Positions 1-64,000 of a stretch of DNA of 64,000 bases are shown here, one piece after another (the first letter of the stretch is position 1; the number at the start of each line of letters is the position of its first letter). The DNA is taken from assembly GCA_000722615.1 (NCBI GenBank), contig JOKI01000005.1, positions 1 to 64,000 of the forward strand, given 5' to 3'. A program made the translations under genes and the position numbers. This DNA comes from Pseudorhizobium pelagicum. Lineage in GTDB: Bacteria > Pseudomonadota > Alphaproteobacteria > Rhizobiales > Rhizobiaceae. The notes beneath the pieces were generated by a model. The model made no database searches. It saw nothing but the letters and a program-made list of their open reading frames with translations, and had not been told where the DNA came from.

Positions 1-295
1 CCATGTCCATGGCGCTGCGGGACAGCGAGCGCATCGCCGCAAGGCCCGGCGCCGAGACGCCGACGATCACCGGGATCTTCGAGCGCCCGACCACCTGCTG
101 GATGATCGCACGGCTCTCCTCCGGCTCCAGCTTCGGCGCTTCGCCCATGATCCCGAGGATGGTGATGCCGGTGCAGCCGCTCTCCTGATAGAAATCCGTC
201 AGCCGGTCGAGCGAGACCCTGTCGATCGACCCGTCCGGCAGGAAGGGCGTCGTGGCGATGGCGTAGACGCCCTTGGATGTGACGCTGAATGTCAT
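1..295 (-). CDS. DapA-family aldolase/lyase, N-terminal part (cut by window edge)
   Basis: Only the first 98 codons lie in the window. The N-terminus has the DHDPS/N-acetylneuraminate-lyase pattern: 'IATTPF' near the start, then 'GITILGIMGEAPKL', which corresponds to the family's G-x-x-G-E substrate-carboxylate loop, then a strand reading 'IPVIVGVSAPG'. Members of this (beta/alpha)8 family condense or cleave pyruvate-type keto acids through a Schiff-base lysine, which is outside the window. The start at 295 has AAGGAAC about 8 nt upstream. It follows the flavin reductase gene by 81 bp on the same strand and is probably the end of the hydantoin operon, so it may act on the keto acid made from the amino acid. 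The exact substrate cannot be told. Confidence 0.8.
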   Translation of the reverse strand, partial: MTFSVTSKGVYAIATTPFLPDGSIDRVSLDRLTDFYQESGCTGITILGIMGEAPKLEPEESRAIIQQVVGRSKIPVIVGVSAPGLAAMRSLSRSAMDM

Positions 296-329
296 TCTTG
301 TCGTTCCTTGTCAGATGTATTGAATGGAG

Positions 330-367
330 ACCCTGCCGCTTGGTGATAAACGCTGCGCCGGCAGGGT
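330..367 (-). other. Intercistronic stem-loop
   Basis: A 9-bp perfect inverted repeat (330-338 with 359-367, 20-nt loop) sits between the flavin reductase and DapA-family genes. There is no U-tract, so it looks like an mRNA-stability or partial-attenuation element and not a full terminator. Confidence 0.35.
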
Positions 368-376
368 GTCCGGTCC

Positions 377-1039
377 TCAGTCCCGGGTGATTTCTTGTCC
401 CTTGCGAAACTCTTCGACGGTCGGTGTCCGGACCTCGAACTGGTCCTGCGTGCGCGTGTAGCGGAAGCCGCCGAGCCGCCCGACGGCATCCATCAGGACC
501 TGGTCGACGTGCAGGTTATCGGTGTTGACGGCATCGCGGCGGATGAAGACGCCCAGGACTTCTCCGATGATGATTTCCCGCGCCGGCCCGACTTCGAGCG
601 TCGTATGAAGACGGCATTCGAGTGCGGCGGGGGCCGCCAGGATGCGAGGGCTTTGCACCATCTCGCCCGGCACGGTTGCCAGTCCCGCCTCGTGCAGCTC
701 GTCGACCTCGGGACCGAACTTGATGGCGCAGATCTCCATCTGGTTCACCAGCCCCGTGTCGATGATATGGACGGTGAAATCGCCGGTCTCGTGGATGTTG
801 CGGGCGGTATCCTTGAAGCTTCTGTCCGCATGGTTCTCCACCCCGATCGCCACGAGCGCCGGATCATGCGTCAGCACGTTGAAGAAGCTGAACGGACCGG
901 CGTTCGCCTGCCCGGCCTTGCTCACCGTGGTGACCAGAGCGATGGGTCGCGGCACGACGGTGCCGATCAGCAGCTTGTAGCGCTCCCGCTCGTTCAACTG
1001 GGCAAAGTCGAAATGGGTGTGACCGATATCATCCTTCAT
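377..1039 (-). CDS. Flavin reductase-like FMN-binding protein
   Basis: A 220-residue protein of the split-barrel flavin reductase (DIM6/NTAB) type. The segment from about residue 26 to 55, containing 'GTVVPRPIALVTTVS' followed by 'NAGPFSFFNV', is the characteristic FMN-binding strand-turn-strand of this family; the sequence then runs 'VENHADRSFKDTARNIHETG', as in relatives that bind FMN without a partner oxygenase nearby. The chosen ATG (1039) lies 10 nt inside the end of the LysR gene, implying translational coupling. No monooxygenase component is adjacent, so whether it supplies reduced flavin or carries out its own chemistry on the hydantoin/amino-acid-derived substrate is unknown. Confidence 0.8.
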   Translation of the reverse strand: MKDDIGHTHFDFAQLNERERYKLLIGTVVPRPIALVTTVSKAGQANAGPFSFFNVLTHDPALVAIGVENHADRSFKDTARNIHETGDFTVHIIDTGLVNQMEICAIKFGPEVDELHEAGLATVPGEMVQSPRILAAPAALECRLHTTLEVGPAREIIIGEVLGVFIRRDAVNTDNLHVDQVLMDAVGRLGGFRYTRTQDQFEVRTPTVEEFRKGQEITRD

Positions 1040-1988
1040 CGCGCAAACTCCCCTCAGAGCCGGTCTGCAGGCCCGAAGCCTGGAAATCCGACAGCGCCCT
1101 GCGCATCTCGGAAATGAAGGCATGCTGCAGTCGCGAGCGCGGCACCCCCTTGCGGGTGATCAGCACCGCCGGCACTTCGATCGGCGGCAGGAAGGACCGC
1201 TCGACAATCCCGATCGAACGGTTGAAGGCCGCTGTATAGGGGTCGATGACGGCGGTGCCGATGCCGGCGGTCACCAGCACGGCAGCCGTTGCGCAGTAGC
1301 GCACTTCCACCCGCGGATTATAGGGCGCGCCATCGCGCTCGAAAGCGGCACGCACCAGCTGACCCAGTCGCGATTCAATCTCCAGCCCGATGAAGTCGCC
1401 CCTGGAAAGCGTCTGGGCGCTCACCGTGCTCCCCACGGACTTCTCCGTCTTCGGCAGGACGGCGACCATATGGGTCCGGGCGATGACTTCTATGTTGACG
1501 GCGAGATGTCGCTCCAGCCCGAGCGCCAGGCCGATGTCGGCGTTGCCGCTCTGCACCGCCTCCACAACATGCTCGAGCCGCCGCACGTCGTAGGCGACCG
1601 ACACGCCCTTCCTGTCCTTCAGGAACCGCCGCATGGCAAGCGGCGCGACCGTGTGACCAAGCGGCGGGGTCGAGATCACCCGCAGCCGCCCGGAAATGCC
1701 CTGGCGCATGTCCTGCGCCCGCGAGGCAAAGCCCCGCAACAGTCCGAACACCGGCTTGATGTCCTCGTGCAGCGCCACCGCCTCCTCCGTCGGCTGCAGC
1801 CGCCGGTGCAGCCGCTCGAAGAGCGTGACGCCGGTCTGGGCTTCCAGCTGGCGAATTCCGTTGGAAACGGCGGGCTGCGAGATGCCGAGCTGTTCGGCAG
1901 CTTCCACGGTCGTGCCGGAGCGCATCATCGCGTCGAAGATCTCCAGCAAGCGTAGGGAAATCTCCGGCTTGGGAGGTGAACCGCTCAT
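1029..1988 (-). CDS. LysR-family transcriptional regulator inside the hydantoin operon
   Basis: 319 residues. The N-terminal winged helix-turn-helix spans about residues 12-70 ('TTVEAAEQLGISQPAVSNGI' is the recognition region), followed by the periplasmic-binding-like effector domain ('GRLRVISTPPLGHTVAP'). The ATG at 1988 overlaps the racemase stop codon (ATGA) and the 3' end overlaps the flavin reductase start, so the regulator is translated as part of the operon and does not diverge from it as most LysR genes do. The likely effector is the hydantoin, carbamoyl amino acid or amino acid handled by the operon; this is inferred from position only. Confidence 0.9.
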   Translation of the reverse strand: MSGSPPKPEISLRLLEIFDAMMRSGTTVEAAEQLGISQPAVSNGIRQLEAQTGVTLFERLHRRLQPTEEAVALHEDIKPVFGLLRGFASRAQDMRQGISGRLRVISTPPLGHTVAPLAMRRFLKDRKGVSVAYDVRRLEHVVEAVQSGNADIGLALGLERHLAVNIEVIARTHMVAVLPKTEKSVGSTVSAQTLSRGDFIGLEIESRLGQLVRAAFERDGAPYNPRVEVRYCATAAVLVTAGIGTAVIDPYTAAFNRSIGIVERSFLPPIEVPAVLITRKGVPRSRLQHAFISEMRRALSDFQASGLQTGSEGSLRDEG

Positions 1989-2659
1989 GCCGAACCGGTC
2001 ACCAGATTGCCGAAGGCCATGGCGACTGCCGCCTGCGTCGGATCGATGATGGCAACGCCCGTCTCGTCCTCGAGCCGCCGGCGGTGCCCGGACATGCCGG
2101 CACATCCCAGCACGATCGCGCCTGCGCCGAGCGTCTTCAGCTTTTCGGCCGCCCGCAGCAGCAGCCCGTAGCTTTCCTCGCCATGTCCGCTTTCCGCCAC
2201 GCTGACGGAGCCTTCGAGCGCCACCTCACCGGCGAGCCGCTGATCGACGCCCAGACGCCGCAGATTGCGCAGGTGCCGGGGAATGGAGCCTTCCGCCACC
2301 GCAATCACGCCGAAGAGGTCAGCCAAGGCGAGTGCCGAGAGGACGCCGGCGTCCTGGATGCCGTAGACCGGACGGCGGGTGATCGAGCGGGCGAGATCAA
2401 GGCCGGGCTGGGAATAGCAGGCGAGCACATAGGCTGCCGCATCCGGCCGAGCCTCGATCACGGCCGCCGTGTGAAGCGCCGCCTCGTCGACATGCCGTTG
2501 GGTGACGACGCCGGGAGGACCGTGTTCGATCGTCACGCATTCGATCGCCGGGCCGCCGGCGAAGAAAAAGCCGGACAGAGCCTGGCGCAGTCCCTCGGTA
2601 ACGGTTTCCGAGCTATTGGGGTTGATGACGAGGATGGGACCCGAAGCAGTACTGGTCAC
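1985..2659 (-). CDS. Hydantoin / Asp-Glu family racemase
   Basis: 224 residues. The N-terminus 'ILVINPNSSETVT' is typical of the Asp/Glu/hydantoin racemase superfamily. The two catalytic cysteines of the cofactor-independent two-base mechanism are both present: C81 in 'VLACYSQPG' and C186 in 'VLGCAGM', close to the C76/C181 pair known from hydantoin racemases. Both gene junctions are 4-nt ATGA overlaps (hydantoinase upstream, LysR downstream). Lying directly after a hydantoinase and a D-carbamoylase, it most likely interconverts D- and L-5-monosubstituted hydantoins so that the whole racemic pool can be used; an allantoin- or aspartate-type substrate cannot be excluded. Confidence 0.88.
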   Translation of the reverse strand: MTSTASGPILVINPNSSETVTEGLRQALSGFFFAGGPAIECVTIEHGPPGVVTQRHVDEAALHTAAVIEARPDAAAYVLACYSQPGLDLARSITRRPVYGIQDAGVLSALALADLFGVIAVAEGSIPRHLRNLRRLGVDQRLAGEVALEGSVSVAESGHGEESYGLLLRAAEKLKTLGAGAIVLGCAGMSGHRRRLEDETGVAIIDPTQAAVAMAFGNLVTGSA

Positions 2660-4116
2660 GGTGCAATCTCCTTGCCGTATCTCGCGGCAACCTCGAACTC
2701 CACGGCACGGTGGCCGGGCATGGCGCCGGTGTCGACGGGCTTGCGGGCGATGAAACGGCCATCGCCCCGACCGGCCTTCAGTTCGCCCTTTTCCACCACG
2801 GTGCGGCCGTGGTTCATGACGAGCTCCGGCCAGCCGGTGATCTCCATGCCCTCAAACGGGCTGTAGTCCATGTTGTCGTGCTGCGCCTCGAGCGTGACGG
2901 TGCGCTTCTCGTCCGGGTTCCAGATCGCGATGTCGGCATCGAAGCCAGGCACGATGGCGCCCTTGCGATCGAGGCCGAAGACGCGGGCAGCATTGGTGCT
3001 GGAGAGACGCACGAAGTCACCGAGCGTGATCCGGCCCTTCGCCACGCCCTCGGAAAACAGATAGGGAAGCCGCATGGCGATTCCCGGCATGCCGTTGGCG
3101 ATCTTCGGATAGGGCGCATCCGCGCCGTTCATGAACTTGCCCGTGGCATCGGCGCGATAGGGCGCGTGGTCCGACGAGACGCTTTCGAAGGTGCCGGCGC
3201 GGATATGCTGCCACAGCCCCTCCTGCGTCGCATGATCGCGAAGCGGCGGCGAGCAGATGTATTTGGCACCTTCCATGCCGGGACGGTCGAGATCGTCGCG
3301 GGTCAGGGCGAGATACTGCGGACAGGTCTCGGCAAAGAGCTTCGTGCCGGCGAGCTTTTCCCGGCGCACGATCTCGGCGCCGCCGCGGGTCGAGACATGC
3401 ACGATGAAGAGCGCCGCATCCACGAGCTTGGCAAGCGAAACCGCCCGATGGATCGCCTCCTCCTCGGCAAGCTCCGGACGGCTGAGCGCGTGATACTTCG
3501 GCTCGGTCAGGCCGGCAGCGGCGAAGCGCCGGTTCATCCATTTGACCATCTCGTTGTTTTCCGCATGCACCATGGTCAGCGCGCCATGCGTCTTGGCGAT
3601 CGTCAGGATGTCGAGCATGCCCGCATCGCCGATGTTCATCAGGTCATAGGTCATGAACACCTTGAAGGAGGTGATGCCGCGGGCAAAGACGCCCGGCAAT
3701 TCCTCCAGCACGGCCGGCGACGGATCGGAGATGATCAGATGGTAGGAGTAGTCCAGCACCGAGTTCGGCGCCGCGCGGCCGTCATAGGTGGCGATGACAT
3801 CGGCGATCGACTGCCCCCGATGCTGGGCGGCGAACGGGATGAAGGTCGAATTGCCGCCGAAGGCTGCCGAAACCGAACCGGAATAATAGTCGTCGGCCGC
3901 CATGACGCCCGAGGAGCTTTCCTGCGCGATATGGCAATGTCCCTCGATGCCGCCCGGCATCACCAGTCTTCCCCCCGCATCGATCCGCCGTTCGCCGCCG
4001 GCAATGCGTTCGGCCACGGCGGCGATCACGCCGCCATTGATGCCGATGTCCGCCTTGAAGGTCTCGGACGGCGTGACGACGGTGCCGTCGTGGATGACTG
4101 TTTCGAACTGCATCAT
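2656..4116 (-). CDS. D-hydantoinase / dihydropyrimidinase
   Basis: 486 residues of the cyclic amidohydrolase family, cleaving the ring of 5-substituted hydantoins or dihydropyrimidines to N-carbamoyl amino acids. The binuclear metal site is visible: H60 and H62 in 'GHCHI', carboxylatable K152 in 'SFKVFMTYD', H184 in 'MVHAENNE', H240 in 'FIVHVSTRGGAE' and D316 in 'SSDHAPY'. Length is normal for the family. The start is one of two consecutive ATGs (4116 or 4113). The H-C-H spelling, instead of the common H-T-H, is mildly unusual but keeps both ligands. It lies 14 bp after the carbamoylase gene and overlaps the racemase start by 4 nt. Confidence 0.92.
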   Translation of the reverse strand: MMQFETVIHDGTVVTPSETFKADIGINGGVIAAVAERIAGGERRIDAGGRLVMPGGIEGHCHIAQESSSGVMAADDYYSGSVSAAFGGNSTFIPFAAQHRGQSIADVIATYDGRAAPNSVLDYSYHLIISDPSPAVLEELPGVFARGITSFKVFMTYDLMNIGDAGMLDILTIAKTHGALTMVHAENNEMVKWMNRRFAAAGLTEPKYHALSRPELAEEEAIHRAVSLAKLVDAALFIVHVSTRGGAEIVRREKLAGTKLFAETCPQYLALTRDDLDRPGMEGAKYICSPPLRDHATQEGLWQHIRAGTFESVSSDHAPYRADATGKFMNGADAPYPKIANGMPGIAMRLPYLFSEGVAKGRITLGDFVRLSSTNAARVFGLDRKGAIVPGFDADIAIWNPDEKRTVTLEAQHDNMDYSPFEGMEITGWPELVMNHGRTVVEKGELKAGRGDGRFIARKPVDTGAMPGHRAVEFEVAARYGKEIAP

Positions 4117-4130
4117 GCTTTCCCTGTCTC

Positions 4131-5057
4131 TCAGACCTCGACGATCGCTCCGGTCTGCGATGTTATGCGACCATAGTGCTCGACGCGACGGTGCCGCGCA
4201 AAGTCGAAGATCGTCGTCTTGCCGAACGCGCATTTGTCGAAGTCGCAGTCGGCCCAGATCAACTCGTCCTCCTCCGTCTCGGCGCGCGCCAGCACGAAGC
4301 CGTCCGGATCGACGATGATCGAGCCGCCGATCAGCGGATGCCCATCCTCCAGCCCCGCCTTGGCGACGCCGACCACATAGGTGGCGTTCTGGTAGGCGCC
4401 CGACTGCAGCGAGAGGTCGGAGTGGAACAGCCGCTTCTCCAGGCCCTCGGCGTTCATCTGGCTGTTCACGGCCGGCGTGTTGTAGCCGATGGTGACGAGC
4501 TCGACGCCCTGCAGGCCGAGGCAGCGGTAGGTCTCCGGCCAGCGGCGGTCGTTGCAGATCGCCATCCCCATGATGGCGCCCTCGTTGCGCCAGACGTTGA
4601 AGCCAAGGTCGCCCGGTTCGAAGTATCGCTTTTCCAGGTGCTGGAACGCCCGCTCCGTGTCGTATTCGTCATGCCCCGGCAGATGCACCTTGCGGTACTT
4701 GCCGACGATCTCCGCCTTGCGGTTGGTGAGGATCGAGGTGTTGAAGCGGCGGCCTTCGGGGGTCAGCTCGGCATAGCCGAACGTCATCGCCATTCCCAGC
4801 TCGCGGGCCCGTTCGAAGAGCGGCATTGTTGCGCCATTGGGCATTTCGCGCTCGAACCAGGTATCGACCTCGTTCCAGTCCGGCATGTACCAGCGTGGAA
4901 AGAAGGTGGTGAGCGCCAGTTCCGGATAGACGATGAGGCCGGCGCCCTTGTCGGCTGCCATGTTCATCAGGTCTATCATCCGCGCGACAACGGCTTCGCG
5001 GCTGTCCGCCTTCTGGATGGGGCCAAGTTGTGCACCGGCAATGATCATTCGCGTCAT
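4131..5057 (-). CDS. N-carbamoyl-D-amino acid amidohydrolase
   Basis: 308 residues of the nitrilase superfamily, strongly resembling Agrobacterium D-carbamoylase throughout ('YPELALTTFFPRWY', 'LEKRYFEPGDLGF', 'ICNDRRWPETYRCLGL'). The E-K-C triad is present as E46, K123 ('KYRKVHLPG') and C168 ('AICNDRRW'). The enzyme hydrolyses N-carbamoyl-D-amino acids to the free D-amino acid, CO2 and ammonia in the cytoplasm. Start ATG 5057 is chosen because family members begin close to the 'MIIAGAQLGPI' strand. The next gene upstream (permease) ends at 5083. Together with the hydantoinase and racemase it makes a full hydantoin-to-D-amino acid path. Confidence 0.94.
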   Translation of the reverse strand: MTRMIIAGAQLGPIQKADSREAVVARMIDLMNMAADKGAGLIVYPELALTTFFPRWYMPDWNEVDTWFEREMPNGATMPLFERARELGMAMTFGYAELTPEGRRFNTSILTNRKAEIVGKYRKVHLPGHDEYDTERAFQHLEKRYFEPGDLGFNVWRNEGAIMGMAICNDRRWPETYRCLGLQGVELVTIGYNTPAVNSQMNAEGLEKRLFHSDLSLQSGAYQNATYVVGVAKAGLEDGHPLIGGSIIVDPDGFVLARAETEEDELIWADCDFDKCAFGKTTIFDFARHRRVEHYGRITSQTGAIVEV

Positions 5058-5082
5058 GGAACTGTCCTTCTGTTGTCCCCCG

Positions 5083-5748
5083 TCATGCCGCAAGCTTGCG
5101 CTGGAAGCGGCTGACGAGCCGCACCACGGGCCAGAGGATGACGAGATAGATGAGCGCCGCCAGAACCAGCGGCGAGGCGTTGTAGGTGATCGAGCGCGCC
5201 ATGTTGGCGTTGTAGAGGAGCTCGGAGAGCGAGACGACCGAGGCGAGCGACGTCAGCTTCACCACCTCCACCGTGTTCGACAAAAGGTCCGGCAGGACGT
5301 TGCGGATCGCCTGGGGCAGCACCACCGAGCTCAGTGTCTGCGCCTTCGTCAGCCCCGTCGAGCGGGCGGCCTCCCACTGGCCCTTGCCGACGGAGAGGAT
5401 GCCGGCCCGATAGACCTCCGCGTAGTAGGAGGAGTTGTTGAGCAGGAAGGCGAGCGCCACCGCCGCGAACGGCGAGATCTCGACGCCCGCAAAGGGCAAG
5501 CCGGAATAGATGAAGATGAGCAGCACGAGCGGCGGAAGCGCCCGGAAGATGTCGGTGAAGACGATCGACGGGATCCTGAGCCAGGCCCGCGGGCTGATGT
5601 TGGCGAGTGCCACCAGCAGCCCGCCGACGAGCCCCAGCAGGATGACGGCAGCGCAGAGCTGGGCGGTCATCCACAGTCCCGACAGCATCAGCGGCAGGGT
5701 CTTGGCCATGATCGTCAGGTTGAAGAACTGGTCGGTAATGCTTTGCAT
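5083..5748 (-). CDS. Polar amino-acid ABC transporter permease (HisM/GlnP type)
   Basis: 221 residues with about five hydrophobic segments and the inner-membrane-component signature of amino-acid importers: 'YRAGILSVGKGQWEAARSTG' continuing to 'LPQAIRNVLP', which is the EAA loop that docks on the ATPase. It lies 2 bp after the sister permease gene and 25 bp before the carbamoylase coding region, so transport and catabolism are transcribed together. Confidence 0.92.
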   Translation of the reverse strand: MQSITDQFFNLTIMAKTLPLMLSGLWMTAQLCAAVILLGLVGGLLVALANISPRAWLRIPSIVFTDIFRALPPLVLLIFIYSGLPFAGVEISPFAAVALAFLLNNSSYYAEVYRAGILSVGKGQWEAARSTGLTKAQTLSSVVLPQAIRNVLPDLLSNTVEVVKLTSLASVVSLSELLYNANMARSITYNASPLVLAALIYLVILWPVVRLVSRFQRKLAA

Positions 5749-5750
5749 GA

Positions 5751-6428
5751 CTACCGCCCCCGCCGCATGTCCTGCCGGCGTTCGACCATTCGGGCCACGA
5801 ACACCAGGGGCAGGAAGAGAATGAGATAGGCGATCGCCGCCATCGACAGCGGCGTGGCGCTGCCCGAGAAGCTCTGAGCGGTCGTCGCCGCCGACAGGAT
5901 TTCAGACACGCCGATCACCGAACCGAGCGCCGTCATCTTGGTGATGGCCAGGACCCGGTTGACGAGCGGCGGCATGGCAAGACGCACCGCCTGCGGCAGT
6001 GCCACGTAGATCAGCGTCCGGCTGAAGCCGAGACCGGTGGAAATCCCCGCTTCCCATTGTCCCTTCTCGATGGAAGCGAAGCCCGCCCAGAAGATCTCTT
6101 CGGCGAAGGCCGCCAGAGTCAGGGCCAGCACGATGAACAGCACCATCGGACCCGACAGCCGGATACCGGCACCCGGCAGGCCGAAATAGAGGAGTAGGAT
6201 CAGCACCAGGGGCGGCAGTGCGCGGAAGATATCGGCAAAGCAGATGATGAAGACGTTGCAGGCCCGGATCCGGTAGGTGCGCAGGCAGGCGAGCGCGAGG
6301 CCTCCGGCGATCCCCGCGACGACAACCGCCAGTCCGATCCAGATCGCGACCAGCATGCCAGACAGGATGTCCGGCAGGTACTGTGCCATGACTTTCGTGT
6401 TGAAGAAGGTCTGAAGGAAATTCTGCAC
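5751..6428 (-). CDS. Polar amino-acid ABC transporter permease (second subunit)
   Basis: 225 residues, same family as the neighbouring permease. EAA loop 'WAGFASIEKGQWEAGISTG' followed by 'LPQAVRLAMPPLVN'. Two diverged permeases imply a heterodimeric channel of the HisQM type. The gene is 6 bp after the ATPase gene. Substrate is inferred from the enzymes: a carbamoyl amino acid, hydantoin or D-amino acid. Confidence 0.92.
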   Translation of the reverse strand: MQNFLQTFFNTKVMAQYLPDILSGMLVAIWIGLAVVVAGIAGGLALACLRTYRIRACNVFIICFADIFRALPPLVLILLLYFGLPGAGIRLSGPMVLFIVLALTLAAFAEEIFWAGFASIEKGQWEAGISTGLGFSRTLIYVALPQAVRLAMPPLVNRVLAITKMTALGSVIGVSEILSAATTAQSFSGSATPLSMAAIAYLILFLPLVFVARMVERRQDMRRGR

Positions 6429-6434
6429 GGCCCG

Positions 6435-7178
6435 TCACCGTCTCACGCGTGACAGGAAGGCGCGGGTCCGGTCCGCCTTGGGGGCGCCGAAGATCTCCTC
6501 GGGCGCGCCCTCCTCCACGATGACGCCACCATCCATGAAGACGACGCGGTCCGCGGTCTCCCGCGCAAACTCCATCTCGTGGCTGACGACCAGCATGGTC
6601 ATGCCCTTGGACTTCAGGTCCTTCATCACCGCCAGCACGGAGCCGACCAGTTCCGGATCGAGCGCCGAGGTCGGCTCGTCGAACAGCATCACGAGCGGAT
6701 CGAGCGCCAGCGATCTTGCAATCGCCACCCGCTGCTGTTGCCCGCCGGAAAGCTCCGAGGGCATGGCGTTCGCCTTCTCGGCAAGCCCCACCCTGTCGAG
6801 CATGTCCATCGCCCGCGCATTCGCCTCGTCGGCCGAACGACCGAGAGCCTTGCGCTGCGCCAGCGTCACGTTCTTCAGCACGCTCATGTGCGGATAGAGG
6901 TGGAAGCCCTGGAAGACCATGCCGACCTTGAGACGCATCTGGTCGAGGTCGCGGCTGGTGCCGCTCATGATGTTGCGGCCGTCGAGGATGATGTCGCCCT
7001 CGGACGGCTCCTCCAGTCGGTTGCAGCACCGCAGCATGGTGCTTTTGCCGGACCCCGATGGTCCGATGATGAAGACGAGTTCGCCGCGGGCGACCTTGAG
7101 GTTGATGTCGCGCAGGATGAGATTTTCGCCGAAGCGCTTCTGCAGCGAAACAATCTCCAGCATGGGCCGGTTGTTCAT
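6435..7178 (-). CDS. Polar amino-acid ABC transporter ATP-binding protein (GlnQ/HisP type)
   Basis: 247 residues. Walker A 'GPSGSGKST' at about 39-47, ABC signature 'LSGGQQQR' at 143-150, Walker B 'LVMLFDEP' at 162-169, and the H-loop in '[10 protein letters not shown]'; the last phrase is characteristic of the polar amino-acid (PAAT) ATPases. The ATG at 7178 is chosen because the ATPase core begins immediately after it. The gene lies 56 bp after the binding-protein gene. Confidence 0.94.
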
Positions 7179-7234
7179 GAGGTGCTCCTGCAGATACCGG
7201 TGGCAGGGGATCTCCCTGCCACCGGTATCCCTGC

Positions 7235-8080
7235 TCAGTTCAGTTCGCAGGATGGCTGGTGATCGTCTTCGACGTAGCCTTCCAGCCCGGGAACGCCATA
7301 ACCCTTGGAGGGCGTCACGATGGTGGTGCCGGCTGCCGGCACCACGCCGAACCACTTCTCCGAGAGCATCGCCATGGAGCCGTCGACCTTCAGGCATTCG
7401 AGGGCCTTGTCGATCAGGTTGCGGCCCTCCTCGTCGTCCTTGCGGAAGGCGAGGCCCCAGACGAGACCGGTCTGGATTTCATAGGACAGCTTGATCTGGG
7501 GATTCTGTTTGGCGGCCCAGGCCGCAACGGTCGCGCCGGCGAGGTTGGCGTCCGCCCGGCCCGCGAGAACGGCTGCAACGGCGTCCGTATTGGTGCCGTA
7601 GCTTTCGACGGTCCAGCCGAATTCAGCCTCGCGCTCGCGCAGGTAGCTGTCATAGGCAGAGCCCTTGTTGACCGCGATCGTCTTGCCCTTGAGGTCGTCG
7701 AGCGAGGCGTATTCGGGAGCATCGGCCGGGACGACGAAGGCAAAGTTCGTGTCCATGAAGCCTTCGGTGAAGAGCAGGTTGGCGGCCCGCTCTGCATTCA
7801 CTGTCACGGGAGCCGCAAGAAAATCGTAGGTCTTGGCCTGAAGTGCGGGGATGAGGCCCGAGAACTGTGCCGACGTCAGTTCGACCTCTTTTCCGAGCCG
7901 CTCGCCGATCAGGTTGACGAGGTCGACGTTGAACCCCTCGACCTTGCCGTCGAGGGTGGGCATGGCATGGGGTGCAAAAGTACCGTCCAGAGCAGTCTTG
8001 ATGGTGCCTTCGGCATGTGCAGATGAGACGACGATAAATAGCGATAGTCCGGCAATGCCGGATTTCAACAGGGTCTTCAT
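7235..8080 (-). CDS. Periplasmic amino-acid binding protein (SBP family 3)
   Basis: 281 residues with a clear Sec signal peptide (positively charged start, hydrophobic core, predicted cleavage after 'SSAHA', residue 23). The mature part has the family-3 pattern: '[20 protein letters not shown]', '[20 protein letters not shown]', and a final 'LSEKWFG'. It is the first gene of the minus-strand operon and so is likely the most abundant product. It delivers its ligand to the permease/ATPase encoded just downstream. Ligand identity is not readable from sequence. Confidence 0.92.
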
Positions 8081-8400
8081 TTTCCGTTCTCCACTGGAAG
8101 TGCCGGTTTTCCGGCTTGTTATTCGGAGAATGATTTCACGCCCGACGCTGCACCGCAATATAATCTCGTATTATAAAACGTATTGAATTATTCGTTTTGC
8201 GAACTCCACATCGGGGCTTGCGACGGGCCGCAGACACAGCCGTTCGTTGGAAAACCAATGCTTTAGTCAAAAATCTCTCGCGCGCCTTTCACGCTGCGCG
8301 CTCGCTGGTCGAAGTTGCAGCTTCGCCTCCTCCTCTTGCCTCCGCGGGAGCGCGGTGCAAAAACTGCGCCACGTTCAGCGAAAACAAGGACATGCAGACA
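8081..8400. promoter_or_regulatory. Divergent promoter region of the hydantoin operon and the D-aminotransferase gene
   Basis: A 320-bp gene-free region between divergent genes. It contains a short AT-rich island (about 8155-8200) in a GC-rich background with TATAAT-like hexamers on both strands (plus strand 8159-8164; minus strand 8175-8170). No good -35 hexamer was found at the right spacing on either strand, so exact promoters are not assigned. The operon's LysR protein would be expected to bind here. Confidence 0.4.
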
Positions 8401-9270
8401 ATGGTGGATCGGACCGTCTATCTTAACGGCGAATGGCTCCCGGAGGCGGATGCGAAGGTTTCGGTCTTCGATCGAGGCTTCCTCTTTGCCGATGCGATCT
8501 ACGAGGTGACCGCCGTGATCGACGGCAAGCTCATCGCCTATCCCGGCCATGCTGCCCGATTACGCCGGTCGCTGGATGCTCTCGGCATTCCTATGCCGGT
8601 CGGTGACGACGAGCTGCTGGCGCTGCACAAGGAAATAGCGCGCCGCAATACTATCCAGGAAGGCCTCATCTACCTGCAGATCTCCCGCGGCGCACAGGAT
8701 CGGGATTTCGTTTTCCCGCAGGATCTGGCCCCGACACTGGTCATGTTCACCCAGGCCAAGCGCGTCCTGGACAATCCGAAGTGGAAGACGGGTCTCTCGC
8801 TTCAAACCGTTCCGGAAGGCCGCTGGGCGCAGCGACAGATCAAGACGGTACAGCTCCTCTATTCCTCGCTGATGAAGACGGAGGCCGCGCGCAAGGGTTA
8901 CGACGACGTCCTCTTCGTCGAGGACGGCTATATCACCGAGGCGAGTTCGGCCAACTTCCACATCATCACCACGGACGGCACTCTCGTGACCCGCGACCTG
9001 TCGAACGCGCTGCTGCACGGCATTACCCGCGGCTCGATTCTCGACCTCGCGCAGCGCGCTGGCCTGAAAGCAGAGGAACGTTCGTTCACGGTTGACGAAA
9101 CCAGATCCGCCGCGGAAGCCTTCATCACCTCGGCATCGAGTTTCGTCATGCCGGTGGTAAGCCTCGATGGCCACAAGATCGGCGATGGCACCGTCGGCCC
9201 TACCAGCCGCCGCCTGCTGGAGATCTATATCGAGGACCAGTTGCAGCAGGGCGACGCCATCGCTCCTTGA
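8401..9270 (+). CDS. dat: D-amino acid aminotransferase (PLP fold type IV)
   Basis: 289 residues of aminotransferase class IV. '[20 protein letters not shown]' at the N-terminus is typical of D-alanine/D-amino acid aminotransferases. The PLP lysine is K148 in 'RQIKTVQLL' and the partner glutamate is E180 in '[11 protein letters not shown]', matching K145/E177 of the Bacillus enzyme. Start: AAGGA at 8386-8390 is 10 nt from the ATG at 8401 but only 1 nt from an ATG at 8392, so 8401 is preferred. The enzyme moves the amino group of a D-amino acid to a keto acid. Divergent from the hydantoin operon, it would convert the D-amino acid released by the carbamoylase to a 2-oxo acid. Confidence 0.88.
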
Positions 9271-9367
9271 GAAGAGCACCAATCCCGCCGCCCGTCATAT
9301 ACGCTGGCAAGGAACAGGGTCTTTGCTCGGTTCGTGATGTTGCACCTCAATATATCTTTATTTGTGG

Positions 9368-9387
9368 ATATCTGCGAGCACAGATAT
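9368..9387. promoter_or_regulatory. Inverted repeat upstream of arsH (candidate ArsR operator)
   Basis: Perfect 7-bp inverted repeat ATATCTG-N6-CAGATAT in an AT-rich stretch 75 bp before the arsH start. The region also contains 'tatatc'-type words like those next to arsR at 13755-13780. ArsR/SmtB repressors bind such AT-rich dyads; assignment to ArsR is inference. Confidence 0.45.
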
Positions 9388-9461
9388 ATGTGAGCATCAC
9401 AGGGATCGTCCTGCTTCTGGCGCCGATCCCGCCACCGGCCCCGGGTGGCCAGGAAAACAGC

Positions 9462-10190
9462 ATGGAGACTGAAATGGATGAACTGCCCGCAGCGGTTGCC
9501 GAACACCTTCGGATGCCCGACCTCGAGGCCTTGCGCCCCAAAGCCTCGACCCACCGCCCGCGCATCCTCATCCTCTACGGGTCCCTGCGGGAGACATCCT
9601 ACAGCCGCCTTCTCGCGCAGGAGGCGCGGCGACTGCTGGAGCGCTTCGGCTGCGAGGTTCGCATCTTCGACCCACGCGGCCTGCCGCTTCCCGACGAGGA
9701 GCCGGCCACGCATCCCAAGGTTCAGGAGCTTCGCTCGCTCTCCGAATGGTCCGAGGGACAGGTCTGGGTGAGCCCGGAACGGCATGGGGCCATGACGGGC
9801 ATCATGAAGTGCCAGATCGACTGGATTCCGCTCGCCATCGGGTCCGTTCGCCCGACGCAGGGAAAGACGCTGGCGGTCATGCAGGTCTCCGGCGGCTCGC
9901 AGTCCTTCAATGCCATCAACCAGCTGCGGGTGCTGGGTCGATGGATGCGCATGATCACCATTCCCAACCAGTCCTCCGTCGCCAAGGCCTTCCTTGAGTT
10001 CGATCAGGATGGCCGGATGAAGTCGTCGGCCTACTACGACCGCGTCGTCGATGTCTGCGAGGAGCTGGTGAAATTCACGCTTCTGACGAGAGATGCCTCT
10101 CCCTATCTCACCGACCGCTACAGCGAGCGCAAGGAGACGGCGGAGGAACTGTCGAAGCGCGTCAACCTGCGCGAAGCCACCGGCTCCTGA
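9462..10190 (+). CDS. arsH: ArsH, NADPH-dependent FMN reductase / organoarsenical oxidase
   Basis: 242 residues with the ArsH form of the flavodoxin-like fold: '[20 protein letters not shown]' (residues about 35-54, FMN phosphate loop), '[20 protein letters not shown]' (about 104-123) and '[18 protein letters not shown]'. Known ArsH proteins use NADPH/FMN to oxidise trivalent organoarsenicals to the less toxic pentavalent forms. The ATG at 9462 has AGGA 7 nt upstream. It is convergent with the rest of the ars operon and probably shares ArsR control through the dyad upstream. Confidence 0.94.
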
Positions 10191-10260
10191 GGCCACCAGT
10201 TTGGCGCGCAGAGCTTCGGCGACGAAATGGTCGGCCCACCAAGATTGGCCGCGGATCTGT

Positions 10261-11316
10261 TCAGCGTTCCCCGCGCGCAGCTAGAAAGTCTACGATGGAT
10301 GGCACGACATCCCGTGCCATCCGCCCTGCGCCGAGCAGCGTAGCGGATGCGGCGCCCGTCCAGTTGCCATATCCCGCCAGCCACAATCTCGGTTGCTTCA
10401 GGGATCTGCCGTTCTCGTTGGCCACACGTCCATCCTCGTCAAGCACGCCGAGGCCTTGAAGATGACCGAGCGCCGGCCTGAAGCCGGTGCACCAGATGAT
10501 CGCGTGGGCTGCTGTCGAGCTCCCGTCCTCCCACACCACCGAATTCTTTCCGATCGTTGCAAAAGGCCGAACCGACTGCAGACGCCCCTCGTCCCGAGCC
10601 TTCTTCACGGGAGGCACCATCACGATATCGCCGAGACTGCCGACGGAAGCGCCGTCATTGCCGAGCACCCTGGCATTGGCTCGTTCAAAGAGTACCCGTC
10701 CATCCACATCGTCCGGCAGGAACACCGGAAGCTGTGGCGTCACCCATATGAGCTTTGCGACCTCGGACACTTCGGCTGCAATCTGCGCGCCTGAATTCCC
10801 GCCGCCGACGACGATGACGGACTTGCCGACGAGGTCGGAAGCCGAGCGATAGTGGGCGGAATGGAGCTGAATGCCTTCGAATAGCCCCTGCCCCTCGTAG
10901 ACCGGAACATAGGGCGCAGACCAGGTTCCCGTGGCGCTGACCACCACCTTGGCGTGGTGGGTTTCCCCGTCCGCGCAAACCTCCAGCCCATCCGGTGTCT
11001 CGCGCACGTCGCAGACCGTTACAGGTCTCTCGATCCGGAAACCGTACCTCTTTTCATAGCGGGCAAGATAATCCACCACATCGTCGCGCCCCGGATACCG
11101 GGTGGGCGATGAGGAGGGCATCATCCAGCCGGGAAGCGAGCTATAGGATGCCGGTGAGAACAGGGTGAGCGAATCCCACCCATGGCGCCATGCTCCTCCG
11201 GCTTCGTCGGAGGCGTCGAGAAGGATGAAGTCCACCCCGGCTCGTCGAAGGTAATAGGCTGTCGCCAGCCCCGCCTGCCCTGCTCCGATGACGACGACAT
11301 CATGCGGCTCTGCCAC
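10261..11316 (-). CDS. arsO: ArsO-like flavoprotein monooxygenase
   Basis: 351 residues with two Rossmann dinucleotide-binding motifs: 'VVVIGAGQAGLA' (about 7-18, FAD) and 'VIVVGGGNSGAQIAAE' (about 167-182, NADPH), plus 'SATGTWSAPYVP' between them as in flavin-containing monooxygenases. It is the last gene of the arsR operon, 9 bp after acr3, the position in which ArsO is found in other bacterial ars operons. Its precise substrate (arsenical or a thiol/disulfide partner) is not established from sequence; the name is by family and context. Confidence 0.78.
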   Translation of the reverse strand: MAEPHDVVVIGAGQAGLATAYYLRRAGVDFILLDASDEAGGAWRHGWDSLTLFSPASYSSLPGWMMPSSSPTRYPGRDDVVDYLARYEKRYGFRIERPVTVCDVRETPDGLEVCADGETHHAKVVVSATGTWSAPYVPVYEGQGLFEGIQLHSAHYRSASDLVGKSVIVVGGGNSGAQIAAEVSEVAKLIWVTPQLPVFLPDDVDGRVLFERANARVLGNDGASVGSLGDIVMVPPVKKARDEGRLQSVRPFATIGKNSVVWEDGSSTAAHAIIWCTGFRPALGHLQGLGVLDEDGRVANENGRSLKQPRLWLAGYGNWTGAASATLLGAGRMARDVVPSIVDFLAARGER

Positions 11317-11325
11317 CGCGTTATC

Positions 11326-12399
11326 TCACTCCGCCGGCGCGCGTTCGAGCCTGCCACCGTAGAGCCGTCGCCCCATCCACAGGGCGAACTGGACAAGGAT
11401 GATCAGGACAGGCACCTCCACAAGCGGTCCGATGACGGCCGCAAAGGCGACGGGCGAGGCCAGACCGAAGGCGGCAATGGCCACGGCAATGGCGAGCTCG
11501 AAGTTGTTGCCGGCAGCGGTGAAAGCGACAGCCGTCGTCCTCGGATAGTCGGTACCGATGGCGCGCGCCATCAGGAAGCTGACGAAGAACATGATCAGGA
11601 AGTAGATCGTCAGGGGGATCGCGATCATCACGACATCGAACGGCAGGCGAACCACCTCGCCGCCCTTCAGGCTGAACATCGCAGCGATCGTGAACAGCAG
11701 GGCACCGAGCGTGATGGGGCTGATCGCGGGAAGGAACTTGGTTTCGTACCAGTCCGTGCCCTTGGTTCTCGTCAGGATGCGGCGCGAAAGGTAGCCGGCC
11801 AGGAAGGGAATGCCGAGGTAGATCAGGACGGCTTCCGCGATCGTCCAGAAGGACACGTCGATGACGCTCCCTTCGAGACCGAACAGCGGCGGCAGGAAGG
11901 TCAGGAAGAACCAGGCATAGACACTGAAGAAGAGGATCTGGAAGATCGAATTGAAGGCGACGAGGCCAGCCACATACTGGTTGTCGCCGCGCGCCAGCTG
12001 GTTCCAGACCAGCACCATGGCGATGCAGCGCGCCAGGCCGATCAGGATCAGCCCCGTCATGTATTCCGGATAGTCCCGCAGGAAGATGACCGCCAGCCCA
12101 AACATGAGGACCGGGCCGATGATCCAGTTCTGCAGGAGCGAGATCATCAGGATCTTCTTGTCGGAAAAGACCAGATGCAGTTCCTCGTAGCGCACCTTCG
12201 CGAGCGGCGGATACATCATCAGGATCAGGCCGATGCCGATCGGGATGTTCGTGCTGCCGATCGACAGGCTGTTCAGCCAGCCCGGGAAACCCTCGAACAC
12301 CGTGCCCAGGATGAGCCCGAGCGCCATGGCGGCAAAGATCCAGACGGTCAGATATCGGTCCAGGAACGACAGGCGAAGCGACGCTTGGGCGGGCTGCAT
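11326..12399 (-). CDS. acr3: ACR3-type arsenite efflux permease
   Basis: 357 residues with ten hydrophobic segments. The conserved functional cysteine is in '[18 protein letters not shown]' (C125) and the conserved glutamate in '[11 protein letters not shown]' (E328), the two residues required in characterised ACR3 antiporters. The ATG at 12399 is preferred over 12411 because GGAG lies 6 nt upstream of it. It exports As(III) from the cytoplasm after arsenate has been reduced by the two reductases encoded upstream in the same operon. Confidence 0.95.
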
Positions 12400-12444
12400 G
12401 GCAGGCTCCATTTCTGATTCAGTGGCATCCCCGAAGGGACAATG

Positions 12445-12879
12445 TCAGGACAGCCGGCGGCCCTGCGCATCGACAACGGCTTCACCGTCTTCCTTGGTGA
12501 AGGCGCCCCGTTGCGGTGCCGGCAGGAGATCGAGAACGGCCTCCGAAGGCCTGCAGAGCTTCACCCCCATCGGCGACACCACGATCGGCCGGTTGATAAG
12601 GATCGGATGCTCCATCATCGCATCCAGAAGCTGATCGTCGCTGAGCGTTTGGTCCTGCAGCCCGAGTTCGGCAAAGGGCGTACCCTTTTCGCGCAGGAGC
12701 GCCCGCACGGAAATGCCCATGCGGCCGATCAACTGGATCAGCAGTTCACGACTTGGCGGCGTCTTCAGATACTCGACGACATGCGGCTCCAGGCCAGCAT
12801 TGCGGATCATCGCAAGAGTATTGCGCGAGGTCCCGCAGTCCGGATTGTGGTAGATGATGATGTCAACGGGTGCCGTCAT
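12445..12879 (-). CDS. arsC: Glutaredoxin-type arsenate reductase ArsC
   Basis: 144 residues of the ArsC/Spx thioredoxin-like family. Catalytic C15 lies in 'YHNPDCGTSRN'; basic residues equivalent to R60/R94/R107 of the R773 enzyme appear as R59 or R63, R97 ('ILINRPIVV') and R110. The enzyme reduces arsenate to arsenite with glutathione/glutaredoxin. Its start overlaps the stop of the upstream LMW-PTP reductase by 4 nt, so two mechanistically different arsenate reductases are translationally coupled. Confidence 0.93.
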   Translation of the reverse strand: MTAPVDIIIYHNPDCGTSRNTLAMIRNAGLEPHVVEYLKTPPSRELLIQLIGRMGISVRALLREKGTPFAELGLQDQTLSDDQLLDAMMEHPILINRPIVVSPMGVKLCRPSEAVLDLLPAPQRGAFTKEDGEAVVDAQGRRLS

Positions 12880-13403
12880 GCTACGTCGGGCCTCTTCATG
12901 GTGGAACCTTCCATCTCGCCGATTTCCTTGAGCTTCGCGCTCAGGCTCAGGCGCCCGAGGCTTTCCACGGGAAGTGCTGCAAAGGCCGCCAGGCGAAGCT
13001 TCATGTAGCGAAGCGTCTCCCCGAAGGCGAAATGCTTCTCGGTATCCGTCCCCTCCACGGCTGCCGGATCTTCAAGGCCCCAGTGCGCCGTCATCGGCTG
13101 GCCGGGCCAGGCCGGGCACGCTTCCCCAGCGGCATTATCACAGACGGTGAAGACGAAATCGAATTCGGGAGCACCTTCAGCGGCGAACTCGTCCCAGCTC
13201 TTGGACCGGAGTCCTTCGACCGGATAGCCACGGCCTCGCAAGACGTCGATCGCCATCGGATGAACTTCCCCCTTCGGGTGGCTGCCCGCGGAATAGGCCT
13301 TGAACTTTCCGGCACCGTCCTTGTTCAGCACGCTCTCGGCAATGATCGAACGCGCAGAATTTCCGGTGCAGAGGAAAAGGACATTGAACGTGGTCTTGGT
13401 CAT
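12876..13403 (-). CDS. LMW-phosphatase-type arsenate reductase ArsC
   Basis: 175 residues. The P-loop 'LFLCTGNSARSIIAE' carries the nucleophile C12 and R18 (CX5R). A resolving pair C88/C96 in 'VFTVCDNAAGEACPAWPG' corresponds to the C82/C89 cascade of the thioredoxin-linked staphylococcal ArsC, so this is a reductase and not a plain tyrosine phosphatase. The ATG at 13403 overlaps the arsR stop (ATGA). C-terminal extension after about residue 140 ('LSLSAKLKEIGEM') is helical and of unknown role. Confidence 0.9.
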   Translation of the reverse strand: MTKTTFNVLFLCTGNSARSIIAESVLNKDGAGKFKAYSAGSHPKGEVHPMAIDVLRGRGYPVEGLRSKSWDEFAAEGAPEFDFVFTVCDNAAGEACPAWPGQPMTAHWGLEDPAAVEGTDTEKHFAFGETLRYMKLRLAAFAALPVESLGRLSLSAKLKEIGEMEGSTMKRPDVA

Positions 13404-13753
13404 GACGACACCTTCTGTGGAGGGCAACAGGGAGTGAGTTGGGCAATCAGCGGCTCGCAGAGTTCAGCCTTGCCGCCGCAGCAGTCATTCACCAGGTAGA
13501 GAGTGAGATCCCGCAGAACGGCCAGCTCCGCGCGATAGATCATCAAGCGGCTACGGCGCTCTGCACGGATCAGTCCCGCACGCGCCAGCACGCTCAGATG
13601 TGACGACATCGTGTTCTGAGGCACGGCCAGCATCTTGGCCACGTCTCCGGCGGGAACGCCTTCCGGCTCGTGCCGCACGATGAGGTTGAAGGCCTGAAGC
13701 CTTGTGGGCTGCGCCAGTGCTGCCAGCGCGAGTATTGCTTTTTCCTGATCCAT
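13400..13753 (-). CDS. arsR: ArsR/SmtB-family arsenic-responsive repressor
   Basis: 117 residues. The winged-helix recognition segment is 'VPQNTMSSHLSVLARAGLI' (about 44-62). The classical ECVCD arsenite site of the R773 repressor in the DNA-binding helix is absent. Instead cysteines cluster at the C-terminus: C91, C92, C99 ('NDCCGGKAELC') and C109, C110. A C-terminal C95/C96/C102 site is known in Acidithiobacillus ArsR, so this protein probably belongs to that type. First gene of the operon; likely autorepressed through the palindrome at 13768-13777. Confidence 0.94.
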   Translation of the reverse strand: MDQEKAILALAALAQPTRLQAFNLIVRHEPEGVPAGDVAKMLAVPQNTMSSHLSVLARAGLIRAERRSRLMIYRAELAVLRDLTLYLVNDCCGGKAELCEPLIAQLTPCCPPQKVSS

Positions 13754-13754
13754 A

Positions 13755-13780
13755 TATCCAGGATAATCGATATATCGGAT
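13755..13780. promoter_or_regulatory. arsR promoter/operator with palindrome
   Basis: Immediately upstream of arsR lies an AT-rich stretch with the perfect palindrome CGATATATCG (13768-13777) and a flanking 'atatatcc' word. An ArsR/SmtB dimer binding here would cover the promoter. Binding is inferred, not shown. Confidence 0.5.
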
Positions 13781-13904
13781 TGGTCAAGTGCAATGAGACG
13801 TCTGGAGCAATCATCATTTAGGAGATGGCTTCGCCAACGCGCCGGAATACGATGCGCAGACTTGGCCAACCGGACCGCCACACCCGCAACGGGAAAACCA
13901 GTGG

Positions 13905-13933
13905 TTGACAGAAAGACCAAAGTCCTCTATCAA
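13905..13933 (+). promoter_or_regulatory. Sigma-70-type promoter for the cold-shock gene
   Basis: Perfect TTGACA (13905-13910), 17-nt spacer, TATCAA (13928-13933). Transcription would start near 13940 and give a leader of about 140 nt before the csp ATG at 14079, in line with the long leaders of cold-shock mRNAs. The remainder of 13754-14078 holds nothing else that I can support. Confidence 0.5.
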
Positions 13934-14078
13934 GGGTTTATCGATATTTTCTTGCTGAGCTTTGTTTACCGCGCGATTAGCACCGCGTATCTGACGAACC
14001 CTCCCTTTAAAGCATCGTTATCACCATCCGCAGCGCTCACGCGCTACGGCCTTCTATATTGCTAAGAAAGGGTTCATC

Positions 14079-14288
14079 ATGACCACTGGCACAGTAAAAT
14101 GGTTCAATTCCACCAAGGGCTTCGGCTTCATTCAGCCTGACAACGGCGGCCCGGACGCTTTCGTCCACATCTCGGCCGTTGAACGCGCCGGCATGCGCGA
14201 AATCGTTGAAGGCCAGAAGATCGGCTACGACATGGAGCGCGACAACAAGTCGGGCAAGATGTCTGCCTGCAATCTCCAGGCTGCTTAA
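14079..14288 (+). CDS. Cold-shock protein (CspA family)
   Basis: 69 residues, one cold-shock domain. RNP1 'KGFGFIQP' (about 13-20) and RNP2 'DAFVHIS' (about 26-32) are intact, and 'TGTVKWFNSTKGFG' is the standard start. Binds single-stranded RNA/DNA as an RNA chaperone or antiterminator. AGAAAGGG precedes the ATG. A strong intrinsic terminator follows 60 bp downstream, so it is monocistronic. Confidence 0.97.
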   Translation: MTTGTVKWFNSTKGFGFIQPDNGGPDAFVHISAVERAGMREIVEGQKIGYDMERDNKSGKMSACNLQAA

Positions 14289-14350
14289 TTGGGATCTGCT
14301 TTCCGCTGACCACGGATGTACTGGCAACGTCGAAAGCATGAGACCAAACG

Positions 14351-14379
14351 AGGTCAGGCAAATTGCCTGGCCTTTTTTT
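14351..14379 (+). terminator. Intrinsic terminator of the cold-shock gene
   Basis: Stem 14351-14359 with 14365-14373 (9 bp, one G-U pair), 5-nt loop AAATT, followed by seven T residues. Confidence 0.9.
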
Positions 14380-14456
14380 ATGGCCGCACCTCCTCGCAGG
14401 TAGCCGGTGGAGTGGCGTTAGTCCTCGCTTTTTCTCGCTCGCAGCTCGGCCCGCAC

Positions 14457-14579
14457 ACCAGGGTGCCGCGGATCTCTGCGGGTGGCGCGTCTCCTCTCAA
14501 GGGCACCCTAGGTTCTCCAGCCGGACCTGGCTGACAGCCATTGAACGACAAATGCCCCTGCGTTGCAGGGGCATTTGTC
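14457..14579. other. Gene-free structured region: two strong hairpins
   Basis: Between the csp terminator and the host-attachment-type gene (14289-14673, 385 bp) there is no credible ORF. It holds an 11-bp stem with one bulge (14457-14467 with 14502-14513, 34-nt loop) and, 33 nt further, a perfect 15-bp hairpin with a 3-nt loop (14547-14561 with 14565-14579). The second hairpin has no T-tract on either side. A small structured RNA or a protein-binding repeat are both possible; orientation unknown. Confidence 0.4.
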
Positions 14580-14673
14580 TCGTCGCTTATGATCTTTTGA
14601 TTGCGCTACGGTACGGAAGACCTGATCTTCCAATCAGTCCCAAGGCCCCATAGGCCCCGCCGTCTGAAACGTC

Positions 14674-15078
14674 TTACGCGGCCGCCAGGGCCTTCTCGAT
14701 ATCCTGTATCGAATGGCCCGTCAGGTCCTTGTCGATTTCGCCGATGAGGACGTCCGACAACGACTTGTGGTAGCTCTTGCGCATCTCGCCGAGCGTACGC
14801 GGGGCGGCCACGATCACGAGGCTCTTGATCTTGCCCTCCAGCACATGCTTGTTCAGCATGTCCGTGACGCCACTGCCGAACCCGTCTTCGTCCTGCTGGC
14901 TGTCGTCCGGGTTTGCGGAACTGCTGGAATGGCGGCCACCGGAAGAGATTTTCGAGCCGTCGACATCGCCGGATGGCATTGCCTTGAGCCTGACGTTCGC
15001 CGCATCGCCTTCATTCTGAAACAGGCTGAGCTTTTCGCCATCTGCAACAGCAATGATCGTATTCTGGGGAAGCTGCAT
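14674..15078 (-). CDS. Host-attachment-type protein (PF10116-like)
   Basis: 134 residues. Begins 'MQLPQNTIIAVADGEKLSLF' and ends with 'LVIVAAPRTLGEMRKSYHKS' and 'IGEIDKDLTGHSIQDIEKAL', the pattern of the rhizobial/agrobacterial 'protein required for attachment to host cells' family. The middle (about residues 45-70) is a low-complexity Ser/Asp/Gln linker. No signal peptide is seen, so the protein is probably cytoplasmic; the family name reflects genetics more than known biochemistry. It resembles eRF1-domain-like/baeRF folds in the 'VIVAAPRTLGEMR' segment. GGAG lies 7 nt before the ATG at 15078. Confidence 0.82.
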   Translation of the reverse strand: MQLPQNTIIAVADGEKLSLFQNEGDAANVRLKAMPSGDVDGSKISSGGRHSSSSANPDDSQQDEDGFGSGVTDMLNKHVLEGKIKSLVIVAAPRTLGEMRKSYHKSLSDVLIGEIDKDLTGHSIQDIEKALAAA

Positions 15079-15251
15079 ATCTGATCTCCATCGTCGGCAC
15101 CGTCCGCTCAACCTTTTGGATGAACCACTGCTTGTTTCGGCGCCTACAGTAATCCCGCGGCCGAAGATCGGTTCCGTTCGGTGATCATCAACCATGTTCG
15201 CCAGCGGCCGGGGTACCGTCAAACACCACCGGCCCGGCGCATCTCCGGCGT

Positions 15252-16094
15252 TCAGCCGAGCTCGAGCGTGGTGACGGCAAAGACGCCGGCAAGCGAAGTC
15301 GCTGGAGTCTCGCCGCGATACATGCGTGCCGTCGTAAAACCGGGCCGGAAATCGAGCCCCTTCAGAAGGTCCGCAAAGCTGCCCTGGTGATCCGGTACAT
15401 CGAGATAGACGGTGGAGCCCGCACGCGCGGACAGACAGGCGGCAAGGATCTCTTCTGCAAGCGCCTCGCTTGTCGCAAACAATGGTCCGATCTTCGCCCC
15501 ATCTGCACAGTCGCGAAGCACCGCATAGCCCTCGATACGATCCTCCCGCTCAGCCACCACCGAAACACGAGGCGGCTGCAGCCAAAGGTCGAGAAACGGT
15601 TTTCTGGGTGCCGGGAAATACCGGCTGTCGAAGGCCTCGATACCAGCCAGATCGCCTGCTGACACATCACGGATATCTGCCCCCCGTGAGAGCCCTGCCG
15701 GCGCCAGGCCCGACCAGCGAACTGTGCGGTAGACCGGCGAGAAGCCCATCCGGGCATAGTTGTCCTGCTGCTCAGGTACTCCGTCCAGACCGATGATGCG
15801 GCCGTCGAGATGCGCCATTGCCGCATTCCAGACGAGCCGACCGTAGCCGTTGCCGCGGTGTTCGGGGTGGCAGATATAGAGACCGATGAAGCCGAAGTCT
15901 TCGCCGTAGCGCACCGCCGAAATTCCGGCCACCATTGCACTTTCGACGAAACACCCGATGAACCCGTCAGGATCGGCAGCGTGCATGGGTGCCGCGTCAT
16001 CGCGCCCCGGGTTCCAGCCCTCGCGGCGCGCCCAGTCGATCAGGGTCTGAACCTCGGGGAGAGTGAGCGTCCGAATGCTGGGCGAGGCGGTCAT
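15252..16094 (-). CDS. GNAT-family N-acetyltransferase with C-terminal second domain
   Basis: 280 residues. The N-terminal GNAT domain has the acetyl-CoA pyrophosphate loop 'CHPEHRGNGYGRLVWN' (R-G-N-G-Y-G at about 80-85) preceded by 'FGFIGLYI'. The second half, including 'RIEGYAVLRDCADGAKIGPL' and 'STVYLDVPDHQGSFADLLKG', is the YitH/DUF1248-like GNAT C-terminal domain. The acceptor substrate is unknown. It stands alone, 157 bp upstream of the end of the secretion operon on the same strand. Confidence 0.85.
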   Translation of the reverse strand: MTASPSIRTLTLPEVQTLIDWARREGWNPGRDDAAPMHAADPDGFIGCFVESAMVAGISAVRYGEDFGFIGLYICHPEHRGNGYGRLVWNAAMAHLDGRIIGLDGVPEQQDNYARMGFSPVYRTVRWSGLAPAGLSRGADIRDVSAGDLAGIEAFDSRYFPAPRKPFLDLWLQPPRVSVVAEREDRIEGYAVLRDCADGAKIGPLFATSEALAEEILAACLSARAGSTVYLDVPDHQGSFADLLKGLDFRPGFTTARMYRGETPATSLAGVFAVTTLELG

Positions 16095-16250
16095 GCGCGT
16101 CAATTCACTCCGGTGAACGTTATCGACGGATATGCTCGGGTCGCCGGTCGCGGTCAAGTTCCTGTCCCTCAACGGTTCAGCCTTTCACGAACCGTGATCT
16201 GCCCTGAAGGAATTGCAGCGGTGCTGGCAGCCGGGGCCGCAGGCCGGGCG

Positions 16251-17567
16251 TCAGCTCTCGCGGAATGCGCGCATGATCTGGTCGTAGTAGGGTTTGAGCA
16301 GATAGGACGCAACGCTTCTCTGGCCGGTCTGGATGAAGGCCTCCACCGGCATTCCGGGCACCAGCACGACCTCGCCCAGGCGGGCAACCTCGTCCTTGGC
16401 GATGTCGATTCGGACGTTGTAATAGGTGGCACCGGTGCGGCGATCGCTGGAGATGTCGGGAGACAGGCTCCGGACAGTCCCGCGGACCTCCGGAGTGGTG
16501 CGCTGGCTGAAGGCGGAGAACCGCAAGGTAGCCTGCTGGCCCAGGTGCATCTGGTCGATATCCTGCGGCCGGACGCGGGCCTCCACCGCCAGCAGATCAT
16601 CAGCAGGCACGATCTGCATGAGCACGTCGCCCGGCGCCACCACGCCGCCGATGGTGTAGACCGCCAGCTCGTGGACATAGCCGTCCTGGGGCGCGCGGAT
16701 GTCGATGCGCTTCAGCTGATCCTCTTCGGCAACCTGTCGCTCCTCCAGCTCGCCGATCTTGGCATCGATGTCGCGCAGCTCGTCGGCGACTTCGCTGGCA
16801 AGATCCTGGTCGATCTGGATGATCTGCAATTCGATCTCGGCGATCTTGCCGCGCGCCGAGGAGATCGCGGCGGACAGCTGCCCCTGCTCGCCGGTGATAC
16901 GGCTGGCATCGCGATCCAGCGCGTTGATCCGGCTGGCCTCGATCAGCTTCAGATCCCAGAGCCTGCGCATGCTGCCGGCCTCACGGTCGACGATGAGGCT
17001 TTCGGAGGCCTTGGCATCGCGCTGCGACTGCAGGCCGGCGATCTCCTCGTTCATCTGGCTGATGCGCTCTCTTAGCTGGCGGCGCTGGCCGTCGCGTACG
17101 GTTCTGCGGATCTCGAACAGGCGCGTCTCGGCGGCGATCAGCTGGCGCACCCGGTCCTCTCCTTCGCGACTGGTGAGCTCGAGTGGAAATTCGATGGCGG
17201 CGAGAAGGTCGCGCTCGGCCTGCAGCCTGGCCTTTCGTCCCCGCAGCTGGTCCAGCCCCTTGGTAACGATGGCAAGGCTTGATCGGATGACGGTATCGTC
17301 GAGCGTGATCAGCAGATCGCCGGATGACACCCGGCTGTCATTGGCGACCAGGATGCGGCTGACCACGCCCCCGGTGGGATGCTGCACCTTCTTCGGATGG
17401 CTGGCCGAGACGATGGTGCCGGGCGAGATCAGGGCGCCGGCGATCTCCGTTGTCGCTGCCCATCCGGCCACGCCGCAGTTGAGCAGCAGGATCAGCGCGA
17501 CACCGATGACGATGTGCTTGTTGATCGACTTGCCAATTCCGGCCTTGCTGGAGACTTTGTTTTGCAT
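16251..17567 (-). CDS. HlyD-family type I secretion membrane-fusion protein
   Basis: 438 residues: a short cytoplasmic start, one membrane segment (about 19-39), then a barrel-sandwich lipoyl-like half ('GVVSRILVANDSRVSSGDLL'), a long coiled-coil hairpin of about residues 115-280 rich in Arg/Glu/Leu, and the C-terminal half ('IDIRAPQDGYVHELAVYTIG', 'PGDVLMQIVPADD'). It bridges the ABC exporter and an outer-membrane TolC channel that is not encoded here. Last gene of the operon, 50 bp after the small RTX gene. PrsE of rhizobia is the closest kind I recognise. Confidence 0.93.
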   Translation of the reverse strand: MQNKVSSKAGIGKSINKHIVIGVALILLLNCGVAGWAATTEIAGALISPGTIVSASHPKKVQHPTGGVVSRILVANDSRVSSGDLLITLDDTVIRSSLAIVTKGLDQLRGRKARLQAERDLLAAIEFPLELTSREGEDRVRQLIAAETRLFEIRRTVRDGQRRQLRERISQMNEEIAGLQSQRDAKASESLIVDREAGSMRRLWDLKLIEASRINALDRDASRITGEQGQLSAAISSARGKIAEIELQIIQIDQDLASEVADELRDIDAKIGELEERQVAEEDQLKRIDIRAPQDGYVHELAVYTIGGVVAPGDVLMQIVPADDLLAVEARVRPQDIDQMHLGQQATLRFSAFSQRTTPEVRGTVRSLSPDISSDRRTGATYYNVRIDIAKDEVARLGEVVLVPGMPVEAFIQTGQRSVASYLLKPYYDQIMRAFRES

Positions 17568-17617
17568 GGGACTCTACCAAACTCTGGGTCAGTATGCGTG
17601 CGTGAGGCGCACCCGCC

Positions 17618-18610
17618 TCAAACCTCGAAATGAAAATCGCTGGCCGTCAGGCTGGCCTTGGCGACATGGCTGAGCGTCAGCGTCGATCCGTCGGGAAGCG
17701 TCAGCATCGCGCCATAGGGCGTATCCGTCAGGCTGGCGGACAGCGCGGCAAAATTGGCAAAATCGCTTTTCGCTACGTCGATGACGTCATGTTCGCCATT
17801 GGCGTTGAAATCCGCGATCAGATCGTCGCCGAAACCGGAGCGGAAGACAAAGGTATCCGACCCGAGGCCGCCGGCCAGCGTGTCGTCGCCCTTGTCGCCC
17901 ACCAGAATGTCGCGTCCGGCCCCGCCCAGCAGCACGTCGTCGCCCTTGCCGCCCAGCAGCCGGTCATTGCCGACACCGCCCGTCAAAAGGTCATTGCCGT
18001 CGCGGCCGAAGATATAGTCGTTGTCGCCATTGCCTTGGATCACGTCATTGCCGTCGCTGCCGAGCCGAACGGTTATCTGCCCGTTGGTGGCCGGCATCTC
18101 GTTGTCATCATCGTCGTCCTGCTCTTTCTCCACGTCGCGGGAGTAGGCGGAGGACGGGCTGGAGAGATGGGGCGCCTGCCCCGCCCCTGGCGTACCTGAC
18201 GCAGACCCCGCGCGCAGGCCGGCGAACAAGCCCCCATCATCGGCAAACAAGCTATCGGAGAGGTCAAAAAGGTCCTCGGCGGCCGCATAGACGCGTCCCG
18301 CTGCGCTGCTGCCGGCGGACGATGACGAGGCATAAGCCGCGTCGTCGAAAGGCTCTGCCGCGGGCGCTGGAACGAACTTGTCGGGGGCGGGCACCTGGGT
18401 GTCGACCGGCACTGTCTTGGCCTTTGTGGCGCGGCGTGCCGGTGCATCCTCCTCCATGTCGGGCGTATCCGGCGAAGGCTTAGGAGCCGACAGGGCCGCG
18501 GCGGCGACGAAGGTGCCGTTGACGAGCAGCAGGGCCGCTGTTGTCATCGACACGTCGCGGCGCAGCACGCGGCCGGCATTGTCCGGGGCGGTGGGCAGCG
18601 GAAGCCTCAT
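17618..18610 (-). CDS. Small RTX calcium-binding protein with N-terminal hydrophobic segment, coupled to the T1SS genes
   Basis: 330 residues. Residues 22-41 form a hydrophobic stretch ('MTTAALLLVNGTFVAAAALS'), followed by a Pro/Ala/Ser-rich acidic linker to about 175 (with an Asp run at 165-169) and about seven RTX nonapeptide repeats at 184-253 ('GGVGNDRLLGGKGDDVLLGG'). The last 60 residues ('GAMLTLPDGSTLTLSHV', ending 'FHFEV') closely match the C-terminus of the 2272-residue passenger, so it has the same type I secretion module. Its start overlaps the exporter ATPase stop by 4 nt. A second secreted substrate, a membrane-tethered accessory, or an assembly factor are possible. Start codon uncertain; an ATG also lies at 18547. 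Confidence 0.85.
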   Translation of the reverse strand: MRLPLPTAPDNAGRVLRRDVSMTTAALLLVNGTFVAAAALSAPKPSPDTPDMEEDAPARRATKAKTVPVDTQVPAPDKFVPAPAAEPFDDAAYASSSSAGSSAAGRVYAAAEDLFDLSDSLFADDGGLFAGLRAGSASGTPGAGQAPHLSSPSSAYSRDVEKEQDDDDDNEMPATNGQITVRLGSDGNDVIQGNGDNDYIFGRDGNDLLTGGVGNDRLLGGKGDDVLLGGAGRDILVGDKGDDTLAGGLGSDTFVFRSGFGDDLIADFNANGEHDVIDVAKSDFANFAALSASLTDTPYGAMLTLPDGSTLTLSHVAKASLTASDFHFEV

Positions 18611-20349
18611 GACACCACCGCCGCCGGCTTGGAGACGACCTTCAGCCCGGACGAAGACTGCAGCACCTTCGACAGCACCTCGTCCTTGGGACCGAAGGCC
18701 TGCTGGCGCCCGCCGGCCATGGCCAGCACCATGTCGACGGCGCCGAGTGCGCTTGGCCGGTGGGCGATGACGATGACGATACCGTTGCGGGCGCGAATGC
18801 CGAGCATGGCCTGGGTCAGCGCTTCCTCGCCCTCGGCATCGAGATTGGAATTGGGTTCGTCCAGGACGACCAAGAAGGGGGTGCCGTACAGCGCGCGGGC
18901 CAGCGCCAGCCGCTGCCGCTGGCCGGCCGAAAGGCTTTCGCCCTGTTCGCCGATCACCGTGTCATAGCCCTGCGGCAGGCTCAGCACCATGTCGTGGACG
19001 AAGGCCGCCTGTGCGGCCGCAATGATGGCATCGGGCGTGGCCGCAGGGTCGAAGCGGGCGATGTTCTCCGCAACGGTGCCTTCCAGCAGCTCTACCGCCT
19101 GCGGCAGGTAGCCGATATGCGCGCCGAGCGCTTCGCTCGACCACTGGCTGAGCGGGGCCCCGTCGAGCTTGATGGTGCCGCGCTGCGGGCTCCAGATCCC
19201 GACGAGCAGGCGGGCCAGCGAGGATTTGCCCGACGCGCTCGGCCCAATGATGCCAAGGCCATTGCCCGGCTTCAGCACGAAATTGACATCCTGCACCACG
19301 ACCTTCTGCGCCTCCGGCGGCGTCGCCGCGACGCCCTGGACCGCAAAGGCAAATTGCGGCGCCGGCAGTGGCATCGGATCGCGAGCGTCCGGTATCAGAG
19401 CCAACAGCTTGTCCAGCCGCTCCTTGGCCTGGCGGGAGGCGGAAAAGCCCTTCCAGTTGGAAATCACCAGATCGATCGGGGCAAGCGCACGCGCCGACAG
19501 GATCGAGCCGGCGATGATGACGCCCGACGTGGCTTCCTGGCCGATCACCAGATAGGCGCCGACCGCGAGCACGGCCGATTGCAGCAGCATGCGGAACACC
19601 TTGCTCAATCCGCCGAAGCCGCCCGAAGTGTCGCTGGTCGATTGCTGCGCGTCGATGTGGCGCCGGCTGAGCTCCTCGAAGCGCTGCCGCACCCGCCCGG
19701 CCATGCCCATGGCCACCAGCGCCTCGGCATTGCGCCGGCTCATCTCGATCATGCGGTTGCGCGAGACGCTGTAGCGCGCGGTCTCGCGCGTCGGCAGGCG
19801 CGACATGACCTCCGTCAGCAGCGTCAGGAAGACCAGGAAGATCGCCCCGCACGACACCGCAAGCCCCAGCAGCGGATGGAAGATGAAACAGATGCCGAGA
19901 TAGAAGGGCAGCCAGGGCAGGTCGAAGAAGGCGCCCGGCCCGGAGCTTGAGAGAAAGCTGCGAATGATGTCGAGGTCGCGCAGCGGCTGGCTGCTCTCGC
20001 CGATGCGCGGGGCACGAAGCTGCAGGCCGAGCACGGCATCGAAGACCCGCGAACCGAGCGACTGGTCGAGGCTCGCCCCGATGCGGGTCAGGAGCCGCGT
20101 GCGCATGAGATCGAGCAGGCCCTGGAAGAGGTAGAGGATGGCGACCAGGGTAAACAGGCCCGCCAGTGTCGGCAGGCTGCCGCTGGGAATGACGCGGTCA
20201 TAGACCTCCATCATGAACAGCGAGCCCGACAGGGCGAGGATATTGATGAAAGCGCTGAACACGCCGATCCAGAGGAAGGCGCCCCGGCAGGCGCCCAGCG
20301 CAGCGGCTATCTCGGATCTGCTTTTGTCTTTACCCATCATTGCCACCAT
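18607..20349 (-). CDS. Type I secretion ABC exporter (PrtD/PrsD-like permease-ATPase)
   Basis: 580 residues. N-terminal six-helix membrane domain (about 20-300; 'FLWIGVFSAFINILALSGSL', 'LFMMEVYDRVIPSGSLPTL' is the family's typical start) and a C-terminal ATPase: Walker A 'GPSASGKSSLARLLVG', signature 'LSAGQRQRLALARALYG', Walker B 'FLVVLDEPNSNLD'. The GPSASGKS spelling and the 'PNSNLD' D-loop are typical of protease/RTX exporters of the PrtD group. It drives secretion of the RTX proteins encoded on both sides. Several in-frame ATGs (20349, 20340, 20337) are possible starts. Confidence 0.94.
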   Translation of the reverse strand: MVAMMGKDKSRSEIAAALGACRGAFLWIGVFSAFINILALSGSLFMMEVYDRVIPSGSLPTLAGLFTLVAILYLFQGLLDLMRTRLLTRIGASLDQSLGSRVFDAVLGLQLRAPRIGESSQPLRDLDIIRSFLSSSGPGAFFDLPWLPFYLGICFIFHPLLGLAVSCGAIFLVFLTLLTEVMSRLPTRETARYSVSRNRMIEMSRRNAEALVAMGMAGRVRQRFEELSRRHIDAQQSTSDTSGGFGGLSKVFRMLLQSAVLAVGAYLVIGQEATSGVIIAGSILSARALAPIDLVISNWKGFSASRQAKERLDKLLALIPDARDPMPLPAPQFAFAVQGVAATPPEAQKVVVQDVNFVLKPGNGLGIIGPSASGKSSLARLLVGIWSPQRGTIKLDGAPLSQWSSEALGAHIGYLPQAVELLEGTVAENIARFDPAATPDAIIAAAQAAFVHDMVLSLPQGYDTVIGEQGESLSAGQRQRLALARALYGTPFLVVLDEPNSNLDAEGEEALTQAMLGIRARNGIVIVIAHRPSALGAVDMVLAMAGGRQQAFGPKDEVLSKVLQSSSGLKVVSKPAAVVS

Positions 20350-20410
20350 CACTCTTTACACACCGGCTCGGGCGCTTCGTAGCCACACTTCGTGAAGCCT
20401 TGACGTCACC

Positions 20411-20437
20411 TGCCCCGCACCACGGTGGCGCGGGGCA
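20411..20437 (-). other. Intercistronic hairpin between giant passenger and exporter genes
   Basis: Perfect 8-bp GC stem (20411-20418 with 20430-20437) plus an inner CCAC/GTGG pairing, in the 103-bp gap between the passenger stop and the exporter start. No T-tract follows on the minus strand. Probably stabilises or partly terminates the passenger mRNA so that passenger exceeds exporter. Confidence 0.45.
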
Positions 20438-20452
20438 AGTCTGTTCGGTTCG

Positions 20453-23400
20453 CTACGCGACCAGGTGGAAGTGATCGGCGGTCAGGAGGTTCTTCTCGAC
20501 GTTGGCAAGGGTCAACGTCGAGCCGTCATCAAGGGTCAGCATCGTGCCGAGCGCAGTTTCGCTGAGGTGTTCGACCACGTCGGCGAAATCGGCAAAATCA
20601 GCCGTCGACAGATCGATCACGTCATCGCCACCGAAATCCATTACGGTGTCGTGGCCGAAGCCTGCGCGGAAGAAGAAGCTGTCGGCTCCCTCTCCGCCGA
20701 CCATGCGGTCATTGCCCTTGTCGCCGATCAGCACGTCGTCGCCGGCATCGCCGAACAGCGTGTCGTTGCCTTCCCCGCCGTTGATCACGTCCTGACCCTT
20801 GCCGCCGAAGAGGTAGTCGTTGCCGTCGCCGCCATCGATGACATCGGCGCCGTCGCGGCCGAAGGCATAGTCATTGCCGCCATAGGCGCTGATGGCATCG
20901 TCGCGGTCGGTCCCCAGCAGGATATTGGAGCCTTGCGTGCCGATGATCACGTTCTGCTGCTCGCCCTCGCCATCGACCGTCAATTTGAAGCTGCCGGTAT
21001 CGGTGAGCGTACCGTCGCTGACGGTGTAGGAGAGAGTGAGCGTGGCATGCTGGCCGTCGGTCAGATCGGCAAACAGCGAGCCGGGGGTAAACGAGAGCTT
21101 GCCGTCGACGATCGCGAAGGCGGACTTGGCTGCATCGGCAGACAGCGCGATGCCGTTGACGCTGACCACCGTAAAGCCCGTCAGGCTGAGCGTGTTGCCG
21201 TCCACATCGGTGTCATTGGCGACAAGGTTGAAGACCTTGGTCTGGCCTTCCCCGACCGAACCGACGTCGTCGACGGCCACCGGCGCGTCATTGACCGGGG
21301 TGACAGAAAGATCAATCACCTGCTCCACCAGCCCACCATGGCCATCCGCAACAACGACCGTGAAGCGGTCGGTGCCATTGTAGTTGGCGGCCGGATCATA
21401 GGTCCAGGTGCCCAGGGCGGCATTGAGCACGACGGTGCCATGGGCAGGCCCGAAGCCCGTCTTGACGGTGTAGCTCAGCTGATCGCCATCGGCATCGGTG
21501 GCCATGACCTTGCCGGTGATCCTGGTATCCTCGGCACCGCTGGCGATGGCCGGCGCCGTGACGACGGGTCCGCGATTGACGGCCGCCTGGGCAATCTGCT
21601 CGCCCACCAGCGCCGTACCGTCGGCAAAGGAGATCACCTCGACGCCGCCGCCTGAAAGCTGGTTCTTCAGCGTGATGGTCTCGGCACCGATGGTGATGAC
21701 GATATCATTGCCCTGGCGGTGGATGACGACGTCGTTGCGGCCAAGGTCATCAAGATACAGCCGGTCCTGGTCCGTGGTCTTGCCGGCCCCCTCGATGATG
21801 ACATCCGAACCGGAACCGCGGACATAGACATAGGTGTCCGATCCATCGCCGCCCGAGAGCGTGTCATCGTCTTCGCCGCCGTCGAGCAGGTCGGCCCCTT
21901 CGCCGCCCGTCAAAGTGTCGTCGCCCTCGTTGCCGATCAGCGTGTCATCGCCGCTGCCGCCATCGATCACGTCGTTGCCGAGACCGCCCAGGATCGCATC
22001 CTTGCCGGCGCCGCCCTCCATTAGGTCGTTGCCGTCAGTGCCGATCAGGATATCGTCGTCGGCGCTGCCGCCAGCGCCGCCGTCATCCTTCGGGCCGAGG
22101 TCGTAGACGACGACGTCGTCGAAGGTCAGGCCTTGGTTGCCCCAGGAATAGAGGCCGAACGTGCCCTGTTCATGGGCGTGATCCTCGATCGGATAGGCAA
22201 AGATCGCCTCGCCGTTGAGATAGGCCTGGATCTTGTTGTCGATGATCTCGACCCTGAGCTTGGTTGCCAGGCCTGGCTCGTATTTGCCCGGCACCTGGCC
22301 AAGGATTTCTTCCACGCCGTTGCGCATGCGGATCAGGTTGAAGACCGATCCCGCGCCATTGGACGGATTGCGGTCATAGGTGCCGTCGGCATCCAGCTCC
22401 AGCTTGTAGTAGTTCTTGTTGTCCTGGTAGTGGAACAGCAGGCCGAGGCCGTCGTCGTCGGGCGTCATGAATGTGGTTTCGACGGCATAGCTGTCCCAGG
22501 TCTTGGCGACCGGATCGTTGAACAGCGCGTAGGTTCCAAGCCGCAGAACGTTGACGCCATCGCCGAGCGGGCTCCAGCCTTCCTTCCACACGTCGGGATT
22601 GTCCGCACCCTGCCATGTCAGTTCGCGGCTCTTCAGGTCCGTGGTCTGGATCAGCTTGCCGTCCTCGGTGACATGCCATTCGGAAGACTTGCCGTTGGCG
22701 CCAATGCCGCCAAGCTCGCCTTCGTCGACGATCGTCCATTTCGACAGGCCTGCGGAGAACTCGTCGGATGCCAGAACCCGGTCCTGGCCGATAACTTCGA
22801 CGTCCACCCGGTCGGTGGACGTCTTGCCGTTCACGTCGGTCACCGTCAGCACGAGCTTGTTCATGCCTTCGGCAAGCTCGACCGTGGGAGACTTGCCTTC
22901 GGCGACGATGTTGCCGTCGAGGTCCTTCCAGACATAGCTGACGATCGCGTCGGGGCCGAAGCTGCTGGAAGCATTGAGCACGACGCTGGCGTGGCCATCC
23001 GCATCCAGATCGACGATCCGGGCATCCGTGCCGGCATGCGCCGACAGGTTGACCTTGGTAACCAGCACATCATCGAAGATCGAGCTGCGCTGCTCGCTGG
23101 AATAGAGACCGATCGTGCCATGGGTCAGCGCGTTGCCGTCGACGACAGGTCCGTTGAAGACGGAGACGCCGTCGAGGAAGACGGTGATCTCATTGCCGAC
23201 GACCGCGACCTTGACGAGCATCTCGTCGTTGAAGCGATAGCCCATGGAGGTGGACGCCAGCACCGTCTCGACGCCGTCCTTGACCCGCACCAGTTCGCGG
23301 CGGTTGGTCTCGCCGTTCATCGAGAAGCGGTAATAGTTGTCCTCGTCCTGATGGTAGAAGACGACGCCGATGGCGTCATTGTCGGTCGATTGGAGCGCGA

Positions 23401-26400
23401 CCTCATAGATATAGTCCGACCAGCTCTCGGAATTGTTGCCGCTCCAGACCAGCTTGTTTCCCGACGCATCGCTCATGTCGTAGACGGCACCTTCCGGCGC
23501 TTCGTCGATGCCGGCCTGGGCATCGGGACGCGAGAACACGGTGCCCTTGACCATGAAGGCACCGGTGGCAGCCGTGTCCGACAGGCCGATGGTGCCATAG
23601 CCGAAGGTGGCGTTCAGATTGCCGTTGAAGTCGAACTGCGAGCTGTAGGGCGTGGGCTGGCTGCTGAGAATGCCGCCGGCCTGGGCACCGCCCAGCACGG
23701 CGATTTCGGCAGCCGAGAACGCCTTGTCGCTGAGTAGCACGCTTGATGTGTAGAGCTGGGCATTTTCGCCATCTTCATCGCCAAACAGCAGGGCGCCCGA
23801 GGCCACATCGATGGTGAAGCGCGCGGCATCGACACTCTGGGTGCCAACCTTCACGCCGTTGATGTATTTTGCCAGCTCCATGTTGCCATTGCCGAGATCG
23901 GTGACCACGAAGGCCAGACGCTGCCAGGCATCGAAGTGGAACTCGCCCTCATAGGTGCCGGAGATGCCGATGCCGCCAGTCGTGGCGCCCGTCTTCTTGA
24001 TGAACAGCTCACCGTCGCTCTTGTTCGTCACGTCGGTCTGGAACAGGCCGACGAACTGGTCGACGCCTGCGCTTGGCACGTAGATGTCCATCATCAGCGT
24101 GTAGCTGGTGACCTTGGTGCCGGCCGGCGCGCCGGGCAGCGGTGCGATGAACAGGCGCTCGGCATTCTTGAGCGCCGGGATCGAGGCGATGCCTTGGTCG
24201 GTACCCAGTGCGGGAATGCCAAAATCCTGGGCCTGACCGAATCCGATGGTGATGTCGGTCAGTTCGCCGGCGCTCCAGCCATCGATATTGCCGTCGTTGA
24301 AGTCGTCCTGCAGCAGCGTGTCGTCGCCCTTGACCACGACCAGAACCTTGTCGGTCGTGCTGATGCCCTTGCTGTCGGTCACCGTCAGCGTCAGCATGTG
24401 CTTGCCTTGGGCAAGATCGACGGAGGGCGATGCGCCGGTGGCGATGACCGTACCGTTTTCGTCGCTCCAGCTATAGGTCAGTCCCTCGCTCTTGGGGTTG
24501 AGCGACTTGGTGGCATCCAGCTTGACGCTGGAGGTTTCCGCGCCGTCCTCGGCGGTGGCGATGATGTCGTTGCCGGCCTTGGCCATGGCAAAGACCTCAG
24601 GTGTGCCGAAATCCACGCCCGTAAAGGTTTCCTGATGGCCGTTATATTTGCCGGTCAGGCCGTCACGATCCAGCTCGGGCTTCACCCGGTAGCCATCGAG
24701 ATAGTCGTCGAATTCGGTGAAATAGGTTTCCGTGGAGACCGTGTTGTTTTCCGGATCGATGACGACGAGGCGGATGGCGCCGTTGCCGCCGCGGCCGCCG
24801 AGCGACGAGTCGCCGTTGCCGGTGATTTCCCGGGCAACGCCGTTCTGGTAGTTGACGAGGAATTCAAAGACCGGCGTGCCGTACTGGGTGTAGCTGACAT
24901 CCGTTTCGGCGCCGTCACCGAAGATGTGGCCCGAGAAGGTCATCGAGATATTGGGATATTTGGCAAGCAGTTCACGGTAGATCGTCTCGCCGTCATTGGC
25001 GCCCTCGGGATCGCGGCCGATGCCGTAGTCATAGCCGGCACCTTCGTCATAGAGCGGTGCCTCGGTCGGATCCTGGCGACCGGCAAAGCTGGTCAGCGAG
25101 TGGCTGTTGATGATCACGCGGTGATCGAGGTGATCCTCGATCACATCGCCGGCCCAGCGAAGGATGTCGTCGCGGGGACCGAATTCCATGGACAGCACCA
25201 GCCACTTGGTGCCGTCGGGTGCCGTGAAGGTCGAATAGGTGTTGCGCGCGCTGTCGGTTTCCTGGTCGTAGGTGCCACCGAAATTGTCGGGTGCTACGGC
25301 CTCCTGCTTGTCCGGCGAGAACAGGTCGTCGAGATAGACCGAGCTGTGATCCGCCGCCGAGCCGCCGCTTGCCTGATCGTGATTGCCCGGCAGCAGCGAA
25401 TAGGGGATCTTGCCGTCGAGCTTGCGCAGTGCCTCTTCGGCGACTGCCCACTGGGCGGCCGTATTGTTGTTGGTGATGTCGCCAACATGGATCATGAACT
25501 GGATGTTGTGGCTGTCCTTGTTGTCGACCAGCCACTGCGTCATGTCGCCGAAGATGTGGTTGATGTAGCCTTCGGCGGTGTAGTTCTGCGTGTCCGGGAA
25601 GACCGCGATCGTATAGGCGTTCTCGCCGGCCACGCGGGCGCGGAAGACGTCGCTGACGGACGTGCCGCTCTCGTCGGTGGCGGTGATGCGCACGTCGGAG
25701 AAGCCGAGCTCGCCGAAATCCAGCACCAGCTTGCCATCGGCCGTGATCGTCGGGTTGACGACGGTCTTTTCGCCCACTTCCACCTTGTAGGTGAGGTTAC
25801 TGCCGGAAAAGATCGTCTTCAGGTCGATCGTCTGGTTGGCGGCATCCGTGGTGACCATCATGTCCTGAATCTGGCCGATGCGCTTCACGCCCTCGGACGG
25901 CTCTTCGACCGGCGGTGTCACGACACTGGACGGGTCCGTTATGGAACCCGGGCCGAAGGTCGGATTGAGGTTGCCGTTGTCGAAATCGAACTGCGTGGCG
26001 TTTCCGGTCGCCGGTGCCTGGCTCAGGATGCCATCCGGATCGGTGGCGCCGAGGGCTGCGATATCAGCCTTGCTGATCACCTCGTCGGCAAACAGGAAGC
26101 TGTTCAGGTGACCGGCGGCGCTTTCGCCATCCTCGTCGGCGAAGATGAGGAAACCGTCCTTGGAAATCGTGTAGCGGGCGGTATCGACCGACTGCTCGCC
26201 GACCAGCGTGCCATCGATGAATTTCGACATGGTGGAGGTGCCATCGCCATTGTTGTCGATGGTCACGGCGATGCGGTGCCAGGCGTCGAGCGTCGCTGTG
26301 CCTTCATAGTCGCCGCTGATGCCGAGGCTGAAGGTGCCGTTGTCGCCGGCGCGCATGAAGAAATCGCCGTCGTTCTCGTTGGAAAGGTCGGTCTGGAACA

Positions 26401-27271
26401 GCGAATTGAAACCGCCGAGATCGCCGGCCTTGACGAAGAGGTCAAAGACCAGCGTGTAGCTCGACACATCGGCGGCCGTGCCGGGAGCGACGCGGAAACC
26501 CTTGGTGCCGGCGGAGGCGGGCACCACCAGCAGGCCGGAATCATTGGTATCGGCGAGATCCGGCAGCTCCGCGTCAACCGTCGTCTCGATCACCGCCGTC
26601 AGGTTCTTCGGCGTCAGCGTTCCCGAACCGATGCTGGCAGTGAGCGCGCCATCGGTGAAGTCGAACTGCAGGGCGTGGCCATCGGCCGGTACCTCCGCCA
26701 GAATGCCGCCGGTCTTGGCGGCGCCGAGCCCGGCGATGGTTGCCGGCGATAGCGCCTGGTCGGTGAAGAGGAAGCTGCTGAGATGCCCGGCGGCGGTTTC
26801 GCCGTCGTTGTCGGCCATGATCAGAAAGCCGGTCGCGGCATCGACGGTGAAGCGATCCGTCGGCACCGTCTGGGTGCCGACCAGTTCGCCGTCAATGTAT
26901 TTGGAAAGGGTGGAGCCATTCTGTCCGGCTTCCACGGTGAACGCGATGCGATGCCAGGCGTCAAGGCTGGCTGCGCCCTGGTACTGGCTGCTGATGCCGA
27001 CGCCGAACGCGTTCTGCTGCACAGCGCCGAACAGGTCGCCGTCGCTGGTGTTGGAGACATCGCTCTGAAAGAACGTCATCCAGCTGCCGACGCCCTCGGA
27101 GGGGAAATAGACGTCATAGACAAGGCTGAACGAGGTGACCTTGCCCGTCACGCCGCCCGGCTGCACCAGAAGGCCCTGGTTCTGCGCCGTCTTCGGGAAG
27201 GCGAGTGCCCATTCCGTGTCACGTGCGGCAAGCGGCGCGCCGAGTTCTGAAGCCTTAGTGAAGCTTGTCAT
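20453..27271 (-). CDS. Giant type I-secreted RTX protein with metallophosphoesterase and jelly-roll modules
   Basis: 2272 residues, no signal peptide. Modules in order (approximate): two concanavalin/LamG-like jelly-rolls (15-215, 240-455); calcineurin-like metallophosphoesterase (553-790) with 'VFPDTQNY', 'IHVGDITNN', 'LLPGNHDQ', 'VINSHS' and 'FSGHIFGDG'; PKD-like domain (895-977); third jelly-roll (990-1217); a second type of sugar-binding-like sandwich (1220-1405 and again 1498-1724) split by another PKD-like domain (1410-1490); RTX block with 'GGSGDDTLIGNEGDDTLTGG' (about 1730-1800); hemolysin-type linker (1800-1890); two cadherin-like domains (1895-2110); second RTX block and secretion signal (2115-2272, ending 'HFHLVA'). 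Likely a Ca-dependent extracellular phosphoesterase/adhesin. Head of the operon. Confidence 0.93.
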   Translation of the reverse strand: MTSFTKASELGAPLAARDTEWALAFPKTAQNQGLLVQPGGVTGKVTSFSLVYDVYFPSEGVGSWMTFFQSDVSNTSDGDLFGAVQQNAFGVGISSQYQGAASLDAWHRIAFTVEAGQNGSTLSKYIDGELVGTQTVPTDRFTVDAATGFLIMADNDGETAAGHLSSFLFTDQALSPATIAGLGAAKTGGILAEVPADGHALQFDFTDGALTASIGSGTLTPKNLTAVIETTVDAELPDLADTNDSGLLVVPASAGTKGFRVAPGTAADVSSYTLVFDLFVKAGDLGGFNSLFQTDLSNENDGDFFMRAGDNGTFSLGISGDYEGTATLDAWHRIAVTIDNNGDGTSTMSKFIDGTLVGEQSVDTARYTISKDGFLIFADEDGESAAGHLNSFLFADEVISKADIAALGATDPDGILSQAPATGNATQFDFDNGNLNPTFGPGSITDPSSVVTPPVEEPSEGVKRIGQIQDMMVTTDAANQTIDLKTIFSGSNLTYKVEVGEKTVVNPTITADGKLVLDFGELGFSDVRITATDESGTSVSDVFRARVAGENAYTIAVFPDTQNYTAEGYINHIFGDMTQWLVDNKDSHNIQFMIHVGDITNNNTAAQWAVAEEALRKLDGKIPYSLLPGNHDQASGGSAADHSSVYLDDLFSPDKQEAVAPDNFGGTYDQETDSARNTYSTFTAPDGTKWLVLSMEFGPRDDILRWAGDVIEDHLDHRVIINSHSLTSFAGRQDPTEAPLYDEGAGYDYGIGRDPEGANDGETIYRELLAKYPNISMTFSGHIFGDGAETDVSYTQYGTPVFEFLVNYQNGVAREITGNGDSSLGGRGGNGAIRLVVIDPENNTVSTETYFTEFDDYLDGYRVKPELDRDGLTGKYNGHQETFTGVDFGTPEVFAMAKAGNDIIATAEDGAETSSVKLDATKSLNPKSEGLTYSWSDENGTVIATGASPSVDLAQGKHMLTLTVTDSKGISTTDKVLVVVKGDDTLLQDDFNDGNIDGWSAGELTDITIGFGQAQDFGIPALGTDQGIASIPALKNAERLFIAPLPGAPAGTKVTSYTLMMDIYVPSAGVDQFVGLFQTDVTNKSDGELFIKKTGATTGGIGISGTYEGEFHFDAWQRLAFVVTDLGNGNMELAKYINGVKVGTQSVDAARFTIDVASGALLFGDEDGENAQLYTSSVLLSDKAFSAAEIAVLGGAQAGGILSSQPTPYSSQFDFNGNLNATFGYGTIGLSDTAATGAFMVKGTVFSRPDAQAGIDEAPEGAVYDMSDASGNKLVWSGNNSESWSDYIYEVALQSTDNDAIGVVFYHQDEDNYYRFSMNGETNRRELVRVKDGVETVLASTSMGYRFNDEMLVKVAVVGNEITVFLDGVSVFNGPVVDGNALTHGTIGLYSSEQRSSIFDDVLVTKVNLSAHAGTDARIVDLDADGHASVVLNASSSFGPDAIVSYVWKDLDGNIVAEGKSPTVELAEGMNKLVLTVTDVNGKTSTDRVDVEVIGQDRVLASDEFSAGLSKWTIVDEGELGGIGANGKSSEWHVTEDGKLIQTTDLKSRELTWQGADNPDVWKEGWSPLGDGVNVLRLGTYALFNDPVAKTWDSYAVETTFMTPDDDGLGLLFHYQDNKNYYKLELDADGTYDRNPSNGAGSVFNLIRMRNGVEEILGQVPGKYEPGLATKLRVEIIDNKIQAYLNGEAIFAYPIEDHAHEQGTFGLYSWGNQGLTFDDVVVYDLGPKDDGGAGGSADDDILIGTDGNDLMEGGAGKDAILGGLGNDVIDGGSGDDTLIGNEGDDTLTGGEGADLLDGGEDDDTLSGGDGSDTYVYVRGSGSDVIIEGAGKTTDQDRLYLDDLGRNDVVIHRQGNDIVITIGAETITLKNQLSGGGVEVISFADGTALVGEQIAQAAVNRGPVVTAPAIASGAEDTRITGKVMATDADGDQLSYTVKTGFGPAHGTVVLNAALGTWTYDPAANYNGTDRFTVVVADGHGGLVEQVIDLSVTPVNDAPVAVDDVGSVGEGQTKVFNLVANDTDVDGNTLSLTGFTVVSVNGIALSADAAKSAFAIVDGKLSFTPGSLFADLTDGQHATLTLSYTVSDGTLTDTGSFKLTVDGEGEQQNVIIGTQGSNILLGTDRDDAISAYGGNDYAFGRDGADVIDGGDGNDYLFGGKGQDVINGGEGNDTLFGDAGDDVLIGDKGNDRMVGGEGADSFFFRAGFGHDTVMDFGGDDVIDLSTADFADFADVVEHLSETALGTMLTLDDGSTLTLANVEKNLLTADHFHLVA

Positions 27272-27502
27272 GGTGGTTTTCCCTGATCCTGGTGATCACA
27301 AATGCGGGCGCAATCGGCCTCACCCGCCGGTGATCGTCCCGTTGGCAAAAATCTCGGTCTGAAAGTGGCAGGTCATCGGTGAAGCATTGCAGCTTGGATG
27401 CCCTGCGACGGCACGACGCCGTAGAAAGCCTTTGGTTGATGCCGAGAAAAGCGTTCCCGCTCGTTCCCGGCGCTGAACCAATAGGGGGCCTTTGTGTCAG
27501 TT

Positions 27503-27521
27503 CCTTAAAGAAACGTTAAGG
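27503..27521. promoter_or_regulatory. Inverted repeat in the divergent region of the giant RTX gene and a LysR gene
   Basis: CCTTAA-N7-TTAAGG, which also fits the LysR T-N11-A pattern (CTTAAAGAAACGTTAAG), lies in the 445-bp gap (27272-27716) between the divergent giant RTX gene and the LysR gene. It is the best operator candidate in this gap. The rest of the gap shows no ORF that I can support. Confidence 0.45.
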
Positions 27522-27716
27522 CTCGAGGCAGCAATCCATTCAAAAAACCAATTGCCGCTATCGACTTTGACAATGGGAGGCCTGCGACCAAACATCAGGC
27601 GCTGCAAAGGCGAGTGTCATGACAGTGTCGTGGCGGCACGACATGAGAAATGGACTGGCGGATACTGCAGAAGCCCCGGCTATACGCCGGCGTGACGAGA
27701 AACCTGGAATAAATAC

Positions 27717-28631
27717 ATGTCCATCAAGCAGCTGCGTGCCTTTCACTATGTTGCGTTGGCGGGAGGATTCTCGCAGGCCGCACGCGAATTTGCGACCAGC
27801 CAATCGACCTTGTCGGGGCAGGTCGGACAGCTGGAGGCGAGTGCGGGCGTCAGCCTGTTTGATCGCAAGCCGCGGGGCGCAACGGTGACCTCGGAGGGAC
27901 AAGCCCTGCTGGAACTGACAACGCGGCTGTTTACAGCCGAAGCGGAGGTGCGCGATTTCCTGCGGGACGAGGGTGGCAGATCCGGCGGCTATCTTCGCGT
28001 GGCTGCGGACGGACCGGTTCTGCCCCTGCCCATTCTCGCCGGCCTGCGCGCCGCCAGGCCGAGACTGCGGATTTCCCTGTCGATCGACAATTCGGACCGG
28101 GTGATCGATGCCCTGATGAACTACCGTGCCGATGTCGGCATCACCGCACGCTATCCCACCGACACGCGGTTGCACGCCCAGCAGTTCCTCATCATGAACC
28201 TGGGGCTCTGCGTGCCGGCGGAGCATGACCTGGCGGCACGCCCTTCCATCACCATGAAGGAACTGACCGGCCGGCCTTTCGTCCTTCGGGAAAAGGGATC
28301 GCTGACGCGGGAAACCTTCGAGAAGAACATCTTGCAGCACGGCGTGGACCTGGGTCAGGTCATGGAAGTATCCACACGCGAAGGCGTTAGAGAGGCCGTG
28401 TCGAGCGGGTTTGGCATCGGCGTCGTGGCAGACCGGGAATTCGGCCATGATACGCGTTTGCGGTTCGTCCCCATTTCGGATGCGAGCCACACCATCAGCG
28501 AGTATGCGGTCTGCCTGGCCGAGCGAAAGCACCTGCCTCTTGTCCGCATGTTCCTGCTGCAGGCGAATGCCTGTGGTCAGGCCCAGCCCCCGTTGCAGCA
28601 GTCACCTGGCGAGGACGACACCGGCGAATGA
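27717..28631 (+). CDS. LysR-family transcriptional regulator
   Basis: 304 residues. Winged HTH at about 4-62 ('LRAFHYVALAGGFSQAAREF' then 'QSTLSGQVGQLE'), followed by an effector domain beginning 'GYLRVAADGPVLPLPILAGL'. The substrate-domain start and 'LREKGSLTRETFEKNI' resemble LysR proteins linked to phosphonate (2-aminoethylphosphonate) or nitrogen genes. It is divergent from the giant phosphoesterase gene across a 445-bp region and convergent with the peptide importer ATPase. It may control the secretion operon, but this is inferred from gene order. Confidence 0.88.
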   Translation: MSIKQLRAFHYVALAGGFSQAAREFATSQSTLSGQVGQLEASAGVSLFDRKPRGATVTSEGQALLELTTRLFTAEAEVRDFLRDEGGRSGGYLRVAADGPVLPLPILAGLRAARPRLRISLSIDNSDRVIDALMNYRADVGITARYPTDTRLHAQQFLIMNLGLCVPAEHDLAARPSITMKELTGRPFVLREKGSLTRETFEKNILQHGVDLGQVMEVSTREGVREAVSSGFGIGVVADREFGHDTRLRFVPISDASHTISEYAVCLAERKHLPLVRMFLLQANACGQAQPPLQQSPGEDDTGE

Positions 28632-28703
28632 TATCTTCTCGACCGACCGTAATATGCGGCGCCTGTCCATCATTCTTCCCCGGCTAAGCACCGCCGGCGG
28701 CCT

Positions 28704-28724
28704 CTAGCCGGACCGACCGGCTAG
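28704..28724. terminator. Hairpin at the end of the peptide importer ATPase gene
   Basis: Perfect 8-bp stem CTAGCCGG/CCGGCTAG (28704-28711 with 28717-28724), 5-nt loop, including the TAG stop codon of the ATPase gene. No T-tract is present; it may stop or stabilise convergent transcripts. Confidence 0.4.
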
Positions 28725-30574
28725 GTCGCCACGAAATGCCTTGGCCCAACCTCCCGGTAACGGAGGGGACTGACCTTGTAGTCCACTGGCCGAATAGGGC
28801 TCATCAGCTCTTCGACGGCCATGGCCCTCTTGGTGGCGCGACGGCTGGGATCGGGCACCGGGACAGCGGATATCAGCTTCTTGGTGTAGTCGTGCTGCGG
28901 ATTGCCGAAAACGGACGCGCGGGGACCGATCTCGACGATCTCGCCCAGATACATGACGGCAACGCGATGACTGACGCGCTCGACGACCGCCATGTCATGG
29001 CTGATGAAGAGAAACGCCAGGTTGAGGCTCACCTGCAGGTCGAGCATCAGGTTGATGACCTGCGCCTTGACGGAGACATCCAGCGCAGAGACGCTTTCGT
29101 CTGCAATGATCACCTTCGGCTCCAGCACCAGCGCGCGGGCGATGCAGATCCGCTGCCGCTGCCCCCCGGAGAATTCATGCGGATAGCGGGAGACCATGTC
29201 GGCAGAAAGCCCCACCCGCTGCAGCATGTCGGCAACAACCTCCCGCGCCTGTTTGCGCGTGCCCATCCCGTGTTCGATATAGGGCTCGGCGATCGCCGCA
29301 CCGACGGTCATCCGGGGATTGAGGCTGGCGAACGGATCCTGGAAGATCATCTGGACGGCTTTGCGCATCTCGCGCATGTCTTTCCGGCCGAGCGCCAGCA
29401 CATCCCGTCCGTCGGCGATCACCGACCCGCCGTCCGGTTCGATCAGCCGCATGATCGCCCGTCCGGTCGTCGACTTGCCGCAGCCGGATTCGCCGACCAG
29501 CGACAATGTCTCTCCCGCGTGCAGGTCGAAGGAAACGTCTTCAACCGCATGCACCCGGCCGCTCACCCGCCCGAAGAGGCCGGAGTGGATATCGAACCGC
29601 TTGGTGAGGTTCTTCACCTCCAGCACCGGCCGGTCCTTCGAAACCGTATCGGGCACCTCGACCGGAACGTCCGAAAGCCCGGTCTCCGTGTCGACCAGTG
29701 GAAAGCGCAAGGGGCGCTGATGGTCCCTCATCGAGCCGAGCACGGGAACCGCCGACAGAAGCGCGCGGGTATAGGGATGCTGGCCGCGATGGAAGATGTC
29801 CGCCGTTGATCCCGTCTCCACCTGCTGCCCGCGAAACATCACGACGGTCCGGTCGGCGACTTCCGCCACGACGCCCATGTCGTGGGTGATGAAGAGCACC
29901 GACGTCCCCTCCTCCTCCTGCAGCGTCTTGATGAGATCGAGGATCTGCCCCTGGATCGTCACGTCGAGCGCCGTGGTCGGCTCGTCTGCGATCAGAAGCT
30001 TCGGCTTCGATGCGAGCGCCATGGCAATCATCACGCGCTGGCGCATGCCGCCGGAGAACTGGTGCGGATACTCGTCGAAGCGGCTCTTGGCGTTCGGGAT
30101 GCGAACCTTTTCCAGAAGCCGCACCACCTCCGCCCGGGCCTCCGCCTTGCTGATGTCCTGGTGGACGGTCAGCGCTTCGGCGATCTGCTTGCCGATCGGG
30201 AAGATCGGGTTGAGCGAGGTCATCGGCTCCTGGAAGATCATCGAGATCTCGTTGCCGCGCACCTGCCGCATCTGCTCGTCCGGCAGGGTCAGCAGTTCGC
30301 GGCCCATCAGCTTGACGCTGCCCTCGATCCGGCTCGACCCCTTCGGCAGCAGGCGCATGATCGACAGCGAGGTGACGCTCTTGCCCGACCCCGATTCGCC
30401 GACGATGGCGACCGTCTCCCGCGGCGCGACGTCGAAGGAGATCTTGCGCACCACCGACCGCCACTCGTCCTCCACCCGGAAGGATGTGGTGAGATCGCGG
30501 ACCGACAGCACCGGTTCGACGGCGGATGCCACCGTTGCGCCCGCCCCTTCCATTGCCGTTTCAGAAAGCGACAT
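28721..30574 (-). CDS. Fused two-domain peptide ABC transporter ATPase (DppD-DppF in one chain)
   Basis: 617 residues holding two complete oligopeptide-type ATPases. First: Walker A 'VGESGSGKSVT' (about 58-68), signature 'FSGGMRQRV', 'LLIADEPTTALD'. Second: Walker A 'VGESGCGKSTT' (about 372), signature 'FSGGQRQRI', 'VIIADESVSALD'. Note DES for DEP in the second Walker B, a common variant in this family. The ATG at 30574 is chosen because GGGAG precedes it by 6 nt. It should energise the permeases encoded divergently at 33956-35873. Last gene of a two-gene operon with the M20 amidohydrolase. Confidence 0.94.
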   Translation of the reverse strand: MSLSETAMEGAGATVASAVEPVLSVRDLTTSFRVEDEWRSVVRKISFDVAPRETVAIVGESGSGKSVTSLSIMRLLPKGSSRIEGSVKLMGRELLTLPDEQMRQVRGNEISMIFQEPMTSLNPIFPIGKQIAEALTVHQDISKAEARAEVVRLLEKVRIPNAKSRFDEYPHQFSGGMRQRVMIAMALASKPKLLIADEPTTALDVTIQGQILDLIKTLQEEEGTSVLFITHDMGVVAEVADRTVVMFRGQQVETGSTADIFHRGQHPYTRALLSAVPVLGSMRDHQRPLRFPLVDTETGLSDVPVEVPDTVSKDRPVLEVKNLTKRFDIHSGLFGRVSGRVHAVEDVSFDLHAGETLSLVGESGCGKSTTGRAIMRLIEPDGGSVIADGRDVLALGRKDMREMRKAVQMIFQDPFASLNPRMTVGAAIAEPYIEHGMGTRKQAREVVADMLQRVGLSADMVSRYPHEFSGGQRQRICIARALVLEPKVIIADESVSALDVSVKAQVINLMLDLQVSLNLAFLFISHDMAVVERVSHRVAVMYLGEIVEIGPRASVFGNPQHDYTKKLISAVPVPDPSRRATKRAMAVEELMSPIRPVDYKVSPLRYREVGPRHFVAT

Positions 30575-30604
30575 GGCATTCTCCCTCTTCAAGGATTGAG
30601 ACGC

Positions 30605-31768
30605 TCAGGCGGCAAGCGCCGTTTCGGCCAGCGTGACCCAGTAGCTGATGCCATAAGGCAGGGCCTCGTCGTTGAAGTCATAGGCGGGGTTGTGGAGGCT
30701 CGCGGTATCGCCGTTGCCGATGAAGATGAAGGCGCCCGGCCGGCGCTCCAGCATGTAGGAGAAGTCCTCGGCCCCCATGTGCGGCGCCATCGTCATGTCC
30801 ACCGCCTTCGGCCCGGCCACCTTTCCGGCCACCGCGGCGGCGAAATCGGTTTCCGAATCGTGGTTGAAGGTCACCGGATAGCCGCGGCGATAGTTGACCT
30901 CCGCGGTCGCTCCATGCGCCAGCGCGGTTGCCTGCACCACTTCCTTCAGCCGCTTCTCGGCGAAATCGCGGGTTTCCGGCAGCAGCGTGCGCACCGTGCC
31001 CCCCATCTTGACCGTGTCCGGGATGACATTGTTGGCGTCGCCGCCGTGGATCGACGCGACGGTCACCACCAGCGATTTCAGCGGATCGGTCTGACGCGAC
31101 ACGATGGACTGCAGCGCGACCACGATATGGCCCGCGGTCAGCACGGGATCGACGGAGAGATGCGGCTGCGCGGCATGGCTGCCCCGGCCGTTGACGATGA
31201 TCTCGAAGGTATCGGCCGCCGCCATCACCGATCCCTTGCGGATAGCGAATTCTCCGAGCGGCAGTCCCGGGGAATTGTGCATGCCGTAGACCTGGCTGAT
31301 CGAATGCTTCTCGATGAAGCCGTCCTCGATCATGGCAAGCGCCCCCGCGCCCCCTTCTTCCGCCGGCTGGAAGATCACCGCGACGGACCCCTTGAAGTTG
31401 CGGGTCTCGGCAAGATACTGCGCGGCGCCGAGCAGCATGGCCGTATGCCCGTCATGGCCGCAGGAATGGGCCTTGCCGGGGGTCTTCGAGGCCCACTCCT
31501 TGCCGCTGGTCTCCAAGATCGGCAGGGCATCCATGTCGGCGCGGAAGCCGACCGTCGGGCCATCCCCTTGCCGGCCCTTGATGATCGCCACGACGCCGGT
31601 GCGGCCGATGCCGGTTTCGACGATGTCGCAGCCGAAGGACGTCAGCTTGTCCGCGACGAATTTCGCGGTTTCATGCACATCGTACAGAATTTCCGGATGC
31701 TCGTGGAGATGACGTCTCCATCCGGAAACTTCCTCCTGCATTTCGGCGGCACGATTGAGCACTGGCAT
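30605..31768 (-). CDS. M20-family amidohydrolase (hippurate hydrolase/aminoacylase type)
   Basis: 387 residues. Metal ligands are visible: C103 and H105 in 'HSCGHDGH', the E137-E138 pair in 'QPAEEGG', H164 in 'YGMHNSPGLP', and a late His in 'MAPHMGAEDF'. 'RRHLHEHPEILYDVHETAKF' is the usual family start. Such cytoplasmic enzymes remove acyl or aminoacyl groups from N-acyl amino acids or small peptides. It is 30 bp upstream of the transporter ATPase and divergent from the binding protein, so it probably processes the imported substrate. Confidence 0.92.
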   Translation of the reverse strand: MPVLNRAAEMQEEVSGWRRHLHEHPEILYDVHETAKFVADKLTSFGCDIVETGIGRTGVVAIIKGRQGDGPTVGFRADMDALPILETSGKEWASKTPGKAHSCGHDGHTAMLLGAAQYLAETRNFKGSVAVIFQPAEEGGAGALAMIEDGFIEKHSISQVYGMHNSPGLPLGEFAIRKGSVMAAADTFEIIVNGRGSHAAQPHLSVDPVLTAGHIVVALQSIVSRQTDPLKSLVVTVASIHGGDANNVIPDTVKMGGTVRTLLPETRDFAEKRLKEVVQATALAHGATAEVNYRRGYPVTFNHDSETDFAAAVAGKVAGPKAVDMTMAPHMGAEDFSYMLERRPGAFIFIGNGDTASLHNPAYDFNDEALPYGISYWVTLAETALAA

Positions 31769-32092
31769 GCGATAACCTCGTTGTTCTTGTTGTCGTTCCC
31801 ACTCTGGTTGAGCCGATACTGCGCCGCCGCGGAGACATTTTGCAAGCTTCAATTTTCCCGCTTGAACGAAAAATAGGCCTATGCTTAGATGGCCTAAAAT
31901 TTGGTCAGGCACAACTGGGAGTGCCGGGCTAACTGTGTAACCATCAGCTTCATCTCAAGGAGGACAGGGAAGAAATACTCTGCGAAAACAATGAATTACT
32001 AAAATTCAGTTCGTAGATCCTTGGCGCCGCCCGAAGAGAAACTGGCGGCGGGCATACACAACCCTAAACAAGAAATATAAGGGGACAGCAGC
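31769..32092. promoter_or_regulatory. Divergent control region of the peptide importer
   Basis: 324 bp without genes between the M20 gene and the binding-protein gene. It contains a palindromic TAGGCCTA core (31872-31880) repeated partly as GGCCTAAAA about 20 bp further, which could be an operator, and a 7-bp stem (32025-32031 with 32044-32050) in the binding-protein leader. AAGGGG precedes the binding-protein ATG. Promoter hexamers were not assigned. Confidence 0.35.
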
Positions 32093-33802
32093 ATGAAGAA
32101 GTTCAAGATCCTGCTTGCAGGAACAGTAGCCTGCATGGCGCTTTCGAGCTCCATGGCATACGCCGAGCGGGGCACTGACGGCGACCTGAAGATCCTGTTC
32201 TGGCAGGCCGTATCGACCATGAATCCCTACCTCTCGGGTGGTACCAAGGAGGTTTTTGCCTCGTCGATGGTCATCGAACCGCTGGCGCGCTACGATGAAA
32301 CGGGTGAACTCGTGCCATGGCTGGTGACCGAGCTTCCAACCCTCGAAAACGGTGGCTTTTCAGAGGACATGCTGAGCCTGACCTGGAAGCTGAAGCCCGA
32401 TCTCAAATGGTCGGACGGCACCGACTTCACCGCCGAAGACGTCGTCTTCACCTGGAAGTATTGCACCGACCCCAACGGCGGTTGCGCCCAGGCGGCACAA
32501 TACGAGGGCATCACCAACGTCGAGGCCGTCGACCCGCTGACGGTGAAGATCACCTTCAGTGAAGCGAAGCCTTACCCCTACAGCGCCTTCGTCGGCGCCC
32601 AGTCGCCGGTCATCCAGGCCGCCCAGTTCAAGGATTGCCTCGGCGCAGCCGCTCCGGGTTGCACCTCGGCCAACTTCGGCCCGATCGGCACCGGCCCGTT
32701 TGTCGTCAAGGACTTCAAGCCCAACGACGTGATCACCTTCGAAGCCAACCCGAACTATCGCGATCCGGCCAAGCCGGCCTTCGCCTCGGCCACGCTCAAG
32801 GGCGGCGGCGATGCGGCATCCGCGGCCCGCGCCGTTCTCGAAACCGGCGAATACGACTACGCCTGGAACGCCCAGGTCGAGCCGGAAGTGCTGGCAGCGA
32901 TGATGGCCGCCGGCAAGGGCAGGCTGGAGATCTCCTTCGGCACCCAGGTCGAGCGCATCAACCTCAACCACTTCAACGCCGATCCGGCACTGGGTGACAA
33001 GCGCTCGACGGCCGAAGCCGGTCCGCATCCGTCGCTGAGCGATCCGGCCGTCCGCCGTGCCCTGTCGCTGGCCATCGACCGCGACATCATCGTCGAGGCC
33101 GGCTACGGCCAGTCCGGCAGGCCGACCTGCAATATCGTTCCTGCGCCGGAGACAGTCGCCTCCACCAAGAACGACAGCTGGTGCCTGACGCAGGACATCG
33201 AAGCGGCCAACAAGCTGCTCGACGAAGCCGGCTGGGAACGGGGCAGCGACGGCATCCGCGAAAAGGACGGTGTCCGCCTTTCCTACCTCTATGCCACGTC
33301 CACCAACTCGGTGCGCCAGGCGACCCAGGAACTGGTCAAGGCCATGTGGGCGGAGATCGGCGTCGATGCCGAACTGCGCAACGCCAGTGCGTCGGTCTTC
33401 TTCGGCGGTGATCCGGCAAGCCCCGACACCTTCCAGAAGTTCTATGCAGACGTCGAGATGTACACCAACAACTTCGACGGAACCGACCCGGAGAAATACC
33501 TGGCCGAATGGCTGTGCGACAAGATGCCGAGCCCCGCAAACGGCTGGCAGGGCCAGAACATCCCGCGCTACTGCAACCCTGAATACGACGCGCTGGTCGG
33601 CGAACTCTCCAGAACCGCCGACCTCGAGAAGCGTGCCGAACTTTCCAAGCAGCTCAACGACATGCTGACCGAGGAAGGTGCACATATCGCACTCGTGCAT
33701 CGTGGCGACCAGTCCTCCTTCGCCAACTCCCTCCAGGGCGTTCGCATGAACTCCTGGGACTCCCAGGTCTGGAACATCGCCGACTGGTATCGCGCCAAGT
33801 AA
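32093..33802 (+). CDS. Peptide ABC transporter substrate-binding protein (SBP family 5)
   Basis: 569 residues with a signal peptide (cleavage after 'SSSMAYA', residue 24). Family-5 features: 'SMVIEPLARYDETGELVPWL', 'LTWKLKPDLKWSDGTDFTAE', and 'VRRALSLAIDRDIIVEAGYG'. Cys pairs ('YCTDPNGGC', 'DCLGAAAPGC') suggest periplasmic disulfides. It is the first gene of the plus-strand half of the importer and binds an unknown peptide or amide, guessed to be what the M20 enzyme cleaves. Confidence 0.93.
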   Translation: MKKFKILLAGTVACMALSSSMAYAERGTDGDLKILFWQAVSTMNPYLSGGTKEVFASSMVIEPLARYDETGELVPWLVTELPTLENGGFSEDMLSLTWKLKPDLKWSDGTDFTAEDVVFTWKYCTDPNGGCAQAAQYEGITNVEAVDPLTVKITFSEAKPYPYSAFVGAQSPVIQAAQFKDCLGAAAPGCTSANFGPIGTGPFVVKDFKPNDVITFEANPNYRDPAKPAFASATLKGGGDAASAARAVLETGEYDYAWNAQVEPEVLAAMMAAGKGRLEISFGTQVERINLNHFNADPALGDKRSTAEAGPHPSLSDPAVRRALSLAIDRDIIVEAGYGQSGRPTCNIVPAPETVASTKNDSWCLTQDIEAANKLLDEAGWERGSDGIREKDGVRLSYLYATSTNSVRQATQELVKAMWAEIGVDAELRNASASVFFGGDPASPDTFQKFYADVEMYTNNFDGTDPEKYLAEWLCDKMPSPANGWQGQNIPRYCNPEYDALVGELSRTADLEKRAELSKQLNDMLTEEGAHIALVHRGDQSSFANSLQGVRMNSWDSQVWNIADWYRAK

Positions 33803-33955
33803 CGAGTGTCCCGGGCCTGCCACACGTGGGCCCGGGAACTCTTTCTCCGCGCTGGCACATCGCCGGTCCTGCCGGCGATGGTCGCAGTTTCAGAAACCTG
33901 CAGAACTGGCGAACACCCGTCCCGCGGGCGCGGCGCTGCAGTCTGGGGAGCTTCG

Positions 33956-34966
33956 ATGTTCACATACACACTGCGGCGATTGTTTTTTGCAATCCCGACC
34001 CTGCTGGTCATAAGCTTCGTCATCTTCGCCTTGCTCGATCTCGCTCCGAGCGACCCGACCGGCGACCTGCCCCTCACCATTCCGCCGGAAGTGCGCGAAC
34101 AGATCCGGGCTTCGCTCGGCCTGGATCAGCCCTTCCTCATCCGCTACCTGAAATGGCTGCAGCAGTTCTTCATCAACGAGCCGCTCAACATCCTGGAAAG
34201 CCTGACCGGCTGGCAGTTCGGGGACGGCGAGCGGATGCGCATCCTCTCCTGGGCCACCCGCAGCCCGGTGGTCGACCTGATCGTCCAGCGCATGCCGCAA
34301 ACGCTCTGGGTCGTCGGCCTCGCCTACCTGTTCGGCATCCTGCTGGCGGTCCCGATCGGCGTGATCTCGGCCTACAAGCAGTATTCCATCTTCGACCAGA
34401 TCGGCACCTTCGTCTCGATGGTCGGCTACTCCGTGCCGACCTTCTTCACCGGCGTCCTGCTGATCGTCATCTTCTCGTCCTACCTGCAATGGTTTCCTTC
34501 GGTCTATGACACCAATCTCGTGGTCAACGACTTCTCCAGCCTGATGGCGCAGATCCGCCAGATGGCGATGCCCGTGGCGGTGCTGGCGCTCTACAACGCC
34601 TCGCAGATCACCCGTTTCGTACGCGCCTCCATGCTGGACAACCTCCATCAGGATTATGTCCGCACCGCCCGCGCCAAGGGCGTGAAGGAAAAGGCCGTGC
34701 TTCTCGTGCACGTCCTGCGCAACAGCCTGATCCCGGTGGTGACGGTGATTGCGCTCGGCGTTCCGACGATCTTCTCCGGCGCGATCATCACCGAGCAGAT
34801 CTTCCGGGTGAACGGCCTCGGCCAGTTGCTGATCGTCGCGGTCCAGGGCGCCGACATCCCGCTGGTGCAGACCCTGACGTTCATCTTTGCCGTGCTGATC
34901 GTCCTCTTCAACCTGATTGCCGATGTGCTCTATGGCATTCTCGACCCGAGGATCCGCTATGACTGA
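33956..34966 (+). CDS. Peptide ABC transporter permease DppB-type
   Basis: 336 residues. Starts 'MFTYTLRRLFFAIPTLLVIS' as in DppB/OppB proteins; the EAA-type loop is 'YVRTARAKGVKEKAVLLVHV' followed by 'LRNSLIPVVTVIAL'. GGGGAG ends 5 nt before the ATG. It has an enlarged periplasmic loop between TM1 and TM2 (about residues 30-100). The 3' end overlaps the next permease by 8 nt. Confidence 0.94.
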   Translation: MFTYTLRRLFFAIPTLLVISFVIFALLDLAPSDPTGDLPLTIPPEVREQIRASLGLDQPFLIRYLKWLQQFFINEPLNILESLTGWQFGDGERMRILSWATRSPVVDLIVQRMPQTLWVVGLAYLFGILLAVPIGVISAYKQYSIFDQIGTFVSMVGYSVPTFFTGVLLIVIFSSYLQWFPSVYDTNLVVNDFSSLMAQIRQMAMPVAVLALYNASQITRFVRASMLDNLHQDYVRTARAKGVKEKAVLLVHVLRNSLIPVVTVIALGVPTIFSGAIITEQIFRVNGLGQLLIVAVQGADIPLVQTLTFIFAVLIVLFNLIADVLYGILDPRIRYD

Positions 34967-35873
34967 TGTCACCATCAATGCCGCGCCAGCCTCACCCGCC
35001 CGGTCCGCCATGGGCGACATGTGGCGCCAGTTCCGCGCCCACAAGGGCGGTGTCGTCGGCCTGGTCGTCTTCACCTTCATCGTCGTGGCCGTCTATGTCG
35101 GCCCCTTCATCCACACGGTGGCGCCGAACGCCATCAACATCCGCGACAAGAACCAGTGGCCGTCGCTGGCGCACCCGTTCGGCACCGACAACCTCGGCAA
35201 GGACATGCTGGCGCAGGTTCTTGCCGGTGGCAGGATTTCGCTGGCGGTCGGCATCACGGCCATGCTGCTGGCGCTCTTCCTGGGAACGTTGGTGGGCGTT
35301 CTCTCCGGCTATATCCGCAGGCTCGACGGGCCGCTGATGCGGGTCACCGACCTCTTCCTGGCCCTGCCGCTGCTGCCGCTGCTGCTGGTGATCATCATGC
35401 TGTTCCGCGACACCCTGCGGGCCGCCTTCGGTCCGGAGACGGGAATCTTCATCCTGATCGTCTTCGTCATCGGCATCACCAGCTGGATGCACACGGCGCG
35501 CATCGTGCGCGGCGACGTGCTGGCGGTGAAGAGCCAGGAGTTCATCGTCGCTGCCAAAAGCAGCGGCATGCGGGAATACCGGATCATCATCCGGCACATC
35601 CTGCCGAACGTGATGAGTTCGATCATGGTCTCCGCCACTCTCGGCATCGCCTCGGCAATCATCACGGAGTCGGCCCTGAGCTTTCTCGGCCTCGGATTCC
35701 CGTCGGACTTTCCCACCTGGGGGCGCCTTCTCTTCGACGGCGCCAACTTCCTGCAGCTGACCCCGTCACGCGTCCTGTGGCCGGGCCTGGCGATCTCGCT
35801 CACCGTGCTCAGCGTCAACTATATGGGTGACGCGATCCGCGACGCGCTCGATCCCCGGACCCTGAAGCGCTAG
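34959..35873 (+). CDS. Peptide ABC transporter permease DppC-type
   Basis: 304 residues with the DppC layout: a short cytoplasmic N-terminus, TM1, a periplasmic loop containing 'HPFGTDNLGKDMLAQVLAGG' (the universal GTDxxGxD motif) and the EAA loop 'EFIVAAKSSGMREYRII' followed by 'ILPNVMSSIMVS'; ends with 'MGDAIRDALDPR'. Overlaps the DppB stop. Two hairpins follow. Confidence 0.94.
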   Translation: MTDVTINAAPASPARSAMGDMWRQFRAHKGGVVGLVVFTFIVVAVYVGPFIHTVAPNAINIRDKNQWPSLAHPFGTDNLGKDMLAQVLAGGRISLAVGITAMLLALFLGTLVGVLSGYIRRLDGPLMRVTDLFLALPLLPLLLVIIMLFRDTLRAAFGPETGIFILIVFVIGITSWMHTARIVRGDVLAVKSQEFIVAAKSSGMREYRIIIRHILPNVMSSIMVSATLGIASAIITESALSFLGLGFPSDFPTWGRLLFDGANFLQLTPSRVLWPGLAISLTVLSVNYMGDAIRDALDPRTLKR

Positions 35874-35882
35874 AATCTGCAC

Positions 35883-35955
35883 GGGCGCCGTCCGACGACG
35901 GCGCCCCAAATTTGCGCTCGTTCGCCGCCGTCTGGCGACGGCATCGCAATTTTCT
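35883..35955 (+). terminator. Tandem hairpins after the peptide permease genes
   Basis: First stem 35883-35892 with 35897-35906 (10 bp, CGAC loop, poor T-tract). Second stem 35927-35932 with 35937-35942, extended by outer TTGCG/CGCAA pairing, followed by TTTTCTT. Together they should end the importer transcript before the stress promoter at 35975. Confidence 0.7.
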
Positions 35956-35974
35956 TGCTTTCGGATTATTTCTT

Positions 35975-35999
35975 GGAACGAAAAAACGATGACCTCGTT
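35975..35999 (+). promoter_or_regulatory. EcfG-type promoter GGAAC-N16-CGTT upstream of candidate sRNA
   Basis: Exact match to the alphaproteobacterial general-stress sigma consensus: GGAAC at 35975-35979, 16-nt spacer, CGTT at 35996-35999. The same -35/-10 words with the same spacing occur upstream of phyR 2.3 kb away. No protein gene lies downstream on this strand before the convergent kinase gene. Confidence 0.8.
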
Positions 36000-36005
36000 A
36001 TATCC

Positions 36006-36122
36006 ACGTCTGGAAGCACCCCCCCGTCCCCCGCCCTACTAAGCTTCCAGGCATTACTCTTCAGTCCCCCTCGAAGAGATGAGCTGGCCCGGTTTCGCAA
36101 GAAACCGGGCCAATTCAGTTTT
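36006..36122 (+). ncRNA. Candidate EcfG-dependent small RNA with C-rich loop (GsrN-like)
   Basis: Predicted transcript of about 115 nt starting some 6-8 nt after the EcfG -10 element. It contains a perfect 8-bp stem (36010-36017 with 36043-36050) closing a 25-nt loop made mostly of C (three runs of 7, 5 and 3 C), a short linker with another CCCCC (36066-36070), and a perfect 12-bp terminator stem (36085-36096 with 36101-36112) with a GCAA tetraloop and a T-rich tail. Caulobacter GsrN, a sigma-T-dependent stress sRNA, has a comparable size, promoter and exposed C-rich loop. C-rich loops pair with G-rich ribosome-binding regions. Expression and homology are inferred; ends are approximate. Confidence 0.7.
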
Positions 36123-36158
36123 GGGGATCTGTCAGACTGCGGGGGAGACGTCTCGAAG

Positions 36159-37190
36159 CTATTGCCCGCCGGCATCCAGCGGAAACGCCAGATGGTAGGC
36201 GATGCGGTCGTGGGCGATCACATATTGCGCCTTGCCGTTGACGGAAGCCGGCACCACGCGTTCCAGAACCGTGCTCCCGAAATGAGCCTTCAGCTCGTCC
36301 GCGTCATCGACGGGTCTCAGCGCCCTCTGTAGCGGCTCATGCCACACCATCTCGACCGTGTCCTGCCCGTCCGTATGCTTGCGGACGCAGGAGACCTCGA
36401 CCGGCAGGCCATTGCGCAGCAGCGAGCCATGGCTGACCGCATTCACGATCAGTTCGTGCAGGGCAAGCCCGAGGTGCAGGGAGGCATTGGGGCTGAGCAG
36501 CAGGTTGTCGCCGCTCACCTTCACGAGCTCCCTGTTCTCCGGCAGATATTTCTGGGTCTGCTGCTGGACGAGTTCGAAGAAATAGGCGCCGCGCCAGCTG
36601 GAATCGGTGATCAGATCCTGGGACTGCGACAGCGAATAGAGCCGCCCCCGGAATTTGTGCAGGAAAAGATCGAGCGAGCCGGAATGGCGAGCCGTCTGGA
36701 GGGCAATGCTCTGGATGATCGCCAGCAGGTTCTTTGAACGATGGCTGACCTCGCGAAGCAGGGCACGCAAAAGACGCTCGCGATGCCGCTCCTCCGAACG
36801 ATCGACGATCGTCGTCACCAGATGGACCCCGCCATCTGCGCATTCGATCGCCTGGACGCGAAACTCGAAGAATTGCTCCGCTCCGACCATAACCTCGAGC
36901 TGACCCTTGCGCCCAGGCTCCGTCATGTCGGCCTTCAGCGCGGCAAGACGTGCGGCCACATCAGCGCCGAAGATGATCTCGTCGGAAGGAGCCTCCAGGT
37001 TGTCTTGAGCCCAGACGTCCGGAAGGTTCGTAACCAATAGGTACTGCTGTCGCGCATCCTGGATGATGATGCTGGCACCAAGATCGACCAGCGCCGGCAT
37101 AAGGAACTCACGCAACCTGCCATCGCTCTGACTAGCGTGCTGCCATGTCAGCGGATGCACCAATGTGTTCACTCCGTTCCGTTCGAGCAA
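36159..37190 (-). CDS. HWE-family soluble sensor histidine kinase with PAS-like domain
   Basis: 343 residues, no membrane segment. A PAS-like sensor occupies about 33-135 ('LGASIIIQDARQQYLLVTN', ending 'VDRSEERHRERLL'). The phospho-accepting H150 is in 'REVSHRSKNLLAIIQSIALQ', the HWE-family H-box; N250 lies in 'ALHELIVNAVSHG', and 'VEMVWHE' supplies the W-x-E motif. It ends with 'HFGSTVLERVVPASVNG'. HWE/HisKA2 kinases phosphorylate PhyR in general stress circuits, and phyR is the next gene upstream on this strand. The first codon at 37190 is TTG with no obvious Shine-Dalgarno; the true start is uncertain (an ATG at 37100 would still keep the PAS core). Confidence 0.87.
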   Translation of the reverse strand: MLERNGVNTLVHPLTWQHASQSDGRLREFLMPALVDLGASIIIQDARQQYLLVTNLPDVWAQDNLEAPSDEIIFGADVAARLAALKADMTEPGRKGQLEVMVGAEQFFEFRVQAIECADGGVHLVTTIVDRSEERHRERLLRALLREVSHRSKNLLAIIQSIALQTARHSGSLDLFLHKFRGRLYSLSQSQDLITDSSWRGAYFFELVQQQTQKYLPENRELVKVSGDNLLLSPNASLHLGLALHELIVNAVSHGSLLRNGLPVEVSCVRKHTDGQDTVEMVWHEPLQRALRPVDDADELKAHFGSTVLERVVPASVNGKAQYVIAHDRIAYHLAFPLDAGGQ

Positions 37191-37442
37191 GAAAAACCGG
37201 CAATCGTGCGATTTTTCCTAATGCCTATGGGGCTTCTTATAAAGAGTCACAGCGAGCCCAACAACCAGCCAAAGACAGCTCGATACAATCAGCGGGATTT
37301 AACAGGAAACACGCGAGATCTGCACATTACGGCCTGCAACTATCAATAAAGGCGGGGATCAACAGGGGAAGAGCATGATCGTCTCCGGATGCGGGGATCA
37401 CCACGGAACGTGGCCTCCCCCCGTTGGCACCTTTTCCCGGTG

Positions 37443-38237
37443 TCAGGCCGCAGCCTTCACCGAGTCGTTGAAGAACAGCGCCTGGCTGATGAGAGCCTTC
37501 ACCATGTCCGGGTTGAAAGGCTTCGTGACGAGGAATGCGGGCTCCGGCCGCTCGCCGGTCAGCAGGCGCTCCGGGAATGCGGTAATGAAGATCACCGGCA
37601 CTGTGGAGGCCTTCAGGATCTCGTTGACGGCATCGATGCCCGAGCTGCCGTCGGCAAGCTGGATATCCGCAAGCACCATCTTGGGGCTGGTCGTCTGGAA
37701 CAGCTGTACGGCTTCCTTGTGGGTCCGCGCGATGCCCGTGACCCGGTGGCCGAGCTCCTGGACCATCTGCTCGATGTCGAGCGCGATCAGCGGTTCGTCT
37801 TCGATGATCATGATCTCTGTCGCCACCTGGCGGGAAATTTCCTTGGAGGCCTCATCCAGCAACTGCGTGGCCTTCTCGACGCTGACGTCTAGCACCTCGG
37901 CCGTTTCCTCGATCGTGAACCCCTCGACGGAGATCAGAAGGAAGGCATGGCGAGCCATGGACGGAAGGGACGAAAGATTGGCCGCCGCGCGCTGTTCCCA
38001 TGCGAAAGGGGAATCGATCGGACGGATCTCGATGGCGGTGGAACCAAAGATTGCAACGAAGAGTTTGTAGAGCGAGACACGGTCCTTGGACGTTTCAGGA
38101 AATATGGAAACATCCGCGATCAGTGCTTCCAGAACCGCAGCTACATAGGCATCTCCAGATGTCTGGGATCCGGTAACTGCTCGAGCATATCGACGCAAGT
38201 ATGGAAGGTGAGACGCAACGCGTGTGGTCAGTGACAT
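37443..38237 (-). CDS. phyR: PhyR, anti-anti-sigma response regulator
   Basis: 264 residues. Residues 1-135 form a sigma-like domain (sigma2/sigma4 mimic; 'FTIEETAEVLDVSVEKATQL' is the sigma4-like part) and 140-255 a receiver with acidic pocket E146-D147-E148 ('IMIIEDEPLIALD'), phospho-acceptor D191 ('MVLADIQLADGSSG'), T219 and K239 ('VTKPF'). When phosphorylated, PhyR binds NepR and frees EcfG. An exact EcfG promoter (38307-38283, minus strand) precedes it, giving positive feedback. The gene is divergent from nepR-ecfG. Confidence 0.97.
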   Translation of the reverse strand: MSLTTRVASHLPYLRRYARAVTGSQTSGDAYVAAVLEALIADVSIFPETSKDRVSLYKLFVAIFGSTAIEIRPIDSPFAWEQRAAANLSSLPSMARHAFLLISVEGFTIEETAEVLDVSVEKATQLLDEASKEISRQVATEIMIIEDEPLIALDIEQMVQELGHRVTGIARTHKEAVQLFQTTSPKMVLADIQLADGSSGIDAVNEILKASTVPVIFITAFPERLLTGERPEPAFLVTKPFNPDMVKALISQALFFNDSVKAAA

Positions 38238-38282
38238 TCAGTATTCTCCCCTGATGCCCGGCGGGCAAATTGACAGGTAGGG

Positions 38283-38307
38283 AACGTGGGGCTGGAAAAA
38301 AAGTTCC
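38283..38307 (-). promoter_or_regulatory. EcfG-type promoter of phyR
   Basis: On the minus strand GGAAC (38307-38303), 16-nt spacer beginning with seven T, CGTT (38286-38283), 46 bp before the phyR ATG. Exact match to the EcfG consensus. Confidence 0.85.
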
Positions 38308-38316
38308 GCAAGAGGT

Positions 38317-38341
38317 GGAACTTTTTTTCTATCGGCGCATT
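38317..38341 (+). promoter_or_regulatory. Probable EcfG-type promoter of nepR-ecfG
   Basis: GGAAC (38317-38321) followed by a 16-nt spacer, also starting with seven T, and CATT (38338-38341), one mismatch from CGTT. It mirrors the phyR promoter in the same 109-bp divergent region. A start point near 38349 favours a NepR start downstream of the first in-frame ATG. Confidence 0.6.
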
Positions 38342-38376
38342 CTGTCGTGATGAATTCGCAACAGGCTGCCCGCGTG

Positions 38377-38586
38377 ATGAGTGACGAAACCAGAAAAAAG
38401 CAGGACATGACCATCTCACATCATGAAATCAAACCCGGATCGATGCCGCCAAACGCCTCGATTTCCAGAAAGCTCCGCGAATTTTATGACGCGGTGCAAG
38501 AAGAAGGGATTCCTGACCGCTTCATGGACCTTCTCGAGAAGCTCGATGAAGCCGAACGCAGCAGCAATTCGGTGAAATCAAAATGA
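38377..38586 (+). CDS. nepR: NepR, anti-sigma factor of EcfG
   Basis: 69 residues from the ATG at 38377. The core 'ISRKLREFYDAVQEEGIPDR' followed by 'FMDLLEKLDEAE' is the two-helix NepR signature. NepR holds EcfG inactive until phosphorylated PhyR titrates it. In-frame start candidates are GTG 38347, ATG 38350, ATG 38377 and ATG 38407. 38377 is chosen because the promoter's -10 element ends at about 38341, which leaves almost no leader for the first two. The stop overlaps the ecfG ATG (ATGA), coupling anti-sigma and sigma synthesis. Confidence 0.93.
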   Translation: MSDETRKKQDMTISHHEIKPGSMPPNASISRKLREFYDAVQEEGIPDRFMDLLEKLDEAERSSNSVKSK

Positions 38587-39146
38587 CGATGACCGAGAAC
38601 GACGATCGCGGCTTCAAGCGCGACCTTCTCGCATCCTTGCCCAATCTTCGAGCCTTCGCAGTGTCCTTGACGGGGCGCCACGACAAGGCTGACGACCTCG
38701 TGCAGGACACCATCATGAAGGCCTGGGCCAATCAGACAAGCTTCACGGCCGGCACCAACATGCGGGCATGGCTGTTCACGATCCTTCGCAACGAGTTCTA
38801 CAGCCAGATGCGCAAACGCGGTCGCGAGGTTCAGGACACGGACGGACTGTTCAGCGAGCGCTTCTCGGTCCATCCCGAACAGTATGGGCGGCTCGACCTG
38901 CAGGACTTCCGCAAGGCCCTCGACAAGCTCCCCGACGACCAGCGCGAGGCGATTATCCTCGTCGGCGCAGCCGGATTTGCCTACGAGGAAGCGGCGACGA
39001 TCTGCGGCTGCGCAGTCGGCACCATCAAGAGCCGCGTCAGCCGCGCGCGCACGCGCCTTCAGGAGCTTCTCGGAGTTTCGGGAGAAGGCGACTACGGCCC
39101 GGATGCCGGCCATGCCGCCATCACGTCGCGGGCGTTCGGAAGCTAG
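38583..39146 (+). CDS. ecfG: EcfG, general stress ECF sigma factor (ECF15 type)
   Basis: 187 residues. Sigma2 spans about 15-75 ('GRHDKADDLVQDTIMKAW' and 'NMRAWLFTILRNEFYSQ'), sigma4 about 108-165 ('LDKLPDDQREAIILVGAAGF', 'YEEAATICGCAVGTIKSRVS'). No sigma1/3 domains. Directs RNA polymerase to GGAAC-N16/17-CGTT promoters, of which this window contains two exact copies. A short Gly/Asp-rich tail follows sigma4. It ends tail-to-tail with the stand-alone receiver gene, sharing stop-codon bases. Confidence 0.97.
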   Translation: MTMTENDDRGFKRDLLASLPNLRAFAVSLTGRHDKADDLVQDTIMKAWANQTSFTAGTNMRAWLFTILRNEFYSQMRKRGREVQDTDGLFSERFSVHPEQYGRLDLQDFRKALDKLPDDQREAIILVGAAGFAYEEAATICGCAVGTIKSRVSRARTRLQELLGVSGEGDYGPDAGHAAITSRAFGS

Positions 39147-39514
39147 ATATCCAGCTCCGGGAGCTTCACCGCCATCGTGACGGCTGAAAGCAGTTCCTCA
39201 TCGACAAACGGTTTCGCCACACTGGCGAAACCCTTGAACTCGGGAACCCTGTCCATGGAATCATTGGTCAGCGTCGTGAAGATCACGGCTGTTCCCGATT
39301 GCCGCAGGCGCCTGATGATATCGGTCCCGCCGTTTTCCACCACACCCGCATCAACCACCACCACATCAAAGTGCCCCGCTTCGATCGTTGCGATATAGTC
39401 GTGCGGCATGGCAAGATGAACGGTGCAGGGCAAGGTATCTGTGAGAATCCGCTCTGCTTCCATGGCGATGAGATATTCTCGATCGACGACGAGAATTTGA
39501 AGGCGCGTGGAAAT
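39143..39514 (-). CDS. Stand-alone response-regulator receiver with probable non-AUG (ATT) start
   Basis: 123 residues as annotated. Phospho-acceptor D55 ('FDVVVVDAGVV'), T80/T81 ('IFTTL') and K101 ('VAKPF') are present. The first in-frame ATG (39463) would delete beta-strand 1 and the acidic pocket. Upstream, the same frame encodes 'STRLQILVVDREYLIAMEAE', an intact receiver start, beginning at an ATT codon (39514) with AAAGGA exactly 7 nt before it; a TAG stop lies 8 codons further up. The acidic pair is D11-R12 in place of D/E-D. It may tune the PhyR circuit as a phosphate sink. A frameshift joining to an upstream ATG in another frame (39566) is the alternative. Confidence 0.75.
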   Translation of the reverse strand: MSTRLQILVVDREYLIAMEAERILTDTLPCTVHLAMPHDYIATIEAGHFDVVVVDAGVVENGGTDIIRRLRQSGTAVIFTTLTNDSMDRVPEFKGFASVAKPFVDEELLSAVTMAVKLPELDI

Positions 39515-39633
39515 CGGAAAATCCTTTCGTAAAACTCTCTAGTACAGGGCCATCAGAACTGGTCATTTAAAAAAGACACAGTAACGGTAGGGCAATTGCG
39601 CTAAACGCACGCGCCCCACAGTTTGTGAGTCTC

Positions 39634-40389
39634 ATGGCCCATCCGAAACCGATCGCGCCGCCACGCATACCCTGTCAGCACTGCCCGCTACGACGGCGGC
39701 AGACCTTCCGCGACTTCAACTCCGAGGAACTGGCGTTCGTCTCGCGCTTCAAGATCGCGGAGATGCTTGCGGAGCCCGGGATGTCGATCATCGTCGAGGG
39801 AGAGCAGAATCCGTCTCTCTACACGGTGCTCAGCGGCTGGGGGTTCCGGCACAAGATCCTGGAAGACGGCCGGCGCCAGATCCTGAACTATGTTCTCCCA
39901 GGCGACATGATCGGGCTGCAGGGCAATGTGATGGCGGAAATGCAGCACTCGGTCGAGGCTCTGACGCGCGTGACGCTCTGTACCTTCGAGCGGGAGAAGT
40001 TCCACACCCTCTTCCGCGACCACCCCTCACTGGCATTCGACATCACCTGGATCGCCTCGCGCGAGGAATCGATGCTCGACGAACACCTGTTGAGCGTCGG
40101 GCGGCGAAGTGCCCGCGAACGGGCGGCCTATCTGCTGGCTTTTCTGGATACCCGCAGCCGGGCGGCGATGGAGGGAAACACCGGCGACCACCAGTTGCCG
40201 CTCACGCAACAACATGTCGCCGATACGCTGGGGCTGTCTCTCGTCCACACCAACAAGACGTTGCGAAAACTCATCGACGGCGGATTGATCCGCTGGCGTG
40301 ACCGGGGCACCCAGGTCATCGATCAGGAAGGGCTTTATCGGGTCGCGGGATGGCGGCCGCCCGCGGAAAGCGAACGGCCGTTCATCTGA
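39634..40389 (+). CDS. Crp/Fnr-family transcriptional regulator
   Basis: 251 residues: a cyclic-nucleotide-binding-like beta-roll (about 35-145; 'MSIIVEGEQNPSLYTVLSGW', 'LPGDMIGLQGN'), a long dimer helix and a C-terminal winged HTH ('LTQQHVADTLGLSLVHTNKT' at about 192-211). N-terminal C14 and C17 ('PCQHCPLR') recall FNR-like proteins, but the full four-Cys iron-sulfur set is not present. A GTG at 39625 is an alternative start. It is convergent with, and possibly regulates, the DUF883/membrane-protein operon, which has a TTGA-N6-TCAA site. Confidence 0.9.
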   Translation: MAHPKPIAPPRIPCQHCPLRRRQTFRDFNSEELAFVSRFKIAEMLAEPGMSIIVEGEQNPSLYTVLSGWGFRHKILEDGRRQILNYVLPGDMIGLQGNVMAEMQHSVEALTRVTLCTFEREKFHTLFRDHPSLAFDITWIASREESMLDEHLLSVGRRSARERAAYLLAFLDTRSRAAMEGNTGDHQLPLTQQHVADTLGLSLVHTNKTLRKLIDGGLIRWRDRGTQVIDQEGLYRVAGWRPPAESERPFI

Positions 40390-40393
40390 TCAA

Positions 40394-40894
40394 CTACAGT
40401 CGATTGTCGATGCCAGGACCCGGAGGCGGACCCTGGCGGGGGCGCTGCTGAAGCATCGCGACAATCCCGTCCATGTTGCGCATGGCGAGAAAGCCGAGCC
40501 CACCGGCGACCGCCAGGACGGCAAGCGGGCGCGACTTCAGAACGATCGGCAGGAACGAAACAGCAGCCGTCGCCAGCAAGGCTTTGCTGCCGCTGCTGGC
40601 CGCCGTTTCCCGCCGCCGTTTCTCCTCGGCCCGGGCGCCGAGACGCGCAGCCAGGAGAAGTACCAGCGCCAGGAACACGGCACCGCCGGCAACCGCAAGC
40701 AGAGCACCGGCCGCGCCGAGTTCTTCAGCGAGCACCACTGCACCGGCTGCGACCAATGCGAAATAGGCCGTCAGGCTGAACAGCAGCACCAGAGCATAGA
40801 TCACCAGGTTGCGACGCAGGCGGTTGATGAACAGCCCCACGTCCACGGAGGCGAACGAGGCCAGAAGCGGCGCCAGTCTGGTCAGCATCAGCAT
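40394..40894 (-). CDS. Phage-holin-superfamily-like membrane protein (PF07332 type)
   Basis: 166 residues with two tightly spaced N-terminal membrane helices (about 30-53 and 60-85), a charged loop ('ARAEEKRRRET') and a third hydrophobic segment (about 118-138), then a Pro/Gly-rich tail. This layout matches the 'phage holin family' proteins that are chromosomal in many proteobacteria and typically follow YqjD/DUF883 genes. There is no phage context. Start overlaps the DUF883 stop (ATGA). Function unknown; often linked to stationary phase or stress. Confidence 0.75.
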   Translation of the reverse strand: MLMLTRLAPLLASFASVDVGLFINRLRRNLVIYALVLLFSLTAYFALVAAGAVVLAEELGAAGALLAVAGGAVFLALVLLLAARLGARAEEKRRRETAASSGSKALLATAAVSFLPIVLKSRPLAVLAVAGGLGFLAMRNMDGIVAMLQQRPRQGPPPGPGIDNRL

Positions 40895-41229
40895 CAGCGA
40901 CGAGCCAGCATCGCGATCAGGAAGCCGACGCCGGCAGCCATGGCAACCGACTGCAGCGGGTTCGTCCGGATCTTGCGCTCCAGATCCTTCTCCATCGACA
41001 ACGCATGTTCGCGGGCGGCCTCGACCATCTGCATGGACGCGTCGGTTGCGTCGTTCGTGGCCTTGCGGACGCGAAGACGGTAGTCGTCAGCCTTCTCCGA
41101 ACCGACAGCGGCAACGCTGCGGGCCAGGGCCGCGATGTCTTCACGCAACTGCTGGATCTGGATCTCGACGTCCTTCGTCGAGGAAGCTGCCGCGCGGGCG
41201 GGTTCGTTTGGGGCGTTTACCGGTGCCAT
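40894..41229 (-). CDS. DUF883/ElaB-YqjD-like membrane-anchored protein
   Basis: 111 residues. A helical, charged N-terminal two-thirds ('STKDVEIQIQQLREDIAALA') ends in a short C-terminal membrane anchor ('NPLQSVAMAAGVGFLIAMLA') with a final Arg-Arg. This is the DUF883 pattern of YqjD/ElaB, tail-anchored ribosome-associated proteins induced in stationary phase in E. coli. AGGAG lies just upstream of the ATG. It forms a two-gene operon with the holin-like gene. Confidence 0.85.
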   Translation of the reverse strand: MAPVNAPNEPARAAASSTKDVEIQIQQLREDIAALARSVAAVGSEKADDYRLRVRKATNDATDASMQMVEAAREHALSMEKDLERKIRTNPLQSVAMAAGVGFLIAMLARR

Positions 41230-41282
41230 ATCGTTCTCCTGTTTTGGTCGCGATCAGAGTATTGATCGGATCTGGGCAAATC

Positions 41283-41296
41283 TTGAGCTAGGTCAA
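41283..41296. promoter_or_regulatory. Crp/Fnr-type site TTGAG-N4-GTCAA upstream of the DUF883 operon
   Basis: TTGAGCTAGGTCAA keeps the TTGA-N6-TCAA half-sites of FNR/FixK boxes. Its centre is about 60 bp before the DUF883 ATG, fitting an activator at -41.5 with a short leader. The remainder of 41230-41484 contains no supported gene. Confidence 0.5.
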
Positions 41297-41484
41297 AGGA
41301 AGTTGAACCACGAGAGCAGGGCAATCACGGGGATAGGGTACCGACGAGCCGAGGCAGGATATCATGCATGATGCAATCTCCGTTTTCGACATGGCAATGG
41401 CCGCAGCCTGCCCGCTGCAAGCAGTTAACACTTCCGCCGCGATTTTGTTCCAAGGCTCCGACCCCAGTTCGGTTCATCTTGATC

Positions 41485-42879
41485 TCACTCGTTTGCAAGC
41501 TCCGGCCATGCCGTCACTCCGCCACTCCACTCCTCGAAGGCATGTGCGAGCTTCAGGACCAGAAGGTCGCCAAAGCGTGGTCCGACGATCTGCAGCCCGA
41601 TGGGCATGCCGGAGGTGGAAAAGCCGCAATTGATCGATGCAGCCGGCTGTTCCGACATGTTCCAGGGCACCGTGAAGGCGATGTGTTCGAAGGGTTGCGA
41701 GGGATCATTCGTCGGCGACGCCCAGTCCGCCGGATAGGAGACGATCGGATTGGTCGGCGACAGGACTGCATCAACCTGCGAAAACAGTTTGCTGCAGGCT
41801 CGGCGCATCTCGATCGTTCGGTCGAACCCTCGCACCGCCTCGACGCCGGACACGCTGCTGCCACCCTCCGCCCATTGGAAGATGTAGGGAAGGATCATCG
41901 CCTTGCGCGCGTCGGGCAGCTTTTCAATCTGGCCCCAGAAGCGCGCCCGCCAGAACACGTCCAGCCCGTCGAGCATTTCCCGTGTCAGCACCGGCGCAAC
42001 CGGCACCACCACGGCCCCGGCGTCCTCGAAGCGTCTGGCAGCAGACAGAACCGCCTGTTGAACATCCGCATCCACGGAAAGCCCGGTTCCGGCATCCATC
42101 ATCAGGCCGATCTTCATGCCCTTCACGTCGAGATCGAAGTCCAGCCAGTCGTAATCATTCGGCTCCAGCGCCGTTCCGTCGCGCCAGTCCGGACGCGAGA
42201 GAGTCGGCATGGACAGGGCCGCATCTTCGACGGTGCGCGTCATCGGGCCTGCACAGCGGCCCAGATAGTAGGGATCGACGGGGATGCGCCCATGGCTCGG
42301 CTTGAAGCCGAAGATGCCGGTCCAGCCGGCCGGGAGGCGAACCGAGCCGCCGATGTCCGTGCCGATGTGAAGCGGCCCGAAACAGGCCGCGGCAGCAGCC
42401 GACGCACCGGCGCTGGAACCGCCGGGATTCTGGCTGAGGTCCCAGGGATTGCGGGTCAGGGGATGGAAGCTCGACAGGCCGGAGGACAGCATGCCGTAGT
42501 CCGGACAGGTGGTCTTGGCAAAGATGATCGCCCCGTCTTCCCGCAGCCGGGCGGCGGCCGGTGCGTCCTCCGCGGCAGGCACCAGATCCACGGCTCTTGT
42601 CCCCATCGGTACCGGATCGCCCCTTGTGGCGATCAGTTCCTTGACGGTCACCGGGATCCCGTCGAGCGGCCCCAGTGGCTCGCCCCACGCCCAGCGCCGC
42701 GTCGACGCCTCCGCCTGCGACCGCGCGCCCTCCGGGTCATAGAGGTAGAGCGCCTGCACCTTGGGCTCGACAGACGCAATACGGGCCTCCACCGCCTGCC
42801 AGTATTCCGCGGGTGAGAGGCTTTTCTCCCGGTAGAGACCGAGAATTTCGCGGATGGTCAGCTTCAGGAGATCATTCAT
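41485..42879 (-). CDS. Amidase (amidase-signature family)
   Basis: 464 residues with the Ser-cisSer-Lys triad: K80 ('GIPVTVKELI'), S155 in 'NPGGSSAGASAAAAA' and S179 in 'GTDIGGSVRLPAG'. 'FGFKPSHGRIP' follows as usual. Hydrolyses an amide bond in the cytoplasm. It is the last gene of the long importer operon, 22 bp after the second DppC-like permease, so it probably acts on what that channel brings in. Substrate unknown; it lacks a GatB/GatC neighbour, so a tRNA amidotransferase role is unlikely. Confidence 0.92.
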   Translation of the reverse strand: MNDLLKLTIREILGLYREKSLSPAEYWQAVEARIASVEPKVQALYLYDPEGARSQAEASTRRWAWGEPLGPLDGIPVTVKELIATRGDPVPMGTRAVDLVPAAEDAPAAARLREDGAIIFAKTTCPDYGMLSSGLSSFHPLTRNPWDLSQNPGGSSAGASAAAAACFGPLHIGTDIGGSVRLPAGWTGIFGFKPSHGRIPVDPYYLGRCAGPMTRTVEDAALSMPTLSRPDWRDGTALEPNDYDWLDFDLDVKGMKIGLMMDAGTGLSVDADVQQAVLSAARRFEDAGAVVVPVAPVLTREMLDGLDVFWRARFWGQIEKLPDARKAMILPYIFQWAEGGSSVSGVEAVRGFDRTIEMRRACSKLFSQVDAVLSPTNPIVSYPADWASPTNDPSQPFEHIAFTVPWNMSEQPAASINCGFSTSGMPIGLQIVGPRFGDLLVLKLAHAFEEWSGGVTAWPELANE

Positions 42880-42901
42880 GGCAAAGGTCTTTTTCAAAAA
42901 A

Positions 42902-43723
42902 TCAGGTGTTGTTTCTAGGGTCGAGCATATCGCGAAGGCCGTCGCCCAGCATGTTGAGGCCCAGCACCGCAAGGGCGATCGCCAGCCCCGGCAGGATCGC
43001 CAGCCAGGGCGCCTGGCCGAAGAACGTCTGGCTGTCCGCGAGCATCCGGCCCCAGCTTGGCGCGGGCGGCGACAGCCCCAGGCCCAGGAAGGACAGGCCC
43101 GCCTCGGTCAGGATGGCAAGGCCGAGCTGGATCGCCACCTGAACGATGATCTGGTTGGCGATGTTGGGGAGGATGTGAAAGAGCGTGATCTTGCTCTTCG
43201 ATCGGCCGATGCCGACCGCCGCCGTCACATAGTCGCGCGCCCAGATCTGCCGCGCGGCGGCGAGCGTCAGGCGGGCGAATACCGGCACCATGAACACGCC
43301 GATGGCGATCACCACCGTGAAGCGGCCGGCGCCGATGAAGGCGCCGAGCACCATCGCCGAAAGGATCGGCGGGACGGCAAAGACGATGTCGCAGAGCCGC
43401 ATGACGCAGAGTTCGAACAGGCCGCGCCACATGGCGGCGGTGGTGCCGACGACCGTGCCGGCGAAAGCCCCGATCGCGACGGCCGCGAAAGAGATCGACA
43501 GGGAATTCCAGGCGCCTACCATCAGCATCGACGCGATGTCGCGGCCGAACTGATCCGTGCCGAGGAGGCCTGCGTCGAGCGGCGGCTTCAGTCGCTGCAC
43601 GATGTTCATCTGCGACGGCGGCAACGGCGTCCATATCAGGGACATCAGGGCCACCGCGAGCAGCGCCAGCGTGATCACGGCGCCGATCAGCAACACCGGG
43701 CGGCGGAAGATCCTTGCGTTCAC
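42902..43723 (-). CDS. Peptide ABC transporter permease DppC-type (second set)
   Basis: 273 residues, with 'LLGTDQFGRDIASMLMVGA' (GTDxxGRD motif), EAA loop 'YVTAAVGIGRSKSKITLFH' and the end 'MLGDGLRDMLDPRN'. The start is GTG at 43723, whose bases overlap the upstream permease stop (GTGA). Translationally coupled to the DppB partner. Confidence 0.92.
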   Translation of the reverse strand: MNARIFRRPVLLIGAVITLALLAVALMSLIWTPLPPSQMNIVQRLKPPLDAGLLGTDQFGRDIASMLMVGAWNSLSISFAAVAIGAFAGTVVGTTAAMWRGLFELCVMRLCDIVFAVPPILSAMVLGAFIGAGRFTVVIAIGVFMVPVFARLTLAAARQIWARDYVTAAVGIGRSKSKITLFHILPNIANQIIVQVAIQLGLAILTEAGLSFLGLGLSPPAPSWGRMLADSQTFFGQAPWLAILPGLAIALAVLGLNMLGDGLRDMLDPRNNT

Positions 43724-44667
43724 GCGGGAACCCTCAGTCTCGGATCGAGGACGAGATAGGCAAGGTCGACGACAAAGTTCATCACGATCACCAGGGCCGA
43801 AAAGAACAGCACGACGTCCTGCATGACGATGATGTCGCGCTGCGCGAGCGACTGGTAGGCAAGCCGACCCAGCCCCGGCAGGTTGAAGACGTTCTCGACA
43901 AGCACCGCCCCGGCGATCAGGAAGGTGAACTGCAGCCCGATCATGGTGACGACCGGGATCAGTGCATTGGGCAGCGCGTGCCGCCACACCGCACCGCGCT
44001 CGCCCAAGCCCTTTGCCCGCGCGGTGCGGACAAAATCCTCGTTCATCACCTCCAGCACCGCGGCCCGCGAGACGCGCGTGAGGACGCCGGCCTGCGGCAA
44101 CGCCAGCGCCACCGCCGGCAGGAGCAGGGCCTGAAACCCAGCGAGGAGGCCCGCGTCCCAGCCCGGAAATCCGCCGGCGGGCATCCAGCCGAGCGTCGTC
44201 GAAAACAGGATGATCAGGAGGAGCCCGACCCAGAACGCCGGCACCGCGATACTGACATAGGAGATGGCACCGGCGAGCAGGTCGAACGGCCCGTTGTGCC
44301 TGTATGCCGCCTGTACGCCGAGCGGCACCGCGATGGCGATGGACAGCGTCACGGCCATGAGCGCCAGCGGCAGCGTCACCCAGAGCCGCTCCGCCATCAG
44401 TCCCGCGACCGGTACGCCATAGGTGTAGGACTGGCCGAGGTCGCCCTGGAATACCCCCGCCAGCCAGGCGAGGTAGCGGACCGGAAGCGGCTGGTCGAGG
44501 CCCATCTGCGTCCGCAGGGCGGCGAGCGTCTCAGGCGTTGCGGACGTGCCCAGCATGATTGCCGCCGGATCGCCCGGCAGGAGATCCATGACCGTGAAGA
44601 TCAGCAGCGAAACCACCAACAGCGTGACGAACAGGCTTGCGACCTGGCGGGTGAGGATGGCGATCAA
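43720..44667 (-). CDS. Peptide ABC transporter permease DppB-type (second set)
   Basis: 315 residues. 'QVASLFVTLLVVSLLIFTVM' start, 'DLLPGDPAAIMLGTSATPET' after TM1, EAA loop 'FVRTARAKGLGERGAVWRHA' and 'LPNALIPVVTMIGL'. It is 13 bp after the second binding-protein gene. No ATPase gene accompanies this pair; the DppD/DppF genes lie further up in the same operon. Confidence 0.93.
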   Translation of the reverse strand: MIAILTRQVASLFVTLLVVSLLIFTVMDLLPGDPAAIMLGTSATPETLAALRTQMGLDQPLPVRYLAWLAGVFQGDLGQSYTYGVPVAGLMAERLWVTLPLALMAVTLSIAIAVPLGVQAAYRHNGPFDLLAGAISYVSIAVPAFWVGLLLIILFSTTLGWMPAGGFPGWDAGLLAGFQALLLPAVALALPQAGVLTRVSRAAVLEVMNEDFVRTARAKGLGERGAVWRHALPNALIPVVTMIGLQFTFLIAGAVLVENVFNLPGLGRLAYQSLAQRDIIVMQDVVLFFSALVIVMNFVVDLAYLVLDPRLRVPA

Positions 44668-44680
44668 GACGATGCGGCCC

Positions 44681-46204
44681 CTACTCTTCCCAATGCACCT
44701 CGCTCAGCACATTGGACGGGATCGGCTCGTTTTCCCAGAGACCGTTCAGCTTCTTGTTCCAGACGCCGAGCTTCGGCATGACGAACAGGAAGAGCGCCGG
44801 AACGTCTTCGGCCAGAATTTTCTGCGCCTCGCCGTAGAGCGCTTCCTGCTCGGCAGGATCGGAGGTCGCCTCGATCCGCTGCAGGACATTGTTGAAGGCC
44901 GGGTTCTTGTAGTTGAAGTAGTAGGGATCGCGCGCATAGATGTCGATGTCCATGGGCTCGGCATGGGCGACAATCGTCATGTCGTAGTCGGACGCCTTGA
45001 GCACGTCCGCGACCCATTTCGCCGGAAATTCGGTCGTCTCGATCTCCATCGTGACGCCGACCTGCGCAAACAGCGCCTGCAGGATCTGCGAGGTGCGCTG
45101 CGCATAGGCCATCTGCGGCGCCTTGATGGTAAAGGAGAAGCCGTCAGGGTAGCCAGCTTCCGCCAAAAGCGCCTTGGCCTTCTCGGGATCATAGGGATAG
45201 ACGCCGGTCATGTCCTGGTAGCCGCGGTCGTTCGGGGTATAGTGGCTGCCGATCGGCGTCCCAAAGCCCGACCATGCACCGTCGACGATCATCGACCGGT
45301 CGACGGCCATCATCAGCGCCTGCCGGACCCGCTTGTCGGAAAATGGCGTCCGGGCATTGTTCATGCCGGCAACCACCTTCAGCTCCGTATTGCCGATGAC
45401 GGTTTCTAGGGTCTCGTGATTTTCGAAGGAGGACATGAGTTCCGGCGCGCCGAATTCGGGGAAGGCATCGACATCGCCGGCCTGCAGCGCCGCCGCCTGC
45501 GCCTGCGGATCATTGATGAAGCGGAAGGTTGCCGCCTCCAGCATGGCCGCCCCTTCCTCGTTCCAGTAGTCCGGATTTCTTTCCAGCTGCACACTGGCGC
45601 CCTTCGCCCAGTTGACGAATTTGAACGGTCCGGTGCCGACCGGCGTTGTCTTGTTGTCGTCCGCCGATTGAGGTTCGACCATCACCGACGAAGGCCACCC
45701 TAGCCAGTAGAGCAGGCTGCCGGCCGGCTGCCTAAGCTTCAGCACCAGCGTCGACGGATCCGGTGTCTCCACGGCCTCGATCGATGCGAAGTAACGCTTC
45801 TGCGGATTGACGGAATCGCTGCCGCGGGCCCGGTCGATTGCAAACTTGGCGACCGCGCTGTCGAAGGCGACACCATTGTGGAAGGTGACGTCCGGGCGGA
45901 GCTTGAAGGTATAGGTCTTGCCGTCCTCGGAGATCTCCCAGCTCTCGGCGAGCTGTGGCTGAACCTCGCCGTTCCGGTCGATTGTGGTCAGCCCCTCGAA
46001 GATGTTCTGCCAGGTCACCTGGCCGATCGCGACCGGGGCCGCAGCCGTCGGATCCAGCCCGGCCGGCTCGATGGCCATGCCGATGCTGACGTCGGTCTTC
46101 GGCGCGGCCACGGCATGGACCGCTGACAAACCCGCACCCAGGGCGACCACCGCACCGATCAGAGCATGCCGCGACGCCGCCCACAAGACACCCTTTTTCC
46201 GCAT
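44681..46204 (-). CDS. Peptide ABC transporter substrate-binding protein (second set)
   Basis: 507 residues of SBP family 5 with a long signal peptide (cleavage after about residue 34, 'AVHAVAA'). 'GLTTIDRNGEVQPQLAESWE', 'RPDVTFHNGVAFDSAVAKFA' and 'VRQALMMAVDRSMIVDG' are typical. It follows the DppF-type ATPase gene by about 100 bp and precedes its own permeases. Confidence 0.93.
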   Translation of the reverse strand: MRKKGVLWAASRHALIGAVVALGAGLSAVHAVAAPKTDVSIGMAIEPAGLDPTAAAPVAIGQVTWQNIFEGLTTIDRNGEVQPQLAESWEISEDGKTYTFKLRPDVTFHNGVAFDSAVAKFAIDRARGSDSVNPQKRYFASIEAVETPDPSTLVLKLRQPAGSLLYWLGWPSSVMVEPQSADDNKTTPVGTGPFKFVNWAKGASVQLERNPDYWNEEGAAMLEAATFRFINDPQAQAAALQAGDVDAFPEFGAPELMSSFENHETLETVIGNTELKVVAGMNNARTPFSDKRVRQALMMAVDRSMIVDGAWSGFGTPIGSHYTPNDRGYQDMTGVYPYDPEKAKALLAEAGYPDGFSFTIKAPQMAYAQRTSQILQALFAQVGVTMEIETTEFPAKWVADVLKASDYDMTIVAHAEPMDIDIYARDPYYFNYKNPAFNNVLQRIEATSDPAEQEALYGEAQKILAEDVPALFLFVMPKLGVWNKKLNGLWENEPIPSNVLSEVHWEE

Positions 46205-46305
46205 AGCCGATGTTCCCCTTGTTATGTGCGTGACCGGATGATGACGTGTCAGTTTACGGCGATATTGCAGATGCACAATGGAAATCTATCGCATCGCACG
46301 CAGCG

Positions 46306-47055
46306 CTAGTCGCGGCGAAAACCTTCGCTGGCGACCAGCAGCTGGCGCGTGTATTCGGCGGAAAACTCACGTTTCACCAGCGCCTCGACGGGCACCGTCT
46401 CGACCACCTCGCCTGTCTTCATCACCGCCAGCCGCTCGCACATGTGGCTGATGACGCCGAGATCGTGGCTGACCATGACGAAGGTCAGATCCCGGTCGCG
46501 CCGGGCCTGCTCCAGAAGGTTGAGGATCTCGGCCTGGATCGAGGCATCGAGTGCCGAGGTCGGCTCGTCCAGCAGCATGATCGTCGGCTCGACGATCAGC
46601 GCACGGGCAATCGCCACCCGCTGCCGTTGGCCGCCCGAAAGCTGGTGCGAATAGCGGAACCGGAAGCCTGAACCGAGCCCGACCTCGTCGAGAGCCCTCG
46701 CGATGCGGGCATCGACGTTGTCGAAGCCATGGATGATCAGCGGCTCCAGCAGCAGCCGGTCCACCGTCTGCCGCGGGTGCAGCGAACCGTAAGGATCCTG
46801 GAAGACCATCTGGACCGTCCGGTAGAATTCCTTGTCGCGCTGGCGCCCGCCGTAGGACCGGCCGTTGACGGTGAGGCTGCCCTCCTGGAAGCCGGCAAGC
46901 CCGGTGATAGCGCGCAGCAGCGTCGATTTCCCGGAGCCGGATTCCCCGACGATGCCAAAGGATTCGCCTTGGGCCACGTCGAGGCTGACGTGGTTCAGCG
47001 CCGCAAAGTCCTCGTAGAGCACGAGCATGTTGTCGATCGAGAGAGCCGTCGTCAC
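46306..47055 (-). CDS. Peptide ABC transporter ATPase DppF-type
   Basis: 249 residues. Walker A 'VGESGSGKSTLL', signature '[15 protein letters not shown]', Walker B '[12 protein letters not shown]', H-loop 'MVSHDLGVISHMCERL'. Start is GTG at 47055, overlapping the stop of the DppD-type gene (GTGA); an ATG at 47028 is an alternative. It pairs with the DppD subunit and, since it is the only F-type ATPase of the operon, may serve both permease pairs. Confidence 0.93.
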   Translation of the reverse strand: MTTALSIDNMLVLYEDFAALNHVSLDVAQGESFGIVGESGSGKSTLLRAITGLAGFQEGSLTVNGRSYGGRQRDKEFYRTVQMVFQDPYGSLHPRQTVDRLLLEPLIIHGFDNVDARIARALDEVGLGSGFRFRYSHQLSGGQRQRVAIARALIVEPTIMLLDEPTSALDASIQAEILNLLEQARRDRDLTFVMVSHDLGVISHMCERLAVMKTGEVVETVPVEALVKREFSAEYTRQLLVASEGFRRD

Positions 47056-47897
47056 AGCGTCCACTCCGGCTTGCGTTCGAGGACCGGCAGAGGATGGCGG
47101 TTGCCGCCGATCTGCGGCAGACAGTTCAGGAGCCCCTGCGTATAGGGATGCTGCGCGTCGTGCAGGTTGGCGGCGGAAAGCTCCTCCACCACCTTGCCCG
47201 CATACATCACCAGCACCCGGTCGCAGAAGGTCGAGACGAGGCGCAGATCGTGGGAGATGAAGATCAGCCCCATGCCGCGCTCCGAGACCAGCTTGTCGAG
47301 GATGTCGAGCACCTCCAGCTGCACGGTGACGTCGAGCGCCGATGTCGGCTCGTCGGCGATCAGGAGGTCGGGTCCGCAAACCAGCATCATGGCGATCATC
47401 GCGCGCTGGCCCATGCCGCCGGAGACCTCGTGCGGATAGAGATCGAAGACCCGTTCCGGATCGCTGATCTGGACGGCCTCCAGCATGGCGAGAACCCGCG
47501 TTCGCGCTTCGCTTCTGCCGATGGATTCATGGGTCTTCAGCGTCTCGACGATCTGGCGCCCGATCGTCATCACCGGGTTCAGCGAATATTTCGGGTCCTG
47601 CAGGATCATCGCCAGGCGCTTGCCGCGCAGCATGCGCCTGTCCTTCGCCGGCATGGTCAGGAGATCGCGGTCGCCGAAGCGGAGCGTCCTGGCCGTCACC
47701 TGCGCCTGCGAGGGCGTCAGCCCCATGATGGCGCGGCCGGTCTGCGACTTGCCGGAACCGGATTCGCCGACGATGCCGAGCCGCTCGCGGCCGAGCGTGA
47801 AGGAAACGCCGCGCACGGCCTCCACCATGCCGGTTCGGGTCGGGAAGCGGACGCGCAGGTCGTCGACCGTCAGCAGCGTCTTGTCGGGAGCCGTCAT
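47052..47897 (-). CDS. Peptide ABC transporter ATPase DppD-type
   Basis: 281 residues. Walker A 'VGESGSGKSQTGRAIMG', signature 'VSGGMGQRAMIAMML', Walker B '[13 protein letters not shown]', plus the oligopeptide-ATPase C-terminal part 'HPYTQGLLNCLPQIGGNRHP'. The signature reads GGMGQR where GGMRQR is usual. ATGA overlap with the upstream permease. Confidence 0.94.
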   Translation of the reverse strand: MTAPDKTLLTVDDLRVRFPTRTGMVEAVRGVSFTLGRERLGIVGESGSGKSQTGRAIMGLTPSQAQVTARTLRFGDRDLLTMPAKDRRMLRGKRLAMILQDPKYSLNPVMTIGRQIVETLKTHESIGRSEARTRVLAMLEAVQISDPERVFDLYPHEVSGGMGQRAMIAMMLVCGPDLLIADEPTSALDVTVQLEVLDILDKLVSERGMGLIFISHDLRLVSTFCDRVLVMYAGKVVEELSAANLHDAQHPYTQGLLNCLPQIGGNRHPLPVLERKPEWTL

Positions 47898-48826
47898 TGC
47901 CCGGCCTCCTTCGGATCGAGCGCATCGCGCAGGCCGTCGCCGAGCAGGTTGAAGCCGAGGCTGACGATCAGGATGGCAAACCCCGGCATGGCCGCGACCC
48001 ACCACTGGTCGAGAATGAAGCGGCGGCCCGAGGCGATCATCGCGCCCCATTCCGGCAGCGGCGGCTGGGCGCCGAGGCCGAGGAAACCGAGACCGGCGGC
48101 CGTCAGGATGATGCCCGCCATGTCGAGCGTCACGCGCACGATCAGCGACGACAGGCAGAGCGGCATGACGTGCCTGAGCACGATGCGAAACGGCGAGGCG
48201 CCCATCAGCTGCACCGCGGAGATGAACTCCGAATTTCGGAAGGTCATGGTCTCGGCCCGCGCGATGCGGGCATAGGGCGGCCATGAGGTGACGGCGATGG
48301 CGAGGATGGCGTTCTCGATACCCGGACCGAGCGCTGCCACCAGCGCCAGCGCCAGAACCAGCTTCGGAAAGGCGAGGAAGATGTCGGTGATGCGCATCAG
48401 CACGGCATCGACCCAGCCGCCGGCATAACCGGAGATGGTGCCGACGATCAGTCCGACGGGTGCGGCAATGATGGCGACGAGCACGACGACGAGAAGCGTC
48501 AGGCGCGAGCCGTGGATCAGCCGCGAGAGGATGTCGCGTCCCTGGTCGTCGGTCCCGAGGATATAGCCCTCCGCCCCGGGCGGCAGGAGGCGTGCATTGC
48601 GCAGGTCGCCCTGCAGCGGATTGTGCGGCGCCAGCACGTCGGCAAAGGCCGCCGTCAGGATCAGGGCAAGGATGATGACCAGGCCGAGCAGCGCCAGCCG
48701 ATTTTCGGAAAACCGGCGCCAGACGACATAGGCGCGGCCGAGGCTGGCCTGCCGGCGCGATGCCGGACGGTCCGACAGGAGCCAGTCCCGGCTGTAGGGC
48801 TTGGGAGCGGGTTCCGTGATGCTCAT
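47894..48826 (-). CDS. Peptide ABC transporter permease DppC-type (first set)
   Basis: 310 residues. 'GYILGTDDQGRDILSRLIHG' carries the GTDxxGRD motif; EAA loop 'EFISAVQLMGASPFRIVLRH'; the end 'LLGDGLRDALDPKE' is standard. Overlaps both neighbours by 4 nt. Confidence 0.94.
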   Translation of the reverse strand: MSITEPAPKPYSRDWLLSDRPASRRQASLGRAYVVWRRFSENRLALLGLVIILALILTAAFADVLAPHNPLQGDLRNARLLPPGAEGYILGTDDQGRDILSRLIHGSRLTLLVVVLVAIIAAPVGLIVGTISGYAGGWVDAVLMRITDIFLAFPKLVLALALVAALGPGIENAILAIAVTSWPPYARIARAETMTFRNSEFISAVQLMGASPFRIVLRHVMPLCLSSLIVRVTLDMAGIILTAAGLGFLGLGAQPPLPEWGAMIASGRRFILDQWWVAAMPGFAILIVSLGFNLLGDGLRDALDPKEAGQ

Positions 48827-49890
48827 CGGCTGCGCGTCCTTGGGTCGAGCGTCCGGTAGAGAAGATCGGACAGGAGATTGATGGCGACGAAGACCGCGCC
48901 GATGACCACCGTGCCGCCGAGCACCGCATTCATGTCGGCGTTCTGCAGCGAATTGGTGATGTAGAGCCCGAGCCCCGGCCACGAGAAGATGGTCTCGGTC
49001 AGCACCGAGCCCTCCAGAAGGCCGGCGTAGGAGAGCGCAATCACCGTCACCAGCGGCACGGCGGCATTGCGCAGCGCATGGAACCAGATGATGCGGGTCT
49101 CCGACAGGCCCTTGGCGCGCGCCGCAACGATATACTCTTGGGCAAGCTCGTTCAGCATGAAGGAGCGTGTCATGCGGCTGATGTAGGCGAGCGAGAAATA
49201 GCCGAGCAGCGATCCGGGCAGGATGATGTGCCGGAAGAGGTCCCAGACGACGGCCCATTCCCGCTGCAGGATGGCATCGACCAGGTAGAAGCCCGAGTTT
49301 GGCGTGAAGGTATATTCGTAAACGATGTCCATCCGGCCCGGATAGGCGACCCAGCCGAGCTTGGCGTAAAACAGCACCAGTGCCAGCAGCCCGAGCCAGA
49401 AGATCGGCACGGAATAGCCGACAAGCCCGATCACCCGCACCACCTGGTCGGCGATGCTGCCGCGCTTGACGGCGGCCAGGACGCCGAGCGGGATGCCGAG
49501 AACCGCCCCGATGATCGTGCCGATCGTGGCAAGTTCGATGGTCGCCGGAAAGACCCGCAGGATATCAGTCAGAACCGGATTGGTGGTCAGCACCGAGGTC
49601 CCGAAATCACCCGACAGTACCTGCTTCAGGTAGATCCAGAACTGCTGGTAGAGCGGCAGGTCGAGGCCGAGCTCGAGCCGGATGCGCTCGACCACATGCT
49701 GGGGCGCCCGGTCGCCGACGATGGCCAGCACCGGATCGATGGGGATGACCCGGCCGATGAAGAAGGTGACGGCGAGGAGACCGAAAAGGGTCGTCACCGC
49801 CATGACCAGAAAGCGCAGGAGCGCAGACGCAACGGGATGCACCCGCCGCTTGTTGCGGCGGGTGACTGCGGATGTATCCGTGAGAGCCAA
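48823..49890 (-). CDS. Peptide ABC transporter permease DppB-type (first set)
   Basis: 355 residues. 'LLRFLVMAVTTLFGLLAVTF', 'RVIPIDPVLAIVGDRAPQHV' and EAA loop 'YIVAARAKGLSETRIIWFHA'. The start codon at 49890 is TTG with GGGG about 9 nt upstream; the first in-frame ATG lies inside TM1, so the TTG (or a nearby alternative) is required. It is 17 bp after the binding-protein gene. Confidence 0.92.
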   Translation of the reverse strand: MALTDTSAVTRRNKRRVHPVASALLRFLVMAVTTLFGLLAVTFFIGRVIPIDPVLAIVGDRAPQHVVERIRLELGLDLPLYQQFWIYLKQVLSGDFGTSVLTTNPVLTDILRVFPATIELATIGTIIGAVLGIPLGVLAAVKRGSIADQVVRVIGLVGYSVPIFWLGLLALVLFYAKLGWVAYPGRMDIVYEYTFTPNSGFYLVDAILQREWAVVWDLFRHIILPGSLLGYFSLAYISRMTRSFMLNELAQEYIVAARAKGLSETRIIWFHALRNAAVPLVTVIALSYAGLLEGSVLTETIFSWPGLGLYITNSLQNADMNAVLGGTVVIGAVFVAINLLSDLLYRTLDPRTRSR

Positions 49891-49907
49891 GGACGTGTCC
49901 CCTCAGG

Positions 49908-51518
49908 CTATTCCTTGGAGACCGGCGCGAGCAGATTGGTGTCGAAGGTCGGGCCGAGGTTGTAGCCTTCGACGTTGGCACGGTGCGCCGCCACTTCCGT
50001 CTGCTGGAAGACGATCACGAACGGGCCTGTCTCGAGCACCTGCTGCTGCAGGTCCTTGTACATGTCGGCACGCTTGGTCTCGTCGCGTTCCAGGAGGGCT
50101 GCCGCCGTCTGCTGCGTCAGCTCCGGGATATCCCAGGCGTTGCGCCATGCCAGCGGCTTGGCGGCAGCGTCATCGGCATTGTCCGCATTGGCCGCGAATG
50201 TGTCGGCGTTGGAATGGGGATCCCAGTAGTCCGTGCCCCACTGGCCGATGTAGATGTCATGGTTGCGGGCGCGGTATTTGGTCAGCGTCTGCTTACCATC
50301 ACCCGGGATGATGTCGAGCTTGACGCCCCCCTGTGCAAAGGTCTGCTGCACGGATTCGGCAATGCCGGTGACCGGCTGCGTGTTGCGCACGTCCATGGTG
50401 ACCGAGAAGCCGTCGGCCAGACCGGCCTTGGCCAGCAGTTCCTTCGCCTTCTCGACATTCAGGTTGTAGGGATTGCTGTCGAGCGATCCGAGCATGCCCT
50501 TCGGCAGGAAGGTCTGGTGGATTTCGCCGATCCCCTTGATGAAGGTCGCGCCGATCGCGTCGTAATCGACCAGATACTTCAGTGCTTCACGCACTTCGGG
50601 CTTCGCCAGATTTTCGTTCTTCTGGTTGAGGCTGAAGTAGTAGACGGTGCCCTTCGGAGCAGAATCCGTCGCGATATCGGCATTGCCGGAGATGGCTTCC
50701 AGGTCACCGGGCTCGAGGTTGCGCGCAACGTCGATGTCGCCGGCTTCCAGCGCCAGCCGCTGGCCGGAGCTTTCCTTCATGTGACGGTAGATGGCGCGCT
50801 TCAGCTTCGCCTTCTCGCCGTAGTAGTTGTCGTTGCGCTCCAGAACGAGGATCTCGTTGGCGCGCCACTGCATCATCTTGAACGGGCCGGAGCCGGCATA
50901 ATTCGTCTTCAGCCAGCCGTTGCCGAAGTCATTCTCGGCCACGTGCTCCATGAGAAGCGTCTTGTCGACGATCGAGGCAACGTTGGCGGTCAGGCAGTTC
51001 AGCACGAAGCTCGGCGCATAGGCCTTGTCGACGGTGAAGACGAAGGTCGAAGGATCGGTGGCCTTGGCCATCTCCGTGACGTTTTCCTTGGTCAGCCCGA
51101 ACTGGGTCAGGATGAAGGCCGGCGTGAGGTCGAGCTTCACCGCCCGCTCGAAGCTGTAGGCGACGTCCTCGGCGGTGATCGGATTGCCCGAGGCAAACAT
51201 CAGGTCCGGCTTCAGTTTGAACGTGTAGGTCAGCGCATCGTCCGAAACGGTCCAGCTCGCCGCAATGCCGGGCGTGACCTTGGAGGTGTCGTTGATGTCG
51301 AGGTTGACGAGGTTGTCATAGGCATTGCCCATGATCTCGCCGGCCGAGATTTCGAACGCCTCGCCCGGATCGAGCGAGATGATGTCGTCGATGGCCCAGG
51401 CAATCACCAGCGTATCGGGCGGAGTCTCCGCGAAAGCCTGCGGCGCCGTTGCAAGAAGCAGCGACAAGGCTGCACCGGATGCCAGCAGGCGCGCGCGTTT
51501 GTTCAGCAAGTTGATCAT
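49908..51518 (-). CDS. Peptide ABC transporter substrate-binding protein (first set)
   Basis: 536 residues of SBP family 5, signal peptide cleaved after 'TAPQAFA' (residue 30). 'DTLVIAWAIDDIISLDPGEA', 'KPDLMFASGNPITAEDVAYS' and 'VREALKYLVDYDAIGATFI' identify the fold. It lies 46 bp after the M19 dipeptidase gene, which suggests dipeptides as ligands. Confidence 0.93.
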   Translation of the reverse strand: MINLLNKRARLLASGAALSLLLATAPQAFAETPPDTLVIAWAIDDIISLDPGEAFEISAGEIMGNAYDNLVNLDINDTSKVTPGIAASWTVSDDALTYTFKLKPDLMFASGNPITAEDVAYSFERAVKLDLTPAFILTQFGLTKENVTEMAKATDPSTFVFTVDKAYAPSFVLNCLTANVASIVDKTLLMEHVAENDFGNGWLKTNYAGSGPFKMMQWRANEILVLERNDNYYGEKAKLKRAIYRHMKESSGQRLALEAGDIDVARNLEPGDLEAISGNADIATDSAPKGTVYYFSLNQKNENLAKPEVREALKYLVDYDAIGATFIKGIGEIHQTFLPKGMLGSLDSNPYNLNVEKAKELLAKAGLADGFSVTMDVRNTQPVTGIAESVQQTFAQGGVKLDIIPGDGKQTLTKYRARNHDIYIGQWGTDYWDPHSNADTFAANADNADDAAAKPLAWRNAWDIPELTQQTAAALLERDETKRADMYKDLQQQVLETGPFVIVFQQTEVAAHRANVEGYNLGPTFDTNLLAPVSKE

Positions 51519-51564
51519 TTTCTTGTTCCCCTTTTGGTGGTTTGCTTGTTGTTCCGGCTGCCGG

Positions 51565-52614
51565 CTATTCGTGCCAGGCAGACGCCATGATCCTGAGCCA
51601 ATTCTCCCGGCAGATCTTCTTCAAGTCGGCGTCAGCGTATCCCGCGTCCCGGAGCGCCGCAACCAGATTTTGATTGCCCGCAGCGTCACTTATCTCCTCC
51701 GGGATCGACGCTCCGTCGAAGTCCGAGCCGAGCGCGACATGGTCGATCCCGAGCCGTTCCACGAGATAATCCATGTGCCGGACCATGTCGGAAAGCGGGG
51801 TCTCGACATTGTCGCGACCATCCGGACGCAGCATCGTCACGGCATAGTTGAGCCCGACGAGGCCGCCGCTCTCCTTGATCGCATCGAGCTGCCTGTCCGT
51901 CAGATTGCGCGCCACCGGCGTCAGCGCATGGACGTTGGAATGGCTGGCGACCAGCGGCTGGTCGGTGGTCTTCGCCACGTCCCAGAAGCCCTTCTCGGTG
52001 ATATGGGCAAGGTCGATCACGATGCCGAGACGGTTGCAGGCGCGCACCAGATCGAAGCCCGCATCCGTCAGTCCCGGCCCCGTGTCCGTATCCATCGGGT
52101 AGGCGAACGGCACGCCGTGGCCGAAAATGTTGTGGCGGCTCCAGACCGGTCCAAGCGACCGCAGGCCGGCCGCATAGAAGACCTCGAGATTGTCGAGGTC
52201 CGCGTCAAGCGCCTCGCAGCCCTCCATGTGGAGGACGGCGGCGAAGACGCCTTCGTCCATTGCGGCCCGGACATCCGCCGTCGAGCGGCAGAGGCGCCAT
52301 CCGCCCGCCCGCTCCAGGCGAAGCGCGATCGCCGCCTTTTCCAGGGCGACCTCCAGCGACGGCCCAAGCGGCAGAGGGTCGGACAGCGGCGTGACATAGT
52401 GGCCGCTCTCGTCCGGCTCCTTGAGGATCAGTTCGCCGGATGGGATGTAGATGGCGCAGAACCCGCCCGCCAGCCCGCCCTTCCTGGCACGCGGCGCGTC
52501 GATATGGCCCTCGCTCGTGCCGTTCATGAATTCAGCGACCGGATCGCCCCCCGCCTTCATCGTCCGCCAGAGCCGCAGGAGCACGTCGTTATGGCCGTCG
52601 AACACCAGTTCCAT
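51565..52614 (-). CDS. Membrane (renal-type) dipeptidase, peptidase family M19
   Basis: 349 residues. The binuclear zinc site is visible: H-x-D in 'FDGHNDVLLRL', the bridging Glu in 'LHMEGCEAL', His residues in 'IDLAHITEKG' and 'VASHSNVHAL', and the Asp in 'ALGSDFDGA'. Despite the name, the bacterial proteins have no anchor or signal peptide and are soluble; none is seen here. They hydrolyse dipeptides, often with a D-residue at the C-terminal side. First gene of the long importer operon, in line with dipeptide uptake and cleavage. Confidence 0.93.
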   Translation of the reverse strand: MELVFDGHNDVLLRLWRTMKAGGDPVAEFMNGTSEGHIDAPRARKGGLAGGFCAIYIPSGELILKEPDESGHYVTPLSDPLPLGPSLEVALEKAAIALRLERAGGWRLCRSTADVRAAMDEGVFAAVLHMEGCEALDADLDNLEVFYAAGLRSLGPVWSRHNIFGHGVPFAYPMDTDTGPGLTDAGFDLVRACNRLGIVIDLAHITEKGFWDVAKTTDQPLVASHSNVHALTPVARNLTDRQLDAIKESGGLVGLNYAVTMLRPDGRDNVETPLSDMVRHMDYLVERLGIDHVALGSDFDGASIPEEISDAAGNQNLVAALRDAGYADADLKKICRENWLRIMASAWHE

Positions 52615-52764
52615 GGGCAGGTCCTAAATGTGGGTGGGAAGCGCCTGAAGTGATTGATGGCGCGATCCTAGCGCCCGCTTCGCCGACCGCAAGAGGGAAA
52701 TCACCTCCTCCTGCGGCATTTCTAGGCAGCCTTCTTCAGCGTGCAAAACGAAGGCAACGCCCTC

Positions 52765-53682
52765 CTACCAGGCCATGACCTCGCCCCGATAGCGCTCCAC
52801 CTCCTCCAGCAGCCAGGACCGGAAGGCGACCACAGGCCGGAAGTCCGTCTTCGTCAGCGGCGCGACGGCATAATAGGCGCTGGGCGACCGCACCTGATGA
52901 GCATAGGCCTGCACGATCTGCCCGCTTGCCAGTTCCGAGTCGACGAGGAAGAGCGGCATCAGCGCCACGCCCAGCCCCGCCGCGCAGGCCTGCCCCACGC
53001 TGGAGAACTGCTCGAACCGCATCCCCTGGGAACTGGCGCCGGACAGGCCGAGGCTCTGAAACCAGTGGCTCCAGGCGCCAGGACGCGAGGCCATGTGCAG
53101 GAGCGGCAGCGCCAGCATGTCCTCCGGCCTTTCGATCGGATGATCGGCGAGAAAGCCGGGACTGCACACCGGCGCCACCATCTCCTCCATCAGGAAGGTG
53201 CAATCGGCGCCCGGCCAGTCGGCCTGTCCGATGTGGATCGCCATGTCGATGCCGTCGCGGTCGAAGTCGAAGATCCCGATGCGGGTGGCGAAGTTGAGGG
53301 TAATCTCCGGATGCCGCGCGACGAAACCGGGGATCCGCGGCATCAGCCAGCGCGTCCCGAAGGTCGGCAGGATCGCGAGGTTGAGCGTGTCGCTATGCCG
53401 TTTAGTCATGGCCTGGAGCGAAGCAGAGCGGATCTGCGACAGCGCCGCGCCGACGGCCTTGGCGTAGTCCGCACCGGCAGAAGTCAGCACCACGCCACGG
53501 CTGGTGCGCTCGAACAGCAGCACGCCGATCTGCTCCTCGAGCCCGGAAACCTGCCGGCTGATGGCGCCCTGCGTCAGGGACAGCTCCTCCGCGGCAGCCG
53601 AAAAACTGCGCAGCCGCGCCACCGATTCAAAGGCGGCAAGGGCAGCGGTGGAGGGCAGCAGGCGGCGGCTGAGACTGGTCAT
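52765..53682 (-). CDS. LysR-family regulator (GcvA-like) divergent from glutaryl-CoA dehydrogenase
   Basis: 305 residues. HTH at about 14-60 ('RSFSAAAEELSLTQGAISRQ') and the GcvA-type effector domain ('LNLAILPTFGTRWLMPRIPG', 'IDMAIHIGQADWPGADC'). The divergent gene is a glutaryl-CoA dehydrogenase with only 96 bp between the starts, the classical LysR arrangement, so it is probably its regulator (GcdR-type). The shared region contains 'ttactatcaatcatgg', with no perfect dyad that I could confirm. Confidence 0.9.
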   Translation of the reverse strand: MTSLSRRLLPSTAALAAFESVARLRSFSAAAEELSLTQGAISRQVSGLEEQIGVLLFERTSRGVVLTSAGADYAKAVGAALSQIRSASLQAMTKRHSDTLNLAILPTFGTRWLMPRIPGFVARHPEITLNFATRIGIFDFDRDGIDMAIHIGQADWPGADCTFLMEEMVAPVCSPGFLADHPIERPEDMLALPLLHMASRPGAWSHWFQSLGLSGASSQGMRFEQFSSVGQACAAGLGVALMPLFLVDSELASGQIVQAYAHQVRSPSAYYAVAPLTKTDFRPVVAFRSWLLEEVERYRGEVMAW

Positions 53683-53778
53683 GGCCTATTACTATCAATC
53701 ATGGCAGGATGAGTAAACGCGGCTTGATGCGGGGCCTCGGCTCGCGGATAATCCAGAGATGAAACCGGAGGTACGATT

Positions 53779-54966
<1,188 letters not shown>

Positions 54967-54978
54967 GCCGATCCTCGC

Positions 54979-55001
54979 GCCGGCAGCATCAAGCTGCCGG
55001 C
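54979..55001 (+). terminator. Hairpin after glutaryl-CoA dehydrogenase gene
   Basis: Perfect 9-bp stem (54979-54987 with 54993-55001), 5-nt loop, followed by a weak T-rich stretch. Likely a partial terminator. The rest of the 253-bp gap to 55220 holds no supported gene. Confidence 0.55.
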
Positions 55002-55219
55002 TTATCGCTTGGGCGACGCACTGTCTTGGATCGGTCGTCAGGAAGCCCTATGTAGGGGCGGCGACGGAAATCTTCGTTGCGGGCTGAAGCCGGAACGACG
55101 GCGTCAGCCTCCCAGCCTCTCGCAGCACCGGCACCCGTCCTCCTCCCGGACCTGGCCAGCGCTGATATCCTGTCCGCGCCGGTTCCGGCGGCGGCTTCTA
55201 AATATGAAGGTGCAATGCC

Positions 55220-56656
55220 ATGCATTCCTATCCCGACGTCCAGCTCTTCATCAACGGCACCTGGCGCGATGCCATCGGCGGCGAGACGCTGCCGGTCTCC
55301 GATCCCGCAACGGAAGAAGTGATCGGCAAGATCGCCCATGCCCGCATCGCCGATCTCGATCTCGCACTGGAAGCGGCCGACAAGGGCTTCAAGGTCTGGC
55401 GCGAAACCTCGCCGTTGGAACGCTCCAAGATCATGCGCAAGGCCGCCGACCTGCTGCGCGAGCGTGCCGACACCATCGCCTATTTGATGACGCGCGAGCA
55501 GGGCAAGCCGCTGGCGCAGTCCAAGGGCGAGATCCTTGGTGCCGCCGACACCATCGACTGGTTTGCGGAAGAAGGCCGCCGCACCTACGGCCAGATCATT
55601 CCCTCGCGCTTCAGCGGCGTCTCGCAGATGACGGTGAAACTGCCGATCGGCCCGGTCGCCGCCTTCACGCCCTGGAACTTCCCGATCAACCAGATCGTCC
55701 GCAAGCTGTCGGCCGCGCTCTGCACCGGCTGCTCGATCATCGTCAAGGCACCGGAAGAGACCCCGGCTTCCCCGGCCGAGCTGATCCGCGCCTTCGCCGA
55801 TGCCGGCGTTCCGGCTGGCGTCGTCAACCTCGTCTACGGCATCCCGGCCGAGATCTCGGAATACCTGATCCCGCATCCGGTGATCCGCAAGATCTCGTTT
55901 ACCGGCTCGACCCCGATCGGCAAGCATCTCGCAGCGCTCGCCGGCAAGCACATGAAGCGTGCGACGATGGAACTCGGCGGCCATGCCCCGGCGATCATCT
56001 TCAACGACGCCGATCTGGAGAAGGCGATCGAAGTGACGGCCGGCGCGAAATTCCGCAACGCCGGACAGGTCTGCGTGGCGCCGACGCGCTTCCTCGTGCA
56101 GGATGGCATCGCCGACCGCTTCGTCGAAGGCTTCATCAAGGCGTCGCAGGCGATCAAGGTCGGCAACGGCCTGGAAGACGGTGTCACCATGGGGCCGCTT
56201 GCCAACGAGCGCCGCATTCCGGCCATGGAAGACATGATCCAAGATGCCGTCTCCAAGGGCGCTGAACTGCGCACCGGCGGCAAGCGCATCGGCAACAAGG
56301 GCTATTTCTTCGAGCCGACCGTGATGACCGACGTGCCGACGACGGCCAAGATGATGAACGAGGAGCCCTTCGGACCGCTCGCCATCATCAACCGCTTCTC
56401 CGATCTCGACGACGCGATCGGCGAAGCCAACCGCCTGCCCTTCGGCCTTGCATCTTATGCCTTCACCGGCTCGGTGAAGACGGCCCATGCGCTGAGCCGC
56501 CAGATGGAAGCGGGCATGCTGACGATCAACCACAACGGCCTGGCGATCCCGGAAGTGCCCTTCGGCGGCATCAAGGATTCCGGCTACGGCACGGAAGGTG
56601 GTTCGGAAGCGGTCGAGGCCTATCTCGAAACCCGTTTCGTCACCCAGATGAACTGA
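55220..56656 (+). CDS. NAD(P)-dependent aldehyde dehydrogenase, succinate-semialdehyde dehydrogenase type
   Basis: 478 residues. Active-site N153 ('[11 protein letters not shown]'), general base E251 ('[11 protein letters not shown]') and nucleophile C285 ('[12 protein letters not shown]') are all present; '[20 protein letters not shown]' near the end fits the GabD/succinate-semialdehyde branch. The Gly-rich '[12 protein letters not shown]' binds the nicotinamide cofactor. Next to glutaryl-CoA dehydrogenase it could instead oxidise glutarate semialdehyde in lysine catabolism. Followed by a strong terminator. Confidence 0.9.
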
Positions 56657-56677
56657 TCCTCAAAACCAGAAGAAGCA

Positions 56678-56713
56678 GAAAGCCGGCGGAGCACACTCCG
56701 CCGGCTTTCTTTT
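56678..56713 (+). terminator. Intrinsic terminator after aldehyde dehydrogenase gene
   Basis: Perfect 14-bp stem (56678-56691 with 56696-56709), CACA loop and TTTT. The symmetrical AAA side could also help terminate the convergent cysA transcript. Confidence 0.92.
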
Positions 56714-56729
56714 ATTCAGGATGTGAGCG

Positions 56730-57752
56730 TCAGCCGGCGGCAAAGACCTGGGCGCGCCGCAGCGTCACAAAGCCCTGCTGGCCGGCCCTCACCGCAAGCT
56801 CCGGCTCGACGTCGAACTCCAGGTGCTCGCCGGTGGTGGTGATGGCGATGACCCGGCGTCCGCCCGGGCGATCCAGAACGCGGGTGACCGAGGCGGCAAT
56901 CCCGGGTCCGGTTTCGGACCAGGCGAGATCGCCGGGACGGGCGTAGACTTCCGCCGCGCCGTTCGCGACGCCGTCGGCTGCGATCGCCGCACCGTCGGCA
57001 TAGGCGACGCCGCCGCGCACCTCGGCCGAGATCCTATTGGTATCCCCGAGGAAGCGCGTTACGAAGGCCGAGCCCGGTTCCCGGCAGACCTGCTCCGGCG
57101 TCCCCTGCTGCACCACCTGTCCCTGATTGAGGATCACCACCCGGTCGGCGAGATCGAGCGCCTCCTCCTGGTCGTGGGTGACGAACAGCGTGGTGATGCC
57201 GAGCTCGTCGTGGATCTCGCGCAGCCAGCGACGCAGATCGCGCCGGACCGCGGCATCCAGCGCGCCGAAGGGTTCGTCGAGCAGCAGTACCTTCGGATCG
57301 ACCGCCAGCGCCCGCGCAAGCGCGACGCGCTGCCGCTGCCCTCCGGAAATCTGTGCCGGAAAGCGGTCCCCGAGCCCTTCCAGCTGGACGAGCCGCAGCA
57401 GATCGTCGACCCGCGCCGCGATCGCCGACTTCTCGCGCTTCACCTTCGAGACCTTCATGCCGAAGGCGATGTTCTCCTGCACCGTCATGTGCGGGAAGAG
57501 CGCATAGTGCTGGAACACGAAGCCGACGCCGCGATCGCGCACCGGAATGTCGGTGGCGTCCTGGTCTCCGAAATAGATATGGCCGCCGTCGGCAAACTCG
57601 AGGCCCGCCACCATCCGCAGGATGGTGGTCTTGCCAGAACCGGAAGGACCGAGCAGCGCCACAAGTTCGCCGCTCTCGATCTCCAGCGAGACGTCGCGCA
57701 CGGCACGGAAGGTGTCGAAGGTCTTGACCACGTGGTCGAGGCGGATCTTCAT
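56730..57752 (-). CDS. cysA: Sulfate/thiosulfate ABC transporter ATPase CysA
   Basis: 340 residues. Walker A 'GPSGSGKTT' (35-43), signature '[15 protein letters not shown]', Walker B '[13 protein letters not shown]', H-loop '[16 protein letters not shown]'. The C-terminal TOBE-like domain (about 240-340) contains '[18 protein letters not shown]', typical of CysA. Last gene of cysPTWA; ATG overlaps the cysW stop. Confidence 0.95.
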
Positions 57753-58648
57753 GGCTTGGGCTCCGCAGCAGGAATGGCCGGGGTGGAGAGCGCGGGACGG
57801 CGAACGCGGCCGGCTCCCTGTCGCTCCAGCGCCACCTTGGCGATGATGGTGATGACGGCGATGACGGCCAGGATCGACGCCGAGGCGAAGGCGCCGGCCG
57901 CCTGGTAGTCGTGATAGAGAAGCTCGATGTGCAGCGGCAGCGTGTTCGTCTGCCCGCGGATATTGCCGGAGACGACGGAGACGGCACCGAACTCCCCCAT
58001 GACGCGGGCGTTGCAGAGCACGACGCCGTAGAGCAGCGCCCATTTGATGTTGGGCAGCGTCACCGAGAAGAAGGTCCGCCAGCCCGAGGCACCGAGGGAG
58101 GTTGCCGCTTCCTCGAGGTCCCGGCCCTGCGCCTGCATCAGCGGAATGAGCTCGCGCGCCACGAAGGGTGCCGTGACGAACATCGAGGCGAGAACGATGC
58201 CCGGGAGGGCGAAGAGCACCTTGATGTCATAGGCCTCGAACAGAGGCCCGAAGAAACCCTGCAGGCCATAGACGAAGAGATAGGCGACACCGGCGACGAT
58301 CGGCGAGATGGAGAACGGGATCTCAATCACCACCAGCAACAGGCGGCGACCGGGAAAATCGAACTTGGTGATCGCCCAGGCGGCGGCGACCCCGAAGATG
58401 GTGTTGATCGGCACGGCGATCAGGGCCGTGACAACGGTCAGGAAGATGGCGTGGCGGGTGTCGGGATCGGCAAGCGTCGAGGCATAGACCCGCCAGCCTT
58501 CGGAGAAAGCCTCAAAGCCGATGACGATGAGCGGCGCGAGCACCAGAAGCGCGCCGAGGATCAGCACGATGCCGATCATCAGGCGCCGGAAAATCGGGTT
58601 GTCGCCGACGCGCGGCGGCTTGCGACGGGATGATTGTACAGCGGACAT
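57749..58648 (-). CDS. cysW: Sulfate ABC transporter permease CysW
   Basis: 299 residues, six membrane segments. '[20 protein letters not shown]' after TM1 and the EAA region '[20 protein letters not shown]' then '[20 protein letters not shown]' are characteristic of CysW. Separated by 3 bp from cysT. Confidence 0.95.
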
Positions 58649-58651
58649 GGG

Positions 58652-59473
58652 TCAGCCCTTCATCGTATAGCGCAGGGCACGCGACTGCAGGATGTTGGTG
58701 ATCGCGAGCATCAGGAAGGCGGTGATGAGCAGTACCGAAGCGATCGCCGCGGCCGCCTGATAATCATATTCCTCCAGCCGGATGAAGACGAGGAGCGCCG
58801 TGATCTCCGTCGACATCGGCTGGTTGCCGGCGATGAAGATGATGGCGCCGAACTCGCCGAGCGAGCGGGCAAACGACAGGGAAAGTCCCGCCAGCAGGGC
58901 TGGCGCCAGAAGCGGCAGGATCACCTTGCGGAAGATCGTCCAGTCGGATCCACCCAGCGATTGCGCGGCCTCCTCGAGTGCCGGATCCAGATCCTCCAGA
59001 ACCGGCTGCACGGTCCGCACGATAAACGGCAGGCTGGTGAAGCACATCGCCACCATGATGCCGAGCGGCGTGTAGGCGACCCGGATGCCGAGGTCGGAGA
59101 GGATCGAGCCGAACCAGCCGTTCGTCGCAAACAGCGCCGTCAGCGAAATGCCGGCGACAGCGGTCGGCAGGGCAAAGGGCAGATCGACGATCGCATCGAC
59201 GATCCGCCAGCCGGGAAACTTGTAGCGGGTCAGCACCCAGGCGAGTGCCAGGCCGAAGACGAGGTTGAAGGCGGTCGCGCCCAGCGCCGACAGCACCGTC
59301 ACCCGGTAGCTTGCGACGGCACGCGGCGAGGAGATGATGGCCCAGTAGTCGCTCGGGCCGAGGCTGGCAGCCTTGAATATCAAGGCAGCGAGCGGCAGCA
59401 CGACGATCAGGCCGACATAGAAAAGCGTGACACCGAGCGACAGCGACAGCCCTGGCAGAACATTGCGTCTCAA
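58652..59473 (-). CDS. cysT: Sulfate ABC transporter permease CysT (CysU)
   Basis: 273 residues from a TTG at 59473. EAA region 'EEAAQSLGGSDWTIFRKVIL', then 'RSLGEFGAIIFIAGNQPMST', is typical of CysT. Start choice: the upstream GTG at 59497 directly follows a hairpin whose stem would hide any ribosome-binding site, whereas AGGGGA lies 6 nt before the TTG at 59473. Forms the transmembrane channel with CysW. Confidence 0.93.
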   Translation of the reverse strand: MRRNVLPGLSLSLGVTLFYVGLIVVLPLAALIFKAASLGPSDYWAIISSPRAVASYRVTVLSALGATAFNLVFGLALAWVLTRYKFPGWRIVDAIVDLPFALPTAVAGISLTALFATNGWFGSILSDLGIRVAYTPLGIMVAMCFTSLPFIVRTVQPVLEDLDPALEEAAQSLGGSDWTIFRKVILPLLAPALLAGLSLSFARSLGEFGAIIFIAGNQPMSTEITALLVFIRLEEYDYQAAAAIASVLLITAFLMLAITNILQSRALRYTMKG

Positions 59474-59501
59474 GCGAGGTCCCCTGTCCTTGCACACAAA
59501 A

Positions 59502-59525
59502 CCCGACGGCGAGGAAGCCGTCGGG
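59502..59525 (-). terminator. Attenuator-type hairpin between cysP and cysT
   Basis: Perfect 9-bp stem CCCGACGGC/GCCGTCGGG with a 6-nt loop; on the minus strand it is followed by TTTT. A leaky terminator here would give more binding protein than permease. Confidence 0.7.
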
Positions 59526-59548
59526 ATCGCAGTGGTGATAACGAAGAC

Positions 59549-60535
59549 TTAGCGGCTGCCGTAAAGCTTGTCGAGCGTGCCGCCGGAAGCGAAGTGTTCT
59601 TCCTGGATCTTGTCCCAGCCGCCGAAGACGTCATCGACATTCACCAGGCGGATTTCCGGGAACTGGTCCTTGAACTCCGCCGACACCGTTTCGTTGTGGA
59701 CACGGTGGCCGAATTCGGCCGCGATCCGCTGGCCTTCTTCCGTATAGAGGAAGTCGAGATAGGTCTTCGCGAGGTCACGCGAGCCGCGCTTGTCGACCAC
59801 CTTGTCGACGACCGCGACCGGGAATTCCGCCAGCAGGCTGACCGACGGCACCAGCGTGTCGAACTTGTCCTCGCCATACTGCTTGGCGATCGCGCGGGTT
59901 TCCGCCTCGAAGGTGACGATCACGTCGCCGAGCTCGCGTTCGACGAAGGTCGTCGTCGCGGCACGTCCTCCGGTGTCGAACACCGGCACGTTATCGAAGA
60001 TCTTGGCGACGAATTCCTCGACCTGCTCCTCGTCGCCATTGAAGGCTTCCTTGGCGTAGGCAACCGCTGCAAGATAGGTATAGCGGGCGTTGCCGGATGT
60101 CTTCGGGTTGGGGAAGATCACCTGCACGTCGTCGCGGGCCAGATCGTTCCAATCCTTGATGTTCTTCGGGTTGCCTTCGCGCACCAGGAAGGACGGGAAG
60201 GAATAGAAGGGCGACGCGGCGTTGGGGAAATCCTGCTGCCAGTCGTCCGAGACAAAGCCCTGCTTCACCAGGAATTCGATGTCGGTGACCTGGTTGAAGG
60301 TCACGACATCCGCCTCAAGGCCCTCGACGATGGCGCGCGCCTGCTTGGACGTGCCAGCGTGCGACTGGTCGATGGTGACGCCTGGATGGGCCTTGATGAA
60401 GGCCTCGTTTTCGGCCGCGAAGATTTCGCGCGCGATATCGTAGGATGCATTCAGAAGCGTGGTCGGCGACTGCGCGAAGGCCGGCGCGGCGAAGAGAGCG
60501 GCAACAGCGGTGCCGAGGAGCAGGAGGCGGTTCAT
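59549..60535 (-). CDS. sbp: Periplasmic sulfate-binding protein
   Basis: 328 residues with a signal peptide (after 'AAPAFA', about residue 21). The mature start 'TTLLNASYDIAREIFAAENE' and the motifs 'QSHAGTSKQARAIVEGLEAD' and 'NPKTSGNARYTYLAAVAYAK' identify the Sbp/CysP family. It captures sulfate (or thiosulfate) for CysTWA. A 173-bp gap upstream contains the presumed promoter, not resolved. Confidence 0.95.
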   Translation of the reverse strand: MNRLLLLGTAVAALFAAPAFAQSPTTLLNASYDIAREIFAAENEAFIKAHPGVTIDQSHAGTSKQARAIVEGLEADVVTFNQVTDIEFLVKQGFVSDDWQQDFPNAASPFYSFPSFLVREGNPKNIKDWNDLARDDVQVIFPNPKTSGNARYTYLAAVAYAKEAFNGDEEQVEEFVAKIFDNVPVFDTGGRAATTTFVERELGDVIVTFEAETRAIAKQYGEDKFDTLVPSVSLLAEFPVAVVDKVVDKRGSRDLAKTYLDFLYTEEGQRIAAEFGHRVHNETVSAEFKDQFPEIRLVNVDDVFGGWDKIQEEHFASGGTLDKLYGSR

Positions 60536-60708
60536 GAAAGTCTCCGGAATTCGTTGATGCCCAGAAACTAGCGGCAGATGCCTCCGCCCGCGAGAAACCA
60601 GCGACCCGTTTGTGTGATCGCTTTAGAAATTCCGTTCGTTTTGCAGTGGCTTCAGCGACAGTTCTCCCGCCGCCACCGGAATCGGACCCGACCGAGCGAA
60701 AATTTGTC

Positions 60709-61788
60709 CTAGAGCCGATGGTCGGGAAACAGCGTTCCGTGACGGCCGGCGAAGTAGAGTTCGATGGCCTCGCGACCGACCTCCTGCAAGCTTGCCGGGG
60801 ACCATTTCGGATCGCGGTCCTTGTCGATGATCGCCGCACGCACCCCTTCGTAGAAGTCGTGGTGGCGCAGGATCTCGACCCCGGCGGCGAATTCCCGCTC
60901 CAGGCACTCCACCAGCCCGGAACTGTCGCGACCGGCCCGCAGCAGGCGCAGGGTCAGCTTCAGGCTGGTCGGCGAACGCTTGAGGATGGCCTCGCGCGTC
61001 CGGCCTGCGAATTCGCCCCCTTCCGCGTCCAGCGCGGCGAGGATGTCCTCGACGTTGTCGTGGGCGAAGCAGCGGTCGATCACGGCGTGGTTCCGCTGCA
61101 ACTCGCTCTCACCCGGCGAGACTGCAAACGACTGGAGGACAGCTTCCACCGCCGCATCGTCGGCGTCTGCGGCAAGCGCTCCCAATGCCTGGACGAGCTT
61201 CGGCAGTTCGTCGGAGGGAACGGAGAGATCGGCGAGCCCGGCGAAGATCGCATCTGCGGCCGTTACCTCCAGGCCCGTCAGCCCCATCCAGGTGCCGACC
61301 TCGCCCGGCGCCTTCGGCAAAAGCCAGCTTGTCCCGACGTCGGGGAAATAGCCTATCCCCGTTTCCGGCATCGCCAGACGCGTCCGCTCCGTCACCAGCC
61401 GGTGCCGGCCATGCGACGCAAGCCCGACGCCGCCGCCCATGGTGATGCCGTCCATCAGCGCCACATAGGGCTTGAGATAATGCGCGATGGCATAGTTCAG
61501 CGGAAACTCCTCCCGCCAGAAGCGCGTCGCCTCCGTGTCGTCCGCCTTGCCCATCTCGAACAGCACGCGGATATCGCCGCCGGCGCAGAGCCCACGATCC
61601 CCCTCCCCGGTCAGGACGACGCAGGAGACGGACACATCCTCCGCGGCATCATCCAGCGCCGCGCGGATGGCGCGGACCATAGAAAGGTTGATGCTGTTGA
61701 GCGCCTTCGGCCGGTTGAGGCGGATGACCGCCGCAGAGCCCACGCGGTCAAGGATGACGTCGTCGCTGCTCATCGTCGGTCCCTGCAT
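60709..61788 (-). CDS. 3-hydroxyisobutyryl-CoA hydrolase-type enoyl-CoA hydratase family protein
   Basis: 359 residues. 'LNRPKALNSINLSMVRAIRA', 'DRGLCAGGDIRVLFEMGKAD' and 'DGITMGGGVGLASHGRHRLV' with 'AMPETGIGYFPDVGTSWLL' are the HIBCH version of the crotonase fold; the extra C-terminal helical domain, beyond the usual 260 residues, supports hydrolase over hydratase. It frees 3-hydroxyisobutyrate from CoA in valine breakdown. GGGGAGG lies 6 nt before the ATG at 61788. It follows the GMC oxidoreductase gene by 15 bp. Confidence 0.88.
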   Translation of the reverse strand: MQGPTMSSDDVILDRVGSAAVIRLNRPKALNSINLSMVRAIRAALDDAAEDVSVSCVVLTGEGDRGLCAGGDIRVLFEMGKADDTEATRFWREEFPLNYAIAHYLKPYVALMDGITMGGGVGLASHGRHRLVTERTRLAMPETGIGYFPDVGTSWLLPKAPGEVGTWMGLTGLEVTAADAIFAGLADLSVPSDELPKLVQALGALAADADDAAVEAVLQSFAVSPGESELQRNHAVIDRCFAHDNVEDILAALDAEGGEFAGRTREAILKRSPTSLKLTLRLLRAGRDSSGLVECLEREFAAGVEILRHHDFYEGVRAAIIDKDRDPKWSPASLQEVGREAIELYFAGRHGTLFPDHRL

Positions 61789-61803
61789 GGCGGGCCTCCC
61801 CTG

Positions 61804-63399
61804 TCACCGGTTGTCGGCCAGAATCATTTCCGCCGCCTTCTCGGCGATCATGATAGTCGGCGAATTGGTGTTGCCGGAAACGATATTCGGCATGATCGAG
61901 GCGTCCGCGACCCTGAGCCGCCCCAGCGCCCGCAACCGCAGCCTGGGATCGACGACACTGTCGGTATCCGCGCCCATGCGCACGGTCCCAACCGGATGGA
62001 AGATGGTGGTGCCGATCTCCCCGGCCGCCCGCTCCAGATCCTCGTCGGTCTCATAGCTTGGCCCGGGCTTGTATTCCTCCGGATGATAGCGCGCGAAGGA
62101 GGGCTCCGAGACGATCCGGCGGGTGAGCCGGATCGCCCGCACGGCCACGTCCCGGTCAGAGGGTGTCGACAGATAGTTCGGCCGGATGGCGGGTGCGGCG
62201 GCGAAATCACCGCTCTTCACGTGCACCGAGCCGCGGCTGTCCGGCCGCAGGTTACAGACGCTTGCCGTCATCGCCGGAAAGCCGTGAACCGGGTCGCCGA
62301 ACTTCTCCAGGGACACCGGCTGGATGTGATACTGCAGGTCCGGCGTCTCCTTGTCCTGGCCCGAGCGGGTGAAGATGCCGAGCTGGCTCGGCGCCATCGA
62401 CATCGGGCCGGACCGTCGCAACGCATATTCGAGACCGATCGCTGCCTTGCCCAGCAGTCGCGAGGCCTTCTCGTTCAGCGTCGGCACCCCCGTCACCTTG
62501 TAGACCATGCGAAGCTGCAGATGGTCCTGCAGGTTTTCGCCCACGCCCTTCACCTCCCGGAGAACCTCGATGCCGGCCTGCTGCAGCACATCGCCGCGGC
62601 CGATGCCGGACAACTCGAGGATCTGCGGCGAGCCGATCGACCCGGCGCTGAGGACGGTTTCGCGCGCCGCATAGGCTTGTTTGACAACGCCCTTGTGCTG
62701 GAACTCGACGCCGCGAACCTCGCCGTCCTCGACGATCAGCCGGCGCGCCTGCGCCTTCGTCAGCACGGTGAGGTTGGGCCGGTTGCGCGCCGGGCGCAGG
62801 AAGGCCTTGGTGGTGTTCCAGCGGATGCCGGACCGCTGGTTGACCTCGAAATAACTCGACCCCTCGTTGGAGCCACGGTTGAAATCTTCGGTGATCGGAA
62901 TGCCCGCTTCTTCGGCCGCCTTCTGGAAGGCGTCGAGGACGGCCCAGCGGACGCGTGATTTCTCCACCCGCCATTCGCCGCCGCTGCCATGCATTTCGTC
63001 GCCGCCGCCGTGGTGATCCTGCGACTTGATGAAATAGGGCAGCACGTCGTCCCAGCCCCAGCCTTCGCAGCCCATCTGCCGCCACAGGTCGTAGTCGCGG
63101 GCCTGGCCGCGCATGTAGATCATGCCGTTGATCGAGGAACAGCCGCCGAGAAGCTTGCCGCGCGGATAGGAGAGCGCTCGGCCGTTCAGCCCATCCTCCT
63201 TCTCCGTCACAAAGCACCAGTCGGTGCGCGGATTGTTGATGCAGTAGAGATAGCCGACGGGGATATGCACCCAGTGATAGTTGTCGGTACCGCCGGCCTC
63301 CAGCAGCAGGACGCGGTTTCGGGCGTCGGCCGACAAGCGGTTGGCCAGTACGCAACCCGCACTGCCCGCCCCCACCACGATGTAGTCGTATCGTTCCAT
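61804..63399 (-). CDS. GMC-family FAD oxidoreductase (choline/alcohol dehydrogenase type)
   Basis: 531 residues. FAD fingerprint '[18 protein letters not shown]' (6-23), GMC signature 1 '[20 protein letters not shown]' and signature 2 '[15 protein letters not shown]'. The catalytic His lies in '[12 protein letters not shown]' and the final '[20 protein letters not shown]' replaces the second His by Asn, as in choline-dehydrogenase relatives. Oxidises an alcohol to an aldehyde; substrate unknown. Being in an operon with an HIBCH-like hydrolase, a role in branched-chain acid catabolism is possible. Confidence 0.92.
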
Positions 63400-63497
63400 G
63401 TCCGTCTCCAAAGGCCGTCCGCCGCCGCAGACCATCGTCTGCGATCCGGACTGCCTCGATTGTGCAAGACCCCACCCGCTCCGGCATTCGCCAGCTG

Positions 63498-64000
63498 CTA
63501 GTGCCGGTGCTCGAACCCGAGCATGCGGCCGAAGCGGGAGGCGTAGAATTCGCCGATGATGCCGCGCCGGAAGACGAGCACGCAGACCATGAAGACGACG
63601 CCGGTGATGATGGTGACCGGGAAGTCGGAGGTCGCCAGATAGTTCTGCAGCGTCACCACCAGTCCGGCGCCGAAGATCGGACCGATCAGCGTGCCGATGC
63701 CGCCGAGCAACGTCATCAGGATCACCTCACCCGACATCTGCCAGGCGACATCCGTGAGCGTCGCGAACTGGAACACCAGCGACTTCAGCCCACCGGCCAG
63801 TCCGGCAAGTGCTGCCGACATCACGAAGGCACCGAGCTTGTAGCGGGCCACCGAATAGCCGAGCGAGGTGGCACGCGCCTCGTTTTCCCGGATCGACTTG
63901 AGGATCATCCCGAACGGCGAGTTGATGAAGCGCCAGATGACCACCATGCCGATCACGAAGACCGCCAGCACGAAGTAGTACATGTTGGTCGAGACGGAGA
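63498..64000 (-). CDS. Branched-chain amino-acid ABC transporter permease LivM-type (C-terminal part)
   Basis: The frame is open to the window edge, so the N-terminus is missing. The visible 167 residues contain '[20 protein letters not shown]' (the LivM EAA-like loop), '[18 protein letters not shown]' and '[20 protein letters not shown]', typical of LivM. Ends about 100 bp upstream of the GMC gene on the same strand. Imports branched-chain amino acids or related amides with subunits outside the window. Confidence 0.92.

Follow-up and report, generated by a model that had tools for sequence, protein, structure and literature searches.

The general stress response (GSR) pathway runs from stress through phosphorylation of PhyR and release of EcfG from NepR to transcription. 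Several small RNAs (sRNAs) are known or predicted to depend on stress sigma factors of this kind. GsrN of Caulobacter crescentus is stress-sigma-dependent, about 100 nt long and exposes a 5′ C-rich loop with six C, and its pairing with the first bases of katG mRNA has been proved by compensatory mutations; BLASTn matches to GsrN are reported to be confined to Caulobacteraceae, and, on the basis of promoter and place, typically at the GSR locus, GsrN-like RNAs were predicted in 2018 in R. etli, S. meliloti, B. abortus and others, with a C-rich loop noted (PMC5869019). GsrN is also cleaved to a stable 5′ isoform, and its full-length form is stabilised by Hfq. In S. meliloti, RpoE2 motifs precede 23 small RNAs (PMC3616915).

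The closest described RNA by position is ReC64 of Rhizobium etli, transcription of which depends on sigma-EcfG1 (PMC3892343). Its level rises after salt shock, although the study reporting this assigned it SigA/RpoH promoters, contrary to EcfG (PMC4167512); its reported length of 88 nt is shorter than the distance from promoter to terminator (PMC3892343), and a Northern blot shows it with an unexplained extra larger band (PMC2881028). The available excerpts of the open-access literature on ReC64 name no target. The RNAs of the alpha-r14/NfeR1 type combine three hairpins, variable stems and conserved C-rich, anti-Shine-Dalgarno-like loops with a CCUCCUCCC-type motif in every loop, NfeR1 being present in several copies (PMC3927594, PMC7143759).

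A predicted EcfG-dependent unit in the stress locus

The window, by which we mean the whole 64-kb stretch of DNA analysed here, comes from a genome of 5.13 Mb and holds the predicted sRNA unit between an oligopeptide importer permease gene (OppC-type) and an HWE histidine kinase gene (36159–37190, minus strand; PF07536, E = 6.5e-23). Beyond the kinase gene lie phyR (37443–38237, minus strand; NF006623 PhyR family, 387.7 bits), nepR (38347–38586, plus strand; PF18557, E = 5.7e-16) and a gene for an EcfG-type sigma factor with Sigma70 regions 2 and 4 (38583–39146, plus strand), which adjoins nepR and phyR. The kinase gene is convergent with the sRNA, 36 nt separating the kinase stop from the last T of the sRNA tail, and it adjoins the unit in all 30 loci fetched for comparison, with an identity of 65–84% in the 29 besides the window’s own. 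The two hairpins that a previous reading of this DNA, made from the sequence only, had placed behind the importer gene are real: they were read in the sequence and folded at 35883–35906 and 35927–35942 (plus strand), the second being followed by T-rich sequence. In some relatives (L020, L021 and L031) a gene with its own GGAAC-N17-CGTT promoter lies between importer and sRNA; from its start, judged by eye, the protein in L031 is presumably a CsbD-type stress protein.

The EcfG-type promoter claimed by the sequence-only reading, an exact GGAAC-N16-CGTT, can be read directly on the plus strand as a −35 element GGAAC at 35975–35979 and a −10 element CGTT at 35996–35999 with a 16-nt spacer, and it is kept exactly in 30/30 fetched loci despite identities of 42% in the spacer and 35% over the 40 bases preceding the promoter. 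From CGTT to the core of the first loop, the distance is 19–23 nt across these loci. The exact pattern occurs twice on the two strands of the window, at the sRNA site and before phyR, against a mean of 0.47 copies in shuffled windows; since 9/100 shuffles reach two copies, the motif alone is weak evidence. The copy before phyR lies on the minus strand at 38281–38307 and overlaps an imperfect plus-strand copy before nepR-ecfG, the two forming a back-to-back, nearly palindromic pair.

Two C-rich loops and a terminator

The predicted sRNA of about 115 nt occupies 36005–36122 (plus strand), its start being placed at about 36004–36008 from promoter spacing, and the covariance model R1 matches 36005–36121 in the own genome. 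Its predicted fold has an energy of −50.2 kcal/mol compared with −26.7 kcal/mol for shuffles (z = −8.0; 0/200 shuffles as stable). Hairpin 1 (36008–36052, plus strand) contains the perfect 8-bp stem described before, CTGGAAGC (36010–36017) with GCTTCCAG (36043–36050), which lengthens to 10 pairs including one U-G and closes a C-rich loop of 25 nt (36018–36042). Within this loop lies the invariant core CCCCGTCCCCCGCCCT (36022–36037, plus strand), which we propose as a pairing region. Hairpin 2 (36057–36078, plus strand), absent from the earlier description, which had covered the other parts of the unit, joins the 6-bp arms CTCTTC (36057–36062) and GAAGAG (36073–36078) around the loop AGTCCCCCTC, which is also C-rich. 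The intrinsic terminator (36085–36122, plus strand) has the perfect 12-bp stem with GCAA loop that had been claimed for it (stem-loop 36085–36112), but its tail, AATTCAGTTTT, had been overstated as T-rich: it is moderately so, with a single run of four T. The terminator hairpin folds on the opposite strand too.

Rfam at gathering threshold gave no match in the 64 kb, and at E up to 10 four matches at chance level (mir-Ro6-3, ncS025, Caulobacter CC3664 with E = 4.7, and MIMT1_1). A hidden small protein was considered and rejected: at the first position tested a frame is present in 19/30 loci, but its reading shifts with loop length, 4/30 loci are without any frame of at least 8 codons, and there is no conserved reading frame.

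Shapes and letters conserved in the genus

By blastn, 36/60 genomes match the unit, and these are all 36 genomes of the window’s genus (own included), with none of the 24 from other families of the order; the 30 fetched loci come from these 36. The covariance model R1 finds a match in 57/57 genus genomes. The alignment of the 30 loci (A2) has 28 distinct rows and its shuffle statistics ignore relatedness, with which proviso 15/31 pairs show both-side changes (6/10 in hairpin 1 and 9/15 helix pairs of the terminator), 98.3% of cells are paired and the covariation score is 0.321, each of these values being reached by 0/500 shuffles. Of five measures in all, four had an observed value that 0/500 shuffles reached, and one, further pair types, was no better than shuffles (371/500 as high). 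Shifted controls collapse.

Conservation is of two kinds. Mean identity over the 30 sequences is 0.75–0.77 in stem 1 and 0.74–0.75 in the terminator arms, compared with 1.0 in the loop core and in each arm of hairpin 2, and 0.94 in loop 2; what is conserved is thus the shape of stem 1 and of the terminator, but the actual sequence of the loops and of all of hairpin 2. Hairpin 2 shows no covariation in A2, its stem being invariant. This invariance goes beyond what pairing alone needs, and a protein-binding or processing site, or a longer pairing region, would account for it. That the CTCTTC/GAAGAG stem is constant in 30 sequences sets it apart from stem 1; in the R. etli-type RNA, hairpin 2 has a different sequence but is also almost constant.

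Because the model matches throughout the genus, the promoter is exact in every fetched locus, stem 1 and the terminator covary and the loop core is invariant, we regard the observation as more than chance. The sequence-only reading had proposed a covariance search of related loci, where promoter and loop are indeed conserved, and comparison among loci likewise favours its view of a non-coding unit with its own terminator placed in the GSR locus.

Counterparts in Rhizobium and elsewhere in the family

For comparison with the window RNA we used a genome (G321) that we take to be R. etli CFN42, as its panC-panB genes are 100% identical to those of plasmid p42f and occupy the same coordinates. In this genome, locus L220 carries phyR (75%), the kinase (46%) and then, convergent with it, an exact EcfG promoter and three hairpins with C-rich stretches. 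We infer that this RNA is ReC64 from the published description of its place and promoter rather than from a printed ReC64 sequence. Like the window RNA, it occupies the gap that separates the PhyR-linked kinase gene from its neighbour, converges with the kinase, and has an exact GGAAC-N16-CGTT, three hairpins with C-rich unpaired stretches and a length of about 115–125 nt from promoter to terminator. It differs in that its stem 1 holds an inner hairpin and a shorter C-run, its hairpin-2 loop is GUCCCCUCCC and its terminator loop is C-rich, compared with GCAA here. An alignment of the two RNAs scores 60.5, only slightly above shuffles (48.9 ± 5.9, maximum 71.5, 200 shuffles), so the case for common origin rests on place, promoter and shape; on these grounds we treat the two as probable counterparts in place, promoter and design rather than as proven homologues. 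The suggestion that the unit is the rhizobial counterpart of GsrN gains from this comparison, its positional match being the published ReC64.

The ReC64-like RNA has a DNA match in 148/148 genomes of the genus Rhizobium, including that of R. etli, some only over about the last 50 bases, and its position next to the kinase was inspected in L053, L055 and L220. An alignment of 19 of 20 fetched Rhizobium loci (A3; L234 was left out because the promoter-plus-C-run pattern was unmatched there) shows covariation in stem 1 and the terminator, with both-side changes in 11/36 pairs and a nearly invariant hairpin 2; on the measure of further pair types, 97/500 shuffles were as high.

Among 87 loci around the best kinase matches in other family members, 2 were dropped for want of a kinase match, and the remaining 85 were tested for an exact EcfG promoter (N16–17), convergent with the kinase and followed within 110 nt by at least two runs of at least four C. 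This pattern is present in 20/85 loci, compared with one on the opposite strand (L098, apparently the start of a protein gene) and none in 20 shuffles; with a looser promoter the numbers are 24 loci, 2 on the opposite strand and 0.25 in shuffles. The unit was not seen on the convergent strand of the other 65/85 loci, a test that may miss units because flipped ones exist in the window’s genus. phyR is within reach in 27/27 of the longer loci (L040–L066). By eye, the first hairpin of L044 and L045 has a CCCCGUCCCCGCC-like loop; the second has GCCCCUG and is followed by a terminator. A model search of 247 family genomes, in which only 14 candidates per genome were scored under strict filters and which therefore says little about absence, matched 5 genomes in 2/109 genera. 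The one matching genus other than the window’s own has a genome of 3.3 Mb (G199); there, a three-hairpin RNA whose loops are C-rich follows phyR directly (L035:1500–1620), with no adjacent kinase detected and no EcfG promoter visible at that locus.

katG and candidate targets

The target shown for GsrN is missing from the window’s genome: searches with TIGR00198 (E 0.001) and with R. etli KatG (1e-100) gave no match there. KatG was also not found in the near relatives G031, G009 and G029, and it is present in 20/26 genomes searched. The Caulobacter katG mechanism therefore cannot be the conserved function here, and on these genome searches katG is excluded as a target in this genome. Runs of at least four G occur in 5/20 katG leaders of the genomes that have the gene. 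A katG-type target, to which the likeness to GsrN had pointed, is accordingly not supported. The katG leader of R. etli holds a 7-nt complement, which is no better than shuffles by whole-duplex energy (142/300 as good).

Besides the self-site, perfect 11-nt complements of loop 1 number 2 in the own genome and 5 over six genomes. Of the two own sites, L248 falls where a reading frame ends, with the next start 157 nt further on, and L250 falls within reading frames; G009 and G029 share one site in similar surroundings, and none is common to all six genomes. The complement, GGGGGACGGGG, corresponds to part of the loop-1 core, and its 5 sites beyond the RNA gene compare with 55 for the reversed pattern over the six genomes, which makes it much the rarer of the two. 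This shortage could reflect codon usage or avoidance, and because codon usage may explain it we draw no inference from it.

A predicted trans-acting stress RNA and its proposed mode of action

A predicted EcfG-dependent sRNA of the stress locus is well supported by these comparisons and is not new in kind. We consider it likely that it is a trans-acting RNA transcribed by sigma-EcfG, the counterpart of ReC64, that would work in a GsrN-like manner through its C-rich loops. PhyR would free the sigma factor from NepR, and sigma-EcfG would then transcribe an RNA of about 115 nt that carries its own terminator and exposes the C-rich loops of hairpins 1 and 2. By analogy with GsrN, the loops would base-pair with several mRNAs at G-rich sites in their leaders or ribosome-binding sites, and this pairing would change translation or stability of the targets during stress. 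The stress-sigma (EcfG) promoter and exposed 5′ C-rich loop that the sequence-only reading had likened to those of GsrN are both present, by comparison and by fold. The RNAs differ in that katG, the shown target of GsrN, is absent here, and in that a single C-rich loop is described for GsrN in the available text of its report (PMC5869019), compared with two in the window RNA. The postulated pairing with G-rich mRNA sites is inferred from that analogy.

Repression at ribosome-binding sites is a serious option because the loops resemble the anti-Shine-Dalgarno loops of the alpha-r14 family. The C-rich loops might be modules of the alpha-r14/NfeR1 type that mainly block translation start, which would make the RNA a repressing arm of the response, a special case of the trans-acting reading with its sign fixed. 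The design of variable stems and conserved C-rich loops resembles that of these RNAs (PMC3927594, PMC7143759), NfeR1 copies have a parallel in the second copies described below, and the hairpin-2 loop of ReC64 is of the GUCCCCUCCC form noted above. Against this, the loops of the window RNA are without CCUCCUCCC, no Rfam family is reached at threshold and no alpha-r14 family at E up to 10, and the NfeR1 promoter is sigma-70 (PMC7143759). In the variability of stems the likeness is partial: stem 1 and the terminator vary and the loop core is invariant, but the stem of hairpin 2 is constant. We therefore hold this version possible, albeit somewhat doubtful, and retain a trans-acting RNA whose effect may take either sign as the preferred reading.

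Inverted units and second copies

The unit is convergent with the kinase in 28/30 loci and flipped in the other two, L009 and L017, where it is co-oriented with the kinase and convergent with the importer permease; promoter, loops and terminator are intact there and have moved together. Such inversion fits an independent gene, as judged from its arrangement, and does not fit a kinase antisense element. A scan of named genomes with the hairpin-2 pattern returned 59 stretches. Of these, 51 are rhizobial, many with Neorhizobium names, and an exact EcfG promoter precedes 50/51, the last (L163) ending at a sequence edge; the other 8 come from other phyla or an unplaced bacterium and are without loop 1 and without the promoter.

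Three named genomes have two copies (L138/L181, L139/L185 and L158/L169), and R1 gives second strong matches in G013, G033 and G449, of which G013 and G033 appear to be two of these same genomes. In the second copies of the named genomes (L138, L139 and L169), hairpin 2 and the loop-1 core are retained, the core lacking one C in L139, and each copy has its own exact EcfG promoter; their stem 1 is slightly altered, with one mismatch in L169 by eye, and their terminators are different. Those in L138 and L139 lie downstream of a gene for a DUF808 membrane protein (assigned by Pfam for the L139 protein), and kinase, phyR, nepR and ecfG gave no tblastn match in any of L138, L139 and L169. The inversion in 2/30 loci, together with retention of the loops in copies at other loci, favours action in trans over antisense.

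These observations bear on the idea, raised by the sequence-only reading, that leaky termination makes the transcript antisense to the 3′ end of the kinase gene. As an explanation of the whole unit, this would be a cis-acting antisense or convergent-transcription element tuning the kinase gene, either by read-through from the EcfG promoter into the kinase 3′ end or by kinase read-through whose antisense product soaks up the sRNA. The convergent arrangement in the window and in most loci, the terminator hairpin that folds on the other strand and the weak T-tail are all consistent with it; but in L009 and L017 the unit runs with the kinase, which rules out an antisense role there, compensatory changes maintain the terminator, invariance sits in the loops and hairpin 2, and second copies stand where no kinase is detectable. 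The claim is thereby weakened, and we judge such a cis-acting element improbable. That there is no functional RNA at all, only an EcfG-like motif and a kinase-gene terminator that together resemble a gene, draws on a promoter motif near chance in the window and on a hairpin (36085–36112) that may also end kinase transcripts, but it can be set aside as very improbable given the conserved promoter, loops and covarying stems and the transcription of the R. etli counterpart (PMC2881028, PMC3892343).

Meaning for the rhizobial stress response

An RNA at the same place that depends on EcfG1, ReC64, was already known (PMC3892343), and GsrN-like RNAs in Rhizobiaceae were predicted in 2018 (PMC5869019); in the open-access literature on Neorhizobium small RNAs, no paper is by its title on the window RNA. 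As far as the literature was searched, what is new is a structure supported by covariation across the genus, a loop core and a second hairpin that do not vary, the finding of inverted units and of second copies, and the lack of katG. The comparison yields a precise candidate pairing region, made up of 16 loop bases and the second hairpin, all of them invariant; genomes in which katG is not found let the Caulobacter model be set aside, and natural inversions and second copies separate the loop from its context. The job of the stress sRNA in rhizobia is thereby directly testable, and in soil bacteria that are harmless.

More tentatively, the RNA may belong to a loop-defined, EcfG-driven class that extends through much of the Rhizobiaceae, in which stems and terminators turn over while two C-rich loops (here the whole of hairpin 2) stay fixed, survive inversion and are copied to new loci. 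Such a class would control, and probably repress, a broad set of G-rich ribosome-binding sites rather than activate katG, and it may have arisen independently of GsrN. If this is true, the alphaproteobacterial stress response would have a repressing RNA arm, as RpoS and RpoE have in enterobacteria.
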